Shown here: piece after piece, positions 1-64,000 of the stretch
Layout of the letters: every line of letters starts with the position of its first letter
Position numbering within the stretch: position 1 is the first letter of the stretch
NCBI GenBank assembly: GCA_021324115.1
Contig: JAJPJS010000025.1
Coordinates: 264,343-328,342 of the forward strand
Length of the DNA stretch: 64,000 nt
Direction: 5' to 3'
DNA from: Nitrososphaerota archaeon
GTDB lineage: Archaea; Thermoproteota; Nitrososphaeria; Conexivisphaerales; DTJL01
Notes under the pieces: model-generated
What the model saw: the letters and a program-made list of their open reading frames with translations, nothing else
Told to the model about the DNA's origin: nothing
The model's database searches: none
Translations under genes and position numbers: made by a program

Positions 1-1014
1 GGGGCCAGGATACAGATCTACTTTTCGCTCCGGAAGGTGGGCGGAAGCCTGAGGTCGCTCGAGAAGATGAGGGATGATACGAAGACGAGGTTGATCCAGG
101 AGCTCACAAAATATGGTGGCGACACGGGCGCGATAAAATCTGAAACAGACAGGCTGCTTTCGAGCATTGTCATAGATCCTGTGGCAATGGACCCGAGTGG
201 CATCGTCTACAAACTTGATCATATGATAAAGACTTACGAAGATTACTTCAAATCGAAGGTTGCGAGGCTGACTCCGAACGCGGACAAGGTCACGAGGCAG
301 AATCTTTCGAACCTTGTGGAGGTTGGCATGGCCCTCGATTATCTTTTCAGATATGTCAGACACCTTTACGCATCTGCCAAGAGATATTCCGACCTCTTTG
401 CCGTCGTGCAACTTCAGATGAGTCTTCCGACCATAATGGATTCTGCATCGGCCTACTTCGCCGCGACAGACGCATTTTCCAAGGGAGAACCAATCGGGGA
501 CAGCATGGGCCCCCTGATCGCTTCCAAACTCATGGGGGATGTCAAGCCACAGCTTGTAGCCGAGGAAACCGTCTACTCCGAGGTCACGTATGAAGGAAGG
601 AAGCTCCTTGTAGTAAAGGCTGAGGGACCCGGAGGTACGGTTGGCAGGCCTGGAGAAGCCATAGAAAAGCTGCTCGAGATGCACCCCGAAGCATCGCTCG
701 TTGTCACAGTCGACGCGGCGCTGAAGCTCGAGGGCGAGAATTCGGGCGAGGTGGTGGAGGGTGTGGGTGCCGCTATTGGTGGCCCGGGTGTGGACAGGTA
801 CAGAATCGAAGGAGCTGCCACAAGCAAGAGTATTCCGATGTACGCCATAGTGGTGAAGATGTCCGAGAAGGAAGCGATCACGAAACTCAAAGATGAGTTG
901 AAGTCTCAGGTGGATGAGGTTCTCAGAAGGTTCAGACGCCTGATCTATGAAAAGACGGAAGCTAATGCCACGGTGCTCTTCGCTGGAATCGGTAATACGA
1001 TTGGCGTGCCCTAG
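1..1014 (+). CDS. DUF1512-like archaeal protein, 5' end outside window
   Basis: The reading frame is open from the first base, so the gene begins upstream of the window; the GTG at 37 is probably internal. The visible part (about 337 residues) is soluble and alpha-rich at first, then contains a conserved Gly-rich half with GPLIASKLMG, a GPGGTVGRPGEA segment and GAAIGGPGVD. This pattern resembles the archaeal DUF1512 family, whose members are about 370 residues, usually start with a membrane segment and have no known function. Family assignment is from memory of the pattern and is moderately sure; the missing N-terminus would hold the membrane segment. Confidence 0.6.
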   Translation, partial: GARIQIYFSLRKVGGSLRSLEKMRDDTKTRLIQELTKYGGDTGAIKSETDRLLSSIVIDPVAMDPSGIVYKLDHMIKTYEDYFKSKVARLTPNADKVTRQNLSNLVEVGMALDYLFRYVRHLYASAKRYSDLFAVVQLQMSLPTIMDSASAYFAATDAFSKGEPIGDSMGPLIASKLMGDVKPQLVAEETVYSEVTYEGRKLLVVKAEGPGGTVGRPGEAIEKLLEMHPEASLVVTVDAALKLEGENSGEVVEGVGAAIGGPGVDRYRIEGAATSKSIPMYAIVVKMSEKEAITKLKDELKSQVDEVLRRFRRLIYEKTEANATVLFAGIGNTIGVP

Positions 1015-1062
1015 CCAGAAACCACCTGTGTAATGTCCGATGTCGGAATCAACTTAATAATT

Positions 1063-2019
1063 TCAGACGCCTTGCAACAGTTCTTCTGTCACCCTAAGCC
1101 AGGCGTTGGCAACATTTTCAGGGCTGTACCCCCCTCCACCCAGCACGAGTAACCTTCCATCAGAGTATCTGTGGGCGGCTCTGTGAATCCTGCGCGCAGC
1201 TTCCCCGTGCGACTTCGCACTGTAGCGCAGGTGTGTTAGGGGGTCACCCAGGAGTCCATCGGCGCCCGCCTGGAATATTATCAGCCAGGGGTTCGACTTT
1301 TCAAACACTTCTTCAGCTTCCTCCAAAGCACTCATGAATTCATCGTCCCCCGCACCAGGTCGAAGGCAGAGGTTGATCTTTGTGCCGATTGCCCTGCCAG
1401 TACCTGTTTCCTCCCTGTAACCTGTGCCTGGATAGAGATATCTACCATCTTCATGTATGTCTACTATGTAAAGCCATGGGGCTTCCTCGAACGGGTAGTA
1501 CACTCCATCGCCATGATGTGCATCGATGTCAAAGTACAGTATATTTCTGTCCGGGGTATGCTTGTGCGCAGCCATGATGGCTATCGAAGCGTCATTAAAT
1601 ACACAGAATCCCCCCGCCCTGCCCGGTTTCGCATGGTGCAGTCCTCCCACGGGGTTAATTGCATGTTTTACCTCACGACCGTCTTCAATGTACTTCAGGC
1701 AGTTGAGTGTCGTGCCGACTATCCAAGCCGAAGCATCATATATACCGGGGAATGCTGGCGTATCTCCTTCATCGAGCAGTCCCGCGCCCGCTTTCGAAGC
1801 CTCCAAAACGAATTCCACGTATTTTGGCTCGTGAAAAAGCTCCATATCCTGTCTGGCTGCCCTAGCTGTGGGTATTCTTTTCACGTTCGGGTCCGAATGA
1901 ATACGTTTTTCCAGCTCAATGGCAAAAAGGGAGAGACGCGTGACATTCATGGGGTGACCTTCTGGAAAGCTGTACGAAAGAAGCTCCTGCCCCCACGCCA
2001 CACCCACAGGGCACCCCAT
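1063..2019 (-). CDS. Histone deacetylase / AcuC-family deacetylase
   Basis: A 318-residue zinc hydrolase of the arginase/deacetylase fold (HDAC, acetoin utilisation AcuC, acetylpolyamine amidohydrolase superfamily). The core is intact: HHAKPGRAGGFC, the zinc and catalytic segment YFDIDAHHGDGV (Asp and His zinc ligands plus the charge-relay His pair), FQAGADGLLGDPL supplying the second Asp ligand, and GGGGYSPENVANAW with the transition-state Tyr. It should remove acetyl groups from lysine or small amines; the substrate cannot be read from sequence. It lies 9 bp behind the adenosine-specific kinase gene on the same strand, so they are probably co-transcribed. The ATG start at 2019 gives normal family length. 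Confidence 0.88.
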   Translation of the reverse strand: MGCPVGVAWGQELLSYSFPEGHPMNVTRLSLFAIELEKRIHSDPNVKRIPTARAARQDMELFHEPKYVEFVLEASKAGAGLLDEGDTPAFPGIYDASAWIVGTTLNCLKYIEDGREVKHAINPVGGLHHAKPGRAGGFCVFNDASIAIMAAHKHTPDRNILYFDIDAHHGDGVYYPFEEAPWLYIVDIHEDGRYLYPGTGYREETGTGRAIGTKINLCLRPGAGDDEFMSALEEAEEVFEKSNPWLIIFQAGADGLLGDPLTHLRYSAKSHGEAARRIHRAAHRYSDGRLLVLGGGGYSPENVANAWLRVTEELLQGV

Positions 2020-2028
2020 TGCAATGAA

Positions 2029-2508
2029 CTACCTCTTGTATCCTATCTTTCTTAGGAAGACCCGTCTGTTTTCCTTATCGGATTCCTTCTCCACACCCTT
2101 TGGTGAACCACCGTCGATGACACCGAGAACCCCCCTTCCCTGATCCGTTTCTGCAACCACAACCTGCACCGGATTTGCGCTTGCACAGAATAACGTGACA
2201 ACCTCTGGAACGGCTCTGAGCTTCTCCATTATGTTTATCGGATACGAATCCTTCAGAACAAGAACGAAAAGGTGACCTGCCCCAACCTTACTGGCCACAT
2301 CGACAGCCTTTTCCTGACACTTTGGATCATTCCCGTCATATCGGATCAGTGAGTCACCGCTGGCTTCGCAGAACGCCACCCCGAATTTTATCGAAGGGGA
2401 AGATGATACGATCGCTTCGTAGACATCCTCAACTGTCTTTATGAAATGGGATTGCCCCAGAACGAGATTGAATCCCGACGGGTCAACGTCAACAAATTTC
2501 AGTTCCAT
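2029..2508 (-). CDS. Adenosine-specific kinase (DUF355 family)
   Basis: A 159-residue protein matching the small archaeal/bacterial family annotated as adenosine-specific kinase (COG1839). Typical features are FGVAFCEASGDSL followed by the YDGND turn, and a C-terminal GVLGVIDGGSPKGVE segment. The family was described from Pyrobaculum as phosphorylating adenosine, although the in vivo role is poorly defined. A TATA-like GCTTATATT lies near 2535-2545 on this strand, about 30 bp before the ATG, and makes this the first gene of a unit running into the deacetylase gene. Confidence 0.82.
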   Translation of the reverse strand: MELKFVDVDPSGFNLVLGQSHFIKTVEDVYEAIVSSSPSIKFGVAFCEASGDSLIRYDGNDPKCQEKAVDVASKVGAGHLFVLVLKDSYPINIMEKLRAVPEVVTLFCASANPVQVVVAETDQGRGVLGVIDGGSPKGVEKESDKENRRVFLRKIGYKR

Positions 2509-2566
2509 GCTCTCGATTAGGAAAAAGGCACGAATATAAGCACCATGCTAGCTTACTTCGGCTTTC

Positions 2567-3388
2567 TCACCGACCAGCTACGAGTTGTTTTAGCCTGATG
2601 GTTACCTTGTTTAATTTACTCTTTATCTCACCCACCTCGATTCCAACACCAAGCTCCCTGACGATAGTACCTTTCATCGCCTCTTCAGAGTCGAGCAGGT
2701 GCGCCAGGCACCAGTAGGAATAGAAAAGGCAGTCAAACAGTTTGCTGTCCCTAGCGAGTCCCTCCAGCTTGTTCCGTACAAGTGTAGCTTCATCATGAAC
2801 AAGCGCCCCAGATATTTTCTGGGTCCTTCTGCTGCAGTTCGAGCTGCTGGGAAGGTCGAAATCCGTTATGTCCGAAAAGAAGGACATTTCGTTCAGGGTC
2901 CTCAGGTCCTCCGCAAGGTGGGAAGGGTGGACGGGCACTCCGTGGTCCAGCACCACGGCTTCAGCAAGCCTCGCGAGGGCTGAAAGAGTGCATGCGCCCG
3001 CAAGCTCGGGGTCTTCACGGTCAAGGGCCGTGTATCCAAGGACAAGGAACTTCATCGCCTCGGTTTCCCTCTGCTCCATGACGAACCTCTGCAGGGCGTC
3101 GAGTTTCATTTTTCTGCTGCTGGCCAGTACGGTCGAGACATTCCAGTTGTCATCCTTTACGATTCTGTGAGGTTCTTTCACTATCAGGAGAGGGTCGGTT
3201 ACTGGTATGAGCTGAAACAGCTGCTTCCCCTGCCTTAAGAGCCTGGGAGAGCCGATGGCCGGGTAGGCCACCATGTTGACCTCGCAATATTCACGCTTTC
3301 TTCCATCGGCCGCACAACCCAGCACCACCAGACTCGAGCCGGGGAAGACGGTCAAAGCCTGCTCCACCACCTTAAGGGGAACCAGCAT
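2567..3388 (-). CDS. Hypothetical protein, possibly nucleotidyltransferase-like
   Basis: A 273-residue soluble protein I do not recognise. The N-terminal 45 residues (VFPGSSLVVLGCAADGRKREYC) have the look of a minimal nucleotidyltransferase strand-turn, but the GS-x10-DxD motif is not evident. The middle and C-terminal parts are helical, with a run of charged helices (EDPELAGACTLSALARLAEAV) and two cysteines in SNCSRR and YWC. It shares its strand with the adenosine-kinase/deacetylase pair and its upstream region with tfb, which is divergent. The ATG at 3388 is the only obvious start. Confidence 0.6.
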   Translation of the reverse strand: MLVPLKVVEQALTVFPGSSLVVLGCAADGRKREYCEVNMVAYPAIGSPRLLRQGKQLFQLIPVTDPLLIVKEPHRIVKDDNWNVSTVLASSRKMKLDALQRFVMEQRETEAMKFLVLGYTALDREDPELAGACTLSALARLAEAVVLDHGVPVHPSHLAEDLRTLNEMSFFSDITDFDLPSSSNCSRRTQKISGALVHDEATLVRNKLEGLARDSKLFDCLFYSYWCLAHLLDSEEAMKGTIVRELGVGIEVGEIKSKLNKVTIRLKQLVAGR

Positions 3389-3462
3389 ACGTGAGATATC
3401 ATGGCATGGGGCTTTTTACCTTACTGGTTTCGTGAAAATGGACAAAACAAAGCTATTCGTAG

Positions 3463-3477
3463 CAAAGCTTAAATAGG
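3463..3477 (+). promoter_or_regulatory. BRE/TATA element of tfb
   Basis: AAAGCTTAAATAGG reads as a purine-rich BRE followed by a TATA box, about 50 bp before the tfb ATG. A transcript would start near 3497, leaving a short leader containing the AAGGTG ribosome binding site at 3513-3518. Confidence 0.55.
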
Positions 3478-3524
3478 TATGATATAAGTAATTTTGCAGG
3501 CGATATCTCGCAAAGGTGTAATTG

Positions 3525-4496
3525 ATGAGTTTTAGAAAAGATACGTCAGGAAGCGAAAGCGGAGCTGCGGGTGAAAGATGCCCCAGGTGCGGAAGAGGTC
3601 CCATGGTGGTGGATCCTGCGAGCGGCGAAATGGTGTGCGGCTACTGCGGATTCGTAGTGAAGGAAAGAATCGAGGAAACCGGTCCGGAGTGGCGCGCGTT
3701 CTCGAAGGAGGAGAAGAATGACCGCAGCCGTGCAGGCATTCCCATGTCACTCGCCATGCATGATATGGGGCTTGCGACCGTTATCGGTCCAGAGGACAGG
3801 GATGCGTCCGGAAAGTCCCTTTCCAGTAGTGTAAGAACTGCGATGGACAGGTTGAGGACGTGGGACGGCAGAAGCCAGGTTCATGAGCCGGTGGACAGGA
3901 ACCTGCGTCAGGCTTTCAGTGAACTGGACAGGCTTGCGGACAAGCTTAGCATATCCGATGTCGTTGTCGAGCGCGCGGCCTATGTCTATAGAAAGGCACT
4001 CGAAAGGGGTCTTGTCAGGGGAAGGAGCATCAGCGCACTGATAGCAGCATCAGTCTATGCTGCATGCAGAGCCACAGAAACACCGAGAACCCTGAAGGAT
4101 GTTACTGCTGCTAGCAGCGTCAAGAAGAAGGACATAGCAAGGTGTTACAGGCTCCTCTTGAGAGAGCTAGACATAAGGATGCCGATAATGGACCCCATCA
4201 AGAATGTTTCAAGGATCGCGAGCAAGGCGGGGCTGACAGAAAAGACAAAGCGCAAGGCTGTAGATATACTGAAGCGTGCGATTGAATCACGGAGCAGTGC
4301 TGGCAAGGACCCAATGGGACTCGCTGCTGCTGCGCTCTATGTCGCATGTGTTCTCGAAGGCGAAAGCAAGACACAGAAGGACATTGCTGAGGCTGCGGGT
4401 GTTACAGAAGTCACGATAAGAAACAGGTACAAAGGACTCAAGACAGCGCTGAAGATACAGGAACCCGTCTTGCATGAGCCGCCGGTCGCCGAGTGA
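3525..4496 (+). CDS. tfb: Transcription initiation factor TFB (TFIIB homologue)
   Basis: A 323-residue TFB. The N-terminal zinc ribbon is CPRCGRG...CGYCGF (two CxxC pairs), which contacts the RNA polymerase dock. A linker/B-finger region (residues about 45-105) follows, then two cyclin repeats (about 115-210 and 215-315). The second repeat ends with the BRE-reading helix-turn-helix (AEAAGVTEVTIRNRYKGL). I start it at the ATG at 3525 rather than the TTG at 3522, because AAGGTG lies 6 bases upstream of the ATG. It brings TBP-bound promoters to RNA polymerase. Whether it is the main TFB or one of several cannot be told from this window. Confidence 0.96.
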   Translation: MSFRKDTSGSESGAAGERCPRCGRGPMVVDPASGEMVCGYCGFVVKERIEETGPEWRAFSKEEKNDRSRAGIPMSLAMHDMGLATVIGPEDRDASGKSLSSSVRTAMDRLRTWDGRSQVHEPVDRNLRQAFSELDRLADKLSISDVVVERAAYVYRKALERGLVRGRSISALIAASVYAACRATETPRTLKDVTAASSVKKKDIARCYRLLLRELDIRMPIMDPIKNVSRIASKAGLTEKTKRKAVDILKRAIESRSSAGKDPMGLAAAALYVACVLEGESKTQKDIAEAAGVTEVTIRNRYKGLKTALKIQEPVLHEPPVAE

Positions 4497-4512
4497 ACTG
4501 GATGTTCAGTTC

Positions 4513-4549
4513 GCTGAGCTGAGTTGAGTTGAGCTGAGCCGAGCCGGGC
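4513..4549. repeat. Degenerate pentamer tandem repeat
   Basis: About seven tandem copies of a pentamer varying as TGAGC, TGAGT, CGAGC and CGGGC lie directly behind the tfb stop, in the convergent gap to the dCTP-deaminase-like gene. It is a short imperfect microsatellite with no clear function. Confidence 0.75.
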
Positions 4550-4647
4550 AGCCGGGAATAATGCAAAACACAATCTTTTCTGCTGCATCTATCCCGCATT
4601 CCAGCAAATTTGCATGTCTGTCCACAACTCTCGATGATTGAGAATTG

Positions 4648-5196
4648 TCAATTTGATAGTTCTTCTGTAGAATGAACCCTTCCGGATGCCAGTGACCTTA
4701 GCTCATTCTCATTATATGCTTCGGCGAAATTCTGCAGTAGTATGGATAGATACATGTTCACCTCATTGTCCGTCATGCACTGAAACATGTAGCGCCCATG
4801 GTACGGCGAGGGCGGACCTGCGCGTGAGACGAGCTCGAAGTGCATGAAAGGGTCGCTGGCTTTGATGGAAACTGGCTGCCTATCATTGTTTAGATTCACC
4901 ACTTCGAGGGCGAGCCTGCCAACGAATCCACTGTGAACCTTCGCCGCGTTTAGAAAGGAAAGACCCATACGGCCGAATTTGCTCTTCGCAGTCAGATGTG
5001 CTACATATGCTGGAGGAACAAAAACTATCTCCTTCGAAAGGAGGTTTATGTGCTGAAGGTAGGAGATGACCACGTCATCCTTCACGGTAAGAACGTAGCC
5101 GTCACCGTCCATCAGAGACTGGGAGAACGGATGTATCACGCTGAATTTCTTCTGCAGCTCCTGAAACACTTCCTGCCCCGCTACTGCCATATCCAA
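4648..5196 (-). CDS. dCTP deaminase / dUTPase-like protein
   Basis: A 182-residue protein of the trimeric dUTPase/dCTP deaminase fold. Visible hallmarks are the SKFGRMGLSFL segment (matching the family SSLARLGL motif), VHSGFVGRLALEVVN with the Glu that acts as the deaminase base, and the C-terminal SPYHGRYMFQ. It probably protects the dNTP pool from uracil, but some paralogues have lost activity and the N-terminal DLRL-type strand is poorly conserved here. It is the last gene of the aIF1 operon and its ATG lies 95 bp inside the end of the protease gene. A TTTAAG element near 5230 on this strand could give it its own promoter. Confidence 0.72.
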   Translation of the reverse strand: MDMAVAGQEVFQELQKKFSVIHPFSQSLMDGDGYVLTVKDDVVISYLQHINLLSKEIVFVPPAYVAHLTAKSKFGRMGLSFLNAAKVHSGFVGRLALEVVNLNNDRQPVSIKASDPFMHFELVSRAGPPSPYHGRYMFQCMTDNEVNMYLSILLQNFAEAYNENELRSLASGRVHSTEELSN

Positions 5197-6259
5197 GTTG
5201 CGCCGGAAACGAGGGTATATCAGCCTGCTTAAATGTGCTACCTCTGCCTCTCCTCAGTGTTCTGAAGAATATTGCTGCGAAGTATATGTAGATCAGTATC
5301 CCGCCTATAACCAGTATGTAGCTTATCCACAGTTGGGTGGAGTAAAGTGCGAGAGATGGGATCAGGTTTCCTGAAGAATCCGTCAACCCCCTGAGCTGGT
5401 CAAAATATGCGTATGAAGACTGGTAGTAGTCGAAGGCCCAGTGAAGCATTACTGCTGCCGGAAAGCCATGGGTGAAGTATACAACCGCAAGAATGACGCC
5501 AACGATGGATGCGCTGAAGAACTTTCCAATTTCCCATCCGCCGCCCAAAACGTGGGCCGCTCCGAATACAACGGCACTCAGCGCTATGATACCATACAAC
5601 GCGGGCTGCCTCCACACCTGGACACCTGCTTCGCTGAGTGATTTCGAGGGATGCCAAAGGGCCCTTAGGGAAGTCAGGTCCTTGGTTGCGTTGTATGCGA
5701 CCAGAAAACAAACAACCCCTACAAGCGTAACCCTGAAACCGATTTCCTCCCTTATGGGTGCAAACGCATCGAGCAGGAAAAGGGACCTCGGGTCCGTGTT
5801 GGGCAGGCCCCCCACAGGCAGACCGGAAAGGTTGAGAATGGATTCGACCGCTATAGCAAGAAGGAGTGCAGGCGGAAATACCATCGCAACCGTAAAGCCG
5901 GAGTTTGCGTACAGGGCCAGCCCCTTGTCCCTCCTAATGCCGCGTAGCGAGTCGAGCAGGCCTCGCCAAGGTCCGGAAAGCGCGATGACAAAGAGGGTGA
6001 GATTTGCTGCCCATGACAGAAGAAAGAATTCTCCCAGCGTCGCGGTGAATGGAAGCGGGATTGACGAAGAGACTCCGAAGAGTATCAGCGGGAGCACATT
6101 GACAGGCGCGGCCACGGTGCTTCCTCCCAGCGAGGGCTCAAAGAAGGAGAAAATTCCTATGGGGAATGAAAGTGCCATGGTGAAAAGGACGAGTAATGAT
6201 ATTCCAGTCACCACGTACAGGAGTATGTCTCGGGACCCTCTAGTCTCGACTCTTCCCAA
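5102..6259 (-). CDS. CPBP-family intramembrane protease (CAAX prenyl protease-like)
   Basis: A 385-residue polytopic membrane protein with about eight transmembrane segments. The CPBP/Abi catalytic motifs are present in order: EEIGFR (paired Glu and Arg), AAHVLGGGW (His) and HWAFDYY (His). These resemble Rce1-type glutamic intramembrane peptidases, whose archaeal substrates are unknown. The TTG start at 6259 is 2 bases behind the stop of the zinc-ribbon gene, so translation is probably coupled. The last 31 residues overlap the next gene in another frame and look less protein-like, so the functional protein may effectively end around residue 350. Confidence 0.82.
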   Translation of the reverse strand: MGRVETRGSRDILLYVVTGISLLVLFTMALSFPIGIFSFFEPSLGGSTVAAPVNVLPLILFGVSSSIPLPFTATLGEFFLLSWAANLTLFVIALSGPWRGLLDSLRGIRRDKGLALYANSGFTVAMVFPPALLLAIAVESILNLSGLPVGGLPNTDPRSLFLLDAFAPIREEIGFRVTLVGVVCFLVAYNATKDLTSLRALWHPSKSLSEAGVQVWRQPALYGIIALSAVVFGAAHVLGGGWEIGKFFSASIVGVILAVVYFTHGFPAAVMLHWAFDYYQSSYAYFDQLRGLTDSSGNLIPSLALYSTQLWISYILVIGGILIYIYFAAIFFRTLRRGRGSTFKQADIPSFPAQLGYGSSGAGSVSGAAEEIQRDTSVLPVSDGR

Positions 6260-6261
6260 TA

Positions 6262-6441
6262 CTAATCAGCCTTTTCCAAGGCCACAAAGCCAGAATATCC
6301 GCATTTTTCACAGAAGTAGCGGGGCGGCGTCACCCAGCCCGACAGGGCACCGATAACCTTCAGAGGATGGAGACAGTTTGGGCAGAGTTTCTTTCCAAAG
6401 AGCTTCCGCCTTATCCTGACCCCTTCCTCCAAGGATCTCAC
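6262..6441 (-). CDS. Small zinc-ribbon protein (59 aa)
   Basis: A short gene between aIF1 and the CPBP protease. It opens with GTG at 6441, sharing bases with the aIF1 TGA stop (GTGA overlap), and ends with TAG at 6262-6264, two bases before the protease TTG. The product is basic at its start (RIRRKLFGKK) and then forms a zinc ribbon: CPNC, 19 residues, then CEKCGYSG. The first and last cysteine pairs, the Trp-Val-Thr-Pro-Pro-Arg-Tyr centre and the tight overlaps on both sides make it convincing. The role is unknown; proteins of this type are often ribosome- or nucleic-acid-associated. Confidence 0.82.
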   Translation of the reverse strand: MRSLEEGVRIRRKLFGKKLCPNCLHPLKVIGALSGWVTPPRYFCEKCGYSGFVALEKAD

Positions 6442-6746
6442 TGGACCTCGATGCTGTTGCCGTCGAACCCCTGAAGGACGAGCACGTCCTTAACCCTGTG
6501 TCTCTGGTCGCCCTGCAGAACTATTGAACCATCCTTTGCAGAGCCACCACATGCGAATTTCCTCTTCATTGTTCTGGCAAGCTCCTCCAGGTCAATGCGT
6601 TTGGGGTCAAGTCCCTCGATCAGTGTAGTAGGTTTCTTAAAACGTCTCATTTCGAGGCGTACAACTATCCTTGCTTGCTGCCTCTCCAGTTCTTGACAGA
6701 CGCAAAGGTCCTTAGGGAGCCCACATACGGCGCAAACTTCCGCCAC
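6438..6746 (-). CDS. Translation initiation factor aIF1 (SUI1 family)
   Basis: A 102-residue SUI1-fold protein with the archaeal N-terminal CxxCGLPxxLCxC knuckle, the RRFKKPTTLIEGLD strand-turn, and the conserved KRKFACGGSAKDG and LQGDQRHRVKDVL segments. aIF1 binds the small ribosomal subunit near the P site and sets start-codon fidelity. It is the first gene of a compact four-gene unit (aIF1, zinc ribbon, CPBP protease, dCTP-deaminase-like). The start is GTG at 6746 behind a GGTGAAAA ribosome-binding sequence, with a TATA-like TTTATTAAT around 6778-6786 on this strand. Confidence 0.92.
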   Translation of the reverse strand: MAEVCAVCGLPKDLCVCQELERQQARIVVRLEMRRFKKPTTLIEGLDPKRIDLEELARTMKRKFACGGSAKDGSIVLQGDQRHRVKDVLVLQGFDGNSIEVQ

Positions 6747-6909
6747 TTTTCACCTGACGTAAAACGTTCGTAATATGATTAATAAACCTTGCCGAGATTG
6801 TTCAGCAAATGCAGGAGCGGGCTCCATCCATCGATCGAACCCCATAAGTATAGGCCTGTGCGATGCCAGCAGGCTTATATTTTCATTAAATAGCTGATAT
6901 TAGAAGGCG

Positions 6910-7548
6910 ATGTCATCTCCCGTGAACCCCGATTTCCTTATTCTGGCTGTACAATTCGTCGTCGCTTTTGCGATAGCCATAGTGTCTCTGGTGGGTTACA
7001 GGATGTTCGGAAGCCGGACCCTGTTTCGCATGGCTTTGAGCTTCTTCCTTATCGGGGGTGGAATATTGGTACAGGATGCGGGTAATATCGCCACCGAACT
7101 GGCGGGTTTCGGACCCGAGCTGTCGATCCTGGGCCTTGTACTTGAGGCGCTTGGTTATTTTGTACTTGCTATTTCACACATATACACTGTAAGAAGCGAG
7201 GTGGGAGCAGAGGTCAGTTCCATGACACTGCTTCTTCCTTTCTTCGCGGCTGCAGTTCAACCTTCTACCGCGCTTGTTCTCGAAGGGGTGGCACGCTCTG
7301 TTTCATTCTTTCTTCTGCTCTACATACTGAGTGAAAATATCATATTCTTGGTCAAAAACAGGAATGCAGAGGCCTTGCTGCCCATCGTCGGATTCGCCCT
7401 CCTGCTTGCTTCGCTTTTTATTCGTCTGTTCTTCGTCTTACCCACAGAAACGAGCGACTTGGTGGACCTGCTGAAGCTGGCAGGCTTCCTCATACTGTCT
7501 GGTCCCGTGCTGGTCCTCCTGGTTCGTCTTCGTGGTGGTCCCCCCTGA
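6910..7548 (+). CDS. Seven-helix membrane protein, unknown
   Basis: A 212-residue hydrophobic protein with about seven predicted membrane segments and very short loops. No catalytic or transport motif is visible and there is no retinal lysine pattern in the last helix, so it is not a rhodopsin despite its size. The ATG at 6910 follows a GAAGG ribosome binding site, and TATA-like stretches lie at 6870-6895. A winged-helix gene follows 14 bp later, a pairing that suggests a sensor plus regulator, but this is inference only. Confidence 0.7.
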   Translation: MSSPVNPDFLILAVQFVVAFAIAIVSLVGYRMFGSRTLFRMALSFFLIGGGILVQDAGNIATELAGFGPELSILGLVLEALGYFVLAISHIYTVRSEVGAEVSSMTLLLPFFAAAVQPSTALVLEGVARSVSFFLLLYILSENIIFLVKNRNAEALLPIVGFALLLASLFIRLFFVLPTETSDLVDLLKLAGFLILSGPVLVLLVRLRGGPP

Positions 7549-7562
7549 CCTACAGAACGCAG

Positions 7563-7829
7563 ATGATGATAGTAAGTGACATACTGAAGGTGGTCAAGGA
7601 GGAGGGGTCAAAGGGTGAGGGGGCAAGAATCTCTTCGTTGCTCAGGAAGGCGAATCTACCATACAACAGGCTGACCGAGATAACCGACAGAATGGTTTCA
7701 AACGGTCTGCTCGAAGTCACCCCACAGGAAAGGGGGTCGATCTACAGGATAACCCCAAAGGGTGAGGAGGTGCTTGACTCTCTTATCAAATTCGAAGAGT
7801 TTGCTAAGGCCTTCGGTTTGCGTCTCTGA
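7563..7829 (+). CDS. Winged-helix DNA-binding protein (HTH_45 type)
   Basis: An 88-residue single-domain winged helix of the archaeal type often annotated as predicted transcriptional regulator. The recognition unit is LPYNRLTEITDRMVSNGLL, followed by a beta wing (GSIYRITPKGEEVLDSL). It follows the seven-helix membrane protein closely on the same strand and is likely co-transcribed. Two start codons (ATG ATG at 7563/7566) are adjacent. The target is unknown. Confidence 0.8.
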   Translation: MMIVSDILKVVKEEGSKGEGARISSLLRKANLPYNRLTEITDRMVSNGLLEVTPQERGSIYRITPKGEEVLDSLIKFEEFAKAFGLRL

Positions 7830-7926
7830 AATGGAAGTCTGTCCATTGCCCTGAATGATCAACCAGCAGAATCTTGTTCATCAGCCAAAGCTGAGTTTAT
7901 AACGATACTCATACGTCGGGGCTGCG

Positions 7927-8595
7927 GTGCCAGAACTGCGTATCTTTGGACGTCTGTCAAATGGGGAGAAGGAAATAATGGATCAGCTCAACCAGCATGT
8001 AGAACTCTCCGTCAAAGCGGCAGAGCAGCTGGGCACCTTTGTGGACGAAGTTCTTTCCGAGGACTGGGATGGTGCCAGAGAGATATACAAGAAGATAGAC
8101 GAATTAGAATCGTCCGCCGACGCCGTCCATAAGAGGGTGGTGGAAAAGCTGAGCTCGGGCGTCTTCTTTGCGGGTATTGGTGTGGACCTGATAAACCTGG
8201 CAGAGAACATTGACGGGATCGCCGACAGCGCTAAGGATGCGGCGAGGGTGCTGATTTACAGAAAGCCCGAAATTTCCATGCTTGCAAGCATAAGGAAGTT
8301 GCTTCAGGATTATTTAGTAGTCTGCATCAAATCTGCACATGACATCCAAAGGGCGGTGAAAGCAATTGGTGAAAGCAGAGAAGACGTGCTGTCAAACACC
8401 AGGGAAACAGAGCAGTATGAAGAAGCTGCGGACGAACTCAAGGACGAGCTGATCGAAAGAATATATGGCCTGAATCTGAACGTCCTGTCGACCCTTCAGT
8501 TGAAGGATTTCGTTCTGCTTGCGGACGACATAGGCGATTATTCTGAGGATGCGGGCGACATAATGTACATCCTCATGTCGAAGGGGTATGCTTGA
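7927..8595 (+). CDS. PhoU-like DUF47 protein, partner of PiT transporter
   Basis: A 222-residue all-helical protein of the DUF47 (PhoU-like, Pit accessory) family. Its acidic DELESSADAVHKRV and EYEEAADELKDELIE-type helices match the metal-binding PhoU repeat pattern. It starts with GTG at 7927 about 30 bp after a TATA box (GTTTATAACG at 7892-7901), so it is probably leaderless. Its stop overlaps the start of the following PiT transporter gene. DUF47 proteins next to PiT permeases are thought to modulate phosphate uptake. Confidence 0.87.
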   Translation: MPELRIFGRLSNGEKEIMDQLNQHVELSVKAAEQLGTFVDEVLSEDWDGAREIYKKIDELESSADAVHKRVVEKLSSGVFFAGIGVDLINLAENIDGIADSAKDAARVLIYRKPEISMLASIRKLLQDYLVVCIKSAHDIQRAVKAIGESREDVLSNTRETEQYEEAADELKDELIERIYGLNLNVLSTLQLKDFVLLADDIGDYSEDAGDIMYILMSKGYA

Positions 8596-9497
8596 ATCTT
8601 ACCCCCGTACTGCTCTTTCTAACATCATTCGTATTCTCAGCGAATAACATCGGCGTTATCAGGCCCGGCTTCCAGGGAACGGCCTACCGGCGCAGAGTGC
8701 TCTACCTTGGCCTGACGGCCCTCGGTTTTGCCCTGGGCTTCTTTGCGGAGGGGTATAAAGTGGGAAGCGGAATCGTCAGAGATATTTCTCCCCCTACCCA
8801 ATCCGGTCTTGAACTTTCTCTTCTTGTCACGCTGCTTGTTATGGGTGCATTTACACTGCTCAGGCTCCCTTCGAGCATTTCCAACGTGGCTGTGGGTGCC
8901 CTGCTTGGACCACTTGTTGCATCCGGTGGCCTTCCCCCCGTCGGGCCACTCACGACCATCGTGGTAGCCTGGCTCGTAGCCCCTGCCACGGCGGCCCTTC
9001 TTTCCCTCGCAATCTATGCAGTCCACAACAAAGTTATTTGGGCCTGGCCTCTCCTGAAGGTTTCGATGTTCAACAGATACTTCGGCATACTGGCCATCCT
9101 TCTGTCATCGTACACACTTTCTGCTAACAATCTTGGTATGCTCACAAGCTTTGGCTCTGGCGCCCTGGATTCCGCCCTCATACTCATAGCCGCGCTTCTG
9201 GGTGTTTTCATCCTCAGCAATCTTGTAGCCTCCACCATGGGGTGGAAGCTGGCCGTGCTCACACCGGGTTCATACTCTTCGGCCCTGCTGGGGGGATCTG
9301 TGAACCTCTGGGTCTATACACAGCTTGGAATCCCTGCAAGCCTAACCCAGTCGGTCGTCGCCGGCGTGATGGTGCTTTCCCTCGTTACCAGGCCGTCGGT
9401 TGTCAATACTAGGACGATGTTCGAGATACTCGGTTCGTGGCCCTTTTTCCTTGCAATAAGCTTCGTGGCGGCATTTGGTGCCTGGTTTCTTCTGTAG
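8592..9497 (+). CDS. PiT-family inorganic phosphate transporter
   Basis: A 301-residue membrane protein with about nine to ten segments. The PiT signature appears twice in the inverted repeat: FVFSANNIG near the start and YTLSANNLGM near residue 180. The first residues overlap the DUF47 gene by 4 bases (TTGA), indicating translational coupling. It should import phosphate with a cation. It is shorter than bacterial Pit (about 500 residues) because the central cytoplasmic loop is absent, as is usual in archaeal members. The TTG start is well placed. Confidence 0.84.
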   Translation: MNLTPVLLFLTSFVFSANNIGVIRPGFQGTAYRRRVLYLGLTALGFALGFFAEGYKVGSGIVRDISPPTQSGLELSLLVTLLVMGAFTLLRLPSSISNVAVGALLGPLVASGGLPPVGPLTTIVVAWLVAPATAALLSLAIYAVHNKVIWAWPLLKVSMFNRYFGILAILLSSYTLSANNLGMLTSFGSGALDSALILIAALLGVFILSNLVASTMGWKLAVLTPGSYSSALLGGSVNLWVYTQLGIPASLTQSVVAGVMVLSLVTRPSVVNTRTMFEILGSWPFFLAISFVAAFGAWFLL

Positions 9498-9562
9498 CGG
9501 CCATCATACAAGTGTGAAAGAGTTCATATTACCGTTCGGACCGCCTTTCTGTGCTGCTGAAC

Positions 9563-10036
9563 ATGGATGTCGAAAAAACAGAGCGGTACACCAAACGCTT
9601 ACAGCTTGTACTCGCACTGGTCATCGTTCTGCTTGTTTTGCTGATGGTTATCAGCGGCGTCGGAACCCTTGCATCGTCAAATGTAGCAACATCGGTTCAG
9701 AACATGAACAAAGACTCGATATCCATTGGGGTTGATTATTCATCCTTTAACCCTGGACCCATCGGACTCCAGCCTGTCAAGGTTAGCATAGTCGTTCTTA
9801 CCCCCGCGGGTTCCCCGCTCACCACACAGGCGGATCAGCTTGTATACCTGAAGCCCTTCAGCTCGAGCACTGGACACCTTGATTTCAACATGACGCTGCT
9901 CCCGGGCGCTGCTACGACGATACAGACGCTCGCGAAACAGGGGCTGGGGCCACTGGTCTCGATAAAGGTGTCTGCCACCTTCTGGGGGATGGCCTACACC
10001 ACGGTAACGTTCGAGTCGAACGCCACGCTTGCATAG
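9563..10036 (+). CDS. Membrane-anchored extracytoplasmic protein, unknown
   Basis: A 157-residue protein with one N-terminal transmembrane segment (LVLALVIVLLVLLMVISGV) and an extracellular beta-rich domain ending in SNATLA. The pattern resembles small archaeal membrane-anchored LEA14/DUF-type beta sandwiches, but I cannot name it. I chose the ATG at 9563; a GTG at 9551 would add four residues. It lies 65 bp behind the PiT gene and 21 bp before another membrane protein. Confidence 0.68.
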   Translation: MDVEKTERYTKRLQLVLALVIVLLVLLMVISGVGTLASSNVATSVQNMNKDSISIGVDYSSFNPGPIGLQPVKVSIVVLTPAGSPLTTQADQLVYLKPFSSSTGHLDFNMTLLPGAATTIQTLAKQGLGPLVSIKVSATFWGMAYTTVTFESNATLA

Positions 10037-10057
10037 GGATCGAATGGTGAAAATGAA

Positions 10058-10570
10058 ATGGTGACAACCAAAAATGTGATACTTGGCTGGGTTGATGCCG
10101 TAATTACGATTATCGTCTTCGTGCTCGTGCCTATCTATTTGCTGCCTTTTCTTTCTCAGTATGTGTCGCAGGTCGGGCCAAATGTTGGCTGGATACCAGT
10201 CGCAGGCATAGGGTTAGCGGCCCTTGCCTTTTTCTTAAGGATCAGCAAGGACACGAGGTACAATGGGGTGGCCATCGCGGTATGGGGCGTTGCGATGATA
10301 GCTTACGAACTTGTGCTGTTCGGGTTTGGTTCACTTTCCTTCGCAGTGAAGCCAGCGCCGGGCCAGACAGTTTTCGTGGACATCGGCTTCCCCGTGCTGT
10401 TCATTCTTCTGCTCCTGATTCCTTCACTGTATATAGTTCGTGGGATATTGGTGTACGTCGGAAACGGGTCACGTCCTGCAGCAATACAGAAACCGGAGGA
10501 GGAGCTTCCGACACAACCACCTCCACCGCCTCCACCACCCGAGCCGCTGGATGGCTCGGTGGCGGACTGA
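10058..10570 (+). CDS. Four-helix membrane protein with proline-rich tail, unknown
   Basis: A 170-residue protein with four hydrophobic segments and a cytoplasmic or exposed tail of PEEELPTQ followed by a run of ten prolines and glutamates. The helices contain no recognisable motif. It follows the anchored protein at 9563 and they may form one unit. Confidence 0.65.
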   Translation: MVTTKNVILGWVDAVITIIVFVLVPIYLLPFLSQYVSQVGPNVGWIPVAGIGLAALAFFLRISKDTRYNGVAIAVWGVAMIAYELVLFGFGSLSFAVKPAPGQTVFVDIGFPVLFILLLLIPSLYIVRGILVYVGNGSRPAAIQKPEEELPTQPPPPPPPPEPLDGSVAD

Positions 10571-10613
10571 TATCAAGGCAGATCCCAAGCGCTTTGCCGA
10601 GGAATCTACGCCA

Positions 10614-10623
10614 GCTTTTATAC
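10614..10623 (+). promoter_or_regulatory. TATA box of the 10662 gene
   Basis: CTTTTATACT about 40 bp before the TTG at 10662 would place transcription near 10643. It supports starting the gene there and not at the distant 10440 start that overlaps the previous gene. Confidence 0.45.
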
Positions 10624-10661
10624 TCGACCGGCGGCACTCGAGTTGGCGGTGGGCGGTAAGG

Positions 10662-11342
10662 TTGGTACTTGCGGGCAAGATATTCAAACTGTCGGAGCCA
10701 TTCCCGTTGAATCAACTTGCACAGAAGCTGGAAGGCTTCCGTGTAGAAAAGGAGGATGAGCAGTCAAAGCAGATGCTGATTACTGAAGTGAAGGATATGG
10801 AGATAAATGAAAATTCCGTTTCCGGGAGGGTTTCCAAAGACGAAATGTACATGGTGAGACAGAGGGACGAGCTCAAACCCGTACTGAGAACTGTGAATGC
10901 TCCATTCGTATTCAGGCAGATAAACGAGCAGGTATTTCTTCTTGTTCTCGAGAAGAAAAGAAGGGCCAATGAAATAGCGAACGACCTCAGCAGGATACTT
11001 TTTCTGAGGCCCGGCCACATAATAGAGGCCAGGATAAAACCCGAAGTGATGGAAAAATACTACGAATCCAGCTTTGAGGACGCCCGGATCATATTTTTTG
11101 ACCAGGTGGACATCCCAAACGTGGAAAAGATGGCCCTTTATGGTTCTGCACTGGCGGACACCGACCTGTATCACGATTACCTAAAGCATGGCAGGCTGTG
11201 GTACATAGTAGTTCAATCCAAAACCAAGGGCTTCATAGTGGGAATAACGAGAAACTGTGTGGTTACGGTTTTTTCCAACTCCGCCCCTTCAGACCTTGTA
11301 CAGTATTCCTTTGAAGAGGTCGTTCCGCTAACACTCGAATAG
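10662..11342 (+). CDS. Conserved-looking hypothetical protein
   Basis: A soluble protein of about 226 residues that I do not recognise. It is rich in beta strands alternating with charged helices (EINENSVSGRVSKDEM, VLEKKRRANEIANDLSRIL) and has a C-terminal strand pair (GFIVGITRNCVVTVFS). The open frame extends upstream to 10440, but that part overlaps the previous gene and reads as out-of-frame sequence. I therefore start at TTG 10662, directly after GGTAAGG and downstream of a TATA box. Confidence 0.6.
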   Translation: MVLAGKIFKLSEPFPLNQLAQKLEGFRVEKEDEQSKQMLITEVKDMEINENSVSGRVSKDEMYMVRQRDELKPVLRTVNAPFVFRQINEQVFLLVLEKKRRANEIANDLSRILFLRPGHIIEARIKPEVMEKYYESSFEDARIIFFDQVDIPNVEKMALYGSALADTDLYHDYLKHGRLWYIVVQSKTKGFIVGITRNCVVTVFSNSAPSDLVQYSFEEVVPLTLE

Positions 11343-11397
11343 TGGCAGGGGTGCGGAGAAGGAGACGATAACGCTTGTCGAGAATGAGAGAGCTCTC

Positions 11398-12132
11398 GTG
11401 CTCGAATCTGGTACCAGGTACCTTGTGATATCAGACCTGCACATAGGCCTTGAGGAGTCCCTTTCAAGGAAAGGGCTTCACCTGCCGGGTCAGTCCATAA
11501 AGATGGCAAAACACGCCACGGAGCTTGGCAACAGAAATGATTGCAGCTCCCTTGTTCTTCTGGGTGACGTAAAGGATGAAATTCTCGGGGTTTCACCCTG
11601 GGGGCTCGTGGCACTTTCTCAATTCTTCGAAACCGTGATGTCAGGTTTCTCTGAGGTAATACTGATACCCGGCAACCATGATGGGGGCATCGAGCAGCAT
11701 ATTCCTCCCGGGGTGAAGCTGGTAAACCCTCATGGAATTCTAATTCGGTCCGTTGAAGAGAATGGCAAGGAAGAGAAGGTGGCCCTTCTGCATGGCCACG
11801 CGGACCCCTCCCCGGCGGTCGCATCCGCGGACACCTACATCGTTGGTCATCGTCATTTCATGTTCCGCGTAGGGCGAAAGCCTCAACCACTTTGGATTCG
11901 GGGCCGCTTCGGAAAGGGTCTTGATAAGTACCTCATAGTGGTCCCCCCCTTTAATCACCTCCTTCCCGGAGCAATGGGTTTGGAGGGAAGGTCGGGTGCC
12001 AGGTCCAAGAATTCATTCGTTGCAAGGGCTGTGGATGGAGCCGAAGATAGCCTTGAAGCCCTCCTTCTGGATGGAACTAATCTGGGATCGCTGAAATCTC
12101 TTAAAGGTTCACTGGGTGCGGTAGATAACTAA
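11398..12132 (+). CDS. Metallophosphoesterase (COG1407, ICC-like)
   Basis: A 244-residue calcineurin-type phosphoesterase with all five metal motifs: SDLHIG, GDVKDE, PGNHDGG, LHGHADP and VGHRHF. COG1407 members are predicted phosphohydrolases of unknown substrate, often linked to DNA repair helicases in archaea. The family normally has about ten more residues before the first motif (a strand ending in RAL). The frame upstream of the GTG at 11398 does encode such a stretch (back to 11332) but has no ATG, GTG or TTG, so the true start may be a non-standard codon such as the ATA at 11368 behind GAAGGAG. The gene abuts the subtilisin gene. Confidence 0.8.
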   Translation: MLESGTRYLVISDLHIGLEESLSRKGLHLPGQSIKMAKHATELGNRNDCSSLVLLGDVKDEILGVSPWGLVALSQFFETVMSGFSEVILIPGNHDGGIEQHIPPGVKLVNPHGILIRSVEENGKEEKVALLHGHADPSPAVASADTYIVGHRHFMFRVGRKPQPLWIRGRFGKGLDKYLIVVPPFNHLLPGAMGLEGRSGARSKNSFVARAVDGAEDSLEALLLDGTNLGSLKSLKGSLGAVDN

Positions 12133-14478
12133 ATGAAAATACTGGTCATGATGTTATTTCTCGTCCTGCTGTTGCCATACACACAACCTCTGACACCAGA
12201 CTTTGCTTCAGCAACCGGGAGTGGAAATTCGAATAGCTATGTAATTCTCCTGCAGCCACCTTTTTCGAAAAATATTGCAGCACTCTCACAGGCATTTGAT
12301 GCGAATCTTCGGGCCATCGGGGTAGATGCAGGAAAGCCGGTTCTGTTTGGCGGGATCGGTGTGGGCGGCATATTCAATCTGACCTCCTCGGAGCTCTCTG
12401 TCATCAGACAGGTTTTCCATCCCTATCTGGTCATCCAGGACAGGCCTGTATTCCTCCAGTCGAGCTCCGGAAATACGTCCCCTCTACTGAACTGGAGCTA
12501 CTTTCCCGGGGGTCCGTATAGTGGCACGGACATCAAGGTGGCAGTAATCGATACCGGGATCGATACGTCCCTGAGCGCCCTGGGTCCTTCATTTGCATCC
12601 AGAGTTGTCGGAAGCTACAATCTGGTAAATCCAGGCTCTCCACCCAATGATACCGATGGCCACGGTACGGCCGTAGCTTCGATAATAGGGGCGGATTCTA
12701 CCAACTTTACGGGGGTTGCCCCAGGAGTCCAGCTGTTGATATACAAGGTATTCAAGGGCAATGAGACGACTTCGAATCTTCTTGTTGAAGCTCTCGACCA
12801 GGCCGCCCAGGATGGCGCATCTGTCATAAACCTCAGCCTGGGAGGGGGCCTCGACGCCGGTACGCTGTGGCAGCTTGGTTATCTTCTAAACCAGCGAGGG
12901 ATAGAACTCGTGGCGGCCGTAGGAAACGACGGTCCCGACTTGGGAACGCTCTCGATTCCGGCCGCGCTTCCTTACTTCCTCTCGGTGGGGGCGTCGACGA
13001 GTCAGTTCTCAAATCAACCCGTTGCTGAACTCTTGCTCGGATCTAACTTCACCTTCGACACAGCTCAGCCCATGGAATTCTCCCCCCTGACGAATCGCCC
13101 CGTTCAGGGCAGCTATGTATTTGTGAGAAGTGCGACCCCTGCCGAAATCGCAGGCGTGGACCTTTCCGGCAAAATAGCAGTCACGTTGAGGGATCACAAA
13201 ACAACATTCGCAGACATGGAGCAGAACGTCTCAGAAGCTGGTGCGATCGGACTTGTGGTGGTTAACGATGAAAACTCCTCCTTTCTCGGCACCCTTCAAA
13301 CGAACTCCAGCACGAGTCCATCCAAGATACCCGTTGTCAGCGTCGCATATCAGGAGGGTTACCGTCTACTAAACTCCGACCCCAACGGGACTGTTTTAAG
13401 AATGGGTATTTTCATCCCACATAACCCCTACCCCGCTCCGTTCTCATCCCGTGGGCCTGGCGGACCATTCCTTCTGAAGCCCGAGCTGATGGCGCCGGGC
13501 GACTCCGTCCCGGTTGTAACATTCCAGGGGGTGGGGCTCGAGTCGGGCACAAGCTTTTCGGCTCCACAGGTTACAGGGGCGCTTGCGCTGATTACACAGG
13601 AGCACCCGGGCCTTTCCCCCGACCAGTACTATTCGATTCTGGAGCTGTCTGCATCCCAGCTCCACACGAATGAGATCGATTTTCCCCCTTACGTGCAGGG
13701 TGCAGGCGAGCTGAATATTTCAAAAGCCCTGGCAACACCATTCACTGTTTCTCCGGGTGATTTCATCGCCCTGTACCCATATACCGGGGGCAGTTATTCA
13801 GATACAATTCATGTCAGCTTCTTTGCAAATACATCTCTCAAGGTATCCTATATCGGTGAATACCCCCTCACCCTGAACACAAGCTACCTGGACCAAACCG
13901 AAAGCGGCCTGACTGTCACGGCCTCACCTTCCTCAGGCGGGCAACTAATGTATGATCGGCTCATTTTTTCGACTAACAACATGAACTTTTCATTCCCGGT
14001 GATGGTAGAACCCTCAGCGGTTGGTGTTATCTACAACATGACAACAGGATCGTTGCAAATTGAAGGCGGGGGCGGTGGTGGGTATATAGCACAGATTACA
14101 TATCCTGATGGTACACTGCACAGTCTTACTCTCGATACATCGGGTGGAGCGGCTGACCACGTCGGTACCCCGATGCCTGGGTTTTATTTTATTGAGGTGC
14201 AGCCCCTGAACGGCAACGGGTCCACCGGGGAGGTCGGATTCGGCATGTTTTACATAGGAAGCGTAACTCAGAGCCAGTTTCCTGGCTATACCATAACCGT
14301 CTTGGCTGGCTATTCCGCTTTCTTGTGCCTGGTCGCATTTGCGATATATCTCAATCGATGGTTCAGGATACGGCGCGGACCTCGATCTGCCGTCCGGCCA
14401 CCCATTTCAGCCTGGAAGCCACCCTCTTTCTCAGCGCGTCTATTGTTTCGAACCTGCGGACTATCCTTCCGTTCCTGA
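12133..14478 (+). CDS. Secreted, membrane-anchored subtilisin-like serine protease (S8)
   Basis: A 781-residue exported protease. A signal peptide covers residues 1-25. The S8 catalytic triad is intact: Asp140 (AVIDTGID), His177 (DGHGTAVAS) and Ser474 (SGTSFSAPQ). A protease-associated domain is inserted at about 295-420, and beta domains precede a single C-terminal membrane helix (about 720-742). The last 38 residues overlap the convergent nicotinate phosphoribosyltransferase gene by 116 bp and have an arginine-rich, low-confidence composition. It starts on the ATG directly after the TAA of the phosphoesterase gene. It likely digests external protein, alongside the sedolisin at 47 kb. Confidence 0.92.
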   Translation: MKILVMMLFLVLLLPYTQPLTPDFASATGSGNSNSYVILLQPPFSKNIAALSQAFDANLRAIGVDAGKPVLFGGIGVGGIFNLTSSELSVIRQVFHPYLVIQDRPVFLQSSSGNTSPLLNWSYFPGGPYSGTDIKVAVIDTGIDTSLSALGPSFASRVVGSYNLVNPGSPPNDTDGHGTAVASIIGADSTNFTGVAPGVQLLIYKVFKGNETTSNLLVEALDQAAQDGASVINLSLGGGLDAGTLWQLGYLLNQRGIELVAAVGNDGPDLGTLSIPAALPYFLSVGASTSQFSNQPVAELLLGSNFTFDTAQPMEFSPLTNRPVQGSYVFVRSATPAEIAGVDLSGKIAVTLRDHKTTFADMEQNVSEAGAIGLVVVNDENSSFLGTLQTNSSTSPSKIPVVSVAYQEGYRLLNSDPNGTVLRMGIFIPHNPYPAPFSSRGPGGPFLLKPELMAPGDSVPVVTFQGVGLESGTSFSAPQVTGALALITQEHPGLSPDQYYSILELSASQLHTNEIDFPPYVQGAGELNISKALATPFTVSPGDFIALYPYTGGSYSDTIHVSFFANTSLKVSYIGEYPLTLNTSYLDQTESGLTVTASPSSGGQLMYDRLIFSTNNMNFSFPVMVEPSAVGVIYNMTTGSLQIEGGGGGGYIAQITYPDGTLHSLTLDTSGGAADHVGTPMPGFYFIEVQPLNGNGSTGEVGFGMFYIGSVTQSQFPGYTITVLAGYSAFLCLVAFAIYLNRWFRIRRGPRSAVRPPISAWKPPSFSARLLFRTCGLSFRS

Positions 14479-15586
14479 TTAATGGCTTCAGAAGCGGGTT
14501 GCAATTTTGTGGCCTGGCGTTACGGGCAAGAACAAGGTAATCCACCATGTTTTTTTCGTCTCTGCACACTTCTTTTTCGCCAGAAAGGTCCCCCCTCTTT
14601 GCACGGGGAATCATAACACCCCCTTTCCCCTCCACCTCAACCATCTTCATGTTGAAATCGATGGATGGCGCGTTACTTACGCTCGTGCCCACACCGAAGC
14701 CGGAAACCACATCCTGGAGTTCTCTCACATCGGATTCATCCAGCCCACCTGACACGAATATTTTGACATGTTTTCCTCCACGCAGGTTGAGCTCCCACCT
14801 GACTTCCTCGATTATCTTTCGCCAGTCGCCTCTTCTGGAGGCAGGTGTGTCCAGTCTGACCCCTTTGAGCTTCCTTCCAAGTGTTTCAAGTGCCATTATG
14901 GACTCGGTCTTTTCATCGAACAGGGTGTCGGCCAGCACGATCACATCTGATTTCTCCGGAAGAGAATCCGCAAATGCTTTCCATGCGTCTTTTTGGGAAT
15001 CAAAGCAGAGAATGAAGCTGTGTGGCATGGTACCCGCCCCTTCTATTCCGAGCAGTTTCGCTCCGCAGATGTTACTCACCCCCTCGAATCCGGCGATATA
15101 TGCAGACCTCTCTACCAGAGGAGCAAGCGCAGGGTGCGCCCTCCTTGTGCCGAAGCTCAGAAGTGTTCTATCACCTGCAGCCAACCTTATTCTTGCGGCC
15201 TTGGTTGTAAAGCCACTCGCCGAAGCTAGGAACCCGAGAAGGGGTGTTTCATACCTGGCGAAGTCGGCGTACCTCCCCTTCAGTTTCATGACGGGCTCGT
15301 ACGCTAGCTCGTTCTTGGGAACGGCAAACACTTCACCTTCATCCATCGAATCGACGTCAAGTGGCAGACCCTCAAGAAGTTTTGCCGCTTCGTACACACC
15401 GGATAAGACTCCCCACGTATCGGCGTAAGGAAGGTGCCTCGTGTACACCTCCATCGTCACCTTGGGGTTCTTCCCTATCTTTCTGAGTGCCCTTTCTGTA
15501 TTGATGAAGTAGCTGTCTGTAACCTCGGCCTTCTTGATCTCGTCCTCTCCCGATATCCAAAACATCCTGTCATCGAGGTCTTTCAT
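14363..15586 (-). CDS. pncB: Nicotinate phosphoribosyltransferase
   Basis: A 407-residue enzyme of the NAPRTase family, which couples nicotinate and PRPP to give nicotinate mononucleotide in the Preiss-Handler NAD salvage route. Visible features are the N-terminal TDSYFINTERAL, the FARYETPLLGFL segment, the SFGTRRAHP active-site loop with the autophosphorylated-His region, and the VSGGLDESDV and GVGTSVSNAP phosphate-binding turns of the TIM barrel. The C-terminus carries extra residues including CN and a basic tail. It is divergent from nadE across a 97-bp promoter region, so both NAD salvage genes sit together. Confidence 0.9.
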   Translation of the reverse strand: MKDLDDRMFWISGEDEIKKAEVTDSYFINTERALRKIGKNPKVTMEVYTRHLPYADTWGVLSGVYEAAKLLEGLPLDVDSMDEGEVFAVPKNELAYEPVMKLKGRYADFARYETPLLGFLASASGFTTKAARIRLAAGDRTLLSFGTRRAHPALAPLVERSAYIAGFEGVSNICGAKLLGIEGAGTMPHSFILCFDSQKDAWKAFADSLPEKSDVIVLADTLFDEKTESIMALETLGRKLKGVRLDTPASRRGDWRKIIEEVRWELNLRGGKHVKIFVSGGLDESDVRELQDVVSGFGVGTSVSNAPSIDFNMKMVEVEGKGGVMIPRAKRGDLSGEKEVCRDEKNMVDYLVLARNARPQNCNPLLKPLIRNGRIVRRFETIDALRKRVASRLKWVAGRQIEVRAVS

Positions 15587-15683
15587 TATCTTCCCGTCTT
15601 TTCACTGTCCCATTTAGTCATTACTGTATCCATGGACCAGACCCTGACGGCAAAGGATTAGTTATACCCGGTTATGTGGTTGG

Positions 15684-16949
15684 ATGATGAGCGGGGCACT
15701 GGACCTCAAGGAAGCACGAGAAAGGATCGTTTCCTTCATAAGAAAACAGGTTGAAGATGCGGGAGCCGACGGTGTCATATTGGGGGTCAGCGGGGGCATC
15801 GACTCCGCTGTAACTGCTTACCTGGCCGTCGAGGCTCTGGGGAGCAGGCGAGTGCAGGCGCTCCTCATGCCTGACCCGAGGGTGACGCCGGAGTCAGATA
15901 TGAGGGATGCTTCTGCGATAGTCTCGGAACTGGGCATTAAATCTAGGACTGTGGACATTTCGACTATTCACAGGGAGTTCATGAAACAACTGGAACCGAA
16001 CAAGGTCGCAGAAGGTAATCTGAGAGCAAGGATCAGGATGGCGCTGCTTTACTACCATGCCAACCTGCACAATCTTCTGGTTCTGGGCACAGGGGACAGG
16101 TCAGAGCTGATGCTTGGATACTTCTGCTATGACGACAAAACAAGAGTCTACACGGTGGACGGTCCAAAGAGGATTGGACAGATCAGAGGGGATGAAACCA
16201 TATACTCGATGGACACAACAAGAGGGGTAATCGTTTCGGCCAGGATTGATGGAGTTTACTCTTTCGAATATGATGGCGATGTAATGGGTGTGCAGTCAGA
16301 CTTGGTCGATCTTAATGTGACCCCCAACCACAGGATGCTGGTCGGCGAACACGGAAAGGACTACCGCTTTGTTCAGGCAGAAGAATTCGCAAAAAATCGA
16401 CCCGGTTCGACATTGTGCATGGACGACGAAAAAATCAGACGAACGAAGATTTCTGGAAGCTCACCGTTCGAGAACCAGCTTCCTCTAGCATTTCCGAATC
16501 GCAAAGCGGAGGTGTATTCTGAGCACATGAAAGGCAGAGTCTGGTGTGTGGGTGTCCCCAAATATTGCAATCTGCTCGTTGAAAGGAATGGCCAGATGGC
16601 ATTTTCCGGTAACACAAAGTATGGCGATGGTGGTGTGGACCTACTTCCGATTGCAGACCTTTACAAGAGTGAGGTCAGGTCGATGGGAGAGATACTTGGT
16701 GTAAGCAGGGCAATCATATCCAAAGAGAGCAGCCCTAGGCTTTGGGCCTCTCAGACAGCTGAGAGTGAGTTGGGCCTTCCATATTCTGTCATCGATAAGA
16801 TACTGCAGCTTGACGCTGAGGGCAAATCGTCAACCAGCGTGGCAATCGAGGGGAAGGATGTAGACCCTACAGCCGTACAAGAACTTTTGACAAGGATGAG
16901 AAAGAACCACCACAAAAGGTCTTTGCCACCTGTGTGTCGACTTAGATGA
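15684..16949 (+). CDS. nadE: NH3-dependent NAD+ synthetase interrupted by a mini-intein
   Basis: A 421-residue precursor. Residues 1-147 and 311-421 form a 258-residue NAD synthetase of normal archaeal length. It has the ATP pyrophosphatase loop GVSGGIDS (about 34-41), the NLRARIRM segment, GTGDRSELMLGYF, and TKYGDGGVDLLPIADLYKSEV after the insert. Residues 148-310 are an intein that splits the invariant GYF-TKYGDGG motif, so splicing should be needed for activity. The enzyme amidates nicotinate adenine dinucleotide to NAD+. There is no glutaminase domain, so ammonia is the expected donor. The start is ATG at 15684 (or 15687), with a TATA-like GTTATACC about 20 bp upstream. It is divergent from pncB. 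Confidence 0.95.
   Translation: MMSGALDLKEARERIVSFIRKQVEDAGADGVILGVSGGIDSAVTAYLAVEALGSRRVQALLMPDPRVTPESDMRDASAIVSELGIKSRTVDISTIHREFMKQLEPNKVAEGNLRARIRMALLYYHANLHNLLVLGTGDRSELMLGYFCYDDKTRVYTVDGPKRIGQIRGDETIYSMDTTRGVIVSARIDGVYSFEYDGDVMGVQSDLVDLNVTPNHRMLVGEHGKDYRFVQAEEFAKNRPGSTLCMDDEKIRRTKISGSSPFENQLPLAFPNRKAEVYSEHMKGRVWCVGVPKYCNLLVERNGQMAFSGNTKYGDGGVDLLPIADLYKSEVRSMGEILGVSRAIISKESSPRLWASQTAESELGLPYSVIDKILQLDAEGKSSTSVAIEGKDVDPTAVQELLTRMRKNHHKRSLPPVCRLR
16125..16613 (+). other. Mini-intein in NadE (163 aa, no homing endonuclease)
   Basis: Residues 148-310 of the nadE product. Block A begins with the splice-donor Cys148 (CYDDKTRVYTVDG). Block B carries the Thr-x-x-His pattern TPNHRM with His216. 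Block F is VWCVGVPKY...LLVERNG, and the domain ends in Ser-Gly-Asn310 followed by the extein Thr311. The penultimate residue is Gly where most inteins have His, a variant also found in some phage and archaeal mini-inteins. No LAGLIDADG, HNH or GIY-YIG endonuclease fits in the roughly 55-residue linker between blocks B and F. It is therefore a class 1 mini-intein that has lost, or never had, its endonuclease. Confidence 0.92.
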
Positions 16950-17048
16950 CCCCACCGATTCCAGACACTCTAAGACCGTCAGGAGAAAACATTAAAATAA
17001 TAGATAGAAATATCTGAGAACCAAGTCAAGTGATTTACTGTTTTGTCC

Positions 17049-18149
17049 ATGCCGCTCGACGATTCAAATGCCAAACTTGTAAGAGCAATCATACAAGTTG
17101 GTCCTGGTAATTTCTCGCTTCTGTCCCGTCTCACGGGAATACCGCCTGAAACGGTCAGGTATAAAATCAAGAATCAGCTGATGAAGAAAGGAATTAATGT
17201 TCATGCGATCATAGATGCAAGCAAGTTCGGCCTGCAGCGTACGATTGTGCAGCTGAAGTTTTCCGAAAAATATCATCCGATATCGAAGCCGATCTTGCAG
17301 GCACTGCACGAGTTGTCGTATCTTACCTATTATTCTGGAGAGTTGATGACTAGGCAGTATTACTCAATGTTTCAGATACCGATTCAATATAGGACGGAAT
17401 TCGTAGAATTTCTAGATGCCATGGTCAATTTTGGAATGCTAGATTCATATGCGGTACGTCCTATTGTTTGGATTAACCATATGTCCCTCAGACCTGAATA
17501 CTTCGATATCGCGCGCAGCCGATGGGATATTGACTGGCAAGGCTTGAAATTGATGGACGAAGTGCCTAAAATACAACAAACAGAATATTCAGGCATTGGA
17601 TTTGACAAGCAAGACCTTCTTATTGCCACAAAGCTGACCTCCGATGCGCTGGCTACAATCGCTGACATGTCAAGAAAGTTGGGTATCAATGTAAAGACTC
17701 TTCAGTATCATTTTTCACGTCATCTTTTGGAGAGACAAATGATCTCAAAGTATGTTGTTAGATGGATGGGCGATATCGAATCTAGCCGGAAGCATCGCAT
17801 AATATTCGGAAGAATCTATGCCCATGATATAAGCAAAACCGATATGGAATTGCTGAGAAGGGTCATATACAGCCTTCCTTTTAGCTGGAGCGAAACCATT
17901 TCGGATAACAGACAGCTGTTTGTCTCAGAAGTATGCATACCTGTTGAACATTTGGTGTATGTTCAATATTTTCTGAATAACAATCTCGGAGAATTGGCCA
18001 GCCGAATAGAACTAAGAACTATTGATAGCAGTTCATCTATGGCATTTACCACAACAACGGACTTGTATGATTCGATTTCGGAGTCCTGGAAGTATGAACT
18101 CTCAAGGAATATTGCCCGCCTAGAGAAACTGCAGGAAGTTTATCGCTGA
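17049..18149 (+). CDS. Lrp/AsnC-like regulator with two helix-turn-helix regions
   Basis: A protein of about 366 residues. An N-terminal AsnC-type winged helix (LVRAIIQVGPGNFSLLSRLTGIPPETVRYKI) is followed by a long middle domain and a second helix-turn-helix near residues 205-235 (TIADMSRKLGINVKTLQYHFSRHLL). This duplicated layout is common among large archaeal Lrp-like regulators, especially in Nitrososphaeria. The start is ATG at 17049 or the in-frame TTG at 17043. Codons here end in A or T much more often than in neighbouring genes, and the surrounding 16.95-18.8 kb is visibly AT-rich, which may reflect transfer or lower expression. Confidence 0.72.
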   Translation: MPLDDSNAKLVRAIIQVGPGNFSLLSRLTGIPPETVRYKIKNQLMKKGINVHAIIDASKFGLQRTIVQLKFSEKYHPISKPILQALHELSYLTYYSGELMTRQYYSMFQIPIQYRTEFVEFLDAMVNFGMLDSYAVRPIVWINHMSLRPEYFDIARSRWDIDWQGLKLMDEVPKIQQTEYSGIGFDKQDLLIATKLTSDALATIADMSRKLGINVKTLQYHFSRHLLERQMISKYVVRWMGDIESSRKHRIIFGRIYAHDISKTDMELLRRVIYSLPFSWSETISDNRQLFVSEVCIPVEHLVYVQYFLNNNLGELASRIELRTIDSSSSMAFTTTTDLYDSISESWKYELSRNIARLEKLQEVYR

Positions 18150-18269
18150 GGATTATCAAGATAAACCGAACTTCCGACACACACTGCGAACTACTAACGA
18201 TGGGCAGAAAACAACTTATCCATGTTAAAAATGTAGACAAAACATTGCTATTATACAGAAGACTTTTAT

Positions 18270-18383
18270 CTAACCTAGATTGACTACGCCACCAACTGCT
18301 TCAAGTATGATCGGAGTCACACCGAGCAGGGCCAAAACGGCCACTGGCGCTACTTTCTCAACCAGCAGTTCTTTCTTATCCAA
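18270..18383 (-). CDS. 37-residue hydrophobic peptide with strong ribosome binding site
   Basis: A TTG start at 18383 preceded by AGGAGGA (18391-18397) at a spacing of 7, one of the best Shine-Dalgarno sequences in the window. The peptide begins DKKELLVEK, continues as a single hydrophobic helix (VAPVAVLALLGVTPIILEAV) and ends GGVVNLG before TAG. A BRE/TATA-like AAGCTTAATT lies upstream near 18425-18434 on this strand. Charged head plus one membrane helix suggests a small membrane protein. I know no family for it. Confidence 0.6.
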   Translation of the reverse strand: MDKKELLVEKVAPVAVLALLGVTPIILEAVGGVVNLG

Positions 18384-18788
18384 TTCGAATTCCTCCTATC
18401 TTTTGGTAAAATAGTACTCCCAATTAAGCTTATCGGTTTAGCAGTAAGTGTTGTGTCATACTGATTGAAAGATGACGTTTTCCACATTTTGTTAGAATTA
18501 TATGAGTGCTATTCTTTAGTATCCAATCCACATTTAAACATATCACTGATGTCTCGACTTTGGGACCATGCCAGGTCATTGCTGCCCGAACTGATCCTAA
18601 AAACGTCTTATGGACAAAGGTCAGTGAATCTCGGGTTCACTAAACTTGAATTACGAAAGGTACGGAGAGCACGGCTCGACATTGTTCTAATTTTCTAGAA
18701 CTCCGCCGTCCTGCTTTAATGGAGCTCTAGAGTTCGGTCCATTATATACTGACCCGACTTGAGCTTTGAACAGGTGACGCGGTAAAAA
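18384..18788. other. AT-rich intergenic region with promoters only
   Basis: It holds the upstream signals of the small peptide gene (- strand) and the surface protein gene (+ strand, TATA at 18741-18750). A 77-codon TTG-started frame at 18465-18698 has no ribosome binding site, no domain and a composition unlike its neighbours, so I do not call it a gene. I see no RNA gene here. Confidence 0.5.
18741..18750 (+). promoter_or_regulatory. TATA box of the surface protein gene at 18789
   Basis: ATTATATACT lies 39-48 bp before the ATG, placing transcription near 18771 and leaving a leader of about 18 bases. Confidence 0.55.
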
Positions 18789-19928
18789 ATGAACAACAGA
18801 TACGCGATTCTTGCAACATTCGTAGGTGCCCTTGTGGCACTTTCGGTGTTTGCAACGGTCGGAGGCAGCATTGCATTAGCAGACAGCCATCCAGGTGAAG
18901 ATGACAGAGGAAACCTGGGATCAGTGTTCAACGATCACTTTAATTTCGGCCAGGTGAACGTGGGCGAAGATAGCTTTTCATCGGTATCCTCCACTCAGGT
19001 AACATCGAAGAACCTAACGTCTAGGGTTCTGTTTGGCTTCTATGCGAAAGCCGAAGATGCACCAATGTTCGCGGTGGCAATGGCGAACATCACAAGTTCA
19101 AGCGCAGGAGACGGCAGAAACACTTCCGTAACTTGGGCACTTGGAGCCATAAAGGTTCTTGGTGTATTCGAGTACAACGATTCTGCTAAGACAGGCATCT
19201 ACAACAGGACGGTAGACGGCCAGCCCCTGAGTTCGATCAACTTCGAAGACATGGATTGGAGCCTTTCCTACAAGCCAGTCACTTCCTCCTCCAACGCACA
19301 GGGATACGAGGTCAACATAACAGGCACCAAGGGTACTTTTGTCTTCACCATGTCCGCTGAGGTGTTCAACACGGGCGTCCAGATCGCGGGTCAGAAACTG
19401 GCCCCAACAGAAGCCAAGGTCAACTTCAACATAACAAACTATCCATTCGTCAGCAAGACAAGTAGACTGGGACTTCTCATCTCCTACGGGGGCCAGCAGC
19501 ACTATGGCAACATAATGACCATCATTTCTTCAGTGGCATCAGGTTCAGGTGAAGATGAGGTTCAGACGGTGAACAGACAGACCACCGCCGTGATGACGAA
19601 GGGAGCCTTCTCGTACTTCACCTGGTCTCCAACAGCAACGGTGGACGGGAAAACCATCAATGTTCAATCCGAACAGCTCAACAACGGTACCTTCTCTAGA
19701 ATAATACTCAACTATCCACAGGGAAGCAGCATCATACACGACCCAATTCTCGGAGTCGGAAGTGGATCACCAAGTCAGATACCAGGTTACAGTTCAGTCG
19801 CTTCCGCAGTTTCTGGAGTTTCACTGGACCTGTTCCTGATAGCCGGTTCTGCAGTTGTTATCGTCTTGGTGTCCGCGCTGGCACTCGCTGCGAGACGAAA
19901 GGCAATAGAACCCCGACTGTTGATGTAA
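18789..19928 (+). CDS. Secreted, C-terminally anchored surface protein, unknown
   Basis: A 379-residue protein with a signal peptide (residues 1-32, cleaving near ALA-DSHPG), an extracellular beta-rich domain with many NxS/T sites, and one C-terminal membrane helix (about 345-366) followed by RRK. No known domain is recognised. A good TATA box upstream and a T-rich terminator downstream suggest a single-gene transcript. It is probably a cell-surface protein exposed outside the membrane. Confidence 0.72.
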   Translation: MNNRYAILATFVGALVALSVFATVGGSIALADSHPGEDDRGNLGSVFNDHFNFGQVNVGEDSFSSVSSTQVTSKNLTSRVLFGFYAKAEDAPMFAVAMANITSSSAGDGRNTSVTWALGAIKVLGVFEYNDSAKTGIYNRTVDGQPLSSINFEDMDWSLSYKPVTSSSNAQGYEVNITGTKGTFVFTMSAEVFNTGVQIAGQKLAPTEAKVNFNITNYPFVSKTSRLGLLISYGGQQHYGNIMTIISSVASGSGEDEVQTVNRQTTAVMTKGAFSYFTWSPTATVDGKTINVQSEQLNNGTFSRIILNYPQGSSIIHDPILGVGSGSPSQIPGYSSVASAVSGVSLDLFLIAGSAVVIVLVSALALAARRKAIEPRLLM

Positions 19929-19936
19929 GATAACGC

Positions 19937-19952
19937 AAATTTTTTTATTTCT
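19937..19952 (+). terminator. T-rich terminator after the 18789 gene
   Basis: A run of seven Ts (AAATTTTTTTATTTC) directly behind the stop codon fits an archaeal intrinsic terminator. Confidence 0.5.
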
Positions 19953-20062
19953 GCCAGCCCACCGTAAGGTATCGTTGAGTAGAGACCCAGATAGAGGCGC
20001 ACCTTTACTGCCCCTGATCAGATGCAACAATAACCCTTCTACATACAGATGAATCTGCTTTA

Positions 20063-20836
20063 TTACTGGTAAACGATTCCAAAAAACAACACAGTTGATA
20101 TTACATAGTATATCAACTGCAGGAGGAAAGAACGCTCGAGTCTGTACCCATACTGGCTGGTGAGATAACCTGTTCCGAGTATGATCGATATCAACTGTGA
20201 AACTATGAGAGCAAAGTCCGTGCCCCGGCTCATGTTAAGGGCGATTAGCGAGCCCACAAGCAGGAATGGCAAATACACGAGGCCGGTCGCAAGGAAACCT
20301 GAGACGCTGACTACCCTTCTACCAGAGATAAAGGCGACCAGAGTTGAATATACATAATAGGAAACGAGCGCCAGTGGAAATGAAAGGGCAGAAATTACAT
20401 AGCCCTGACCGGAATATACATTCATCAGAGCCAACAAATATCCTTCCACGCCGAGAAGATAGCCACCTGCAGCCACAACAAATACAAATACGATGGCAGT
20501 AACCGGAAGAGAATTCATCATCCGTGTAAATACCCAGGCCGGAATGAGAGACGTCGTCTTTGGCTGAGCTGGGAGTGGAAGTCCCTCCTTCTGGGCCATT
20601 TCTGAATAGAACTTTATCCCATCCTTTGTCAACACATACTTCTTTGACCCATCCTGAGTGACAAGCCCAGAAAGGACATCGAGATGATAGTAAAGTGTGC
20701 CCACGGGCAATCCAGTTTCCTCCCTGAGTTCGGAAAAGGAGACGCTCTGTTTTTCCCCTAGAAGCTCGATAAGCCTCTTCCTCACGGGGTGGCCCATCAC
20801 CCTTACCTCTGGGGAGGCGTCCTTTACAGAAGGCAT
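20063..20836 (-). CDS. Membrane-bound winged-helix (ArsR-like) regulator
   Basis: A protein of about 257 residues. The N-terminal ArsR-type winged helix reads VRKRLIELLGEKQSVSFSEL then GLPVGTLYYHLDVLSGL, followed by the wing (KKYVLTKDGIKFY). Four to five transmembrane segments fill the rest. Such archaeal membrane-tethered DNA-binding proteins are common but mostly uncharacterised. I start it at ATG 20836 because the longer frame back to 20977 runs into the thiolase gene and reads as shadow sequence. A TATA-like TTATAA lies near 20865 on this strand. Confidence 0.78.
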   Translation of the reverse strand: MPSVKDASPEVRVMGHPVRKRLIELLGEKQSVSFSELREETGLPVGTLYYHLDVLSGLVTQDGSKKYVLTKDGIKFYSEMAQKEGLPLPAQPKTTSLIPAWVFTRMMNSLPVTAIVFVFVVAAGGYLLGVEGYLLALMNVYSGQGYVISALSFPLALVSYYVYSTLVAFISGRRVVSVSGFLATGLVYLPFLLVGSLIALNMSRGTDFALIVSQLISIILGTGYLTSQYGYRLERSFLLQLIYYVISTVLFFGIVYQ

Positions 20837-20928
20837 GCGGAAAAGGGGTTCAAAAGGGAGAGTTATAACCGGTTTGACAGTTAAAGTAGCGGAATCGTGG
20901 ATCCGATGTTTGATTGCATTACCAATTA

Positions 20929-22122
20929 TCAGGCTCGTTGGAGCAGTATGGCAAAACCCTGACCACCTCCAACGCAAAGTGTGGCCATTCCATACTCCTT
21001 GCTTGACGCCGCAAGTTGCCTGGAAAGGGTACCAACAAGCCTGGCACCTGAAGCGCCCAAGGGGTGCCCGATCGCTATCGCTCCCCCGTTGATGTTTACG
21101 TTCCTGTGGTCAAGCCCGAGTTCTCTCATCGCATAGAGCGCCACGACGGCGAACGCTTCATTGATCTCCCAGAGGTCCACCTTGCCTGCATCGAATCCAG
21201 CTCTCTCAAGGGCCTTCTTGCTCGCCGGTACCGGCCCCTTACCCATCACGCTGGGGTCAACCCCGGCCCACCCCATAGAGACTATTCTTGCGAGTGGCTT
21301 CAGTCCATAATCCTTCACCTTTTTTCCTGACATGATCATCACGAGCGAAGCGCCAGCATTAAGTGGAGATGAATTCCCCGCCGTAATTATTCCACCCTGC
21401 TTGAAAGCCGGAGGTAATTTCGCCAGCTGCTCCAGGCTCGTGTCCTTCCTTATGCTCAGGTCCGTGTCCACCACCGTTTCCTTACCCCCAAATTCGACCG
21501 TCATTGGAAGTATCTCGTCCCTGAACCAGCCCTTCTCCACCGCACCTGCAGCACGCCTGTGGGATTCCAGGGAGTAGGAATCCATCTCCTCCCTGCCTAT
21601 TCCTGACTCCTCTGCTAGCTTCTCAGCGGTCAGGCCCATCACGTATCCAACATTCATCTGATACTTCGCGTACTCCGGTCGAAGGAGCAACCTCATGTTT
21701 GGCGCAATATGTGGGTTGTTACTCATCGGCACATGCGTCATGTGTTCCATCCCACCAGCGAGAACCACATCCGAATTCCCTGTCATGACCTCCATCGCGC
21801 CAATCGCGGCCGCATTCATGGAAGATGCACATGCCCTGTCCAGCGCCATCGCCGGCACCTCCACAGGAAGGTTCGCCAAGAGAACAGGATGCCTCCCTCC
21901 ATACAGCCAGTTCTCATCCGCCTGCAGAGCGCAGCCGGTTATGACGTCCCCTATATCGCTGGGATTGATATGATTCCTGTCGATTATCTTCTGAATAAGC
22001 AAAGCCAGAGCCTGATCCATCCTCACGGAGTTGTATGCGTCCTTCTCAGGCTCGTTTGGTCTCGACCTCGAAAAGGGAACCCTCTGGAAGTCCACCACAT
22101 ACGCTTCTGACAAGGAGCTCAT
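20929..22122 (-). CDS. Thiolase (acetyl-CoA acyltransferase)
   Basis: A thiolase of about 397 residues with a complete active site: the nucleophile in [37 protein letters not shown] (catalytic His) and the second Cys in LCVGGGQG. It cleaves 3-ketoacyl-CoA to acetyl-CoA in beta-oxidation or condenses acetyl-CoA. The frame opens with a GTG at 22140 overlapping the end of the upstream gene (GTGA), but GAAGGTGA lies 8 bases before the ATG at 22122, which I prefer. It is co-transcribed with the FadB-like fusion, so a degradative role is most likely. Confidence 0.93.
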
Positions 22123-22136
22123 TTGCATACTCACCT

Positions 22137-24182
22137 TCACTTTCCCTTAAACTGGGGGTTTCTTTTCTGCATGAAGGCCGCTATTCCTTCTTTCAGGTCT
22201 TCCGTGCCGAAAAGCACACCCATGGCCAGTGCCTCCATCTCGAGACCCACATCGGATGGAACCTCGGCGGCCTTGTTCAGCAGCCTCTTTGCAAGTGTTA
22301 CAGCTACCGGGGCCACCTTGGAGGCTATCTCTGCCGCATAATCCACGGCGAAGGAATCCACGTCCCCGTTCTCAACAACGGTATGGACAAGTCCGGCGCT
22401 CAGAGCATCCTTCGCCCCTGTCCTCCCCCCTGTAAGAATTATCTGAGATGCCCGGGATGTCCCCACGAGCCTTACGAGTCGCTGCGTCCCCGACCAGCCC
22501 GGCACAAGACCCCTGGTGACCTCTGGAAATCCTATGGAGCAATCACCCGATGCCACCCTCAGGTCGCAAGACAGCGCCAGTTCCAGCCCTCCCCCCAGCA
22601 CGTGGCCCTTCATCACGGCAATTGTCAATTTCGGCATCTCGGTGATCTGTCTGAATATTCTCTGCCCGCGTCTGGAAAACTCGGCGAAGTCCTGGGTTGA
22701 TGCTACGAACTGTCCGAAGTCTGCACCTGCTGAGAAGTTCTTTCCCTCACCGGTGATCAGTACTATTCTTGTATCCGGGTCGGATGAAAGGTTGGCAACC
22801 GCAGCTTCCAGCCCCTTCAAGACATCAGCATTGAGCAGGTTCAGCGGAGGCCTGTTGAGCTTGACCACGGCCACGCCACGTCCCCTCCTTTCGACCACAA
22901 CCACTTCGGAAACCGGTTTCAGTTGTTGCTGCGCCGTAGCTGCCGTTGCGACCGTCTTTGGTCCTGCTTCCTCCTGCTTGGCGGGTATCGTGACGAGTCT
23001 TCCCTCGATGGCTTCCCTCAGCCTTCCTTCTGTAATCGACTTCGTTGGAGAGAAGACCTTGCAGTCGAACCTATTTGCAAGCTCCTCGAGTTTGGACCTG
23101 AGTTCAGAAGAGGTGAAGCTCTTCGCGACAGATACGGGACCAAAGGGACGATTCATGCCCAGCATGACTGCGGTATCTATGTCTGACGGGGTTGATACCC
23201 CCTCTTCAATGAGCTTGACGGCTTCGTTTATCTCAATAGCGAATAGGTCCATCATCGACAGGGCGGAAGTTGGTTTTGACTCCGGTATAACAGCCCGTCC
23301 GTCCCTCCACTCATAGAAACCAGCCCCACTCTTTTTTCCGACCCTTCCACCTTCAACCATCTCCTTCAGCTTCTGGAATCTGGCATAATCGGGGGATACC
23401 TCCTTTGCAAAGTACTTTAATGAATCATAGGCGATGTCTACTCCTACAAAATCAAGGAGTTCGTAGGGGCCCATCGGCAGACCCTGGGACTTTGCATACG
23501 CATCGACTTCGGCGGGCGAAGCCAACCCCTTGTCGATTATCAACGAGAACAGCAGAACATCGGCTGCGTTTATCCTGTTGACTATGAAACCAGGGCTATC
23601 CCTCAGAACCCTGACGGGCGACTTGCCAATTTTTCTGCACAGCTCGACCACGGAATCGAGAACCTCTTGGCTTGTCCTGCTTCCAGGAATCACTTCAACA
23701 AGCTTCATTGACACGGGAGGATTGAAGAAATGCATCCCCAGGAAGCGCTCCGCCCGGGCAGTAGCCGATGCCAGGTCGGATATCCTTATGTTTGATGTAT
23801 TCGAAGCAAACACGACCTCACTTCCCGTGATCCTGTCCAGCTCTTTGAATATTGATTTCTTGAGCTCCGGGTCCTCAGGTATAGCCTCCACCACCAGGTC
23901 CACTCCATCCACCGCTTTGCCGAGGTCTTCGACAAAGCTCAGCCTCGAAAGTGTCGATTCAGCATCCTTCTGTGCAAGCCTTCCTCTTGCAACAAGTCTT
24001 TCCAGGCTGGAACCAACCCTGTCCCTTGCCCTCGTCAGGGCTTCGGGGAACTTGTCTGTGAGCCTGACCTCAAGTCCTCCCATGGCGAAAACCTGCGCGA
24101 TGCCGTGACCCATGTCTCCTGCTCCAACCACAGCTATCCTGCGATACTCGATCCCCAAAATTACCGACTCCAGTTGAACCAT
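22137..24182 (-). CDS. 3-hydroxyacyl-CoA dehydrogenase / enoyl-CoA hydratase fusion
   Basis: A protein of about 681 residues performing two beta-oxidation steps. The N-terminal half is the NAD-dependent dehydrogenase: Rossmann motif VVGAGDMGHGIAQ, the catalytic GMHFFNPP and C-terminal dimer domains. A linker with AATAQQQ follows at about 400-430. The C-terminal half is a crotonase: KNFSAGADFGQF, GGGLELALSCDL and FPEVTRGLVPG, keeping both catalytic Glu positions. The order dehydrogenase-hydratase is the archaeal arrangement, reversed from bacterial FadB. I start at ATG 24182 rather than 24224; a TTAAAAATT element lies just upstream. The stop overlaps the thiolase reading frame. Confidence 0.93.
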   Translation of the reverse strand: MVQLESVILGIEYRRIAVVGAGDMGHGIAQVFAMGGLEVRLTDKFPEALTRARDRVGSSLERLVARGRLAQKDAESTLSRLSFVEDLGKAVDGVDLVVEAIPEDPELKKSIFKELDRITGSEVVFASNTSNIRISDLASATARAERFLGMHFFNPPVSMKLVEVIPGSRTSQEVLDSVVELCRKIGKSPVRVLRDSPGFIVNRINAADVLLFSLIIDKGLASPAEVDAYAKSQGLPMGPYELLDFVGVDIAYDSLKYFAKEVSPDYARFQKLKEMVEGGRVGKKSGAGFYEWRDGRAVIPESKPTSALSMMDLFAIEINEAVKLIEEGVSTPSDIDTAVMLGMNRPFGPVSVAKSFTSSELRSKLEELANRFDCKVFSPTKSITEGRLREAIEGRLVTIPAKQEEAGPKTVATAATAQQQLKPVSEVVVVERRGRGVAVVKLNRPPLNLLNADVLKGLEAAVANLSSDPDTRIVLITGEGKNFSAGADFGQFVASTQDFAEFSRRGQRIFRQITEMPKLTIAVMKGHVLGGGLELALSCDLRVASGDCSIGFPEVTRGLVPGWSGTQRLVRLVGTSRASQIILTGGRTGAKDALSAGLVHTVVENGDVDSFAVDYAAEIASKVAPVAVTLAKRLLNKAAEVPSDVGLEMEALAMGVLFGTEDLKEGIAAFMQKRNPQFKGK

Positions 24183-24267
24183 GTGGTATTCAATTTTTAA
24201 CTGTGTCGAAGAATACATAAACAAAACATCAATCCTAACACTGCCGCTCAGGCTTTACGCTGTGTAC

Positions 24268-24286
24268 AGGAGAAAAAAAGAAATTT
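24268..24286 (-). terminator. T-rich terminator after the SSS transporter
   Basis: On this strand a TTTCTTTTTTTCTCC tract follows the transporter stop and separates it from the beta-oxidation operon. Confidence 0.45.
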
Positions 24287-24293
24287 TGATTCC

Positions 24294-25814
24294 TTACTGT
24301 GAGGCTGACACCTTTGCAGGAGTCGCCGTTACTTCTTCTGGTTTGGCCTTCCGAGGTATAACTGCACTCAGAACGATTGTTATGAGCAGATTGATGCCCA
24401 GCGATATTATCGCTATGTATATCGAACCGATGGCCGTCGGGTATGCAGAAGTGACAAGCTTCCCGAAGTGGTTCGCCAGAAGTACCAGGTAAACCCCCGA
24501 GAATATTCCTCCCAGCAGACCCAGGATGAGAGCTTCCTTCTTGAACCATCTTGTGTAGAGTCCTATGAAAAGTGATGGGAAGAGCTGCAGTATGAGTATT
24601 CCTCCAAGAAGCTGAAGCTGGATCGCATACGTCGAGTTGATGACGAACACGAAGCCAAGTGCAATGAACTTGAAGGCTGCGGAGGCCCACTTTGCCAGTC
24701 TTGTTTCTCCCTGGGGGGTCATGTTTGGCCTGAACTCCTTGACTATGTTTCTTGTGAGAAGGTTTGCCTGCGCAATCGCCATGATTGCTGCGGGAACCAA
24801 CCCACCTACGAATACGCCGAGGAGGGCAACACCAGCCAGCCAGGGGGGGAGTGTATTAAGTATCAGCGCCGGAACGACGTAAAGCCCGGATCCGAATGAC
24901 TTTACCATCGCCAGTGCGCCTGGCACGGCGTACACGAGAACCCCGAACAGTGCAAGCACACCAAGGCCCACACCATAGAGCGAAAGGAAGGATGTGCTCA
25001 GTCTCAGCTTGTGCGCACTTTCTGCACTCAGGATTCCATTGACCGCATGTGGATACAGATACAGAGCGAGTGCGCTACCAAGGACCAGAGACATGTACGC
25101 GGGAAGCTGTGGGGAGGATAGTGCGAAGTATTTTGCGCTGAGGGATGGGGTGAAAACATGTCCGAAACCTCCGATCTCATAGAGGGCGGCTCCGATCACC
25201 GTGATCACGGTGAGCCAGATGAGGATGTCCTTGAAAACCGCGGTAAGCGTTGCCCCCCTGAGACCGCTTGTGAAGGTGAAGGCGGCGAGTACGATGAATG
25301 CAAGGACGAGCGCGATTTCCTCGACCAAGGTGTTGTTTGCGGTACCCACAAGCATTGAAGCAAGAACGGTCTGCATTCCCACTATCTGAAGTGCGATGTA
25401 AGGCAGCAAAGCGACTATCCCGACAATCGCCAGAAGAATCGAAAGTGTGCGGCTGTCAAACCTGTCCTTCACAAAGTCAGAGCCGGTTATGTACCCCTTC
25501 TCTCTTGATATCTTCCAGAGCTTTGGTGCAAATGCCAGCGCCACACCAAAAGTGATCGCCACGTAAGGTATGGCAAAGGCGTACAGTGCACCCGCCGCGA
25601 ATACGCCGGAGGGAACTGCCACGAATGTATAGGCTGTGTAGAGGTCTGCACCAACCAGGAAGAACGCGAGGGTCGCCCCGAGCCTTCTTCCCGCCAGCGC
25701 CCATTCGTGCAGCTGTCCCATGTCCCCCCTGCGCCATCGAGAACCATAGAATCCCAGGAAGGTGAACACCGCAAACAGTGCCAGAAAGGCGCCAACAACG
25801 GTGTAGTTGATCAA
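24294..25814 (-). CDS. Sodium:solute symporter (SSS family)
   Basis: A 506-residue transporter with about 13 membrane segments. SSS features include the unwound first core helix region ([23 protein letters not shown]), the [11 protein letters not shown] loop and [22 protein letters not shown] near residue 360. It resembles the family subgroup paired with DUF3311 proteins, whose substrates may be monocarboxylates or amino acids; the substrate is not readable here. The start is TTG at 25814 after AAGGAGG at 25824-25830, overlapping the DUF3311 stop (TTGA). The longer frame to 25919 lies inside the preceding gene and is rejected. Confidence 0.9.
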
Positions 25815-26035
25815 CTTGTAGTACCTCCTTGAGACTCTGTCGTCTCGTTGTGTTTCTGAATGTAGGTGAAAGCCAGGTAGAATGGGACCACTATCACCAG
25901 CAGAGCTATCTGGAACCACCAGAAGAAGGGCAAACCGCCCAGAGTCGGATTGACCATGTTATAGTACGGCGCATAGAAGTTGAGAAGAGCAGGTATGAGC
26001 AGCAACAGTACGAGAACCGCATCTGTCGATTTCAT
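25811..26035 (-). CDS. DUF3311 small membrane protein, SSS partner
   Basis: A 74-residue protein with two membrane segments and the DUF3311 pattern: [14 protein letters not shown], then [14 protein letters not shown]. These small proteins are regularly encoded just before SSS-family symporters and are presumed accessory subunits. The start is ATG 26035; the extra 17 residues upstream are not family-like. A TATA box (GCTTAAATAG) lies near 26067-26076 on this strand. Confidence 0.82.
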
Positions 26036-26174
26036 ATCGTCGTGGAGCGATTTGACAGCCGGTCGTCTATTTAAGCATTGTTTCACTGTTACCGGTAAAA
26101 ATCGATACTTTTGGCAGCAGAATATGAAATTTCTACATGTTACGGCTTTTCAAAGGGTGCCTCAAAGCCTGGCT

Positions 26175-26771
26175 TCAGAACGACCCTCTGCGTCCATACC
26201 AGTACGCCCTCCTGTGCATGCGCCCCAGGTAGTATCCTATAACCAAACCAAAAAGGGCCCCCCCTGCATGGGCAAGCCAGTCCACCTGGGCTATCAAGAA
26301 TGAATTGAAAACAAATATCACGACGAACCAGCCCACAAGTGCGGAATTGAACCTGCCGTTGAAGGCGTAGTCATGGCTTACAGCCGCCGCTACAAGGCCG
26401 AATATGCCACCTGAGGCGCCGAAGCTGATTGTTCCCGGGCCGTTAAGCAGGCTCACCACGTTCCCGATAAAGCCCGTCGCAACAAAAGTTGCAAAGTATT
26501 CCCTGTAGGTCATCGAGTATGCAAGAAGTCCATCAATGAATATAACTGATATTGCGTTGAACAGCGCATCGGTTGCGCCCAGGTAGTCAGGGGCAACCAC
26601 GATCAGACTGGTGAACAGAGAGGGGATATTTCCCTGGTAGACGAGCTGGTTGGTCTGTAGTAGATAGAACAGAAAGGGTATGCCGTTGACTGCTATGAAG
26701 GAAGCAACGTAACCCACGCCGAGTCCCGCAATTATCAGCGCGGCAAGGTAGACGCCCTGTTTGGAAACCAT
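26175..26771 (-). CDS. Rhomboid-family intramembrane serine protease
   Basis: A 198-residue membrane protein with six segments and the rhomboid catalytic dyad: Ser in GASGGIFGLVAA and His in DWLAHAGGALFGLVIGYY. The usual HxxxN oxyanion His in TM2 is not obvious, since the equivalent segment reads LFNAISVIFI; some archaeal rhomboids vary there. It would cleave single-span membrane proteins, and several candidate substrates are encoded in this window. The start is ATG 26771. Confidence 0.84.
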   Translation of the reverse strand: MVSKQGVYLAALIIAGLGVGYVASFIAVNGIPFLFYLLQTNQLVYQGNIPSLFTSLIVVAPDYLGATDALFNAISVIFIDGLLAYSMTYREYFATFVATGFIGNVVSLLNGPGTISFGASGGIFGLVAAAVSHDYAFNGRFNSALVGWFVVIFVFNSFLIAQVDWLAHAGGALFGLVIGYYLGRMHRRAYWYGRRGSF

Positions 26772-26805
26772 GCCGAGGTACCATTTTCTGGCTCTAAAAA
26801 CTCAT

Positions 26806-27096
26806 CTACGGACGAAGCTCTGTTTCCTTTAGGGAAAAAACGAACCTCGCACCCTGGAACTCCTCCTCCCCCACCCTCTTCCAGTCCACCTCGTAGGCTT
26901 TTGCATCCTTCGCGCCCATTACGATGAGCTTCTTTGGAAGCCGTGACCACAGGTCCTCCACCTTTTGAGGATCCTTTGTGAAAAGAAGACTCCTCCTTCT
27001 CTTCATAAGGTACTTTATCGCCACCTTTTGATAGTCGTACCCCTCCACCTCCACCTTCTCCCCGCCGGTATCTATTGTGAAGCTTCTCTTTCCCAT
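26806..27096 (-). CDS. Small hypothetical protein
   Basis: A 96-residue soluble, lysine-rich protein (SFTIDTGGEKVEVEGYDYQKVAIKYL at its start). I do not recognise it. I prefer ATG 27096, because a TATA-like CGTTTTAATCG sits near 27122-27131 on this strand and would give a nearly leaderless mRNA. It lies 34 bp before the rhomboid gene on the same strand. Confidence 0.55.
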   Translation of the reverse strand: MGKRSFTIDTGGEKVEVEGYDYQKVAIKYLMKRRRSLLFTKDPQKVEDLWSRLPKKLIVMGAKDAKAYEVDWKRVGEEEFQGARFVFSLKETELRP

Positions 27097-27210
27097 GGGC
27101 TGGAAAGTATGGGCACCACGATTAAAACGTTGGGGCCGGTCATGAAAGGTTCGCTGAAATCGGTTCAACTCCGGTACAATACGTGAGTGAAAGCGACCGT
27201 TTACATCATA

Positions 27211-28398
27211 TCATATAATATGGAGTCTTCTTCCAACCTTTTCGAGCTTCCCCAGGGCAAAATCAAGGTCCGACTCTGTGTGTCTCGCATTTACGATGGT
27301 TCTTATCCTTGCAGCCCCCTTTGGCACCATCGGGAACACTATCGGAATCACGAAAACTCCCTCCTTGAAAAGTTCGTCCGCCATTTTCTGGGCCGCGCCG
27401 CTGTCTCCAATCATTATCGGTGTTATCGGCGTTTCACTTTTTCCGGTATCGAAGCCAAGCGACCTGAGTCCTTTCTTGAAGTATCTTGTGTTGGACCACA
27501 GTATCTTTAGCAATTTAGGGTTCTTCTGGACATATCTTATCGATTCAAGGTTGGCCGCCGCCACGGAGGGGGGATGAGAGCCGGAGAGCAGAAACGCCCT
27601 CACCTTGTTTCGAAGCATCTCACAGAAGTATTCGCCGGCCGCTATATATCCTCCGACGCTGCCAAACGCCTTGGAGAAAGTGCCCATCTCGATATCAATC
27701 TTACCCTCAAGCCCAAAGTGGTTCACGGCACCCCTACCATTTTCCCCCAGCACGCCATCTCCGTGGGCGTCATCCACATACGTGATGGCTCCATACTTCT
27801 TGGCTAACTTGGCAATACCGGGAAGGGGTGCGATGTCGCCCTCCATGCTGAATACCGCATCTGTCACTATAAGCATCTTCCCCTTTGGGTTCGCCCGGTC
27901 AAGGGCCTCCGCAAGGGAATCCATGTCGTTGTGCTTGTAAACCACCTTCTCACACCTGCTCATCCTGATGCCGTCTATGATGCTTCCATGATTCAGCTCA
28001 TCGCTCAGCACCAGGTCGTCTTCATCGAGAAGTGTGGAAAGCACTCCGAAGTTTGTCACATAGCCGCTCTGTAAGGTGATTGACGCAGGCCTTCGTTTGA
28101 ATGCGGCAAGCTCCTCCTCGAGCTGCTTGTGAATGCTCATCGTTCCCGAAATGACCCTTACGGCACCCGAGCCCACCCCGTAAGCCTCGGTGCTGGAAAT
28201 AGAGGCCTTCTTCATCTCCTCATTGTTGGCGAGACCCAGGTAATCATTGGTGCACAGCATAAGCTGCTTTGTGCCATCCACGACAGACCAGCTGCTGGCT
28301 GGACTTTCGAGCCTGTGCTCCTTCCACAATCTGTTTTCAGATTCAAGCTTTTTCAGCTCCTGCTTGGCCATCTCTTCAAGGGACATCATATCTACCAT
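27211..28398 (-). CDS. kbl: 2-amino-3-ketobutyrate CoA ligase (glycine C-acetyltransferase)
   Basis: A 395-residue PLP enzyme of the alpha-oxoamine synthase family. The motifs are CTNDYLGLANN, SGAVRVISGTM, DELNHGSIIDGIR, VDDAHGDGVLGENGRG and the PLP-lysine segment GTFSKAFGSVGGY. Kbl splits 2-amino-3-ketobutyrate with CoA into glycine and acetyl-CoA, following threonine dehydrogenase; a tdh gene lies 5 kb away. The alternative, 8-amino-7-oxononanoate synthase for biotin, is less likely because no biotin genes are nearby and Tdh is. A TTTATAATC box near 28420-28432 provides the promoter. Confidence 0.87.
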   Translation of the reverse strand: MVDMMSLEEMAKQELKKLESENRLWKEHRLESPASSWSVVDGTKQLMLCTNDYLGLANNEEMKKASISSTEAYGVGSGAVRVISGTMSIHKQLEEELAAFKRRPASITLQSGYVTNFGVLSTLLDEDDLVLSDELNHGSIIDGIRMSRCEKVVYKHNDMDSLAEALDRANPKGKMLIVTDAVFSMEGDIAPLPGIAKLAKKYGAITYVDDAHGDGVLGENGRGAVNHFGLEGKIDIEMGTFSKAFGSVGGYIAAGEYFCEMLRNKVRAFLLSGSHPPSVAAANLESIRYVQKNPKLLKILWSNTRYFKKGLRSLGFDTGKSETPITPIMIGDSGAAQKMADELFKEGVFVIPIVFPMVPKGAARIRTIVNARHTESDLDFALGKLEKVGRRLHII

Positions 28399-28687
28399 GA
28401 CTCCGAGTCGAGCACGCTCGATTATAAATCGATTGAAAAATGTGGTGGAGAGGTATCTTCCAGCTCAAAGGAGTCGCACCAAGCCACCACCCATACCAGG
28501 ATTTTATTCCTAAAGTCGTGCAGCTCGCTCCCAGATCTGAAAGGATATCGAGTGACATTTTATTCGCTAGACTTGGAAGGACGGACTTTCCAGTGTGACA
28601 TGATTCCGATAACGTCTGATCGGTTTTCCTTCCCGCCGAGCCAACTCTAATGTTCCGGGTCGAAGAAATGCCCGGGCAGGAGAAGAA

Positions 28688-30232
28688 TCACTGAGGTTCA
28701 ATCGTAGAGGGAGGTTTGTTTGATAGTGAATAACAAACCATGGATACATCTGGTAGGGTGTTAGTGACTTCTCTGCTCACCTTGTCTAGAAGGCTCCAGG
28801 GCAGCTTGGCGTAAGATGCAGTCATACCATCCTCTGACTTGACCGCTCTCAGTGTAACCATGTACCCGTGTCTTCTGTTGTCACCTGCCACACCCACAAC
28901 TCTGTCATCACCTACGAATGCGAACGCCTGCCAAAGCTTCCTATAAGCTCCTGAGCTGACCAGTTCCCTCTCGAATATGTATCCTGCTTCGCGACAGATG
29001 TTAAGCTTGACGGGCGTGACTTCTCCGATGACTCTGACCGCAAGTCCGGGGCCGGGAAAAGGATGACGATACGCGAAATTCCTTGGGATTCCAAGCTTCA
29101 GAGCGATTTTCCTTACTTCATCTTTGTACATATCCCTCAAAGGCTCCAGCACCTTTAGTCCAAGTTTCTTTGGTAGGCCCGCGACGTTATGGTGAGACTT
29201 TATCCTTGATGAGCCCGGGTAAGGTGTGGTGCTCTCCACCACGTCCGGATAAAGTGTACCCTGGACGAGCCACTCCGTGCCCGGTTGCTGTCTACTGAAT
29301 TCCTCGAATACCGTCGCAAAATTTTCACCTATCCTCAGTCTCTTCTCCTCTGGATCACTGATTCCCTTGAGGGCTTCAAGGAAGCGTACACTCGCGTCCA
29401 CGTATTCCACTTTTATTCCGAGGTTTTCCCTAAGAAGACGGAGCACGTCTTCTTCCTCATGCTTCCGCAGTAATCCATGATTCACAAAAACGCAGCTGAG
29501 TCTGTCGCCTATCGCCATCTTCGTCAGAAGCGCCGCGGTGGTCGAATCAACGCCGCCACTTACCGCGCATATGGCCCTGGAATCTCCAACCTTTTGCCTT
29601 ATGTCCTGAACGATTTCAGATATGACATCTTCCCGTGATCCGTGACTTTGACATCCACATACCTTGAACACGAAGTTGTGTAGTAACCTTTTGCCAAACG
29701 AGGTTTGGCTCACCTCAGGGTGGAACTGAACTGTGTATATTCTCAGCCTGTCATTTGCAAAGGCTGAATTCTCATCTTTTTCTGACCTGGCAATCCGAAC
29801 GAACCCCCGTGGAATGGTTTCCACCCTGTCGGCATGGCTGAACCAGGCGCTGAATCTAGAAGGAAGATTCTGAAACAGCACATTTTTCTTCATCACCTCC
29901 ACCTCTGAGCTTCCATATTCGCCGGCCTTTCCGGTGACTGTTTTCCCGCCGAAATGCTCTGCTATGTACTGGTGTCCGTAGCACACCCCCAGAATTGGAA
30001 CGCCCAGTTTACGGACGTCAAATCCCAGAAAGGCCGGATTCCGTCCCACTACGCTCGAGGGTCCGCCAGAAAGTATTATGCCCCTCGCGCCGCTGTTCTT
30101 TATTTCCTCATACTCCACATCGAATTTTTCGAGTTCACAGCGGACGCCCATCTCCCGCACCCTTCTCCTGATAAGATGTGCATACTGGCCGCCAAAATCG
30201 ATGACTATGATGCCGTCTTTGACGTTAACCAT
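28688..30232 (-). CDS. guaA: GMP synthase, single-chain (glutamine amidotransferase + synthetase)
   Basis: A 514-residue GuaA. The N-terminal class I amidotransferase has the nucleophile in GVCYGHQ and the His-Glu of HPEVSQT. The ATP pyrophosphatase has AVSGGVDSTTAAL, and the C-terminal dimer domain ends with SNKPPSTIEPQ, close to the usual KPPATIEWE end. It converts XMP to GMP with glutamine and ATP. Many euryarchaea split the two halves into separate genes, but here they are one chain. It is divergent from hpt across 50 bp. Confidence 0.96.
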   Translation of the reverse strand: MVNVKDGIIVIDFGGQYAHLIRRRVREMGVRCELEKFDVEYEEIKNSGARGIILSGGPSSVVGRNPAFLGFDVRKLGVPILGVCYGHQYIAEHFGGKTVTGKAGEYGSSEVEVMKKNVLFQNLPSRFSAWFSHADRVETIPRGFVRIARSEKDENSAFANDRLRIYTVQFHPEVSQTSFGKRLLHNFVFKVCGCQSHGSREDVISEIVQDIRQKVGDSRAICAVSGGVDSTTAALLTKMAIGDRLSCVFVNHGLLRKHEEEDVLRLLRENLGIKVEYVDASVRFLEALKGISDPEEKRLRIGENFATVFEEFSRQQPGTEWLVQGTLYPDVVESTTPYPGSSRIKSHHNVAGLPKKLGLKVLEPLRDMYKDEVRKIALKLGIPRNFAYRHPFPGPGLAVRVIGEVTPVKLNICREAGYIFERELVSSGAYRKLWQAFAFVGDDRVVGVAGDNRRHGYMVTLRAVKSEDGMTASYAKLPWSLLDKVSREVTNTLPDVSMVCYSLSNKPPSTIEPQ

Positions 30233-30282
30233 ATCAATGTTACACCAGTCAATTATTTAAACTGCTGAATCCGACCCTTCAT
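30233..30282. promoter_or_regulatory. Shared guaA/hpt promoter region
   Basis: The 50-bp gap contains CAATTATTTAAACTGC, an AT-rich element that can serve as TATA box in either direction, so the two purine genes may be expressed together from one short region. Confidence 0.45.
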
Positions 30283-30870
30283 ATGGACTGGCTGAAGGAG
30301 GTAAAGGAGGACCTTAAGAAGGCAAGGGTCGTCGAAATAAAACAGAGGGACCGCTCTTACGATTACATTGTCAACCCCCTGAGTTCGGGCGTACCTGAAA
30401 TCCCAAGCCAGGCACTCTGGGGATGCGCCTACGAAATGGCCCGGATGCTGGATATAGAGGGTGCGGACAAGATCATGGCTCCCGAAGCAATGGGTTTTCA
30501 CATAGGGGCTGCACTGAGTATGGTGACGGGACTGCCTTTGCTTATGATCAGGAAGAGGCCCTACCTGCTGGAAGGCGAGGTCACGATAAGAAAGAAAACC
30601 GGCTACGAGGACTCTGTCATGTACATAAATTCAGTTAGGGAGGGGGACAAAATTGTGCTTGTGGATTCCATTCTTGCGACAGGCGGAACGCTGCTGTCGA
30701 TCATACAGGCGTTGCAGAGTCATGGTGTGTCCGTTCAGGATGCGGGGGTTGTCGTGACCAGAAAGGGGCTGGGCGGATTCGAAAGAGTGTTAGCCGATAC
30801 CGGAGTAAAGATAAAGACTCTTCTCTATGTGGAAATAGTCAATGGGGAGGTTTTGGTGACAGAGAAGTAA
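30283..30870 (+). CDS. hpt: Hypoxanthine/purine phosphoribosyltransferase, archaeal type
   Basis: A 195-residue PRTase. The PRPP-binding loop is IVLVDSILATGGTLLS, preceded by the GFHIGAALSMVTGLPLLMIRKRPY flexible-loop region typical of the archaeal HPRT/APRT-like group. It salvages hypoxanthine (possibly guanine or adenine) to the nucleotide. The start is ATG 30283, with guaA divergent on the other side, giving a purine nucleotide pair. Confidence 0.86.
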   Translation: MDWLKEVKEDLKKARVVEIKQRDRSYDYIVNPLSSGVPEIPSQALWGCAYEMARMLDIEGADKIMAPEAMGFHIGAALSMVTGLPLLMIRKRPYLLEGEVTIRKKTGYEDSVMYINSVREGDKIVLVDSILATGGTLLSIIQALQSHGVSVQDAGVVVTRKGLGGFERVLADTGVKIKTLLYVEIVNGEVLVTEK

Positions 30871-31041
30871 GCTCCATACTTTCCCCAAGTTGAAGGTTAT
30901 ATTCAGTTTTTGTTTTTTGAAATATAAGCCCGCTTCGTTTACTACCAAAGTAGGAGAGCTTGCCTTACCAGATCAGGAATGACAAGTCCAAAAGACCTGA
31001 AGACTCTGCCGGAAGCATCAGCGATACAAGCTTCAAAACCA

Positions 31042-31050
31042 TTATATACT
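31042..31050 (+). promoter_or_regulatory. TATA box of the DEAD-box helicase gene
   Basis: TTATATACT about 100 bp before the ATG puts transcription near 31071 and leaves an untranslated leader of about 75 bases, longer than for most genes here. Confidence 0.55.
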
Positions 31051-31054
31051 GCCA

Positions 31055-31079
31055 TTATGCGGTTCATGGTAACGCATAA
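31055..31079. promoter_or_regulatory. Inverted repeat at the helicase transcription start
   Basis: TTATGCG (31055-31061) and CGCATAA (31073-31079) form a perfect 7-bp inverted repeat, extendable by two pairs past a bulged G. It overlaps the predicted transcription start, so it could be an operator or a 5' hairpin. Confidence 0.45.
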
Positions 31080-31146
31080 GCGACGGACGGACAATCAGGT
31101 TAACCGGATTTCCAACGAAGCTTTGCAGTGAAACGTGAAAGAATAG

Positions 31147-32379
31147 ATGACAAAATTCGAGGAAATGGATATCGATCCCAGAATACTTCGGAGTCTGAAT
31201 GAGATGGGTTATACCGAAGCCTTCCCGATTCAGGAGAAGGTTCAGGCTCCGTTCATGTCCGGAATCGACTTAATTGGACAGGCCAAGACCGGCTCGGGTA
31301 AAACCGCGGCATTCGGTCTGCCTCTCCTGCACCTTGTTAATCCCTCACAGAGGGAGGTACAAGCTTTGATTCTGGCGCCGACAAGGGAACTTGCGGTCCA
31401 GATAACCAAGGAAATAGAGAAGCTGGCGAAGTACACCGGTACCAAGGCTGTAACGATATATGGAGGTCAATCGATAAATGTTCAGATTGATGCACTCCTG
31501 CGCCGGCCACATATCGTGGTGGGCACACCTGGAAGGGTGATAGACCTTATCAAAAGGAGAAGTCTCAACCTCTCCAAGGTCAGGTATGTTGTCCTGGACG
31601 AGGCCGACAGGATGCTTGACATGGGCTTCATAGATGATATTGAATTCATACTTGAAGCCACACCGGGACGAAGGCAGATGAGCCTTTTTTCGGCGACCAT
31701 GCCAAGGGAGATCCTTGACCTTGCCAGAAGGTACATGAGCAACCCCCAGAAGATACTCATAAGCGCCGACGAGCCTTCGGTGGAAGAACTCGACCAGTAC
31801 TACACGGTTGTGGATGACGGGTCAAAACAGGACAGGCTTGTGGAGATTCTGAAAAGCGAAAGACCAAGCAGTGCCATCGTCTTCTGCCGGACCAAGATTG
31901 GGGCGCACAGGCTGGCAAGAGACCTTGAAAAGAGATACTTCAATGTGGTGCCGCTCCACGGCGACCTTTCTCAGTATCAGAGAGACGCCTCAATGAATGC
32001 CTTCAGGGCCGGACAGGTCGAGATACTTGTTGCCACAGATGTTGCCGCCAGAGGAATAGATGTCCCCGGCGTACAGCTCGTGGTGAATTATGATTTCCCG
32101 GACGACCCTCTCGTGTACTTCCACAGGGTTGGTCGCACGGCAAGGGCCGGGTCAAGCGGAAAATCAATCTCCATTATACAGCCGGACGATTTCCCCAATT
32201 TCTACAGAGCACAGCATCTTACAAAGACGATAATAAAACCCCTCACCCCTCTGGACGAACAGAAGGCCCTTCACCCGAACACGAGACGTCAGCAGAGCAG
32301 TTTCATCAGGTATGGTGGCAGCCGTCCCTACAGAAGAACGGGATATCAGCACGCATGGCAGTCATACAGGCGAAGGTAG
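31147..32379 (+). CDS. DEAD-box RNA helicase
   Basis: A 410-residue helicase with all motifs in order: Q motif (PIQEK), I (AKTGSGKT), Ia (PTRELAVQ), Ib (TPGRVIDL), II (DEAD), III (SAT), IV (IVFCRTK), V (ATDVAARGID) and VI (HRVGRTARAG). The tail after residue 365 is basic and rich in Arg, Gln and Tyr, likely RNA-binding. It is close to bacterial RhlE/CsdA-type proteins and may act in ribosome assembly or cold-responsive RNA unwinding. The long leader with an inverted repeat suggests its own control. Confidence 0.95.
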   Translation: MTKFEEMDIDPRILRSLNEMGYTEAFPIQEKVQAPFMSGIDLIGQAKTGSGKTAAFGLPLLHLVNPSQREVQALILAPTRELAVQITKEIEKLAKYTGTKAVTIYGGQSINVQIDALLRRPHIVVGTPGRVIDLIKRRSLNLSKVRYVVLDEADRMLDMGFIDDIEFILEATPGRRQMSLFSATMPREILDLARRYMSNPQKILISADEPSVEELDQYYTVVDDGSKQDRLVEILKSERPSSAIVFCRTKIGAHRLARDLEKRYFNVVPLHGDLSQYQRDASMNAFRAGQVEILVATDVAARGIDVPGVQLVVNYDFPDDPLVYFHRVGRTARAGSSGKSISIIQPDDFPNFYRAQHLTKTIIKPLTPLDEQKALHPNTRRQQSSFIRYGGSRPYRRTGYQHAWQSYRRR

Positions 32380-32462
32380 GAATTCAACGAAACGGAAAGA
32401 ACAAGTCACAGTGACAGAGACTATTTAAAATTCTGATAATCCACGCATTACAGATTGGATTG

Positions 32463-32930
32463 ATGCGCTGTCCATACTGCGGCAGAAATCTGAATGACGG
32501 TGCCAGATTTTGCTCTGGATGTGGCAAACCCTTACAGCAGGAGATGCAGACGAGCTCCGCGAGGTCGCAGCTCCAGCTCCAGCAATCACCTGCATTTTCT
32601 ATGCAGGCAGGCGCCACGGCATCAACAGGTAACGGGAGAAAGACGAAGTCTGAAGGACAGTCGTACTGGGAGCCCACGAAGGTAAGATGGTTCATCGTCC
32701 TAATTACGACGGGTGTAGTAACGTTCCTCAGCCTGCTGACTATGCTTGTTTCCAGCGATGCAATTCGACGAATTTCTACCTTTCCTGTAGATACCACACT
32801 GGTCGCCGCGAACGAGCTGTCGGACGTCAGGTTTGTGATGTTCGGAGCCCTGGTCCTTCTTGGACTTACTATTGCGCTCTCGGTTGCCGGCTTCAGGGAC
32901 GGCTCAAATACACGGAACCGCACCTTCTGA
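32463..32930 (+). CDS. Zinc-ribbon membrane protein, two helices
   Basis: A 155-residue protein beginning with a zinc ribbon (CPYCGRN...CSGCGKPL), a Gln/Ser-rich linker (about 25-65), then two transmembrane segments near residues 76-98 and 127-145. Zinc-ribbon plus membrane-helix proteins are frequent in archaea and have no assigned role. I start at ATG 32463 rather than the preceding TTG. It sits 83 bp after the helicase gene. Confidence 0.7.
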   Translation: MRCPYCGRNLNDGARFCSGCGKPLQQEMQTSSARSQLQLQQSPAFSMQAGATASTGNGRKTKSEGQSYWEPTKVRWFIVLITTGVVTFLSLLTMLVSSDAIRRISTFPVDTTLVAANELSDVRFVMFGALVLLGLTIALSVAGFRDGSNTRNRTF

Positions 32931-33065
32931 GAGCCAAGTCGGGTCAAACGAAATAGAGCAAAGCGCACAACTTATTTCGAAACGTGAATATTGGCCAACA
33001 TGAGGTAGATAGGTAAGCTATGACTTTTCTTATCCATGTGACCGTTGGACATCTTTTGCCGGCTA

Positions 33066-33074
33066 AGCTTATAG
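33066..33074 (+). promoter_or_regulatory. TATA box of tdh
   Basis: AGCTTATAG lies about 45 bp before the TTG start of tdh, predicting a leader of about 20 bases. Confidence 0.45.
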
Positions 33075-33114
33075 CTGGGGAAGATTTGATAGGGGCCGTG
33101 AGTTGTGAGAAATC

Positions 33115-34146
33115 TTGCATGCCATCGTCAAGAAGACTCCGAGCGAAGGTGCGGTTTTCACAGACGTTCCTGAACCTTCTCCTTCAAAGAACCAGATTCT
33201 GGTCAAGGTGAAGGCGACATCCATATGCGGCACAGATGTGCACATCTACGATTTTAACGCCTGGGCTAGGGCAAGAGTCAGGCCACCTCTTATCATGGGG
33301 CATGAGTTTGCAGGCGAGGTTGTCGAAGTTGGTGAAAATGTCAGTTCATTTGTCAGGGGGGACAACGTTTCAGGAGAAACACACCTCCCGTGCATGCATT
33401 GTGAACAGTGCAGACTCGGGAATTACCACATTTGTTACAACCTGAAGCTCAGGGGGGTGGATGTCGACGGCTGCTTTGCGGAGTACCTGGTCACAGATGA
33501 ATTTACAGCATGGAAAAATGACAGAAGCCTTCCATTTGAGATAGCCTCGGCGCAGGAACCCCTCGGCAATGCAGTGCATACCGTGTTCGAAGGAGGGGGG
33601 GTTGAAGGAAAGAAGGTTGCGGTTTTCGGATGCGGTCCGATCGGTATAGCATCTGTTGGCCTGGCGGCGGTCTCCGGGGCAGAGAAGGTCATCGCCGTCG
33701 ACATATCGGACTACAGGCTGGACCTGGCGAAAAAATTCGGTGCCGACGTTACGATCAATCCCAGAAACGAGGATGTCGTTCGGGAGATACTGAACCTGAC
33801 GGATGGTAGGGGGGTGGACGTGTTTCTTGAAATGGCGGGGGTTCAAGAAACACTCACCGCCGGGCTCAGGGTCCTGAAGCCAGGAGGGAGAGCTTCTGTA
33901 TTGGGGATTCCCGATGGCCCGTATCAGGTTGATTTTGGAAATGAAGTGGTCCAGAAAAATGTGACAATAAGGGGTATATTCGGAAGAAAGATGTATTCCA
34001 CCTGGTTCACCATGGCAGGATATCTGAAGTCCGGAAAGTTCGACCTTTCAAAACTGATAACACACAGGTTCCCTATGAAGGAGTTCGAAGGCGCGTTCAA
34101 CATAATGAAAAGTGGGAAGAGCGGCAAGGTCGTAATGCTTCCCTGA
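33115..34146 (+). CDS. tdh: L-threonine 3-dehydrogenase
   Basis: A 343-residue zinc alcohol dehydrogenase family enzyme. The Tdh-specific segment ICGTDVHIYDFNAWA is present, with the catalytic zinc site (Cys in ICGTD, GHEFAGEV), structural zinc cysteines (CMHCEQCRLGNYHIC), Rossmann motif GCGPIGIASVGLA and the FGRKMYSTW segment typical of Tdh. It oxidises threonine to 2-amino-3-ketobutyrate with NAD+, feeding Kbl. The first codon is TTG at 33115, since the upstream in-frame TTG is followed at once by a stop. Confidence 0.91.
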   Translation: MHAIVKKTPSEGAVFTDVPEPSPSKNQILVKVKATSICGTDVHIYDFNAWARARVRPPLIMGHEFAGEVVEVGENVSSFVRGDNVSGETHLPCMHCEQCRLGNYHICYNLKLRGVDVDGCFAEYLVTDEFTAWKNDRSLPFEIASAQEPLGNAVHTVFEGGGVEGKKVAVFGCGPIGIASVGLAAVSGAEKVIAVDISDYRLDLAKKFGADVTINPRNEDVVREILNLTDGRGVDVFLEMAGVQETLTAGLRVLKPGGRASVLGIPDGPYQVDFGNEVVQKNVTIRGIFGRKMYSTWFTMAGYLKSGKFDLSKLITHRFPMKEFEGAFNIMKSGKSGKVVMLP

Positions 34147-34204
34147 ACCGGATCGGTTTCGGTCGACCTGCTTATATATTGGCTGAAATTACACATAAAC
34201 CGTC

Positions 34205-34675
34205 TTGCCCCAATCTCAGAGGACCGCCAGGGAGGAGTGGATGGAGGAGGTCACGAGAAACCTCGACTACTACCTCGATACTGAGGAAGGCAAAAAGAAG
34301 CTTCTGGAGGAGGCCAAGAGGCAGGCCGAACAGGCACTCGAAGAGGTCGCCCGGCTTCACAAACCTCAGAGGAACATAATCTGGCTTTCCCGGTTCTGCA
34401 CCACATGCCGATACTATTCAGCATCAAGAGGCGGAAGGATGAGCTGCGAAAGGTGGGGGGCAAGAATCGTCAAACCATTCTACGGCAAGCCGCTCTGGTT
34501 CATATCTAGGGATGAGGAGGGGAACCAGACCTTCAACGTCTCTGACATAGACTGGGAAAGAAAGTGGCTTCAGGTTTCAGAGAAGATCGTAGAGGAGGCC
34601 ATAGATGGGATAAACAATGGCGAACCCTATGATTGCTTTGAAAGGTCTGCAGTTCCCAGAAAGATTGTTACATAA
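34205..34675 (+). CDS. Cysteine-containing hypothetical protein
   Basis: A 156-residue protein. An N-terminal coiled-coil-like helix (residues about 8-52, with EEGKKKLLEEAKRQAEQALEE) is followed by a small domain with Cys in FCTTCRYY, MSCERWG and YDCFE, a spacing that could bind a metal or Fe-S cluster. I do not recognise a family. A TATA box (CTTATATATTGG, 34171-34182) is about 25-30 bp before the TTG at 34205, so it is probably leaderless. Confidence 0.6.
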   Translation: MPQSQRTAREEWMEEVTRNLDYYLDTEEGKKKLLEEAKRQAEQALEEVARLHKPQRNIIWLSRFCTTCRYYSASRGGRMSCERWGARIVKPFYGKPLWFISRDEEGNQTFNVSDIDWERKWLQVSEKIVEEAIDGINNGEPYDCFERSAVPRKIVT

Positions 34676-34680
34676 CCGTG

Positions 34681-35217
34681 TTACTTGACCACAAGTGTCT
34701 TTGCTATTCTGTCCGTGTACCGTTGTCTGTAGTCTCCCTTGGTGAAAAGCCCTGCAATAAGGTCAAGTATCAGGAGAAGCCAGTACACTTTTGACACGTT
34801 CCGGACGAAAGTCTGCTCGAGTGTCGCCTTGCCACCATTCTCAAGCGCTACGTGAAGGCCTACCAGCTTCTTCCCGATGGTTGCACCATAGATACCCTCC
34901 ATGAAGGAGGCATAGAGGAACATCAGAACCCCTGCGTAAAGAGCACCCGTAAGCCCGACAAGGAAGAACAGGTTGGCAAAAGCGAGCGGAGTTAACAGCA
35001 GAAGTATATACGCTACAATACCTATTATTATAGCATCAACCACATAGGCTACAACACGAAGCAGCCAGTGGCTCTGCGCCTCACTGTCTGAAGATACCTT
35101 GTCGAATGCTGTCCCCCCGAAGGGCGGTGTGGTTTGAGAGGCGCCAACGGGACGCCCACAGGAAGGACAGAACTTGGCATCATCTTCAATCTGTTTTCCG
35201 CAGTTCGGGCAGTACAT
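34681..35217 (-). CDS. RDD-family membrane protein with zinc ribbon
   Basis: A 178-residue protein. The zinc ribbon CPNCGKQ...CPSCGRPV at its start is followed by a linker and an RDD domain: the Arg of LLRVVAYVVDAIIIG, the GATIGKKLVGLHV loop and the terminal RQRYTDRIAKT. RDD proteins are three-helix membrane proteins, some linked to ion or proton exchange. I start at ATG 35217, where the ribbon begins; a longer frame from 35256 overlaps the upstream gene by 29 bp. It is probably co-transcribed with the winged-helix/cyclin gene. Confidence 0.78.
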   Translation of the reverse strand: MYCPNCGKQIEDDAKFCPSCGRPVGASQTTPPFGGTAFDKVSSDSEAQSHWLLRVVAYVVDAIIIGIVAYILLLLTPLAFANLFFLVGLTGALYAGVLMFLYASFMEGIYGATIGKKLVGLHVALENGGKATLEQTFVRNVSKVYWLLLILDLIAGLFTKGDYRQRYTDRIAKTLVVK

Positions 35218-35227
35218 GGGATGGGAT

Positions 35228-35776
35228 TCATTCTGGGGGCTTATCAGCCTTTTCATTTTTCATGGCAGGTTCGGAGAACTCCGCCTCCAACAGCTGCTTC
35301 GTTCTGCTTATGGCATTGACAGACACGTTGAACACCCTGCTGGCTTCGCTCAATGTTACCTTTCTTCCTTCACTGTTCGCAATTACATAATAGGCGGTGG
35401 CATCGAGCACAGACCTGCTCCTACCTTGGAGGAGAAGCTTTCCTGAAGTTCTATCAACTTCCTTCAGCCTCAGGGAATACTCGCGGGCACGGTTGAGAAG
35501 TGAGCGGTCGGCCTGAGGTTTGGTCTTCTGGTTTCCAAGGATCATCCCCATCTCAGAATAAAGCGCTAGAAAACGGGCACCCTTTGAGGTACAGCTGTAC
35601 CTTCCATCAAGTACCATGAGAAGGCCTGCCTCGCTCATTTCTTTTAAGAGTCGTTTGAGCCTGCCATATGAGACGCTTGACGAGTAATACAGCTGGGTCA
35701 ATCCCACACCTTCACCAACACACCTGGTCAGTACGTCCGCAATTATGTCGTATCTGGAACGATACTTCTGCAACAA
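35228..35776 (-). CDS. Winged helix fused to a TFIIB-like cyclin repeat
   Basis: A 182-residue protein. Residues 5-75 form an archaeal winged helix (YDIIADVLTRCVGEGVGLTQL, then SYGRLKRLLKEMSEAGLL, wing RYSCTSKGARFL). Residues about 92-167 resemble the second cyclin repeat of TFB, with a GRSRSVLDATAYYVIA helix (compare TFB GKDPMGLAAAALYVAC) and a terminal helix-turn-helix (LSEASRVFNVSVNAISRTKQLL). There is no zinc ribbon or B-finger. It starts with TTG at 35776, about 25 bp after a GGCATATAAG TATA box, so leaderless. It may be a regulator built from basal-factor parts; this is inference from pattern similarity. Confidence 0.62.
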   Translation of the reverse strand: MLQKYRSRYDIIADVLTRCVGEGVGLTQLYYSSSVSYGRLKRLLKEMSEAGLLMVLDGRYSCTSKGARFLALYSEMGMILGNQKTKPQADRSLLNRAREYSLRLKEVDRTSGKLLLQGRSRSVLDATAYYVIANSEGRKVTLSEASRVFNVSVNAISRTKQLLEAEFSEPAMKNEKADKPPE

Positions 35777-35854
35777 GTAATGGGCGATGAATTACGGTCT
35801 TATATGCCATGATATAAATAAGTTAGACAAATGTGTTAGAACTATTGTTCATAG

Positions 35855-35864
35855 TATTTATAAA
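35855..35864 (+). promoter_or_regulatory. TATA box of the S-layer-like gene
   Basis: TATTTATAAA lies about 50 bp before the preferred ATG at 35909. Transcription from about 35885 would exclude the earlier ATG at 35876, which lies upstream of the start point. AAAGGTG at 35891-35897 then serves as ribosome binding site. Confidence 0.55.
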
Positions 35865-35908
35865 CCAAGTTTTCGATGCCGCCACTACCGAAAGGTGCAA
35901 AGACAAAA

Positions 35909-38179
35909 ATGAATTATAAGACGATATTCGTAACGACAATATTCTTACTCAGCGTATTCGCATACATCGCACCAGCGATTCCCGCATTTGCATCAACAGG
36001 AACTGCCGGTCTGGGTGTGGTAAACACGCCGTACCTGAAACCGGCATCGACCTTCACACCAGCCGCCAACAACATCACTGTAAAAGGTGGATCTTCGACT
36101 GTAGTCAAGATAGACGGTACAAAAACATCTGGGTACCTAGCATACGATCTTTCAGGAGTCACTTTCTCTGGATCCCAGTTCTTCCTCTACATCTCCACCA
36201 ACGGTCTTTCACAGATATGTCTTGGTCCAAACAATCCTGCTGGTTGTACTTCAGCAGACCTTGAGTTTGCCGGTCCGTTCAGCGTTGCTGCGTTAAGCGG
36301 CAGTCCGCAGAACGTAACCAACGGCTACTCGATTGGAACAGTCAGTGGTTCTAAGCTAGTTGAGGGACCAATTCCTACAAACCTTTCCCAGGGTAACTAC
36401 TACATCAAGGTGTATGACGGCAGCTCTACAAGCGTAGCGGTCAGTGCTCCATTTATACAAATAGTACCCAACCTAGTGCTGTCACCGACTTCTGGCCCCG
36501 CAGGGGCGTCGGTAAAGGCAACAGGCTACGGCTATTCTGCAGGCGGAATCGTCAACGTATCCTTCAGCCCGAAGGTTGATACTTCTGCCAATGTGACAGC
36601 ATCTTCAACGGGCGGGTTCAGCTATACCTTCACCGCCGGCTACCTTGGAAGCGTCGCTTCACCAATGATATACCATAGTGCAACAACGGTCAGCCCCGCT
36701 AACTACCAGAATTTGACGGTGACCGCTAAAGATTACACATCAGGCCTCTCTGCTTCTGGTAATTACAGCGAGTATTACAGGGACTTCGCCTATATCCAGT
36801 CGTACAGTCCTGCCAATGCTTTGCAGACAGTGACGCAGGGTCCGGGAGGCGGAACTCCTCCACCTTATTCGAACGCGTCTTCAGTGAATGGATATGTACT
36901 ACAGAAGTTTAATATAGCAGGAGACTTCTGGAATCCGACACAGAATCTGACCTTCACATTTGCAGGCAGTCCAGTCACCCCCGTGGCTTCCAGTGGCGCA
37001 CCAAACGCAACTGGATACTTCTGGGCTAACTTCACGCTACCAGTCGCTTCACTTGGTAATCACGCCTTCACTGTGTACGATGCCAACACCAACATGTCGA
37101 TAATCGTAAACATTCAAACCACATTCCTTGTATCACCCACTTCAGGCGTCGAAGGTTCTTCTGTAACAGCTCAGGGGTACGGATTCACAAGCAATGCCAA
37201 TGTAACAGTCTGGTGGTTCGGTACCACACTTTCGTCCAGTACTGTAAACCCAGCAACCGACAACATCCTCATTTACAGCACTTCGACAGGTTCGACTGGA
37301 TCGTTCACTGTCACATTCAAGGTCCCCAGCAATGTTTATGGTGGGTCTCACATAATATTCGCTAATGATTCATCCAAGGTGAGTGCTGACGCAGCCTTCT
37401 GGGTCAACACAAGCTTTGCGCTCTCCAGCAACACCGCGGCCCAAGGAAACACCGTCTGGCTCTACTTCTACGGTATGTGGACAGACCAGAGTACTGGTCA
37501 TTACTCGACAACTGATGCAAACTTCAGCGTCGTGAATGGTCAGAGCACGGGTACTCCGTACAATGAAAAGACCTGGTATCAGGTAGGGTATGATAATGCT
37601 CTGGTCTATGGACCATACGTTAATGTCGAGGGCAATGCAACCGGATTCCAGGCTGTACCCATCACTGCTGCCGGCTTTCCAGGACCTCACTACGTCAATG
37701 TGGTAGGATGGTACTTCTACAATTCACTCACGGCTGGCTCTCAGCTTAGCTCCACTTCATTCCTTCTGAACGTGACAGGCACTACAACCGAAGGGGCAGC
37801 GATCGAGTCCATGCTTCAGTCTGTCCTCAACGCACAGTCCACCGAGATGACAACGCTGAACAACATTCTGAGCGGGGTTGGCGCTAACGGTAACGCTATT
37901 GCCAATCTCAGCACACAGGTAAGTGGGGTGCAATCATCATTGACAACACTGTCCAATTCTGTGGGATCACTCACTAATTCGGTGAACAGCGGATTCACAA
38001 GTACGCAGAATTCACTTTCTGGAATCACAAGCACGCTGAACAATGTACAGAGTCAGACCTCGCAGATTCCAACGGTGTCCGGAAACCTCGGAAACGTATC
38101 GACCTACCTAATAATTGCCATCGTACTAGCAGCAATAGTCCTGATACTCGAAATCATTATACTTGTCAGAAAAAAGTAA
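35909..38179 (+). CDS. Probable S-layer or stalk protein with coiled-coil membrane anchor
   Basis: A protein of about 756 residues. A signal peptide (about 1-27) ends near AFAS; several beta-sandwich (IPT/TIG or Ig-like) units follow, including repeated SPTSG-x-GAS/EGSSV-x-A-x-GYG/F starts near residues 190 and 410. A long Ser/Thr/Asn-rich coiled coil (LSTQVSGVQSSLTTLSNSVGS-type heptads, about 645-725) leads into a C-terminal membrane helix and VRKK. That order is like the SlaB stalk of Sulfolobales S-layers. Neutral Ser/Thr/Gly-rich composition, many N-glycosylation sequons, a strong TATA box and a T-rich terminator suggest an abundant surface protein. Confidence 0.72.
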   Translation: MNYKTIFVTTIFLLSVFAYIAPAIPAFASTGTAGLGVVNTPYLKPASTFTPAANNITVKGGSSTVVKIDGTKTSGYLAYDLSGVTFSGSQFFLYISTNGLSQICLGPNNPAGCTSADLEFAGPFSVAALSGSPQNVTNGYSIGTVSGSKLVEGPIPTNLSQGNYYIKVYDGSSTSVAVSAPFIQIVPNLVLSPTSGPAGASVKATGYGYSAGGIVNVSFSPKVDTSANVTASSTGGFSYTFTAGYLGSVASPMIYHSATTVSPANYQNLTVTAKDYTSGLSASGNYSEYYRDFAYIQSYSPANALQTVTQGPGGGTPPPYSNASSVNGYVLQKFNIAGDFWNPTQNLTFTFAGSPVTPVASSGAPNATGYFWANFTLPVASLGNHAFTVYDANTNMSIIVNIQTTFLVSPTSGVEGSSVTAQGYGFTSNANVTVWWFGTTLSSSTVNPATDNILIYSTSTGSTGSFTVTFKVPSNVYGGSHIIFANDSSKVSADAAFWVNTSFALSSNTAAQGNTVWLYFYGMWTDQSTGHYSTTDANFSVVNGQSTGTPYNEKTWYQVGYDNALVYGPYVNVEGNATGFQAVPITAAGFPGPHYVNVVGWYFYNSLTAGSQLSSTSFLLNVTGTTTEGAAIESMLQSVLNAQSTEMTTLNNILSGVGANGNAIANLSTQVSGVQSSLTTLSNSVGSLTNSVNSGFTSTQNSLSGITSTLNNVQSQTSQIPTVSGNLGNVSTYLIIAIVLAAIVLILEIIILVRKK

Positions 38180-38187
38180 GAATATAG

Positions 38188-38208
38188 TTTAGTTTAATTT
38201 TTTATCCA
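38188..38208 (+). terminator. T-rich terminator of the S-layer-like gene
   Basis: TTTAGTTTAATTTTTTATCC follows the stop codon within 30 bases and lies between convergent genes. Confidence 0.5.
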
Positions 38209-38216
38209 ATACAAAG

Positions 38217-39743
38217 CTAGCGCAAGCTCTTACTCGATCTATTGCGTCTGTTCCTTAAAATCAAAAAGACCGACACGACTACCGCAAGCGCAAACGCACT
38301 TGATAGCACGTATATTGATTCCAAGCCGGGGCCTGAAGGGGGTATGTTCTGCTGGGTGGACGAGTTGCCAGAATTATTCTGAATTGGAACAGGAATATTC
38401 ACAGGCACGCTCACAGGATAGCTGACAACGGTTACTGTACCGAATATTGTTTTGTTGTAGCTTGCTTGGAATATAATTTCATAAGTGTACCTCCCTGGCG
38501 GAATCAGAAAGGTAACCGATTGTCCATGGATCGAAGTCTGTGTGATATTTGAAAATGTGACATTCCAATCAAGCGATAAGGCCAGACCTGACGGGATGAA
38601 GGTAACAGCATACAGCTGCTGCTCGTAAAGTTCCCACATCCCACTTGAGACGCCTCCGGAACTGCATCCGGTCCCATTCTGCTCTGTCGCCGAGCCACCG
38701 AACATGAATACGTTTCCTTCAAGAGGGTTAAATGCAGCCGCTGAACCGTAGAGCGGAGGCGGAGGTGTAAACGAAGCCTGCTTAACCCATTCACCATTCT
38801 GGTAAAGCCATGTATCCTGCAAGGCACATCCGGAGGCATTCCGGCCGCCAAAAAGTACCGCTGCTGACGTATTCTTATCATATGTAAATGCCGGAAAAGC
38901 CCTTCCTGTGGGTTCGCTTGCCTGGTTCGATTGATTCACTCGACTCCAAGAACCCCCCGCAAAAATCCATGTGTCAGATAGTACATCTGTTGAGTTCAAT
39001 TGACCACCAAATAGAACGAGTTCCTTCAAAGAAGGGTCGAAGGTAAACCCGGCTCCATACCTGGGGGTTGGTCCTTGACTAGTCGTCAGCTTTACCCAGG
39101 ATTCACCATTAAAAATCCAGGTGTCGCCAAGAGCCCCATTATTTGAAAGGCCTCCAAATAACACGAATTCATTTGACGTCGGATCATATGCAAAGCTTGC
39201 GAAAGATCTGGGAGACGGCGACACAGGTGTGGAGATGGGGGACCAGTCTCCACCGGAGAAGCGCCAAGTATCATTAAGAAAGGAGGGGAAGGAACCGGAG
39301 GATAGACCACCAAATAGCACACCATACCCACCCTTCAGGCTGTAGCCGAATGCGGCACCTGCCCGTGCTGAAGGGGATATTGCAGCGGTCATGTTTCTCC
39401 AGCCCCCATTAACCCAGGCCCAGGTATCCGAAAACGTAACTCCGGCCGAATTCATTCCTCCAAAAAGAACCGTGTAGCCGTCTGCCTTGTCGTATGTCAT
39501 GCTTGAGTAAACCCGGCCAGCGGGGGCCTGGTTCGTTGCTCCTGAAATGGGTAGCCACGCTGCATCCATCGGGGCTCCGACGTAGGAAGGAGATGACGAG
39601 CTGGAGCTCGCAAGTGCGCCAGCATCTGCGTTCGCAGGGCTTAAAGCTAAGGTAAGGTATGGCAGTAGAAGAATAAATAAAATCAGAATAATCGGTTTTC
39701 CTTTCGCCAGGGGATGGCGGGAGGCTGCTTTTCCGGGCAACAA
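38217..39743 (-). CDS. Secreted kelch-repeat protein with C-terminal anchor
   Basis: A 508-residue exported protein. A signal/anchor (residues about 18-40) is followed by six kelch-type repeats, each with an LFGG strand and a DTW turn (for example VLFGGMNSAG...SDTWAW, VLFGGLSNN...GDTWIF), forming a beta propeller at about 60-370. A beta domain, an Asn/Gln-rich linker and a C-terminal membrane helix with RNRRNR complete it. It starts with TTG 5 bp after the stop of the MosA-like gene, so it may be the last gene of the molybdenum operon. Its function there is unknown. Confidence 0.78.
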   Translation of the reverse strand: MLPGKAASRHPLAKGKPIILILFILLLPYLTLALSPANADAGALASSSSSSPSYVGAPMDAAWLPISGATNQAPAGRVYSSMTYDKADGYTVLFGGMNSAGVTFSDTWAWVNGGWRNMTAAISPSARAGAAFGYSLKGGYGVLFGGLSSGSFPSFLNDTWRFSGGDWSPISTPVSPSPRSFASFAYDPTSNEFVLFGGLSNNGALGDTWIFNGESWVKLTTSQGPTPRYGAGFTFDPSLKELVLFGGQLNSTDVLSDTWIFAGGSWSRVNQSNQASEPTGRAFPAFTYDKNTSAAVLFGGRNASGCALQDTWLYQNGEWVKQASFTPPPPLYGSAAAFNPLEGNVFMFGGSATEQNGTGCSSGGVSSGMWELYEQQLYAVTFIPSGLALSLDWNVTFSNITQTSIHGQSVTFLIPPGRYTYEIIFQASYNKTIFGTVTVVSYPVSVPVNIPVPIQNNSGNSSTQQNIPPSGPGLESIYVLSSAFALAVVVSVFLILRNRRNRSSKSLR

Positions 39744-39748
39744 GCGTC

Positions 39749-40555
39749 TTACGCCCTGCTTATGACAGTTCCATTCACATCTTCCGTAAGAGATGAAATT
39801 ACACGTCCCTTCTTTAAGCCATTTACTACAACGATGTCGGCGGGATTTCTGGCTCTTTTCATAAGCTCAAAGACCTCTTTGTCTATGCATGAATTCCGCA
39901 ATTCAAGCAAATCATCAGGCGTACCCCTTTTAATCAGATTGGCATTTTTGTTTAACTTTGGATCGTCGTCATAGATCCCATCAACATCCCTCACATACAC
40001 AATCCTTTTCATGCCGCAGGTAGAGGCAAACAGATACACACCTGCATCTGCGCCCGTAGGGGGATCCCTTCCAAGAGTAGGGGGATGCTCCCATATGTCG
40101 TAAGGAGGCACACCGTTGAAAACCACGGCCCTCGACATCTCCAGCATGGCAGGGAGCATGTGAACCATCTCAGCATGAGTTAGCTCGGGTATCCCTACCG
40201 GGGACAACAGCGCACCTATTATATGCGCGTTGAGTTCTGAATCGAGTCGCCTTAGCTCCGCCACGAGCCCAACCGGTAAGCCCAGGTCGATGGCGACGGA
40301 CATCACATGCCTCGCTCTCTTCCCTGAACCCGTAGCGATGATCATCTTGTTCCTTTTTACGCATCTCTTAATTTCTTCAAGCAGGGGTATGATTGCTTCG
40401 GCGCCCGAATCAATTACTTTCCCACCGATTTGCAGTGCCACTACATCGGGCATTAGAGGGAAGACTTCCACCTGTGACCTCCTCTTCGTATGCTCACTGA
40501 GCAATGTCTCCTTCATGAAGCTCGAAGATACATGCCTGAACGCACCCGTTCTCAT
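39749..40555 (-). CDS. Molybdenum storage protein alpha subunit (MosA-like)
   Basis: A 268-residue protein of the amino-acid kinase fold. The segments ALQIGGKVIDSGAEAIIPLLEEI, SGKRARHVMSVAIDLGLPVG, ELNAHIIGALL, ADAGVYLFAS and VRDVDGIYDDDPK follow the order and spacing of Azotobacter MosA, including IGG-x-V-x-D without the Ser seen in MosB. MosA and MosB form a heterohexamer that packs molybdate (or tungstate) as polyoxo clusters using ATP. The PPY-x3-E segment is PPYDIWE here, without the His-rich version I recall from Azotobacter. I start at ATG 40555 behind AAGGATGA. UMP kinase is the main alternative, but the pairing and neighbours argue against it. Confidence 0.78.
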   Translation of the reverse strand: MRTGAFRHVSSSFMKETLLSEHTKRRSQVEVFPLMPDVVALQIGGKVIDSGAEAIIPLLEEIKRCVKRNKMIIATGSGKRARHVMSVAIDLGLPVGLVAELRRLDSELNAHIIGALLSPVGIPELTHAEMVHMLPAMLEMSRAVVFNGVPPYDIWEHPPTLGRDPPTGADAGVYLFASTCGMKRIVYVRDVDGIYDDDPKLNKNANLIKRGTPDDLLELRNSCIDKEVFELMKRARNPADIVVVNGLKKGRVISSLTEDVNGTVISRA

Positions 40556-40568
40556 GAAATCGTCATCC

Positions 40569-41354
40569 TTACGCTTCGATAATCGATCCAACGGAATCAC
40601 CGTTCAATGCGGCAGATAGTTCGCCTTCGTGCAGGCCGTTAATCACCTGTACTCGTCTGATATTTTTTGCACGTCCCAGAAACTCAACGACGGGCGGCTC
40701 GATGACGAGATCTGGCAGATTCATTTTTTTGAGTTCGTTCACATTGATCCTTTTTATGAACTGTGCTTTGGGTTTGATTTTCGGATTGTCTGAGTAAAGG
40801 CCATCTTCATCCTTAACATATATCATGCCCGCAACCCCGAAGGTTTCAGCAACAAGGAAGCATCCCGTATCTGTTCTGTGGGGTGGTATTAGCCCTATAT
40901 CCGGAAATCTTTCCCAGAAGGTGTAGGGGGGCATGCCGGGGAACACCACCGCTCCCCTCTCTGCAAGGTCGAATGGAAGTTTGCTGCTGAGTTCACCAGG
41001 TGAAAGAACCGGTATGCCTCTGTCTGCAAGCAGCCATCCCAGTATTCTAGCGTTCTGAGTAGCAACCCCCGCCCCCAAGGCTGATAGCACACCAGTTGGT
41101 AGCCCAAGCTCTACTGCAAGACTGTAAGCGTGTCTAGCTCTTGTGCCTGCGCCCGTACCTATTATCAGCTTTTTCCCTCTGTCCAAATTTCTCTTTATTT
41201 CGGCGACCAGCGGCATCACAGCCTTGCTTCCCCTGTCGATTATACTCTGACCACCGACCTTGATCACCCACGCGTCGGGGAGAAGCTTGAAGGTAGGGCT
41301 TTCATTGTCATGTTGCCGCACGTTGATCTGGTTCAATCTGGCAGGCTTGACCAA
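40569..41354 (-). CDS. Molybdenum storage protein beta subunit (MosB-like)
   Basis: A 261-residue amino-acid kinase-fold protein strongly like MosB: LLPDAWVIKVGGQSIIDRG, KLIIGTGAGTRARHAYS, LGLPTGVLSALGAGVATQNA, VVFPGMPPYTFWE, GLIPPHRTDTGCFLVAE, YVKDEDGLYSDNPK and VQVINGLHEGELSAAL. It lies directly behind the modC gene and 13 bp ahead of mosA. The frame opens with TTG at 41354; TTG 41336 and GTG 41321 are alternatives, because a TATA-like CATAATATAC near 41364-41373 would start RNA near 41343. It likely forms the storage cage with the MosA-like protein in the cytoplasm. Confidence 0.85.
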   Translation of the reverse strand: MVKPARLNQINVRQHDNESPTFKLLPDAWVIKVGGQSIIDRGSKAVMPLVAEIKRNLDRGKKLIIGTGAGTRARHAYSLAVELGLPTGVLSALGAGVATQNARILGWLLADRGIPVLSPGELSSKLPFDLAERGAVVFPGMPPYTFWERFPDIGLIPPHRTDTGCFLVAETFGVAGMIYVKDEDGLYSDNPKIKPKAQFIKRINVNELKKMNLPDLVIEPPVVEFLGRAKNIRRVQVINGLHEGELSAALNGDSVGSIIEA

Positions 41355-41383
41355 CCATAAAGTGGTATATTATGCCTTGCTGT

Positions 41384-41989
41384 TCAGAATTTCCTGTAGC
41401 ACTTCCCGCTCTCCAAGACATATTCATGGTCAGCCCATTGGGCATCTTCTTCATTAGGTGTGGCGTATATTACATCCATATTCGAAGAGGCTGCCAGTTC
41501 CTTGAAGGCTTGTATGAATGTGACCTTGCTGTCAATACTTGAAAAAACTTCATCGACGCATATCAGGCTTGGGGCGCTAAGCAGTGCTGATGCTAGGGAT
41601 ACCTTTTCTCTCATTCCGAGACTTAACGAATCCATCCTTCCATCGTAATCTATTCCTAACTTTTGCCGAATTTCGGAAATTTTATTCTCATCGAAGGTTA
41701 GACGCCTGGCTCTCGCTCCCCATATAAGGTGCTTTTTTACACTCAATTGAGGGATGTAGGATTCTGGGGTCACCAACACCACATTACGACGTTCTATGGG
41801 AACCCCTGTTAAATCCTCATTCCCCACTCTCACGTAACCTTTGTCAGGCTTTAAAACACCGGAAACGATCGACAGAAGAGTGCTCTTTCCTGAGCCGTTC
41901 TTTCCCCACACGCAAATGAAACCTTCATCACGGAGCACCACTTCGAGGACGAACTGATTCAGCCGCTTCTTTATGTTCAGGTCGATCAA
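41384..41989 (-). CDS. Molybdate/tungstate ABC transporter ATPase (ModC/WtpC-like), short
   Basis: A 201-residue ABC ATPase with Walker A (GKNGSGKST) and Walker B (LICVDEVFSS). The signature is LSLGMREKV, not LSGGQ. The switch (H-loop) histidine is missing: the position normally reading THD is ATPNEED. The C-terminal TOBE regulatory domain of classical ModC is also absent, which explains the short length. TTG start at 41989, 17 bp behind the permease gene. Function is assigned from its place between modB and mosB. Confidence 0.82.
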   Translation of the reverse strand: MIDLNIKKRLNQFVLEVVLRDEGFICVWGKNGSGKSTLLSIVSGVLKPDKGYVRVGNEDLTGVPIERRNVVLVTPESYIPQLSVKKHLIWGARARRLTFDENKISEIRQKLGIDYDGRMDSLSLGMREKVSLASALLSAPSLICVDEVFSSIDSKVTFIQAFKELAASSNMDVIYATPNEEDAQWADHEYVLESGKCYRKF

Positions 41990-42006
41990 ACCGTAGCCGC
42001 TTTAGC

Positions 42007-42792
42007 TCAGAATGTCCCGGTTTTTATTCTGCCTACCAGTCTGACGCCGATCATGAGTGGAATAGAAACGAGTATCAGAACGGCTGAGGAGGATACGGCT
42101 GCGGGAAGGCCATAATAGCTGTAGTACTGGAATATAAGAACTGAAGCGGGGCTTGTCCCACTTAATGAAAATGGGGCCTGGAGAAGCAGATAGGCGACAA
42201 TAGCAATCGAACCGAATTCACTCATGGCACGGCTCATCGCGATAAGTGCTCCATTCAGCAGACCTTTGATCGAATTTGGCAGTACAACAAACAGGAAGGT
42301 TCTCATGCGGGAAGCTCCAAGTCCGAGAGCGTAGTATTCCTTTGCTGGGCTCATCGATTGGAAGAATCCCTGCATCGATTTTATATAGAATGGGGCAGAG
42401 ACGATCACAAGCGCTGCAACCAGTCCGGTGAGCGTGTCGAAGAAATTTATGCCGATGGAAAGCAGAAATTTTCCGGTTGGAGTCAGCGGGCTGTCCAGTA
42501 CAAGCAAGGCAACTCCGACAATGGGATGAGGAATGACTGCGGGGATGTCTGCAAGAGTCTCGGCCACCGGGTTGGCATTGCGTGAGAGAAAATAAGAAAG
42601 CGGTGTAAACAGCACCACTTCAAAAACGACCGCCAAGGCCGACGCGAAAATGGTAAGCATAATTGATTTCTGTACCTGTGTACCGTAACCGATAGGCGTG
42701 TTGAAAGGACCTAGCCCCCAGTAAAGTAAGACCGCAACCGGCAGGATGAGTAGTAAAAGGGATATGTACGAGATAATTCTGAGCGGATTCAT
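42007..42792 (-). CDS. Molybdate/tungstate ABC transporter permease (ModB/WtpB-like)
   Basis: A 261-residue permease with six membrane segments and the cytoplasmic EAA loop EYYALGLGASRMRTFLFVVLPNSIKGLL, which contacts the ATPase. The sequence fits the ModB/WtpB/CysT branch. It overlaps the binding-protein gene by 4 bases (ATGA), showing translational coupling. Confidence 0.88.
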   Translation of the reverse strand: MNPLRIISYISLLLLILPVAVLLYWGLGPFNTPIGYGTQVQKSIMLTIFASALAVVFEVVLFTPLSYFLSRNANPVAETLADIPAVIPHPIVGVALLVLDSPLTPTGKFLLSIGINFFDTLTGLVAALVIVSAPFYIKSMQGFFQSMSPAKEYYALGLGASRMRTFLFVVLPNSIKGLLNGALIAMSRAMSEFGSIAIVAYLLLQAPFSLSGTSPASVLIFQYYSYYGLPAAVSSSAVLILVSIPLMIGVRLVGRIKTGTF

Positions 42793-43811
42793 AAAGTGCC
42801 TCCGTTCACCAAGAACCCGCCTTGTAGAAGCCGAGTCAGTTGCTGAGGAACGGAAGAGTCGTTATAGAGAACAGAGGGAGAAAGCGGTTCAAGCCCAAAC
42901 TTTGAAAGTGTCGTGGCATGCTTCACCACCCATACTACAAAAGCGTAGGAGGTCGCAGGGTCGGTGCTATCCTTCGGGACGGTAATGTAAAGTATTATGG
43001 GTGATCCTGCCTGCACTCCTGAAGAAGTGTCATATGTCAAACTCGAATAAAACGAAGCCAAGGCAGGATCTCCCTGGTTAATATATGGTGGCAGAGCCAT
43101 CATCTGGAGGCTGTGTGAAATGACAGCTGATTTGTACACAAAAAGAAACTGAATCTGACCCGCCTCCAGAGGTGCGAACAACTCTGCAGCACTGGGTGCC
43201 GTTACGTTTCCATGATCATTCAGCAACCTCTCAACAAAATAACTCTGGTTGTCGTTTGCGTAAAGTCTGCCGGCTGCCTCGAGCGCTAGCCACGCACGTA
43301 GTCCTGCAGGATCGCTATTGGGGTCAGAGATACCAACCTTATAGCTACCAGAGGTAAGGGCCTGGAAAAAGTTATACCAAGAAGTGTTAGACTGGGTGCT
43401 CACCGCAGCCTGGTACAGACTCATTATGCCTTCGGGCGGCGATCCAGAATATGCCAAAACAAGCTGGTCTGTTGCGAATCCGATCGCCCAGCCGGATGAT
43501 TCATTCCCAAGGTATGAAGACGTAACTGCAGATTTTGCCACAGAAATAAAGACGCTTGAAGGCTCTCCCTCAGCTATCTGTCTTGCCAGGGCAAAAGAGC
43601 CGCCGCTCTTCGGCGGCGCATAGGATATGCCTGACGAGTTGGCAAAGCCACCGTACAGGTATTGGGATTCAGCAACATAAGCATCTGCGGTGTAAACAAT
43701 AAGAGGGGAATTAGATTTACCATGTTGTCCAGTGTAAAGCAGATACCCTGCTGCAGCCACTACCACTATGATGATCAGAAGAATCGCAACAGTTGGCCTG
43801 GACACTCCCAT
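42789..43811 (-). CDS. Molybdate/tungstate-binding lipoprotein-like protein (ModA/WtpA-like)
   Basis: A protein of about 340 residues. An N-terminal membrane anchor (AILLIIIVVVAAAGYLLY) is followed by a type II periplasmic-binding fold: LIVYTADAYV, KSGGSFALARQI, FATDQLVLAYS, VGISDPNSDPAGLRAWLAL (the oxyanion-binding DPNxDPxG loop of WtpA/ModA) and FLFVYKSAV. It captures molybdate or tungstate outside the membrane; which one cannot be read. I start at ATG 43811 rather than TTG 43826. A TATA box and a ModE-like operator lie immediately upstream. Confidence 0.87.
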   Translation of the reverse strand: MGVSRPTVAILLIIIVVVAAAGYLLYTGQHGKSNSPLIVYTADAYVAESQYLYGGFANSSGISYAPPKSGGSFALARQIAEGEPSSVFISVAKSAVTSSYLGNESSGWAIGFATDQLVLAYSGSPPEGIMSLYQAAVSTQSNTSWYNFFQALTSGSYKVGISDPNSDPAGLRAWLALEAAGRLYANDNQSYFVERLLNDHGNVTAPSAAELFAPLEAGQIQFLFVYKSAVISHSLQMMALPPYINQGDPALASFYSSLTYDTSSGVQAGSPIILYITVPKDSTDPATSYAFVVWVVKHATTLSKFGLEPLSPSVLYNDSSVPQQLTRLLQGGFLVNGGTL

Positions 43812-43832
43812 CTTTCTAGCTGACAAGGTAGA

Positions 43833-43858
43833 CCGTTATGCAATGCACTGCATAACGG
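43833..43858. promoter_or_regulatory. ModE-type operator (perfect inverted repeat)
   Basis: CCGTTATGCA (43833-43842) and its exact reverse complement TGCATAACGG (43849-43858) flank a 6-base spacer. The outer CGTTAT/ATAACG ends match the ends of the bacterial ModE box. The element lies just downstream of the modA TATA box and covers the predicted transcription start, ideal for repression by the ModE-like protein encoded nearby. Confidence 0.8.
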
Positions 43859-43872
43859 CGTATTTAAACTTG
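43859..43872 (-). promoter_or_regulatory. BRE/TATA element of the molybdenum operon
   Basis: On this strand AAGTTTAAATACGC reads as BRE plus TATA box. Transcription would begin near 43840, inside the inverted repeat. Confidence 0.6.
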
Positions 43873-43963
43873 AATGGTAGGAGAGTCTTCGGCACGTGAA
43901 TAAACCTGCTGTATCAGTTTAGGCGTCACGAATGGAACAATCCTCGGCCAACGTTGAACGACA

Positions 43964-43972
43964 TGATAATAT
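43964..43972 (+). promoter_or_regulatory. Possible TATA box of the modE-like gene
   Basis: TGATAATAT lies about 45-50 bp before the ATG at 44016. No second copy of the operator is seen here. Confidence 0.35.
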
Positions 43973-44015
43973 GCCAAAGGTAAAGGTTAATTCGCTGTTC
44001 ATTTCTGTTTAACGT

Positions 44016-44645
44016 ATGGTTCGTAAGCGAGGCGTGGCACAGGACATGAAGGGAGGGCATGGGGCATTGTTGAAGAAAGATGATGTTAGGAAAGGGCAGG
44101 ATATCGAACCTACCTTTTCGCTCATGCTTCGAGAACCACATGGTACGGTTATCGATCATGTTGATGCGTTGCTGCTGAACGGCCTCGCTGAAAAGAAGTC
44201 GATCATGGAGGCTGCGAAGTATTGCAATATTTCTTACAGGAATGCCTGGGAAAGATTAAGGCGAATACAAAGAAACAGTGGCCACAAGGTGGTGGAGGCT
44301 AGACCGGGAGGCAAGACAGGGGGAAGCGCGTCCCTCACACAGGAAGGGATGAATCTGCTTAGGGAATATAAAAAGATAAACGACTATTTGTACAACGCGC
44401 TCGGAGAAAAGGATTACTGGCAACATGCAAGCTACCGCCTCAGCGCAAGGAATAGGCTGAAGGCGCATGTTATCGAGATTGAGCGGGGCTCTGTAATTTC
44501 TGAGATAAAGATGAAGTTGGATTCAACTAGTGTCCTGACTTCTTTGATTTCTAACGAAGCCGTGGATGATTTGAACCTCATGGTTGGTGATGCGGTCGAT
44601 GCCATCGTAAAGGCCACGGAAGTAATAGTGGCGAAGAGGACATAG
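44016..44645 (+). CDS. ModE-like molybdate-responsive regulator
   Basis: A 209-residue protein. The ModE winged helix covers about residues 45-135: EAAKYCNISYRNAWERLRRIQ is the recognition helix-turn-helix and RPGGKTGGSASLTQEGMNLL the wing. A single molbindin (TOBE/Mop) domain occupies about 140-208, starting ARNRLKAHVIEIERGSVISEI. Bacterial ModE carries two such domains; one per chain would make the oxyanion site between dimer partners. It is divergent from the transporter/storage operon and next to a palindromic operator, so it most likely represses modABC-mosBA when molybdate is plentiful. The first 40 residues are lysine-rich and not family-like, so translation may begin later. Confidence 0.87.
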   Translation: MVRKRGVAQDMKGGHGALLKKDDVRKGQDIEPTFSLMLREPHGTVIDHVDALLLNGLAEKKSIMEAAKYCNISYRNAWERLRRIQRNSGHKVVEARPGGKTGGSASLTQEGMNLLREYKKINDYLYNALGEKDYWQHASYRLSARNRLKAHVIEIERGSVISEIKMKLDSTSVLTSLISNEAVDDLNLMVGDAVDAIVKATEVIVAKRT

Positions 44646-44749
44646 CACTGCACTTCCTGAAAGTTAACGCCATCTGTAACTTTTCTGACCTTCCGCCCGA
44701 GAGGAGTAATTCTTCTTTTGACCAATCAAACTTAAGAGACGGTTTAGCA

Positions 44750-45856
44750 ATGGCCTTGCTCGATACTCCTTTGTCTTTTCGTGCGGTGGAAAGGGGCAAC
44801 GTAGTGCGCAATAATCTGGTCGTGGAGATGCATGCCCTTACTAAAATATATCCACCAAGCACCAAGGCAGTCGACAGTCTCGACCTCGGTATTTACGAAG
44901 GCGAGATATTCGGCCTTCTGGGGCCAAACGGGGCCGGAAAGAGCACCACGATTAAGATGTTGTTGACGCTTATTCCCCCGACCTCAGGGAGTATCATCGT
45001 GAACGGTATGGACCCTCGAAATCAGCAGACACAGGTTCGAAGGGTTGTTGGATACGTTCCTCAGGAGGTCTCAGTGGATGGAGATCTCACCGGATTTGAG
45101 AATCTGCTGATCTCAGCCAAGTTATATGGCGTTAAGGACCCGGAACGGTCCTCTAGGATATCTTTACTCCTGAAGCAATTTAACCTGGAATCTCGAGCCA
45201 ATGAACTTGTTAAGAGATATTCTGGAGGAATGATGAGAAAGCTGGAGATTGCTCAGGCATTGGTCAGCCAACCACGCATTCTTTTCATGGATGAGCCTAC
45301 GATCGGTCTTGACCCCGTAGCGAAGAGAGAAGTTTGGCGCCAGATACTCGAACTCAGGATGACGATGGGTATGACGGTCTTTTTATCCACCCACGACATG
45401 GGGGAAGCAGATTTCCTTTGTGACAGAATAGCAATAATGAATGCCGGCCGGATAGTCATAGTCGGTGAACCCGGAAAACTGAAACAGGCGGTGGGTGGAA
45501 CCGTGGTCAGGCTTAGACTTCGCAGCAGAACCGATGCAGGAGATAAATCCCAGGTTGTTGGACTAAAAGTTCAACAATCAATAAGGCTCCCATCCGATTT
45601 AAACGCGAAGGTAATCAACGAGTCTCACTCAGAGTCAGAAGGTAGAGAAATCTCAATAGCTTTTGACAAATGGTCTGACGATGCCCTACCATCTATCATC
45701 AGATACTTTGAAGGATGTGGCGAGGAAGTGCTGGCTGTGAACGCATCGACGCCGGGTCTGGATGACGTCTTCCTAAAGTATGCAGGCCTGAGACTTGAAG
45801 AAGCAGAAAAACGTCCTACCGCGGGCAGGAGAAGTTTTAGATCCCATGCGCGCTAA
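44750..45856 (+). CDS. ABC-2 type exporter ATPase (DrrA/CcmA-like)
   Basis: A 368-residue ATPase: Walker A GPNGAGKST, Q-loop GYVPQEVSV, signature YSGGMMRKLEIAQAL, Walker B ILFMDEPT and H-loop STHDMGEAD, then a C-terminal domain of about 110 residues as in DrrA-type drug or lipid exporters. A TTAAGAG element about 20-25 bp before ATG 44750 suggests a leaderless transcript. The permease gene overlaps its end. Confidence 0.9.
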   Translation: MALLDTPLSFRAVERGNVVRNNLVVEMHALTKIYPPSTKAVDSLDLGIYEGEIFGLLGPNGAGKSTTIKMLLTLIPPTSGSIIVNGMDPRNQQTQVRRVVGYVPQEVSVDGDLTGFENLLISAKLYGVKDPERSSRISLLLKQFNLESRANELVKRYSGGMMRKLEIAQALVSQPRILFMDEPTIGLDPVAKREVWRQILELRMTMGMTVFLSTHDMGEADFLCDRIAIMNAGRIVIVGEPGKLKQAVGGTVVRLRLRSRTDAGDKSQVVGLKVQQSIRLPSDLNAKVINESHSESEGREISIAFDKWSDDALPSIIRYFEGCGEEVLAVNASTPGLDDVFLKYAGLRLEEAEKRPTAGRRSFRSHAR

Positions 45857-46634
45857 CAGCATCATTGAAAATGCGGCTTTTCTGGGAGCAGCAGTTACGA
45901 TCGCCGAAGCAGAGGCAAGAAAGATACTCCACGCATCATCGGAGCTTTGGATTCGTGCTATCCAGCCCGCCCTGTGGTTGCTAGTTTTTGGTGAAGCATT
46001 AAGTAAGGTGAGGGGAATCGTACCCCAGAACTTTACATACCTTCAGTTCATTTCCGCCGGTATCCTCGCTCAATCGGTTCTCTTCATTGCGATATTCTAT
46101 GGAGTTACACTTGTTTGGGAAAGGGACCTTGGGTTACTTAGCAGGCTGCTTGCCAGCCCCGCACCTAGGATATCAATAGTCTTGGGAAAGTCGCTTGCTG
46201 CTAGCATAAGGGGAATATTCCAAGCAACAATCATATTTGGTATATCGCTGATCCTAGGAATAAACATCAATCTGGACCCGCTGAATGTGGCGGGGGTTTA
46301 TTGTGTAGTGGTTCTTCTTTCAATGTGCTTCTCTACAATGTCGATGGCGATAGCTTCTCTGGCGAAGACCCGGGAAAGGATGATGGGGCTTAGCCAGGTC
46401 ATCACATTCCCACTGTTCTTCGCAAGCAATGCAATCTATCCCTCGGCCATAATGCCCGAATGGCTCCGCCTAGTCTCTACGGTTAATCCGCTTACCTACG
46501 GGGTAAATGCATTGAGGGCGATAATGCTGACCGGTCGCTACGCCATGATTCCTACAGATATCGCAGTGCTGGCTCTGTATCTTACACTTTTCATTGCTCT
46601 TGCCACCATATCAATAAGCCGGATTATAAGATGA
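45846..46634 (+). CDS. ABC-2 type exporter permease
   Basis: A 262-residue protein with six membrane segments of the ABC-2 class, including the typical end of the fourth/fifth segment FPLFFASNAIYPSAIMPEWLRLVSTVNPLTYGVNALR. It works with the ATPase at 44750. I start at ATG 45846, which overlaps the ATPase stop; the longer frame to 45795 is inside the ATPase. The substrate (drug, lipid or glycan) is unknown. Confidence 0.88.
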   Translation: MRANSIIENAAFLGAAVTIAEAEARKILHASSELWIRAIQPALWLLVFGEALSKVRGIVPQNFTYLQFISAGILAQSVLFIAIFYGVTLVWERDLGLLSRLLASPAPRISIVLGKSLAASIRGIFQATIIFGISLILGININLDPLNVAGVYCVVVLLSMCFSTMSMAIASLAKTRERMMGLSQVITFPLFFASNAIYPSAIMPEWLRLVSTVNPLTYGVNALRAIMLTGRYAMIPTDIAVLALYLTLFIALATISISRIIR

Positions 46635-46661
46635 ATACATCGACCACAAAAATAGCGACAA

Positions 46662-46672
46662 AATTATATATT
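46662..46672 (+). promoter_or_regulatory. TATA box of hsp20
   Basis: AATTATATATT about 25-30 bp before ATG 46694 gives a leaderless transcript and argues against the upstream frame start at 46631. Confidence 0.6.
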
Positions 46673-46693
46673 CATTGGGCTGATTTTTTATTC

Positions 46694-47275
46694 ATGGACT
46701 TCGATGAGTGGTTCCGCAAAAGATTTTCAAGGTCGTGGCCTTTTCCCGATATAGATGAACTCATGAAGGAGATGGAGGAGGAGATGCAGAAATCATTTAG
46801 GGAGCTCGAACCGACTCTTCCCAAGCATCTTGTCCGAAAGAAGAAGATGCCAGATGGAACAGAGATAAACGAATTCGGACCCTTCATTTACGGATATTCG
46901 ATGACCCTAGGACCGGACGGCAAACCGATCATACGAGAATTTGGCAATGTCAGACCAGGGAGCGCACCAATAGAAGGGCGAGGACTGGGCCTCGCCGGAG
47001 TCAGGGAACCCCTTGTTGACATACTGGACGAGGGTGAGGTCCTGAAAGTAATAGCAGAGATGCCGGGAGTCGAGAAGGAAAATGTCAAGGTGGAGGCAAC
47101 GTCAGATTCCCTGACGATTTCAGCAGACAGGGATGGTACCCGTTATCATAAAGAGGTCGACCTTCCAGCTACCGTGGACCCAGCGAGCGCTAAATCTACG
47201 TGCAAGAATGGTGTACTTGAAGTGACCCTCAAGAAGTCGGGTAAAAAGCGCGGGGTCCCCATCAAGGTCGAATGA
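46694..47275 (+). CDS. Hsp20 / alpha-crystallin small heat shock protein
   Basis: A 193-residue chaperone. An acidic, helical N-terminal arm (DIDELMKEMEEEMQKSF) and a spacer with PDGTEINEFGPF precede the alpha-crystallin domain at about 105-190: PLVDILDEGEVLKVIAEMPGVEKENVKVEA, RYHKEVDLPATVDP and KNGVLEVTLKKS. It would hold unfolded proteins under heat stress. A leaderless start follows the TATA box at 46662. Confidence 0.92.
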   Translation: MDFDEWFRKRFSRSWPFPDIDELMKEMEEEMQKSFRELEPTLPKHLVRKKKMPDGTEINEFGPFIYGYSMTLGPDGKPIIREFGNVRPGSAPIEGRGLGLAGVREPLVDILDEGEVLKVIAEMPGVEKENVKVEATSDSLTISADRDGTRYHKEVDLPATVDPASAKSTCKNGVLEVTLKKSGKKRGVPIKVE

Positions 47276-47322
47276 CCCTCTAAGAATCCTTATCTGTAGC
47301 CCTGGTTCATATCCGCGCCACT

Positions 47323-50300
47323 GTGAAAGTAGAGAAAGCGATTCCTACACTACTTGCCATATTTCTGACGGTAACCATTATTTTTACTCCTCTGAACGTG
47401 GAGACGAACGCTGGAAGCGTCCAGTTCTTGGGCTCCGGCGTGCCAGCGAATAACACTCCGTCCCTGCAACCCGCTCATAGCCTGCCGGGGTCTGATCCTG
47501 TTACGTTCAGCGTAGCATTCATTTCATCAAACGAACCCTATGCTAAGACCGCAGTCCAAGAAAATACGTTGCGGCCAACATCCGATTCAAACCCCGTGAC
47601 TGCCTCTATGATGGTTTCACCTTCCGTTTCTCAGTTCGACTCGACTCTGAACTATTTTGTAGAAAGAGGCTTCACCCCCCTATACGTCAGCGAGGGTCAG
47701 CACCTAATTACATTTGGAGGACCGGCGTCCCTGGTTGAAAGCACATTTGGTGTCAAGCTGTATATCAGCCAGGTAGGGAATGCATCATATTATTTCCCGA
47801 GTGGTTCGGTAACAATACCTAGCCAGCTTTCTGGAATCCAGGTTGGTGGCCTGTCGAACTACACTACATTCGCACCGCAGTACATTGTTCTGGGGAAAGT
47901 AAATGGTACGGGAATCTATTCAACTTCGTTACCCAGGTCTGTAAGCTTCAAGCCTGGGCTCTATTTCTCGGCCACATACTACCCCCCCTCCGTATTCCAG
48001 CAGGCCTACAACGAGACCTTCCTCCTGAACAAAGGATATAGCGGACAGGGCCAAACTATAGCCGTAATCGATGCGTACGGTGACCCGACCATATACCAGG
48101 ACCTGCAGAATTTTGACAGTCTGTTCGGTCTCCCTCCGGTGCAGTTGAATATAATTCCCATAGGCCCGTACCAGCCGGAACAAGGAGTGGGAACAGGCTG
48201 GGATGTCGAGACTGCGCTTGATGTTGAGGCAGCGCACTGGTCTGCCCCCGGAGCAAAGATAGACCTTATCGCGATAAATGGTAACGACCTGGCCAACGGC
48301 TTTTTCGATGCCATAGACATGATAGTCTCCCAAAGACTCGCGAATGTCACGAGCATGAGCTGGGGTTCCCCTGAAAATCTATTTGGAGCTTCGGGTTACT
48401 TCGCCAGCGGGATATACAATTATCCGTTTGCGGACTATTATTTTGCACTCGGATCCTCCGAAGGGATCTCCTTCTTCGCAGCCTCTGGCGATGAAGGCGC
48501 ATACGGGGGCACACCCACGGTCACAGGAGGGGTGAGTTTTCCCGCATCGTCTCCATCTGTAACTGCGGTGGGCGGCACCACACTTTACGTTACGTCGAAT
48601 TCGGGTCCGATTTATTCAGTTCAACCAAACATATCTTATTCTGGCGAATCCGCCTGGAGTATTTCACCACAGTACGCGGGGAGTACCACGAGCTCAGGCG
48701 GCGGCTACAGCACCTTATTTTCGGCGTCCTGGTATCAGAGCCAGGTCACGGGAAGCCAGCGCAGGAGCGTCCCAGACGTCTCTGCAGACGCCAACCCCTA
48801 TTCCGGTGGGGTGATCGTATTTGAAGGCCAGAAGTTAGCAATAGGAGGCACCAGTCTCGCCACTCCCATGGTGGCCGGCATGGCCTCTCTTCTTGACCAG
48901 TATCTTGGAAGAAAGCTTGGTAATCTGAACCCCTACCTGTATTCCGCGCATGAAAGTCAGACTGGCTTGGCCTCATTTCATTCAGTAATCTTTGGAAATG
49001 ACGGTTATTATGGAGCTGGAGAAGGGTATAACCTTCTGACCGGACTGGGCTCCCTTAACCTTGGAAACTTTGCAACATTCATGAAAACATACCCGAGAAA
49101 CCTGAGCATTCAGGTGAGCACGTCTGGAGTAACGGCTATGGGTTACCCACAGTACAGACTAGGAAGGCAGTTCAACATATCAGCAACGGTTACACTTCCT
49201 GACGGCGTGCCTGCAACATCAGGTGCATTTACTGCATACCTTTACTCGTCAGGTGGGCTCGTTGCGGCTGTTCCCCTTACCTTTAACGGGAACCAGTGGG
49301 TTGGTACATACACACCCTCGATCACATCACCGCCGAATGTGTGGGAGGTCGTTGTGTCAGGCAGTTCGGATGGATACGAAGGCATGTCTGGTACTTCGAT
49401 AGATTTTGGATTATCCGTAAACATCGTTTCCCCGATACCGTATCCTATAGGTCCCCCCTTGGACATCCTGACCTCATTTCAGGTATCCGCCCAAGTTACG
49501 GATAGCAACGGTACGCCCGTTAATACTGGTAGCCTTACGGCCTACTTCTACCATGATGGGAACCTCGAGTTCTCCGTGCCGCTTGCTCCGTCAGGGGGAG
49601 GTACATATTCTGGCACTGGATTGCTTGGCACGGCTTATCCTCAGGGAACCTACATAATGGAGGTCAATGGCTCGGCTGGAGGTGAGACAGGATATGCGTA
49701 TACTTATGTTTACTTCGGACAGGCTATACTCGACGCCGCGATACTTACACCCATCGACCAGGGTCTACCATCGGCTGCCCCCGGCCAGCAGATCACCCTT
49801 CTCGCCGCCGCGAGAACGGAGGCTGGACTGGGTGCCTTTGATTCCAACATAACGGCATACTTCTACTCTCCTTCGGGCTTGCTCATGGGGCAGGTAAACC
49901 TCCAGCCTGCGCCAAACACAGTACAGTTTGGCATCCTCAATCTTTTCGGGTTCGAGCAGGCCAACTACACCATACCGAGCAATTTTATGCCGGGATTCTA
50001 CACCGTAAAATTCGTATCAACATACAATGACAGCGGCAATTTCGAAAACGGATACTTCAACACGGCTATCTATATCTTCCAGAATTCGCTTCTGACGTAC
50101 ACTACCCCCCTCGGCTCTTCTCTCGAGGGACAGAGTGTTCAGATTTCTGCCTCGATCAGGTACATGAACGGCACCCCTGTTGAGACAGGCGTGTTCCTTG
50201 CTACGGTGATGCCCGTCGCGTTGGATTATGCAGCAAATGCGCTGGGGATTGACACCGGCATTCCGATGCAGTATAACCCCAGCACGGGTCTGTGGACTGC

Positions 50301-51309
50301 GAACTACTCCCTTCCAACTTCGAACTCAAGTGGCTTCTACGAAGGTGCGACACTCTACACCCTTGCCGGACCCTGGAATGTTATAGTTTCAGGGGAATCA
50401 AGCGTCGGGGTGGCCAATTCACCATCATACTCATACTTCAGCTTACTACCGTTCACACAACTCTCCCCAAGCATAATCACTCCATCGAATGCAGCTTCGG
50501 TCCCCTATACTTCATTCTCTAATGGTGTGCTTGGACTATATGACATGGGTGGTTCTGGTGTAACAATGGAAGGACTGAATGTTGTCATCTCATCCGGAAG
50601 GTATTCCTCACTCACCATTCTCGATTCCAACGTTACAATCTTGGATGCCACACTGTCTGGCCTGAATATTCAGGGGTCGAATGTGGTTCTTTCGGGCGAC
50701 ACTGTAGAAGGATCAACAGTAGGGGTAACCGCCCGCGATTCCAGCGTTGAGGTTGACAACACCGTTTTTGAAAATCTTACGTTTGCGTTCGATCCTGTAA
50801 ACAGTACAATCAGGACGTCTTCTATTTCAACGGTGGAAGTTGGCAATCTATCCGTATACCCTCCACCCCAGATTACCCTGCTCACGCCGAGTATTGTTTA
50901 CTCTGACATGAAGTCGATACAGTTATCGATAAAGGGTCAGTATCCGATTCTGTCAGGTGTTCAGCTCAACGGGGAGCCGGTCACAGTAAATGAAAACAGG
51001 TCTTCTGATATCCTTCTGGTTACCATACCATTCTCGGCATCGGCGAACCCCGACGGCCTCTACACGATCTCACTTTCACTTTCGGATGGTCTTGCATACT
51101 CGACATCCATCACTATTGCGAACGAATACCATTCTTCCCAATCCCAGGTTCTTTCCATTCTCCTTGGTTCAGCTGCTCTGGTGTTGGCCGCGATCGTGCT
51201 TCTTCTGGTGGTTCGGCTGTTTCGACGGCCTGGGCAGGGGCTTGAATCTCATCCTTCCCAGGCACCTCAGACTGGCGGTACCAATGACTCATCGACTACC
51301 CATTTCTGA
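47323..51309 (+). CDS. Giant membrane-anchored sedolisin (S53) protease
   Basis: A 1328-residue exported protein with a signal peptide. An activation prodomain covers about 60-210. The sedolisin catalytic domain spans about 215-590, with Glu296 and Asp300 (DVETALDVEAAHW), oxyanion Asp390 (AASGDEGAYGG) and nucleophile Ser511 (GGTSLATPM); these spacings fit the family. The rest is beta: four to five Ig-like units (to about 1060), a right-handed beta-helix-like run of SNV/SxVxLxD repeats (about 1085-1165), an Ig-like end, then a membrane helix near 1290-1310. The start is GTG 47323. S53 enzymes work in acid, so this points to an acidic habitat. Confidence 0.92.
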   Translation: MKVEKAIPTLLAIFLTVTIIFTPLNVETNAGSVQFLGSGVPANNTPSLQPAHSLPGSDPVTFSVAFISSNEPYAKTAVQENTLRPTSDSNPVTASMMVSPSVSQFDSTLNYFVERGFTPLYVSEGQHLITFGGPASLVESTFGVKLYISQVGNASYYFPSGSVTIPSQLSGIQVGGLSNYTTFAPQYIVLGKVNGTGIYSTSLPRSVSFKPGLYFSATYYPPSVFQQAYNETFLLNKGYSGQGQTIAVIDAYGDPTIYQDLQNFDSLFGLPPVQLNIIPIGPYQPEQGVGTGWDVETALDVEAAHWSAPGAKIDLIAINGNDLANGFFDAIDMIVSQRLANVTSMSWGSPENLFGASGYFASGIYNYPFADYYFALGSSEGISFFAASGDEGAYGGTPTVTGGVSFPASSPSVTAVGGTTLYVTSNSGPIYSVQPNISYSGESAWSISPQYAGSTTSSGGGYSTLFSASWYQSQVTGSQRRSVPDVSADANPYSGGVIVFEGQKLAIGGTSLATPMVAGMASLLDQYLGRKLGNLNPYLYSAHESQTGLASFHSVIFGNDGYYGAGEGYNLLTGLGSLNLGNFATFMKTYPRNLSIQVSTSGVTAMGYPQYRLGRQFNISATVTLPDGVPATSGAFTAYLYSSGGLVAAVPLTFNGNQWVGTYTPSITSPPNVWEVVVSGSSDGYEGMSGTSIDFGLSVNIVSPIPYPIGPPLDILTSFQVSAQVTDSNGTPVNTGSLTAYFYHDGNLEFSVPLAPSGGGTYSGTGLLGTAYPQGTYIMEVNGSAGGETGYAYTYVYFGQAILDAAILTPIDQGLPSAAPGQQITLLAAARTEAGLGAFDSNITAYFYSPSGLLMGQVNLQPAPNTVQFGILNLFGFEQANYTIPSNFMPGFYTVKFVSTYNDSGNFENGYFNTAIYIFQNSLLTYTTPLGSSLEGQSVQISASIRYMNGTPVETGVFLATVMPVALDYAANALGIDTGIPMQYNPSTGLWTANYSLPTSNSSGFYEGATLYTLAGPWNVIVSGESSVGVANSPSYSYFSLLPFTQLSPSIITPSNAASVPYTSFSNGVLGLYDMGGSGVTMEGLNVVISSGRYSSLTILDSNVTILDATLSGLNIQGSNVVLSGDTVEGSTVGVTARDSSVEVDNTVFENLTFAFDPVNSTIRTSSISTVEVGNLSVYPPPQITLLTPSIVYSDMKSIQLSIKGQYPILSGVQLNGEPVTVNENRSSDILLVTIPFSASANPDGLYTISLSLSDGLAYSTSITIANEYHSSQSQVLSILLGSAALVLAAIVLLLVVRLFRRPGQGLESHPSQAPQTGGTNDSSTTHF

Positions 51310-51450
51310 GTTCATTTTCAGTGTTACGGTTTCATCGACTGACAGGAAAGAAAAAGAGAACAAAAACAAAATTGATATGCGGGTTCCTTGCTAAATGTTT
51401 CATTGGGCCTGCCGGCATAAAGTAAATCGCTTCTTCCAGACTTCTGCTAT

Positions 51451-52311
51451 TTATGAAGATTCGTAATTCGAGCCAACTACCCTTTTTGACCTCCAGACAA
51501 GTGGAATTGCTAACAAAGCAACGACGTCACCCAAATCCGAAAGCAAGGAGGGCCAGCCGCTGAATACAGTTTGGAAGCCCAGAAGGGGTAAAAGAGCAAG
51601 ACGGGGGACTGTAACGAGGAAGGTGGAGACGATGAGGAGAATCAGTAGATTTCCTCTGTTCCCAATAAAGCTGGTATAGACAAGGGGCAGGAGAGCCATG
51701 GCGACCATGAAGTCTGATGAAAATGCAAGAAGCCCCCACGCCGTGTGTGTGACCGCGGGAGACGATAGTGTAATCCCGCTCTGGTTCCATGGGCCCCCCC
51801 TGATGAGGTCGCCAGTGCCGTCTGTCATGTAGAATATGGCGATAAAAGTTCCAACCGCCACGCTCCATCTCCAGGTATAGTCCTTTCCTGCGTAGAACAT
51901 GTAGGCAAAAACGATGAATATAAGCATGAAAACAAGGTGGCCGACGAAGAAATCGAAATAATTACCCAACATCGCCGGAATTATGAGAAGAAGCCACCAG
52001 TTCCCCCAGAAGGTGTTTCTTGTGTCCGCATTCAGCAAGCTCTCTTTGCCTTCCATGAGCAGAGCCATGGCTATGCATGAGATAATGACGAATATCGACG
52101 AGGCAAAGAAAATGATCGTGCCGGAGGATATGGCGAGACTTCCTTCCAGGTACGCCTCAACAGGGTCAAGCTGACTGCTGGCCGCACCGGTAGATGCTGC
52201 GAGCGGGCCCGCAAAGATGAGTATTCCATCCAGGAAAAGCGTCAAACGAAGAAGTCTGGACGCATTGTTCGAAAGCGAACTTATTGGGGTCGAACCACCC
52301 TTTCGCCTCAA
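51451..52311 (-). CDS. Polytopic membrane protein, unknown
   Basis: A 286-residue protein with seven to eight hydrophobic segments and conserved-looking polar sites inside or next to helices (LGNYFDFFVGHLVF, YMTDGTGDLIRGGPWN). I do not recognise it; carotenoid-biosynthesis-like or heme-protein-like membrane families are possible, but nothing is diagnostic. The start is TTG at 52311. No close same-strand neighbour. Confidence 0.6.
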   Translation of the reverse strand: MRRKGGSTPISSLSNNASRLLRLTLFLDGILIFAGPLAASTGAASSQLDPVEAYLEGSLAISSGTIIFFASSIFVIISCIAMALLMEGKESLLNADTRNTFWGNWWLLLIIPAMLGNYFDFFVGHLVFMLIFIVFAYMFYAGKDYTWRWSVAVGTFIAIFYMTDGTGDLIRGGPWNQSGITLSSPAVTHTAWGLLAFSSDFMVAMALLPLVYTSFIGNRGNLLILLIVSTFLVTVPRLALLPLLGFQTVFSGWPSLLSDLGDVVALLAIPLVWRSKRVVGSNYESS

Positions 52312-52570
52312 AGTGGAAGTGCTTACGAATGAACAGCCACCTACTTATACACTCACGGTTTCCCGTCGTTGGGAAACCTATTACTCGTATGACAAGCGCG
52401 ATCTCCTTCAGATGTATCCTGATAAAATCGGCACAAGGCATACAAAAAGCTAAGGCAAACGAATCGAGAGCCAAGATTCCACCCGGCCCTTCCAAGCATT
52501 TGATGATACAAGTGCGGCGCGGAGATTGCATTATTTACCGGTTCTGCGACTCCAGACAGGGCGTAGCCTC

Positions 52571-53791
52571 TTGGAAAAGTTCTTTGAAAAAGCACTGGAA
52601 CAGCTCGAACGCTTGACAAAACTCGACGAAGATGAGGTGAAATTACTTGAGAGTGCGGACAGGGCCGCCGATGAATTGGCCGAATCCGAATTCGAGAGCT
52701 ACATATCTAGAAGATTCAATGAGAAGATACCAGAAGTTCTTTCAAGACATGGCCTCATGGGTGTACCTATATCGAGGGTGTATGGTGGCAAGGGCGCGGG
52801 GGCTCTCGTTCAGGCTCTGGTGATGGAAAGGCTGGGTCAGGCCGGCATGGGGGTGGTTACATTCACAGACGTGCATGAATTTCTTGGGAGCCTGACGATT
52901 CAGGATTGGGGTTCTGAGAGTCTCAAACAACGCCTGCTGCCCCAAGCAGCATCAGGCAGGTCAATCCTGGCCTACGCTCTCACCGAACCCGAAGCGGGAA
53001 GCGACCCTGCAAGTATGACTACTTCTTACAAAAAGAAGAATGATACTTATTACATTATGGGCTCGAAATATCTGATTTCGAATGGATCGATAGCAACTCA
53101 GATGGTCGTTTTCGCGAGGTCGGAGGAGAGCGGAAGGATCACCTCGTTCGTCGTAGATACAAAGTCAGAAGGATTCGAGGTGGACATGAAGCTAACGGAG
53201 AAGCCAGGCCTTTTCACCTCCGACACTGCGCTCATTTCTTTCAATGAACTGGAGGTTGGTGGGGAAAATATACTTGGCGAGGAAGGTAAAGGACTTCATG
53301 TTGCATATTCCGCACTCCTGAACGGAAGAATAGGCATCGCATCGGGCTGCATAGGCGTGATGGAGGATTGCGTCAACAAGACGATTGAAAGGGTTTCTAC
53401 AAGGACTCAGCATGGAAAACTGATTGGAAAGCATCAGCTGGTCCAGAAACATATCGCTTCCATGGCTTCAAATTTGGAATCGAGCAGATGGTTGGTGTAT
53501 ACCGCTGCAATGAAGAAACAGCAGTACGACCAAAACAGGGAGAATGTGGAGCTAAGGGCCGAGGCAGACCGCGCTTCGGCTATCGCAAAGTATGTGGCAT
53601 CAAGATGCGCGTTTGATACTTCTGACAGGGCGCTGCAGCTCTTTGGTGGGTTCGGCTACAACCTCCTTTCTCCTGTAACCAGACACTTTCTGGACACAAG
53701 GGTTGCCAGAATCTATGAAGGAACGGACGAGATCATGGAACTCAAAATTGCGTCTTCACTTTTGGGGAAGGATTTTGAAGCCTACAGGTGA
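52571..53791 (+). CDS. Acyl-CoA dehydrogenase
   Basis: A flavoenzyme of about 406 residues. Conserved segments are YALTEPEAGSDPASM, the FAD/adenine-binding QLFGGFGY region, RHFLDTRVARIYEGTDEIMELKIA at the C-terminus (with the usual catalytic-Glu region YEGT-x-EI), and the middle-domain FVVDTKSEGFEV. It introduces the first double bond in beta-oxidation and fits with the FadB-like and thiolase genes at 21-24 kb. The open frame starts at TTG 52526; I prefer TTG 52571, downstream of an ATTATTTACC TATA-like element. Confidence 0.9.
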   Translation: MEKFFEKALEQLERLTKLDEDEVKLLESADRAADELAESEFESYISRRFNEKIPEVLSRHGLMGVPISRVYGGKGAGALVQALVMERLGQAGMGVVTFTDVHEFLGSLTIQDWGSESLKQRLLPQAASGRSILAYALTEPEAGSDPASMTTSYKKKNDTYYIMGSKYLISNGSIATQMVVFARSEESGRITSFVVDTKSEGFEVDMKLTEKPGLFTSDTALISFNELEVGGENILGEEGKGLHVAYSALLNGRIGIASGCIGVMEDCVNKTIERVSTRTQHGKLIGKHQLVQKHIASMASNLESSRWLVYTAAMKKQQYDQNRENVELRAEADRASAIAKYVASRCAFDTSDRALQLFGGFGYNLLSPVTRHFLDTRVARIYEGTDEIMELKIASSLLGKDFEAYR

Positions 53792-53892
53792 TGGTCTTGA
53801 CCGAGCAGAAGTATGCAGGAGATTGGTTTTACCTCTGCTGGGGGACATCGACGATGGTCGGATTCGACTTGAGAAGTGATTTTGTTTGGTAG
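53791..53892 (+). CDS. Possible 33-residue coupled small protein
   Basis: An ATG whose first base is the last base of the acyl-CoA dehydrogenase stop (TGATG) opens a 33-codon frame ending in TAG at 53890-53892, overlapping the TTG start of the CoxG-like gene. The peptide is aromatic-rich (GDWFYLCWGTS). Overlaps on both sides are what a coupled small gene would show, but length and composition give no independent support. Confidence 0.3.
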   Translation: MVLTEQKYAGDWFYLCWGTSTMVGFDLRSDFVW

Positions 53893-54332
53893 CCAGCCTT
53901 GAGTTTCAGGGTACGGAGGAGCTCAAAGTACCACGCAGTGTAGTCTTTTCAAAGCTTTGCGACCCGAAGGTGCTGGCACAATCCATACCTGAAGCCAGCG
54001 AAGTGTCGGTTTCCCAAGATGGTGAAATCAGCTGTAACGTGAAGGTCAGAATCTCTTTGGTTCAAAGCAGTATGAAGGTCAAAATGAAGGTGCTGGAGGC
54101 TTCTCCTGAAACAGGTGTGAAGGTTGTTTCCACAGCAACCGGAGCGGGAAGCAATGCGGAAGTGATAGCAACATTCAAACTCTCCGGAGCCGAAACAACC
54201 CGTGTGGACTGGAGCGCGACAGCAAGGCTTTCAGGTCTGATGTCCGGACTGGGCACTTCGATGCTAAGGAATTATGCCTCCAAACTGGTGGATTCGGTCG
54301 TGACTAACCTGAAAAGTATGATAGAACAGTAG
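53886..54332 (+). CDS. CoxG / SRPBCC-fold protein
   Basis: A 148-residue protein with the CoxG pattern: an N-terminal FQGTEELKVPRSVVFSKLCDPKVLAQSIPE strand-helix, the ISCNVKVRISLVQSSMK strands and a long C-terminal helix. CoxG proteins recruit or mature molybdenum CO dehydrogenase-type hydroxylases in bacteria, but stand-alone SRPBCC proteins also bind lipids. No coxLMS genes are in the window. TTG start at 53886. Confidence 0.72.
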   Translation: MVASLEFQGTEELKVPRSVVFSKLCDPKVLAQSIPEASEVSVSQDGEISCNVKVRISLVQSSMKVKMKVLEASPETGVKVVSTATGAGSNAEVIATFKLSGAETTRVDWSATARLSGLMSGLGTSMLRNYASKLVDSVVTNLKSMIEQ

Positions 54333-54434
54333 GAGTGATTGTGGGGACAGAGATGTCTGCGTCAATATGTGCCTTCTAACTCGCATGAAATCGAAGTCGT
54401 GATTACAAAGGTTTAAAAAAGATACATCATTATC

Positions 54435-55103
54435 ATGTTTATCGTGCAGGCTTTCGGATACACCATAAAGACGGCTTCTCAAGAAGGTGGTCCAGATCAG
54501 CTTGTTTCGGTGTCCGAATATTGCCGCGAAAGAGGCATAGAGCTCAAAAACGTTTTTTCAGATACGGAGCTGGAAATCAAGAAGCCCTTCATGAAAAGAC
54601 CCGCAGCAAAGCAGTTGATTCGGAAGGCAAGGCAGGAACACCCGGACTGCCTGGTGGTGAGCGAAATCTCAATACTCGGTAAATCTACACTGGACTCTAT
54701 TTCGGCCGTTTTAAGAGTGTTCGAAAGGCCAAGGTCGCGGAGGGGTCTTGGCATAAGGGTGCTTAGTGTGAAGGAAGACTTCATGGAACCCAGCAACGAA
54801 CATGCCAGGAATGCCGCATTGAAGGTGATGGATTGGGTACTGACGGAGGAAAGAAAGAGGGTCAGGGAAAGGCAGGAGCAGGCGTGGAATGAGGGGAAAC
54901 AGAAAGGCAGGCCGAAGCTGATTACAGGGGAGGAGCTCATTTCGTATGTGAAGAAACACCCCGGTCTTTCCATGACAGCACTCACAAAACTGCTCAACTC
55001 AGAGAGGGAGAAACGTGGCGAAAGGAGGGTGGGCTATTCCACAGTCAGAACCCTTGCCAAAAAATCCGGAATCAGGTGGCGCCTGATGATGCCTGACCGG
55101 TGA
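54435..55103 (+). CDS. Serine-recombinase-fold protein with substituted active site
   Basis: A 222-residue protein. Residues 1-130 align with the resolvase/invertase catalytic domain: GYTIKTASQEGGPDQ, then SVSEYCRERGIELKNVFSDTE, KKPFMKRPAAKQLIRKA and CLVVSEISILGKSTLDSI. A helical region (EERKRVRERQEQAWNEGKQKGRP) and a C-terminal helix-turn-helix (about 175-215) follow. The catalytic positions are changed: GYxRVS becomes GYTIKT, and LDRLGRS becomes ISILGKS, so the Ser nucleophile and key Asp/Arg residues are lost. It is more likely a DNA-binding regulator than an active recombinase. TATA at 54411-54419; no inverted repeats suggesting a mobile element were seen. Confidence 0.72.
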   Translation: MFIVQAFGYTIKTASQEGGPDQLVSVSEYCRERGIELKNVFSDTELEIKKPFMKRPAAKQLIRKARQEHPDCLVVSEISILGKSTLDSISAVLRVFERPRSRRGLGIRVLSVKEDFMEPSNEHARNAALKVMDWVLTEERKRVRERQEQAWNEGKQKGRPKLITGEELISYVKKHPGLSMTALTKLLNSEREKRGERRVGYSTVRTLAKKSGIRWRLMMPDR

Positions 55104-55140
55104 AGAGCCTTATTACCGGTTGCTTTCATTTATGGTGAAA

Positions 55141-55152
55141 AACTAAATATAT
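55141..55152 (+). promoter_or_regulatory. TATA box of the PKD receptor-like gene
   Basis: AACTAAATATAT lies about 30 bp before the start region at 55173-55179, consistent with a leaderless mRNA. Confidence 0.5.
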
Positions 55153-55178
55153 GAAAGCACTGAGAGGCTTACTTGACG

Positions 55179-57293
55179 ATGCAGTCTTTGATCCAGAGGC
55201 CGAGCCGGCACAGTGCGCTTAAGCTTCCGTCTCCACTGTTGATTATGGTTGTTGTGCTGACCGCTTCGTCTCTGATGATCCCGCTCTCGCCCAATCAGGG
55301 GATCCAGGCAAATGCTGCCTCACCAGGTGACCCGTCTGTTACACTGGTGTATCTTTACAATGCCACAGACGTCGGGGGACTTCCGATCTTCATTTCATAT
55401 ACCCCCATCGGCTTCACGCCTCCCCTGACCCAGACCTGGAGTGTCAACGGTGCAAATGCGGGGTCGGGCGAAAACTACACGTTGCAGACCACTCAAGCCG
55501 GTAACTTTACGATAACTGTGCATGTCACGGATCAGGCTGGTGATTCCGCAACTTCCGCTCCAGTCACCTTCAGAATAAACCAGCCTCCCACCGCTACAAA
55601 GTTACAGGTTATGTATACCCCAGGCGCGTCAACCGCAACCGCAACACTGTTATTCTCTGGTGGGACCGCACCTTTTTCATTTAACTGGCTTCTCAACGGT
55701 AAGAACACCCTTACCTTGGGAGGCAAGGCCGAATCGTGCGCGGGCAGCGCGAGCTGCACATTTGACCTCCCCTCCACTGGTGTGAACAATGTTTCCGTGA
55801 CGGTCACGGATTCGCAGGGGGTTTCAACGGCTGCCCAGACTGCACAAATCACATACCAACAGAGCGCCGGTGGCTCCCTAGGGATAATCACGTACGCGGC
55901 CATTGGCGGTGGTGTGGGAGCTGCGCTTGTGATAGTGTTCCTCTTTAGAAAGAGAATATTCATGCGGAAGGGGACGGTGGCAGTAGAAACTGGCGAAAAG
56001 CCGGCAAAGAAGCCTCCATCACCCATGCCTGAAGGTAAACCTGCTGCGACGTTGAAGACGGGGCAGGATTCAGGCACGAAGGCTGTCCCCAATCAGACCC
56101 AAACCAAGCCGGCCTCAAGGGTGCCGATTCAGCAACCGGTGATCAAAATTGTAAGGGAAGTCACCGCTCCGGCCTCCGCTTCAACACCACAACAGGTGAG
56201 CAAGGCAGAACCACCAACGCGTGTTCAGTCAACGACTCCCCCTACCCCGCAATCCATACAGGAGGAACGTCCAAAGCCTTCCGAGCCCAAATCTGCACCC
56301 GTTACTGCTGCGAATGTTCAGACTGGCCAAGCCAAGTCCACCGAACAGTTAAATGAGGCCGCATCAAAGACTGTCTCTCAACCTTCATCAGTTGTCCAAA
56401 CAGACAAGAGCACGGCAGAGAAGTTGGAGCATGGCGCAGTGGGAAAGCCCAGAGCCGCCGTTGTAATTTCGAAGGAAGCATCGGTTTCCCCTGCTCCCCA
56501 GAGTCAGGTAGCTACACCCGAGTCGGTGTCTGTTTCGATGCTGAGGCGTGACCTGAATCAGGACCCATCAGATTGGATACTTGATTGTGTAGGAGGGTAT
56601 GGTTTCTGGTCTCTTGAAAAGGGCCCATTACCCAAGTCGGAACTCGAAAAGGAGTTCAAGAAGCGATACCCGAACATAACAATAGCAAACTTCAATTCAC
56701 TTGTATATGACCTCATTTACAAGGATAAAATTTCCTCCGAATCCGTGAACGGCTCGATGGTGCTAAAGCTGACCAAGTCTGTCAGCGAGGAGAAATCCGC
56801 CGAATGGAACAGGAGGCTTGCCGAAGCAAAATTGCTCGAAGCACAGCTTGAGGCGAGAAAACAGGGAGCCCAGCCGATGGAAAGGCGCAAGGAATGGATC
56901 GAACTAAAACCACAGGCAGCCCTCGGAGACGGAGGCCCGTTTGATGACCTCAATGCCAGAATGCGTGAGTCAGGATGGTATGGTAGAATCCTGACCACCG
57001 GAGTAAAGGAAGTCAAGAGTATAATGTGGCACCGAGAGCCTCCTGTAAATGAATCGGCACCACCCAAGAAATACTACCCGAATATAATGATTGAATGGAG
57101 GCAATCGGGTCTGGGCAAGGGGGCGGCCTGGCACGTGGAAGGTGTGAACATCAGCGAAGATGAATTCAGAGAGAGGATTGAAAGCAAGACCTGGAGTGAA
57201 TGGCTCTCGAAGAATAAAATCTCAGTCGATTTCCAGACATGGGAAGAGGCCGTTGTGAAGGTACTGGAGATGGGAAGTACATTCGTGAGGTAG
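55179..57293 (+). CDS. Transmembrane PKD-domain protein with cytoplasmic domain
   Basis: A protein of about 704 residues. After a signal/anchor (about 18-45) come two PKD-like Ig domains (about 50-230, with PPLTQTWSVNGANAGSGENY and FSFNWLLNGKN). One membrane helix (about 235-255) ends in RKRIFMRK. A 200-residue Pro/Ser/Gln-rich cytoplasmic linker leads to a charged cytoplasmic domain (about 455-704) containing a winged-helix-like part (SELEKEFKKRYPNITIANFNSLVYDLI) and an end domain with WIELKP and SIMWHREPP. The layout is that of a surface receptor with an internal output domain. ATG 55179 is preferred over TTG 55173. The response regulator follows at 57.4 kb. Confidence 0.68.
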   Translation: MQSLIQRPSRHSALKLPSPLLIMVVVLTASSLMIPLSPNQGIQANAASPGDPSVTLVYLYNATDVGGLPIFISYTPIGFTPPLTQTWSVNGANAGSGENYTLQTTQAGNFTITVHVTDQAGDSATSAPVTFRINQPPTATKLQVMYTPGASTATATLLFSGGTAPFSFNWLLNGKNTLTLGGKAESCAGSASCTFDLPSTGVNNVSVTVTDSQGVSTAAQTAQITYQQSAGGSLGIITYAAIGGGVGAALVIVFLFRKRIFMRKGTVAVETGEKPAKKPPSPMPEGKPAATLKTGQDSGTKAVPNQTQTKPASRVPIQQPVIKIVREVTAPASASTPQQVSKAEPPTRVQSTTPPTPQSIQEERPKPSEPKSAPVTAANVQTGQAKSTEQLNEAASKTVSQPSSVVQTDKSTAEKLEHGAVGKPRAAVVISKEASVSPAPQSQVATPESVSVSMLRRDLNQDPSDWILDCVGGYGFWSLEKGPLPKSELEKEFKKRYPNITIANFNSLVYDLIYKDKISSESVNGSMVLKLTKSVSEEKSAEWNRRLAEAKLLEAQLEARKQGAQPMERRKEWIELKPQAALGDGGPFDDLNARMRESGWYGRILTTGVKEVKSIMWHREPPVNESAPPKKYYPNIMIEWRQSGLGKGAAWHVEGVNISEDEFRERIESKTWSEWLSKNKISVDFQTWEEAVVKVLEMGSTFVR

Positions 57294-57375
57294 TCCAATT
57301 TTCCCATATAGCAAAAAACCGACAGGAATTTTGTGGGAATGCCTGAATGGCACAGCAAGCATTATAACCCCCCGC

Positions 57376-57387
57376 GCTTGCGCAAGC
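57376..57387. promoter_or_regulatory. 12-bp perfect palindrome before the response-regulator gene
   Basis: GCTTGCGCAAGC lies between a TATA box (GCATTATAACC, 57359-57369) and the ATG at 57389, overlapping the predicted transcription start. Its position suits a dimeric repressor. Confidence 0.5.
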
Positions 57388-57388
57388 A

Positions 57389-57853
57389 ATGATTGCAATG
57401 CGGATAAGTGGTTCAATACTGCTCGTGGATGATGATCAGGGCATCAGAGACACTCTTGCCATGGTTCTGAAGTCGTATGGACATTCTGTGAAGTGTGCTG
57501 CTTCCGCAAAGGAAGCCCTTGACATGCTGAAGGGTGCGGATTTCGACGTCCTTCTGGTGGACATACGCCTCCCCGATATAGATGGTATACAGCTCCTTCA
57601 CAGGGTACCCGATGAGACTCCCCGCTCTCGGGCCATCGTTATAACTGGTTATCCAACCCTCGATAACGCGATAGGTGCGGCCAATGAAGGTGCGGACGGC
57701 TACCTTCTGAAACCATTTGAGGTGCGAGAACTTCTGGAAAAGATACAGTTGATGGTGGAGTCCAGGCTCAACGAGAAGCACTTCGACGAAAAAATGCTCG
57801 CCACATATGTAAAAAGCAGGGCGAAGGAAGCCGCGCCACTTGTAGCACGTTAA
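57389..57853 (+). CDS. Single-domain response regulator (receiver)
   Basis: A 154-residue CheY-like receiver: acidic pocket VDDDQ, phospho-acceptor Asp in LLVDIRLPDIDG, the switch Thr in VITGYPT and Lys in LLKPFEV. About 30 C-terminal residues form a basic helix with no output domain. It would be phosphorylated by a histidine kinase not encoded here. It follows the PKD receptor-like gene by about 95 bp but has its own TATA box and palindrome. Confidence 0.9.
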   Translation: MIAMRISGSILLVDDDQGIRDTLAMVLKSYGHSVKCAASAKEALDMLKGADFDVLLVDIRLPDIDGIQLLHRVPDETPRSRAIVITGYPTLDNAIGAANEGADGYLLKPFEVRELLEKIQLMVESRLNEKHFDEKMLATYVKSRAKEAAPLVAR

Positions 57854-57871
57854 ATGAAGGATATTTTTTGT

Positions 57872-58222
57872 CTATTTCTGATTCTTCATCTTGGCTATTT
57901 CTGATATTATGAGCCCGAGCGTACCATCCACATCATCAAGGGAGAATTCGGATTTCAGCGTCTTCACAAGAACCTCTTCGATAACGGGGGCCGACTTTCT
58001 GAAAACTGTCCCAAGGGCTTCTTCAAAGCTGTCCGGGTCGATCGGAAGTATGTCCAGCCCCCTGCCATATCTGTCGCGCATGTACTTTACGAACGCCCTG
58101 TAAGCAAGCTTTCCCAGGACAGCAGTCAGGCACATCTCTGCTGCCCGGGTTAGTTTCTCAAGCTGGGCTTCTTCAGGTGAAGGCCCGGCTTCGGGGGAGG
58201 CTGGCGTGTTATTATCTGACAA
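57872..58222 (-). CDS. Hypothetical helical protein
   Basis: A 116-residue, mostly helical soluble protein with a Pro/Glu-rich start. The core (AAEMCLTAVLGKLAYRAFVKYMRDRYG) and tail (SLDDVDGTLGLIISEIAKMK) show amphipathic helices. No family recognised. Convergent with the response regulator. Confidence 0.6.
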   Translation of the reverse strand: MSDNNTPASPEAGPSPEEAQLEKLTRAAEMCLTAVLGKLAYRAFVKYMRDRYGRGLDILPIDPDSFEEALGTVFRKSAPVIEEVLVKTLKSEFSLDDVDGTLGLIISEIAKMKNQK

Positions 58223-58313
58223 ATCTTGAACTCGTATTCATAATGAGATTATTTATCCTTTTTGAACAATACGTTTGGCGACTTCGCGGAAAATCCTAAC
58301 TACCCACATGTCC

Positions 58314-58505
58314 TCAGAAAAGTGAGATATATCCTGCATCCCGCGCTGCTATAATGCTGGATATGGCCGCCATCACGACTACAATAAGAAGAGAAAGCAG
58401 CACATCCAGGTTGAGTGCTACTATCACTATGAGGGCAACGAACTCGAGAGAAAGGAGCATTATGACAAGATATTTGATAAAACGCCGGAGCCTTGCGGGG
58501 TTCAA
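58314..58505 (-). CDS. Small two-helix membrane protein
   Basis: A 63-residue protein: a basic start (NPARLRRFIKY) and two hydrophobic helices separated by a short turn. A GCTTATAATCGG TATA element at 58531-58542 on this strand is about 25-30 bp before the TTG at 58505, indicating a leaderless gene. Overlapping frames on both strands are less convincing. Function unknown. Confidence 0.55.
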   Translation of the reverse strand: MNPARLRRFIKYLVIMLLSLEFVALIVIVALNLDVLLSLLIVVVMAAISSIIAARDAGYISLF

Positions 58506-58860
58506 TACTCTTCAGAGGCTGTATTTGTCCGATTATAAGCATCTCTATCTTGATTAAGTTTGACATGTTTGTCTATGACTACACATCTAACATCTTAATC
58601 CCAAGCAGAAAAAGATAGAAAGTAAGCTTGCTAAACATCCTTTCCTTCCTGTTCATGCTATTTATCTTGCTTTACCTAGGGACGCCGCAGCAGCACGGAA
58701 GTTCATTCCATACCAATAAAGGTCATCGAAGCGGTTTACTCCAGCATGCATTACAGTTGAAATTTGCCTACAAGCCTGCAGGGGACCGCATGCGCCCTAG
58801 CGTAAGCTATAGAGCAACGCGGCACATATCCGCTTATAAAGGCTGAGATGTGCGAGCCCG
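58506..58860. other. Intergenic region with two promoters
   Basis: It holds the TATA box of the small membrane protein (58531-58542, - strand) and that of sua5 (58833-58840, + strand). A TTG-started 72-codon frame at 58628-58846 begins with a signal-like LNILSFLFMLFILLYLG but then loses protein-like composition and runs into the sua5 promoter, so I leave it uncalled. Confidence 0.5.
58833..58840 (+). promoter_or_regulatory. TATA box of sua5
   Basis: CTTATAAA lies about 25 bp before ATG 58861, predicting a leaderless mRNA. Confidence 0.6.
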
Positions 58861-59919
58861 ATGGATGCCGGACAACTGCATTTGAAGACAAGTTTGTTAA
58901 AGGTGGACCCACTTGCTCCTCAGCCTTCGCTTATCGCAAGGGCTGCACGTCTGATCAAAAATGGAGAGGTTGTAGCATTTCCCACTGAAACTGTTTATGG
59001 TCTCGGAGCGGATGCGACAAATGATCTGGCGGTCGAAAAGATATTTGAGGCCAAGGGGAGACCATCAGATAATCCTATCATTGTACATATATCGTCTGTT
59101 GGGGAGCTTGGCAAAGTCGTGCGGAATCCCAGTCCGAAGGTGGTTGAATTTGTCTCATATTACTGGCCGGGTCCTCTGACTGTGATTTTCAAGAAATCTT
59201 CGAGCATATCCTACCGCGTTACTGCCGGACTTGAGACTGTGGCGGTAAGGATGCCTGCGCATCCTGTGGCTCTCGCGCTTATATCTGCATCCGGAAGACC
59301 AATAGCCGCTCCAAGCGCCAACATTTCGGGAAGGCCTAGCCCCACAAGCGCACAGCATGTGGTCGAAGACCTTGATGGAAGAATCCCCCTTGTATTGGAT
59401 GGGGGTGAGACGCACTACGGCGTTGAATCCACTGTCATAGATATCTCAGGTGAAACTCCTGTTCTGTTGCGCCCCGGCCCGATAACCACGGCGGACCTCT
59501 CTCCCCTTCTGGGTGAATTCGGTGAGCCCGGGCATGTTCATCGTGAGAGACCCATCGCTCCGGGGATGAAGTATGTCCATTATGCACCCAATGCGCCCTT
59601 GACCCTTGTTTTGGGAAAACCCAACGGAATTGTTGACAAGGTACTTGACCTCGCAAAGAGATCTGGTTCCAGCGAAAGCAAAATTGGGGTGCTTTGCACG
59701 GACGAAACCTATTCGCGTTACCCTCCTGATTTTGTTCGGCTTTCCCTTGGGTCAAGGTTTGCGCCTTACGAAATGCTCAGGAACCTGTACCGTTGCCTAA
59801 GATTTTTTGATAAGGCAAAGGTATCTGCTATTTATGCCGAGGGGTTTGACGAAATAGGCATCAACGCAACGCTGATGAACAGACTCAGAAAGGCCGCTAC
59901 AAGTGTAGTAGAAACCTGA
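58861..59919 (+). CDS. sua5: Threonylcarbamoyl-AMP synthase (Sua5)
   Basis: A 352-residue enzyme for the first step of tRNA t6A synthesis, making threonylcarbamoyl-AMP from threonine, bicarbonate and ATP. The YrdC domain (about 20-210) has GEVVAFPTETVYGLGADA, EAKGRPSDNPIIVHI, KRMP-like AVRMPAHP and APSANISGRPSPT. The Sua5 C-terminal domain follows the SPGMKYVHYAP-type linker (APGMKYVHYAPNAP) and is complete. The long form is typical of archaea. Confidence 0.95.
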   Translation: MDAGQLHLKTSLLKVDPLAPQPSLIARAARLIKNGEVVAFPTETVYGLGADATNDLAVEKIFEAKGRPSDNPIIVHISSVGELGKVVRNPSPKVVEFVSYYWPGPLTVIFKKSSSISYRVTAGLETVAVRMPAHPVALALISASGRPIAAPSANISGRPSPTSAQHVVEDLDGRIPLVLDGGETHYGVESTVIDISGETPVLLRPGPITTADLSPLLGEFGEPGHVHRERPIAPGMKYVHYAPNAPLTLVLGKPNGIVDKVLDLAKRSGSSESKIGVLCTDETYSRYPPDFVRLSLGSRFAPYEMLRNLYRCLRFFDKAKVSAIYAEGFDEIGINATLMNRLRKAATSVVET

Positions 59920-59997
59920 ATCTGGTTCAACCATGAAGCCGCAGATCTTGATTGTGTTGATTTATCCTAAAATACATCCGCTGTCTGACACGGGCGA

Positions 59998-61767
59998 ATG
60001 AACGACATAGATTCATTGAAGTCCGGGGCCGCCGATCTTCTCAAGCAATTTTCTCAAAGGGTGGATGGAATGAAAGGGAAGCCAGAATATTCGACGCTCA
60101 TACGAAGACTCGACAAAATCGAAGCGATAAGACAGGCAGTTGATTACTTCGGTAAAGGCGAATATCAGGCAATAGGGGTGGACGGTTCCATGGACCAGGC
60201 TGAGACGCTCGAAATGCTCCTCTTCTATGTCAATGCGGTTGCATACTCGGCACCTTTCGTGGTGACAAATGATTCTGTGGTTTTCAGGTCAGACAGGATG
60301 AAGAAAGAGGATGCGATGGGTGCGTCCAGTGCGGTGCCGCTTTGGCTGGAGGACCTCGGCCTCGTTGCAGACCCTACAAGAGAGATCGAGAGCGAAACCG
60401 ACTTCACTGCTTCCCTGACTCAGGTTTCCTTCTCCCTCATGCTGCTTGCCGAGCTAGCCTGTGCCCGCAAGGCGCTCGAAAAGGAGAGCACAAGACTTCT
60501 TTTCCTGGACAGACCCATTTCAGGCACCTTTCAGAGCCTTTCGCGCGACGTGAGGTATCTGCTCAGGTCTGGAACATCAGCCCTCGAGGAAATGAATGGG
60601 ACGAGTGAATCAACGCTCATGGGCGACCTTTATCTTTTCAACGCGGTACCCTTCCGAAATAAATCAAGTCCGGGCCATGGCTCGGGGAAAATTCATCGAA
60701 TAATCGATTCCATGCTGGAGGGCAACAGCTTCAAAACCGCATGTACTCTGACCGGACTTGAGGCATCATCCCAGAATGCTGTCAGGATGAACCTGTCAAA
60801 GAGGGGAAAGCAGTTCAATATTCTGGAAGAGGACGGGTCGGGAGACCTGTTACTCAGAAAGGGGTCGAATCAGTACAGGGAGAGACTTTCCAACCTGGGA
60901 AGGTCGCTGGTCGAACGCATGTTTTCCGGTAAGAGTCACCCGCTGCGGATCGGCAAAAAGTGGTTGACCACGAGAGACATCAACGCCCTGAACCAGGTCC
61001 TTCTCGTGGACCTGATTGAAAAGGCAGAAGCGTCGAAGATTCTGTTGATCGGCATCACAAAGGACACAGGCTCCACCGACGTCGGTAGATCCGTCATCGG
61101 TCTGATGGGTTTGCCCCCAAACCTTTCTCCTGGGTTGAGGCATGATCGTGTCATGTTCACGATACTTAGTGCTACGAATGAGACGGCCTTCTCTCCGCCC
61201 TGGAGGTCGGTAGGATATGACGCCTGCTTTGCCACACTGTCACCAAATGAAGAGACGGTAAGCGGAAAGAAACCACCCCTGAGGGCATCAAGGAAGTTCG
61301 CCAGCAGGGAACAGCTCTTTGTAAAGTTCTTCTTCCAGACCAGGGCAAGCGAGAAGACGATCTTCAGGTCTCCGGTTTTCATGTATGACAGGAGCTATGT
61401 GGGTTCAAAGGACTCGTCATGGGACATCGAAATGGATTATGTTGAAAGGGGGAAGGTCCAAACCATAAACCCATACCTCGAGAAACAGGCGAAGAATCCG
61501 TTTGATGATATGATACTTTACCTGCTCTCCCTATCAGACAACCCTGAAGTGTTCGAATCATACGGACACAACATACTTCTTTACATGGCGGACAAAGCAG
61601 CCAAGGCTGACATCAAATTGAAGCATGGGCTGCTTTTGGGTGTCATTAACCTCGAATTGACTCCGCTCGCAAGGCGCGAAAAGCTGTTTTCGGTGATAAG
61701 GAGATACCGTGACGCACGTTCGGAGATGGAACAGTCAAGGGTTGGGTCAGGTGGAGATTTGGAATGA
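59998..61767 (+). CDS. NurA-like nuclease domain protein
   Basis: A 589-residue protein. The segment YQAIGVDGSMDQAETLEMLLFYVNAVAY resembles the first acidic motif of NurA nucleases (Asp in the VDGS turn). A second acidic strand is LLFLDRPISGTF, and the C-terminal KHGLLLGVINLELTPLARREKLFSVI region is also NurA-like. NurA works with the HerA helicase in DNA end resection, but no herA is in this window. The protein is longer than classical NurA (about 350-450 residues). The ATG at 59998 is clear. The assignment is from motif pattern and is moderate. Confidence 0.58.
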   Translation: MNDIDSLKSGAADLLKQFSQRVDGMKGKPEYSTLIRRLDKIEAIRQAVDYFGKGEYQAIGVDGSMDQAETLEMLLFYVNAVAYSAPFVVTNDSVVFRSDRMKKEDAMGASSAVPLWLEDLGLVADPTREIESETDFTASLTQVSFSLMLLAELACARKALEKESTRLLFLDRPISGTFQSLSRDVRYLLRSGTSALEEMNGTSESTLMGDLYLFNAVPFRNKSSPGHGSGKIHRIIDSMLEGNSFKTACTLTGLEASSQNAVRMNLSKRGKQFNILEEDGSGDLLLRKGSNQYRERLSNLGRSLVERMFSGKSHPLRIGKKWLTTRDINALNQVLLVDLIEKAEASKILLIGITKDTGSTDVGRSVIGLMGLPPNLSPGLRHDRVMFTILSATNETAFSPPWRSVGYDACFATLSPNEETVSGKKPPLRASRKFASREQLFVKFFFQTRASEKTIFRSPVFMYDRSYVGSKDSSWDIEMDYVERGKVQTINPYLEKQAKNPFDDMILYLLSLSDNPEVFESYGHNILLYMADKAAKADIKLKHGLLLGVINLELTPLARREKLFSVIRRYRDARSEMEQSRVGSGGDLE

Positions 61768-62015
61768 TTGGGGTTTCATTGAATCGAGCTCGATATCTTA
61801 CTCGATACGTTACGATGCTTTAGTCCCGTGGCTAAACAAATCCTTTGCCCAAGCTTTGACTTAGAGCCGATGGGATAGCAGCGTCGCTGCACCTTTCTTG
61901 CGTTCCCACGATGATCGAAACGGATTGACCTTCGTTACAGCTCCTTTCAGATGATTAATGTTATAATCCCAGGCCTTCATACCCCGCCTGTTATAATTTG
62001 TCAGACCCCGATTCC
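61768..62015. other. Intergenic region
   Basis: AT-rich sequence carrying the phosphatase promoter (TGTTATAATTTG, 61989-62000). Short inverted repeats (for example GCAGCGTCGCTGC around 61879-61891) are seen, but no gene or RNA I can support. Confidence 0.4.
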
Positions 62016-62561
62016 ATGCTCGTCCGTAAGATTTACTCTCTTGTTTTCGGGAAACCAAGCAATTTTTCCTGGTTACGCCCAGGGAAGCTGGCGGGGTCTG
62101 GGATGCCTTATGGACAAAGGGCATTCCGCTGGCTGAGAGACCATGGTGTCTCAGCCATAATTACCCTCACCGCGGAGGGTCTGGATGAACGCACATTGCA
62201 ACAGCTCGGGTATACTTACAATCAGCAACCACTTGTCAACAGGGCCCCTGCAGACCCACCCAAGCTTGACGAGGCCGTGAATTTTATAACTAGTCAACTT
62301 GCAGAAGGCCGAAGAGTTCTCGTGCATTGCCAGGCCGGACAGGGAAGAACGGGCATGGTGCTGGCGGCCTATCTGGTAAAGTCTGAAGGTATGTCAGCCG
62401 AAGACGCCATTACAGAGGTCAGGCGGCTTCGCCCCGGGTCGCTGAAACGAGCTCCTCAGAGAGAGGCGGTAAAAAGGTATGAGGAGTATCTTCGGTTGGG
62501 GGAAAGAGAGAGGTTGCAGACTAAAAGTGAAAAAACGCCTGCGTCTAAATCGGCTCCGTAG
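62016..62561 (+). CDS. Dual-specificity protein phosphatase
   Basis: A 181-residue cysteine phosphatase. The active-site loop is VLVHCQAGQGRTGMV (HCx5R), and the general-acid region is in the NRAPADPPKLDE loop. The C-terminal tail is lysine-rich. It would dephosphorylate Ser/Thr/Tyr of proteins. I prefer ATG 62016 to TTG 61998, because the TATA box at 61989-62000 overlaps the earlier start. The end overlaps the convergent gene by 17 bp. Confidence 0.85.
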   Translation: MLVRKIYSLVFGKPSNFSWLRPGKLAGSGMPYGQRAFRWLRDHGVSAIITLTAEGLDERTLQQLGYTYNQQPLVNRAPADPPKLDEAVNFITSQLAEGRRVLVHCQAGQGRTGMVLAAYLVKSEGMSAEDAITEVRRLRPGSLKRAPQREAVKRYEEYLRLGERERLQTKSEKTPASKSAP

Positions 62562-62880
62562 CCTTCGCGAATGAAATGCTGCCTTCCTTCATCGTTAGCT
62601 CATACATGTCATTCACTTCAAAGCGAACCCCAAGCATGTCATACTCATTCTCGGACATTATCATTGTCATTTTGGGGATAACCATATCCCGGATTCCTTG
62701 AATGGGAAGGCCGAACCCCTGAAGCTGGGAAAGTATTCCCTGCACCATCTGGGCTTCTTCACCATACCCGCGCTGGGGAGGCTGTCTCCTTCTCACTTCA
62801 ACCAATTCTATCTGTTTGCCCAGCTTGCCAGTTTCAGGGTCGGTATAGCTGCTGACTCTGTTCACTTTGATGAGTACCAT
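62545..62880 (-). CDS. Possible arcadin-1-like protein
   Basis: A 111-residue protein beginning with KVNRVSSYTDPETGKLGKQIELVEVRRR, which resembles what I recall of arcadin-1, a small protein linked to the crenactin cytoskeleton in TACK archaea. The middle (AQMVQGILSQLQGFGLPIQGIRD) is helical and the end is beta. No crenactin or other arcadin gene is present. The identification rests on memory of the N-terminal pattern and could be wrong. ATG start. Confidence 0.45.
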   Translation of the reverse strand: MVLIKVNRVSSYTDPETGKLGKQIELVEVRRRQPPQRGYGEEAQMVQGILSQLQGFGLPIQGIRDMVIPKMTMIMSENEYDMLGVRFEVNDMYELTMKEGSISFAKATEPI

Positions 62881-63434
62881 GGAGAGCAGAGAACATTATT
62901 ACATTCTTATCCTTTTTGGATGGAGGGTATTTACACCTGCGTAGGTAACCCTGAGAGAGGGATTTTTGATAAACTTCGAAAGCGACGCTTTCAGATAGTG
63001 GACAAATATAAAAGAAGGGGGCTTGCTTAATGGAAACAGGAATGTGTCAAACCTTACTTATGTGAATGATGACAAGCTCATGTTCAAGTTGAACTTAAAT
63101 GTGAAAAGATAGTCTGATTCAGTCCAAATCGACTAAAACACTGCTTAAGTTGCGGAAGATGTTTGAGAAACAACGGAAGCCGGGCAAACATCCAGTTGTC
63201 TTATTTTAGGCATGCCTCCGTCTGCTACAAGAGCAAGAAATGCTGTGAAGAGGGCAGGAACTATTATTTTTCACGCACTGAAAGCTTCGGAATCCTTCTT
63301 TGACTTGAGCTCTGTCCACATTGTGATCATCGAATTCAATGCAAGGAGCACGCCTACAGATGTGACAAATTGTTTAACGCTCGTTCCCTTCCCGCGCCTC
63401 CGCCTATTTATTTTTTATAGGATTACTTTAAGGA
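62881..63434. other. Long intergenic region, no confident gene
   Basis: I see no convincing gene. Items present: an odd-length perfect palindrome, GAAAGCG-A-CGCTTTC, at 62978-62992; a two-way AT element CTATTTATTTTTTATAGG at 63402-63419; and on the minus strand a small hydrophobic frame ending at 63271 (ALNSMITMWTELKSKKDSEA) that has only a weak GTG start at 63351 after an open stretch without a start codon. The last could be a real short membrane peptide with a non-standard start. Confidence 0.4.
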
Positions 63435-63626
63435 ATGTTAGCTGCTTTGGCGATGATTGAGGTATCTATTCTTGGCCCGACACTGCTGGTCTACGTCTAT
63501 GTGAGGGGCGCGAGGAATCGCGAAATCAACCCAAAAAGCCTGGATAAGCGAGAAGAAGGAAGAGCTAAACCTCGAGAAACCGTACAGATCAGTAATGTCT
63601 TGACGATAATGGTCTATAGTTTCTGA
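63435..63626 (+). CDS. Possible small membrane protein
   Basis: A 63-residue frame with one N-terminal hydrophobic helix (LAALAMIEVSILGPTLLVYVYV) and a charged tail (RNREINPKSLDKREEGRAKP). The AT-rich TATA-like element at 63402-63419 is at the right distance for a leaderless start at ATG 63435. No family known. Confidence 0.42.
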   Translation: MLAALAMIEVSILGPTLLVYVYVRGARNREINPKSLDKREEGRAKPRETVQISNVLTIMVYSF

Positions 63627-63670
63627 TATTATGTATTTTAGGCAGTAACAAGTCAAGTATTGCTCGGGGT

Positions 63671-63859
63671 ATGAAGGTACTCAAGATACTCTCTATCCTG
63701 CAGATAATCTGCAGTGCTGTAGTCATGCTACTGATTCTCGCAGTCGCGGTCTCGTTCAAGGTGCCGCCTGCCCTGTACCTGTTATTCAGTATCGGCGTCT
63801 TTATATTCTCGATAGCAGGCTACATGGTAAGGGACAGCGAGAAAAAGAATCAGACATAA
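63671..63859 (+). CDS. Small two-helix membrane protein
   Basis: A 62-residue protein with two hydrophobic segments (KILSILQIICSAVVMLLILAV and ALYLLFSIGVFIFSIAGY) and a charged tail (RDSEKKNQ). The codon pattern and helix hairpin look genuine. The ATG at 63671 follows GGGGT. Function unknown. Confidence 0.55.
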   Translation: MKVLKILSILQIICSAVVMLLILAVAVSFKVPPALYLLFSIGVFIFSIAGYMVRDSEKKNQT

Positions 63860-63984
63860 GGTCCCAGAAGGACATCAATTGAGGTCTCGTTTCTTATACC
63901 TTCATTATCTGTAACGGCAACACAGTAAGTACTCCGCGCCTCCTGCCGGCATGTTGGATCGCTTCCACGCTGGATATGCATATC
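63850..63984 (-). pseudogene. Possible fragment of a PKD-like surface protein
   Basis: On the minus strand a frame ending with TGA at 63850-63852 encodes VAVTDNEGIRNETSIDVLLG, which looks like the last strand of a PKD or Ig-like domain. Upstream, near 63987, the same frame has a TAG stop, so this is either a decayed end of a surface protein or chance. It overlaps the end of the small membrane protein gene by 10 bp. Confidence 0.25.
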
Positions 63985-64000
63985 AACCTACATCAAACTT

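Follow-up and report, generated by a model that had tools for sequence, protein, structure and literature searches.

The 64,000-nucleotide stretch of archaeal DNA analysed here (the window) contains a gene for the NH3-dependent NAD+ synthetase (NadE) whose reading frame is interrupted by 163 extra residues within one of the most conserved motifs of the enzyme. This arrangement raises the question of whether the insertion is an intein that removes itself from the protein or a domain that stays in place. The features needed to follow the argument are listed below.

14363..15586, minus strand: divergent neighbour, nicotinate phosphoribosyltransferase (NAD salvage; NF006415, E 6.1e-141)
15684..16949, plus strand: nadE precursor gene, 421 aa plus stop
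15684..16124, plus strand: NadE N-extein, 147 aa, with GYF at its end
16125..16613, plus strand: mini-intein, 163 aa
16125..16127, plus strand: Cys1, first nucleophile, invariant in 12 NadE inteins
16320..16331, plus strand: block B TPNH (Thr B:7, His B:10), invariant
16446..16499, plus strand: low-confidence linker, residues 108-125, within the stretch that holds the endonuclease in full-length relatives
16539..16547, plus strand: block F VWC, with Cys at F:4, invariant
16608..16613, plus strand: terminal Gly-Asn (penultimate Gly and cyclising Asn), invariant
16614..16946, plus strand: NadE C-extein, 111 aa, beginning with Thr+1 (TKYGDGG)

The 421-aa open frame (15684-16949, plus strand) matches PF02540 in Pfam (E 3.9e-74) and, above cut-off, the NCBIfam models NF010587 and TIGR00552, in each case in two pieces that flank the insertion. 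In the window precursor, the NadE profile match stops at position 139 and restarts at 139. Alignment with Pyrococcus horikoshii NadE (2e18) pairs query residues 6-147 with chain residues 4-140, and query residues 311-415 with chain residues 141-245, so that the extein has neither gap nor overlap, and no residue is lost or duplicated at the intein site. Removing residues 148-310 (window 16125-16613) leaves a scarless NadE of 258 residues (421 - 163 = 258). The site lies between GYF and TKYGDGG, and the Thr, Lys, Gly, Asp and Gly of the interrupted motif are invariant in 28 NadE proteins. An initial annotation of the window had proposed a 163-residue mini-intein here, and its coordinates, lengths and residues (the Cys start, TPNH, Ser-Gly-Asn before Thr, and the 258-residue spliced product) are correct.

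The nicotinate phosphoribosyltransferase gene also adjoins nadE in two other members of the window's family. A subtilisin-like serine protease gene lies near this NAD cluster (window 12133-14478, plus strand); its match to TIGR03921 (E 3e-34) is under the family cut-off.

The insertion is under the cut-offs of the generic Pfam and NCBIfam intein models, and its identity is seen more readily from structure and profile comparison. An AlphaFold model of the window intein, built with nine NadE inteins, has a beta-rich Hint fold with a pLDDT of 80.7, in which residues 108-125 are uncertain. Foldseek against the PDB gives 46 matches at E<=0.001, which consist of inteins, bacterial intein-like (BIL) domains and Hedgehog autoprocessing domains, with TM-scores of up to 0.79. 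A profile of five NadE inteins, searched against the PDB, matches 6zgq (1.2e-7) and 6rpp (3.2e-6), followed by 7oec, 5bkh and 2lcj. A model of the whole precursor comprises two domains, with low confidence at each junction. By its predicted structure, the NadE insertion is a Hint-fold intein. The 163-aa window copy contains no endonuclease domain, only a linker.

Cys1, TPNH, VWC (Cys F:4), the block F Asn and the terminal Gly-Asn show no variation among 12 distinct NadE inteins, each of which is followed by Thr+1. For this set of conserved catalytic residues, the hypergeometric figure is about 0.001, a modest value that reflects the many invariant columns in the intein blocks. Judged by its residues (Cys1, Thr+1 and Asn163), the window intein belongs to class 1. 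In class 3 inteins, the nucleophile at residue 1 is absent and a Cys at F:4 serves as the branch point; a class 3 mechanism is rejected for the NadE intein, in which Cys1 is invariant despite the Cys at F:4. Bacterial intein-like domains are without a +1 nucleophile, and this identity is likewise rejected, given that Thr+1 is always present. The penultimate His of most inteins is replaced by Gly in every NadE intein. The initial annotation was right to note this Gly in the window copy, but because the residue is common to all 12 NadE inteins, the alignment indicates that it is an ancestral trait of the allele rather than decay in the window copy. Lack of the penultimate His often slows Asn cyclisation. 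Splicing without this His is documented (reference 74 of PMC4031507), and the same paper ranks Cys second in frequency among residues at F:4.

These features make it very likely that the insertion is a self-excising class 1 mini-intein within the NadE precursor, and that it is the endonuclease-free descendant of a site-specific homing intein. In the proposed mechanism, Cys1 would attack the Phe-Cys bond, the N-extein would be transferred to Thr+1, and the terminal Asn (Asn163) would cyclise, so that GYF and TKYGDGG would be joined in a normal 258-residue NAD+ synthetase. The conserved residues suggest that the window intein most likely still splices. Because the insertion splits a motif that is invariant in 28 NadE proteins, the unspliced precursor is probably inactive. 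Splicing is also probably required for the NAD supply, since there is a single NadE, with a nicotinate phosphoribosyltransferase gene adjacent to it.

The window's family has one NadE gene in each of its four genomes, and a search of these genomes for a second NadE found none; thus, if the cell requires NadE, it also requires splicing. Other PF02540 matches in the family genomes are mostly frames of about 520 aa that probably encode GMP synthase, and a 76-aa stretch with stops on one contig (C23) is a chance-like match.

Each of the four family genomes, which represent three genera, has a mini-intein at the NadE site, with lengths of 163, 145, 154 and 141 aa. In the other families of the order, NadE is uninterrupted wherever the gene was found. 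A survey of the class revealed a NadE intein in 13 of 400 genomes, namely the four of the window's family, eight of family f11 and one of family f78. The f11 and f78 inteins (nine sampled genomes) are inserted at a position identical to that of the window copy; the record of one f11 carrier is the archaeal metagenome-assembled genome JAJYYP010000042.1. Chance or assembly error as the source of the insertion is excluded because the insertion occurs at the same position in the three other family genomes and in nine sampled genomes from two other families. The initial annotation had named a stable insertion shared by all orthologues as the observation that would count against an intein, but most orthologues in the class have no insertion.

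No NadE intein beyond those of the class was detected in a sample of 398 genomes from the phylum. Beyond the phylum, the search for NadE inteins consisted of one contig scan that used peptide patterns similar to the window protein. Viral contigs contain many inteins in general, and none of the best 80 per scan has a NadE intein; phage records gave only distant intein or NadE matches. A viral origin of the NadE intein is rejected on these grounds.

The complete f11 and f78 inteins comprise 380-390 aa, carry paired LAGLIDADG-type motifs and have a patchy distribution. In one of them (L077) the motifs are LLGLYLGDG and LLYGLLDSDG, and PF14528 is matched by two of the three full-length inteins tested (E 2.7e-5 to 3.7e-5). 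The initial annotation's statement that the intein lacks an endonuclease thus stands for the window copy, but not for the allele, since LAGLIDADG motifs occur in related inteins that occupy this site. Two full-length copies (L033 and L072) have Gly at the first catalytic Asp of the endonuclease, so some of these endonucleases are probably dead.

Several observations suggest that the full-length copies are apparently mobile. One genome (G443) has an uninterrupted NadE that is 70% identical to the NadE of a carrier, and is thus an intein-free close relative. The distribution of the intein on the extein tree cannot be explained with fewer than six gains or losses. One full-length copy (L078) lies in a divergent NadE: compared with G452, its intein is 63% identical but its extein only 47%. 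The L068 and L072 loci are about 90% identical in DNA except in the C-extein, where identity is about 73%; it falls right after the intein and recovers past the stop codon. This mosaic edge, a single case, could be a trace of homing with co-conversion. In close pairs, dN/dS is below 0.6 for all parts of nadE. Among relatives of the full-length carriers (G471, G473, G474, G475, G476 and G477), several have two nadE genes, and in G474 the intein lies inside a divergent NadE.

The ancestor of the mini-inteins would have been a full-length homing intein specific for the NadE site that spread among archaea of one class, with invasion preceding the loss of the endonuclease in the window's family. 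The splicing domains of the four minis are 40-46% identical to each other, and their exteins 57-64%. Between minis and full-length inteins, identity is 42-53%, and that of the exteins 42-51%. The minis therefore resemble the full-length inteins at least as much as they resemble one another. The intein tree gives no supported grouping of the minis, whose branches are long. Two histories would account for this: rapid evolution of the minis once the endonuclease was lost, or more than one invasion of the family. The endonuclease may have been lost once or several times, and the tree is compatible with each of these possibilities. Given the long branches, the mini-inteins may have lost some efficiency.

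The missing penultimate His and the scores under the generic intein cut-offs would fit a Hint domain that has lost splicing and persists as a stable, permanent insert in a working NadE. Such an insert is nevertheless very improbable, because all of the splicing residues, including the terminal Asn and Thr+1, are kept in 12 inteins, because the remainder of the splicing domain in the minis has meanwhile diverged to 40-46% identity, and because the insertion breaks a motif that is invariant in 28 NadE proteins. The presence of BIL and Hedgehog domains among the fold relatives could instead point to intein-like or Hedgehog-like autoprocessing, with cleavage at one or both junctions that leaves NadE in two pieces. 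This is scarcely credible, since neither Thr+1 nor the terminal Asn varies, the two exteins are intact and join without a seam, and the loss of half a NadE would leave the cell with no NAD synthetase.

A further proposal concerns what splicing is for. The initial annotation had suggested that splicing could act as a switch, an idea that is possible but speculative. The mini-intein might be kept as a conditional control of NAD synthesis, inasmuch as it is found in all four family genomes after endonuclease loss and within the sole NadE, and the conserved Cys1 and Cys F:4 could in principle respond to redox state. It is conceivable, if rather doubtful, that the domesticated mini-intein is a post-translational control that sets the amount of active NadE, perhaps with Cys1 and the block F Cys as redox-sensitive residues. 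However, its retention can be explained without regulation, because its loss would call for an exact deletion from a gene that is probably essential. Moreover, the same residues occur in the mobile full-length copies and therefore do not set the fixed copies apart, and only four genomes are involved. Regulated splicing is accordingly an unlikely reason for retention, and the reading of a self-excising mini-intein is preferred, in line with the initial annotation: the fold, the profile search of the PDB, the precise insertion, and the existence of relatives with an empty site or a full-length intein all support it.

NadE apparently represents a host and a site not previously reported for a known kind of element. 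No paper on an intein in NadE or NAD synthetase was found among open-licence papers, and the NCBIfam matches include no model for an intein-containing NadE, though such models exist for other proteins. The view of the initial annotation that NadE is outside the usual intein hosts thus agrees with both searches. Inteins are concentrated in proteins of replication, repair and recombination (PMC5874633), and the NadE intein adds as a host a core metabolic enzyme, interrupted within a motif that ranks among its most conserved. Because a single site holds both full-length copies, which are apparently mobile, and copies that have no endonuclease, this is a good case for tracing the path from homing to fixation. 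A mini-intein fixed in the only gene that encodes the final step of NAD synthesis also raises the question of whether such an element is neutral baggage or a regulator. Finally, the mini-inteins (141-163 aa, with Thr+1 and a penultimate Gly) are candidate splicing tools.

Inteins or intein-like insertions also occur in other hosts. In relatives of the window's genome (L046, L067, L037, L039 and L044), inspection by eye indicates as candidate hosts ornithine cyclodeaminase-like, ThyX-like, AmmeMemoRadiSam-like, endonuclease Q / PHP-like and RadA-like proteins. Staphylococcus phage vB_Sau_Clo6 (KY794642.1; L267, 1571-3961) encodes an annotated nicotinamide phosphoribosyl transferase of about 796 aa with an intein-like insertion (CYDEETEVYT...TPNHRM...VCGN before Ser); it has a penultimate Gly, and its host is an NAD salvage enzyme.

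The same genome as the window's encodes an intein in its family B DNA polymerase, outside the window (L002 / L064, contig C26, about 212655-215954). Its junctions are NA|CFTGD...VPVGQ|SYGVMG, with a Gln end and Ser+1. The NadE intein profile matches this PolB intein (G000 C26, near 214155; E 6.5e-18), which differs from the NadE intein in host and site, in being much larger, and in its Gly-Gln end before Ser.

Among solved structures, the class 3 intein of AceL NrdHF (6zgq) has both the top TM-score (0.79) and the top profile E-value. The two inteins have Cys F:4 in common, but the AceL NrdHF intein is without a nucleophile at residue 1, whereas the NadE intein has Cys1. The archaeal class 1 mini-inteins of CDC21 (6rpp, 6rpq), Pol II (2lcj, 5bkh, 7oec) and RadA (4e2t) share with the NadE intein the Hint fold, profile similarity and the standard class 1 residues. 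Their hosts act in replication or repair, in contrast to a metabolic enzyme, and the NadE intein has Gly for the usual penultimate His and Cys for the commoner Asp at F:4. The full-length NadE inteins (for example, L068, L074 and L077) share with the window copy the host, the position, Cys1, TPNH, VWC, Gly-Asn and Thr+1. These relatives, at 380-390 aa, have paired LAGLIDADG motifs and are patchily distributed, whereas the window copy is endonuclease-free and belongs to a mini form present in every family genome seen.

Follow-up and report, generated by a model that had tools for sequence, protein, structure and literature searches.

Does this archaeon take up, sense and store molybdenum from a single locus? 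The window, a 64,000-nucleotide stretch of a Nitrososphaerota genome, holds two adjacent amino-acid-kinase-fold genes behind those of an importer, and the initial annotation had likened their products to MosA and MosB, the subunits of the molybdenum storage protein (MoSto) of Azotobacter. All open reading frames were found where that annotation put them, and a palindrome precedes the genes for the WtpABC-like importer, MosB and MosA, which are closely packed on a single strand:

39749..40555, minus strand: mosA-like gene (268 aa, amino-acid-kinase fold, MosA-type N-terminal arm HVSSSFMKETLL)
40569..41354, minus strand: mosB ortholog (261 aa; core KVGGQS, TGAGTRARH, GMPPY and KDEDG intact)
41384..41989, minus strand: wtpC/modC-like ABC ATPase (201 aa; TOBE domain not found)
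42007..42792, minus strand: wtpB/modB-like permease (the genome's only match at E <= 1e-6)
42789..43826, minus strand: wtpA-like oxyanion-binding protein (SBP_bac_11; start possibly 43811)
43833..43858, unstranded: palindrome CCGTTATGCAATG/CACTGCATAACGG, candidate ModE operator between modE and wtpA
43861..43868, minus strand: TTTAAATA, possible archaeal TATA box picked by eye, just upstream of the palindrome and reading towards wtpA
44016..44645, plus strand: modE-type regulator (HTH and one Mop/TOBE domain), divergent

Compared with PDB sequences, the protein of 40569–41354 scored 275 bits against A. vinelandii MosB, ~174 bits against MosA and 32 bits against the best UMP kinase. The protein of 39749–40555 scored 168.5 bits against MosB, 155 against MosA and 36 against UMP kinase; because its score to MosB was slightly the better, assignment by best pairwise match failed, and such scores cannot make it a MosA. 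Many bacterial second genes were equally ambiguous, the two seed profiles scoring about the same on them. The MosA identity of 39749–40555 rests instead on the tree, gene order, N-terminal arm and predicted fold. In a tree of 64 proteins from 32 hand-chosen loci (a quicker tree used 45 of 83, also hand-chosen), with A and B labels given by gene order ahead of the trees, the two halves separated at 100/100 support; each half contained one window protein as well as a clade of archaeal sequences. The archaeal MosA branch was long (1.2 changes per column). A second amino-acid-kinase gene followed MosB in 81 of 83 loci, with relatives limited to the best 80 of 233; the exceptions were L045, which reaches a contig end, and L017, with none in the ORF scan. 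Among predicted single-chain folds, MosA ranked first for one chain and MosB for the other, by small margins. Thus 40569–41354 is a MosB ortholog, 39749–40555 is a diverged MosA ortholog, and neither is a UMP kinase. The proposal that each tandem gene is akin to a different subunit was therefore upheld by tree, gene order, N-terminal arm and predicted fold. One mark offered for it was not: a missing Ser in the IGGKVIDSG segment does not denote MosA, for although A. vinelandii MosA likewise has no Ser there, 15 of 23 canonical MosA have it (3 have Ala and 5 a gap), "canonical" meaning the clade around the Azospirillum references as delimited after the tree and alignment had been viewed.

Alternatively, UMP kinase or some other ordinary amino-acid kinase might be encoded by each gene, the two lying beside a transporter by chance, as the Pfam match (AA_kinase), the best NCBIfam match (pyrH_arch) and most plasmid records, which label the relative uridine (monophosphate) kinase, would suggest. 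However, the pyrH_arch scores were 57.2 and 52.3 bits against a cut-off of 158, while the genome's own UMP kinase, encoded elsewhere, reached 227.4 bits. By sequence MosA/MosB matched best, beating UMP kinase by >100 bits for both proteins, and the predicted chains gave Z values of 34.9 and 36.5 to MoSto versus 25.3 and 26.7 to UMP kinases. Besides the pair, the genome encodes a UMP kinase, an IPK and LysW-type and carbamate kinases, all over cut-off. Scores, tree, fold and these resident kinases rule against ordinary kinases, an explanation that we regard as extremely improbable. The genome is classed as archaeal on the strength of its archaeal-type PyrH, IPK and Hsp20, which score over cut-off.

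The MosB core and the MosA arm appeared intact. With relatives limited to the best 80 of 233, and with the identical proteins of L013 and L014 counted twice, Lys42 of MosB (Lys-β42) was present in 83/83 sequences and Met149 in 82/83; the window has both, GMPPY including the residue aligned with Met-β149. In the MosA arm, Ser13 and Leu20 (L011 numbering) occurred in 81/81 and His10 in 75/81, and all three are present in the window. We take Met-β149 to be the gate residue of MosB and assume that both it and the MosA arm serve pumping into the cage.

The cluster-ligand positions of MosA were altered. At positions α129, 140, 156, 157 and 158 of A. vinelandii, the window MosA has Thr, Met, Asp, Ile and Trp, and the KxGG lysine is replaced by Gln. 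His140 and His157–158 are presumably further cluster-ligand positions. The full His156–158 triad was found in 23/23 canonical versus 0/58 other MosA (best 80 of 233 relatives, the identical proteins of L013 and L014 counted twice). According to PMC4504029, Glu129 and His156 of MosA hold polyoxomolybdate clusters covalently in A. vinelandii MoSto. By alignment, both of these named ligands are replaced in archaeal MosA, which goes against the polyoxomolybdate cage that had been proposed; since these known covalent ligands are replaced, storage by archaeal MosAB may be absent. A canonical MoSto in an archaeon, an (αβ)3 cage that like the Azotobacter one stores about 100 Mo in polyoxomolybdate bound by His/Glu, would agree with the orthology of both subunits, the intact MosB core and the adjoining Mo/W-type importer. 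His137 and His162 of the window, which have no His counterpart in canonical MosA and lie close in sequence to the lost ligands (His132 is common to 22/23 canonical MosA), could be substitute ligands; however, the archaeal MosA of L015 has neither, and with all five ligand positions changed and the triad confined to canonical proteins among those compared, we consider such a cage quite unlikely.

As in MoSto of A. vinelandii and its diazotroph relatives, then, the genes are adjacent paralogs of the amino-acid-kinase fold, with the MosB core, the MosA N-terminal arm and the folds (predicted for the window) in common. Unlike MoSto, the window is archaeal, its MosA has no Glu129, His140 or His156–158, its host has no nitrogenase-type match, and the pair shares an operon with an importer, probably under the control of ModE.

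The importer ahead of mosBA and the divergent ModE-type regulator, both noted initially, were confirmed by domains and coordinates. WtpA, WtpB and WtpC were the top-ranked NCBIfam matches (105, 139 and 88 bits versus equivalog cut-offs of 355, 340 and 440), the permease scoring best against tungstate_WtpB, below the family cut-off. The regulator matched Mop at 58.1 bits (cut-off 55), ModE_repress at E 6e-19 and 67.8 bits (below the cut-off of 98.5) and full-length PRK10676 at 68.7 bits (below 369). In domain make-up and best matches (WtpA, WtpB, WtpC, ModE/Mop) the locus resembles WtpABC/ModABC systems with ModE, from which it differs in its scores below full-length equivalog cut-offs, its ATPase without TOBE and its one-Mop ModE. 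As ModE, WtpA, WtpB and WtpC all fall under these cut-offs, homology does not settle the metal.

The palindrome core is perfect in the window, has 1 mismatch in L013 and L014, where it likewise separates modE from wtpA, and occurs with 2 mismatches before a second modE-wtpABC (L107). At <=3 mismatches it was the only place in genome G000 and in G434; a reversed-pattern control likewise gave one place in G000. The E. coli ModE operator is laid out as ATCGNTATATA-N6-TATATANCGAT according to PMC545781. The palindrome has the same N6 layout and matches 13/20 positions, which is not above chance, random windows reaching 13–14 of 20; the E. coli consensus was thus rejected as proof of an operator.

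The six-gene block modE, wtpA, wtpB, wtpC, mosB and mosA recurred in two further archaeal MAGs (L013 and L014, whose MosA are identical, as are their MosB), in which WtpA, WtpB, ModE, MosB and MosA are 53–68% identical to those of the window; L015 has a differing arrangement. Beside the block, 38217–39743 encodes a kelch protein without a match in L013, L014 or L015. In non-exhaustive samples, no MosAB carrier was found among 60 relatives or among 397 other genomes of the phylum (L013 and L014 come from another collection), and in the phylum of L015's genome 1/295 carries the pair, namely that genome itself. The nearest bacterial rows to the archaeal proteins in the tree were Actinomycetes MAGs, and the nearest rows included an archaeal and an actinobacterial MAG of one sample series (YP2), which we take to be mine water. 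The genes were probably acquired laterally from a bacterial source. A viral origin was rejected: 58 viral_contigs stretches matched the two MosB peptide patterns, and none encodes a relative.

The host genome encodes NarG and five xanthine-oxidase-type (MoCoBD_1) molybdoenzymes. Neither nitrogenase-type PF00148 nor the tungsten AOR PF01314 gave a match in this genome (given as 95% complete), and a nitrogenase link and a tungsten AOR were rejected for it. As to the initial remark that the metal could be tungsten, molybdenum is the likelier of the two, judged by NarG, the five MoCoBD_1 proteins and the missing AOR match. A literature search on acid mine drainage, Thaumarchaeota and molybdate found nothing bearing on the question.

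We therefore favour, with moderate confidence, a molybdenum scavenging-and-hoarding operon, probably ModE-controlled, in an archaeon without sign of nitrogen fixation, its MosAB-like complex being ATP-driven with a storage chemistry unlike that of MoSto. ModE carrying molybdate on its Mop domain would bind the palindrome beside the putative TATA box and so repress the operon; under Mo scarcity, importer and MosAB complex would be produced together. MosB, with its intact Lys/Gly-rich ATP site and gate Met, would spend ATP on loading molybdate into an oligomer of MosA and MosB, probably (αβ)3, with the MosA arm as a lid during loading. MosA is probably the structural half, because it has neither the known covalent cluster ligands nor the KxGG lysine, and the oxyanion would be held differently from the His/Glu-bound octamolybdate of MoSto. 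From this store Mo would go to the molybdopterin enzymes (NarG and the five xanthine-oxidase-family proteins), not to nitrogenase.

The changed cluster ligands, together with the two YP2 MAGs among the nearest rows (presumably from mine water), would also suit an ATP-dependent buffer or detoxifier of oxyanions (tungstate, vanadate or excess molybdate) that is not a nutrient store. This is unlikely, since the operon, lying behind a putative ModE operator, includes an importer. The pair could instead be a sensor or chaperone that takes molybdate over from the importer and passes it on to ModE or to Moco synthesis without bulk storage, in keeping with the lost cluster ligands and MosA KxGG lysine and with importers near MosAB in several phyla; however, the gate Met and MosA arm, for which we assume a pumping role, are kept and ModE has a Mop domain of its own, making this distinctly improbable.

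Beyond the hoarding operon favoured for the archaea, non-canonical MosAB pairs were found across many bacterial phyla, mostly without nifD. Two MosB peptide patterns served for the genome scan, and of its 233 relatives the best 80 were retained, so that variants and weaker relatives are missed. nifD over cut-off was absent in 27/29 tested hosts outside the canonical clade (50 of 80 loci tested, hand-chosen; L017, without a MosA gene, is among the 29), which is weak evidence as many hosts are MAGs. A WtpB-like permease lay in 25/82 other MosAB loci (best 80 of 233 relatives) versus 0.63 expected from 18 whole genomes, with locus and genome matches called by different programs, models that match sulfate permeases too and 20/26 permeases (window included) scanned; the loci being related, these are not 25 independent events.

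Tentatively, and somewhat short of an even chance, we suggest a second widespread MosAB class, in mostly non-nitrogen-fixing bacteria and in archaea, that would keep the ATP-driven MosB pump and store an oxyanion without covalent His/Glu ligands; in archaea ModE would switch it together with the importer as Mo hoarding for molybdopterin enzymes, and canonical MoSto would have arisen late, acquiring the His triad as a specialisation tied to nitrogenase. MosAB pairs are now known in archaea and in many bacteria outside the canonical clade, part of them with a Mo-type importer, so that two things become directly testable: the function of an ATP-driven core without the known clusters, and molybdenum storage by prokaryotes that do not fix nitrogen.

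Non-canonical pairs of Acidobacteriota, Actinomycetota, Planctomycetota, Gemmatimonadota, Pseudomonadota and others share with the window the gene order, the want of a full His triad and, in part of the loci, a nearby ModB/WtpB-like permease. They differ in the arrangement of their importers, and unlike the window, "other" bacterial MosA (n=52) have Ser in GGRS (49/52) and often the KxGG lysine (32/52). The initial annotation knew of no archaeal operon combining uptake, sensing and storage: the combination with MosAB is conserved, palindrome included, in L013 and L014, but is not unique to archaea, as four actinobacterial loci (L033, L035, L037 and L080) hold importer, regulator and MosBA together. 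In these a MerR-TOBE regulator replaces the ModE type, and in L035, the one of the four whose proteins were searched with Pfam, permease and ATPase share one frame with TOBE_2, unlike those of the window.

The window carried an importer run ending in a MosB-like and a MosA-like gene, with a ModE-type gene on the other strand, arranged as follows.

44016–44645, plus strand: ModE-type gene, divergent from the importer run
43833–43858, no strand: palindrome with 13-base arms (92%, no gap), a candidate ModE operator
42789–43826, minus strand: wtpA-like gene, first of a five-gene run
42007–42792, minus strand: wtpB-like gene, permease
41384–41989, minus strand: wtpC-like gene, in the importer run
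40569–41354, minus strand: mosB-like gene, behind the wtpC-like gene
39749–40555, minus strand: mosA-like gene, last of the five-gene run

Along the wtpA-wtpB-wtpC-mosB-mosA run, a 4-base overlap was followed by gaps of 17, 29 and 13 bases. The WtpB-like permease was the sole match at E ≤ 1e-6 in the 2.14-Mb genome (given as 95% complete). Next after mosA, in the same orientation and separated by 5 bases, came a gene for a Kelch-repeat protein (38217–39743); its product had a signal-like N-terminus and a C-terminal hydrophobic stretch, judged by eye, and no counterpart in three other archaeal loci (L013, L014 and L015).

In phmmer searches of the PDB, MosB reached 275 bits with the MosB-like protein, MosA about 174 and the highest-scoring UMP kinase 32; with the MosA-like protein, MosB reached 168.5 bits, MosA 155 and UMP kinase 36. 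Both were thus far closer to MosA/MosB than to UMP kinase, but the subunit identity of the MosA-like protein was left open by pairwise scores. AlphaFold models (pLDDT 83.7 for the MosA-like and 86.5 for the MosB-like protein) were compared by VIA and Foldseek. MosA ranked first for the MosA-like model (VIA Z 34.9, rmsd 1.7, 238 aligned; UMP kinase 25.3) and MosB for the MosB-like model (Z 36.5, rmsd 2.3, 250 aligned; UMP kinase 26.7). The Z gaps between the best MosA and best MosB chains were only 1.9 and 1.5, respectively, with ties in lower rows, so the predicted fold told the subunits apart only modestly.

Pairs on Azospirillum plasmids provided the named references (against A. vinelandii, L011 MosA scored 470 bits and L011 MosB 520), and in both plasmid loci (L011 and L012) mosB was followed by mosA. 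Of 10 such plasmid records found for Azospirillum, 8 labelled MosB as uridine (monophosphate) kinase (e.g. L011 5908–6720 and L012 5908–6720). From a genome scan the best 80 of 233 relatives were used; with the two plasmids and the window, a second AA-kinase gene stood behind MosB in 81 of 83 loci. L017 had none by ORF scan, either a real loss or an assembly fault. One branch parted first from second genes, with support 96* in a quick tree (92 rows, from 45 loci plus two other kinases) and 100/100 in a careful tree (64 rows, 32 loci), and one window protein fell on each side, bearing out the initial annotation that each matched a different subunit. The window, L013 and L015 formed a clade in both halves of the careful tree (100/99 in B, 100/100 in A); adjacent to it stood L016 and L018, two MAGs of Actinomycetes, supported at 98/89 in B and at 90/82, below the star, in A. 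There is good support for the pair being orthologs of MosA and MosB within an archaeal operon of importer and sensor genes.

The gene order of the window (ABC-2 transporter genes, modE, divergent wtpA, wtpB, wtpC, mosB, mosA) recurred in L013, and in L014 from the ABC-2 ATPase gene onward, where its contig starts. The L013 contig is archaeal, because an aIF2-gamma gene continues it; this gene (9615–12800), immediately downstream of mosA, carried an intein with splicing and LAGLIDADG domains. In L015 (labelled Micrarchaeota), L016 and L017 a binding protein and permease lay nearby, differently arranged. The actinobacterial loci L033, L035, L037 and L080 combined an importer and MosBA with a MerR-TOBE regulator, whereas the regulator in the window was of ModE type. 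Of the 82 other loci (1.12 Mb in all; best 80 of 233 relatives plus plasmids), 25 had a WtpB-like permease, against 0.63 expected from 43 in 76.5 Mb of 18 whole genomes (rounded sizes). This is a large enrichment at MosAB loci, but its p-value should not be read at face value, the loci being related and the two match sets coming from different programs. All 20 permeases tested matched the ModB model, and sulfate models too. Within 6 kb of bacterial MosAB, single-linkage ORF clusters recurred in 29 and 24 loci, their representatives (the only proteins scanned) being a protein with a methyltransferase domain and a multicopper oxidase, respectively; L070 6630–7937 and L061 325–1740 are example neighbours of non-canonical MosAB in recurrent clusters.

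Pumping reportedly works by ATP in MosB, with the MosA arm as lid and Met-beta149 as gate, and a role of His140 is reported as well (Bruenle et al. 2019 and similar studies). All tested positions of KxGGQS, TGAGTRARH and KDExG were invariant in 83 of 83 MosB (best 80 of 233 relatives, plasmids and window), Met149 was found in 82 of 83, and the arm residues Ser13 and Leu20 in 81 of 81 MosA. The archaeal MosAB is likely an ATP-driven oxyanion store. A passage of PMC4504029 describes octamolybdate as covalently held by Glu129 and His156 in MoSto. With A. vinelandii numbering verified on the 2ogx_A alignment, position 129 was Glu or Asp in 23/23 canonical MosA (a clade around the Azospirillum references, drawn after tree and alignment), Glu in 15/58 others and Thr in 4/4 archaeal proteins, two of which (L013 and L014) are identical. 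His stood at position 140 in 23/23 canonical, 7/58 other and 0/4 archaeal proteins, and at 156, 157 and 158 in 23/23 canonical each and 0/58, 0/58 and 2/58 others. The KxGG lysine of MosA was Gln in 4/4 archaeal proteins. Unlike A. vinelandii MoSto, archaeal MosA thus had Thr for Glu129 and lacked His at 140 and 156; with ligand positions 129 and 156 changed, the known cluster chemistry invoked in the initial annotation cannot apply unchanged. His at positions 135 and 160, absent from canonical MosA (0/23 each) and present in 39/58 and 50/58 others, could provide alternative ligands; the window MosA had both (its His137 and His162), L015 neither.

The palindrome recurred at L013 5412–5435 with 1 mismatch in 18 core bases, and likewise in L014; it is kept in place across these loci. 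It also preceded, with 2 mismatches, a second modE-wtpABC of the L014 genome (L107, G435:C67), behind which mosBA was absent up to the contig end; this copy is perhaps a paralog, perhaps a second strain. At ≤3 mismatches to the core pattern, the palindrome was the only place in the window's genome (G000) and in another archaeal carrier (G434), and the L015 genome (G436) had two places at 3 mismatches, on contigs other than its MosAB contig. When the pattern was reversed as a control, one place matched in G000 and none in G434 to G436. Against the E. coli ModE consensus, as given in a passage of PMC545781, the window palindrome agreed at 13 of 20 positions, no better than random windows. The element is a putative ModE operator.

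A search of 60 relatives at E ≤ 1e-10 gave no MosB. At E ≤ 1e-15, a further 397 genomes sampled from the window's phylum had no match to MosA, and a further 294 sampled from the phylum of the L015 genome had none to MosB. This sparse distribution, together with the tree, suggests lateral gain of mosAB from bacteria. No description of an archaeal MoSto was found among the papers listed from the PMC literature searched.

The one PF00384 protein in the genome (L093 280–3825) was NarG, a NarG-type nitrate reductase alpha subunit (1770.7 bits; cut-off 1084). The xanthine-oxidase family was represented by five MoCoBD_1 proteins, 0/5 over an equivalog cut-off, and neither AOR (PF01314) nor PF00148 had a match in the genome. 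Tungsten had earlier been considered possible; this gene content favours molybdenum, probably for molybdopterin enzymes. Of 50 hosts among the best 80, 21 carry the His triad; nifD was over cut-off in 16 of these and in 2 of the 29 others (Fisher p 5e-7, kinship ignored; hosts include MAGs, which may miss genes); the 29 include six archaeal and Actinomycetes FK3/YP2 hosts (nifD 0/6) and L017, without MosA. Two Bradyrhizobium genomes (L032 and L050) had nifD and MosAB of the non-canonical type.
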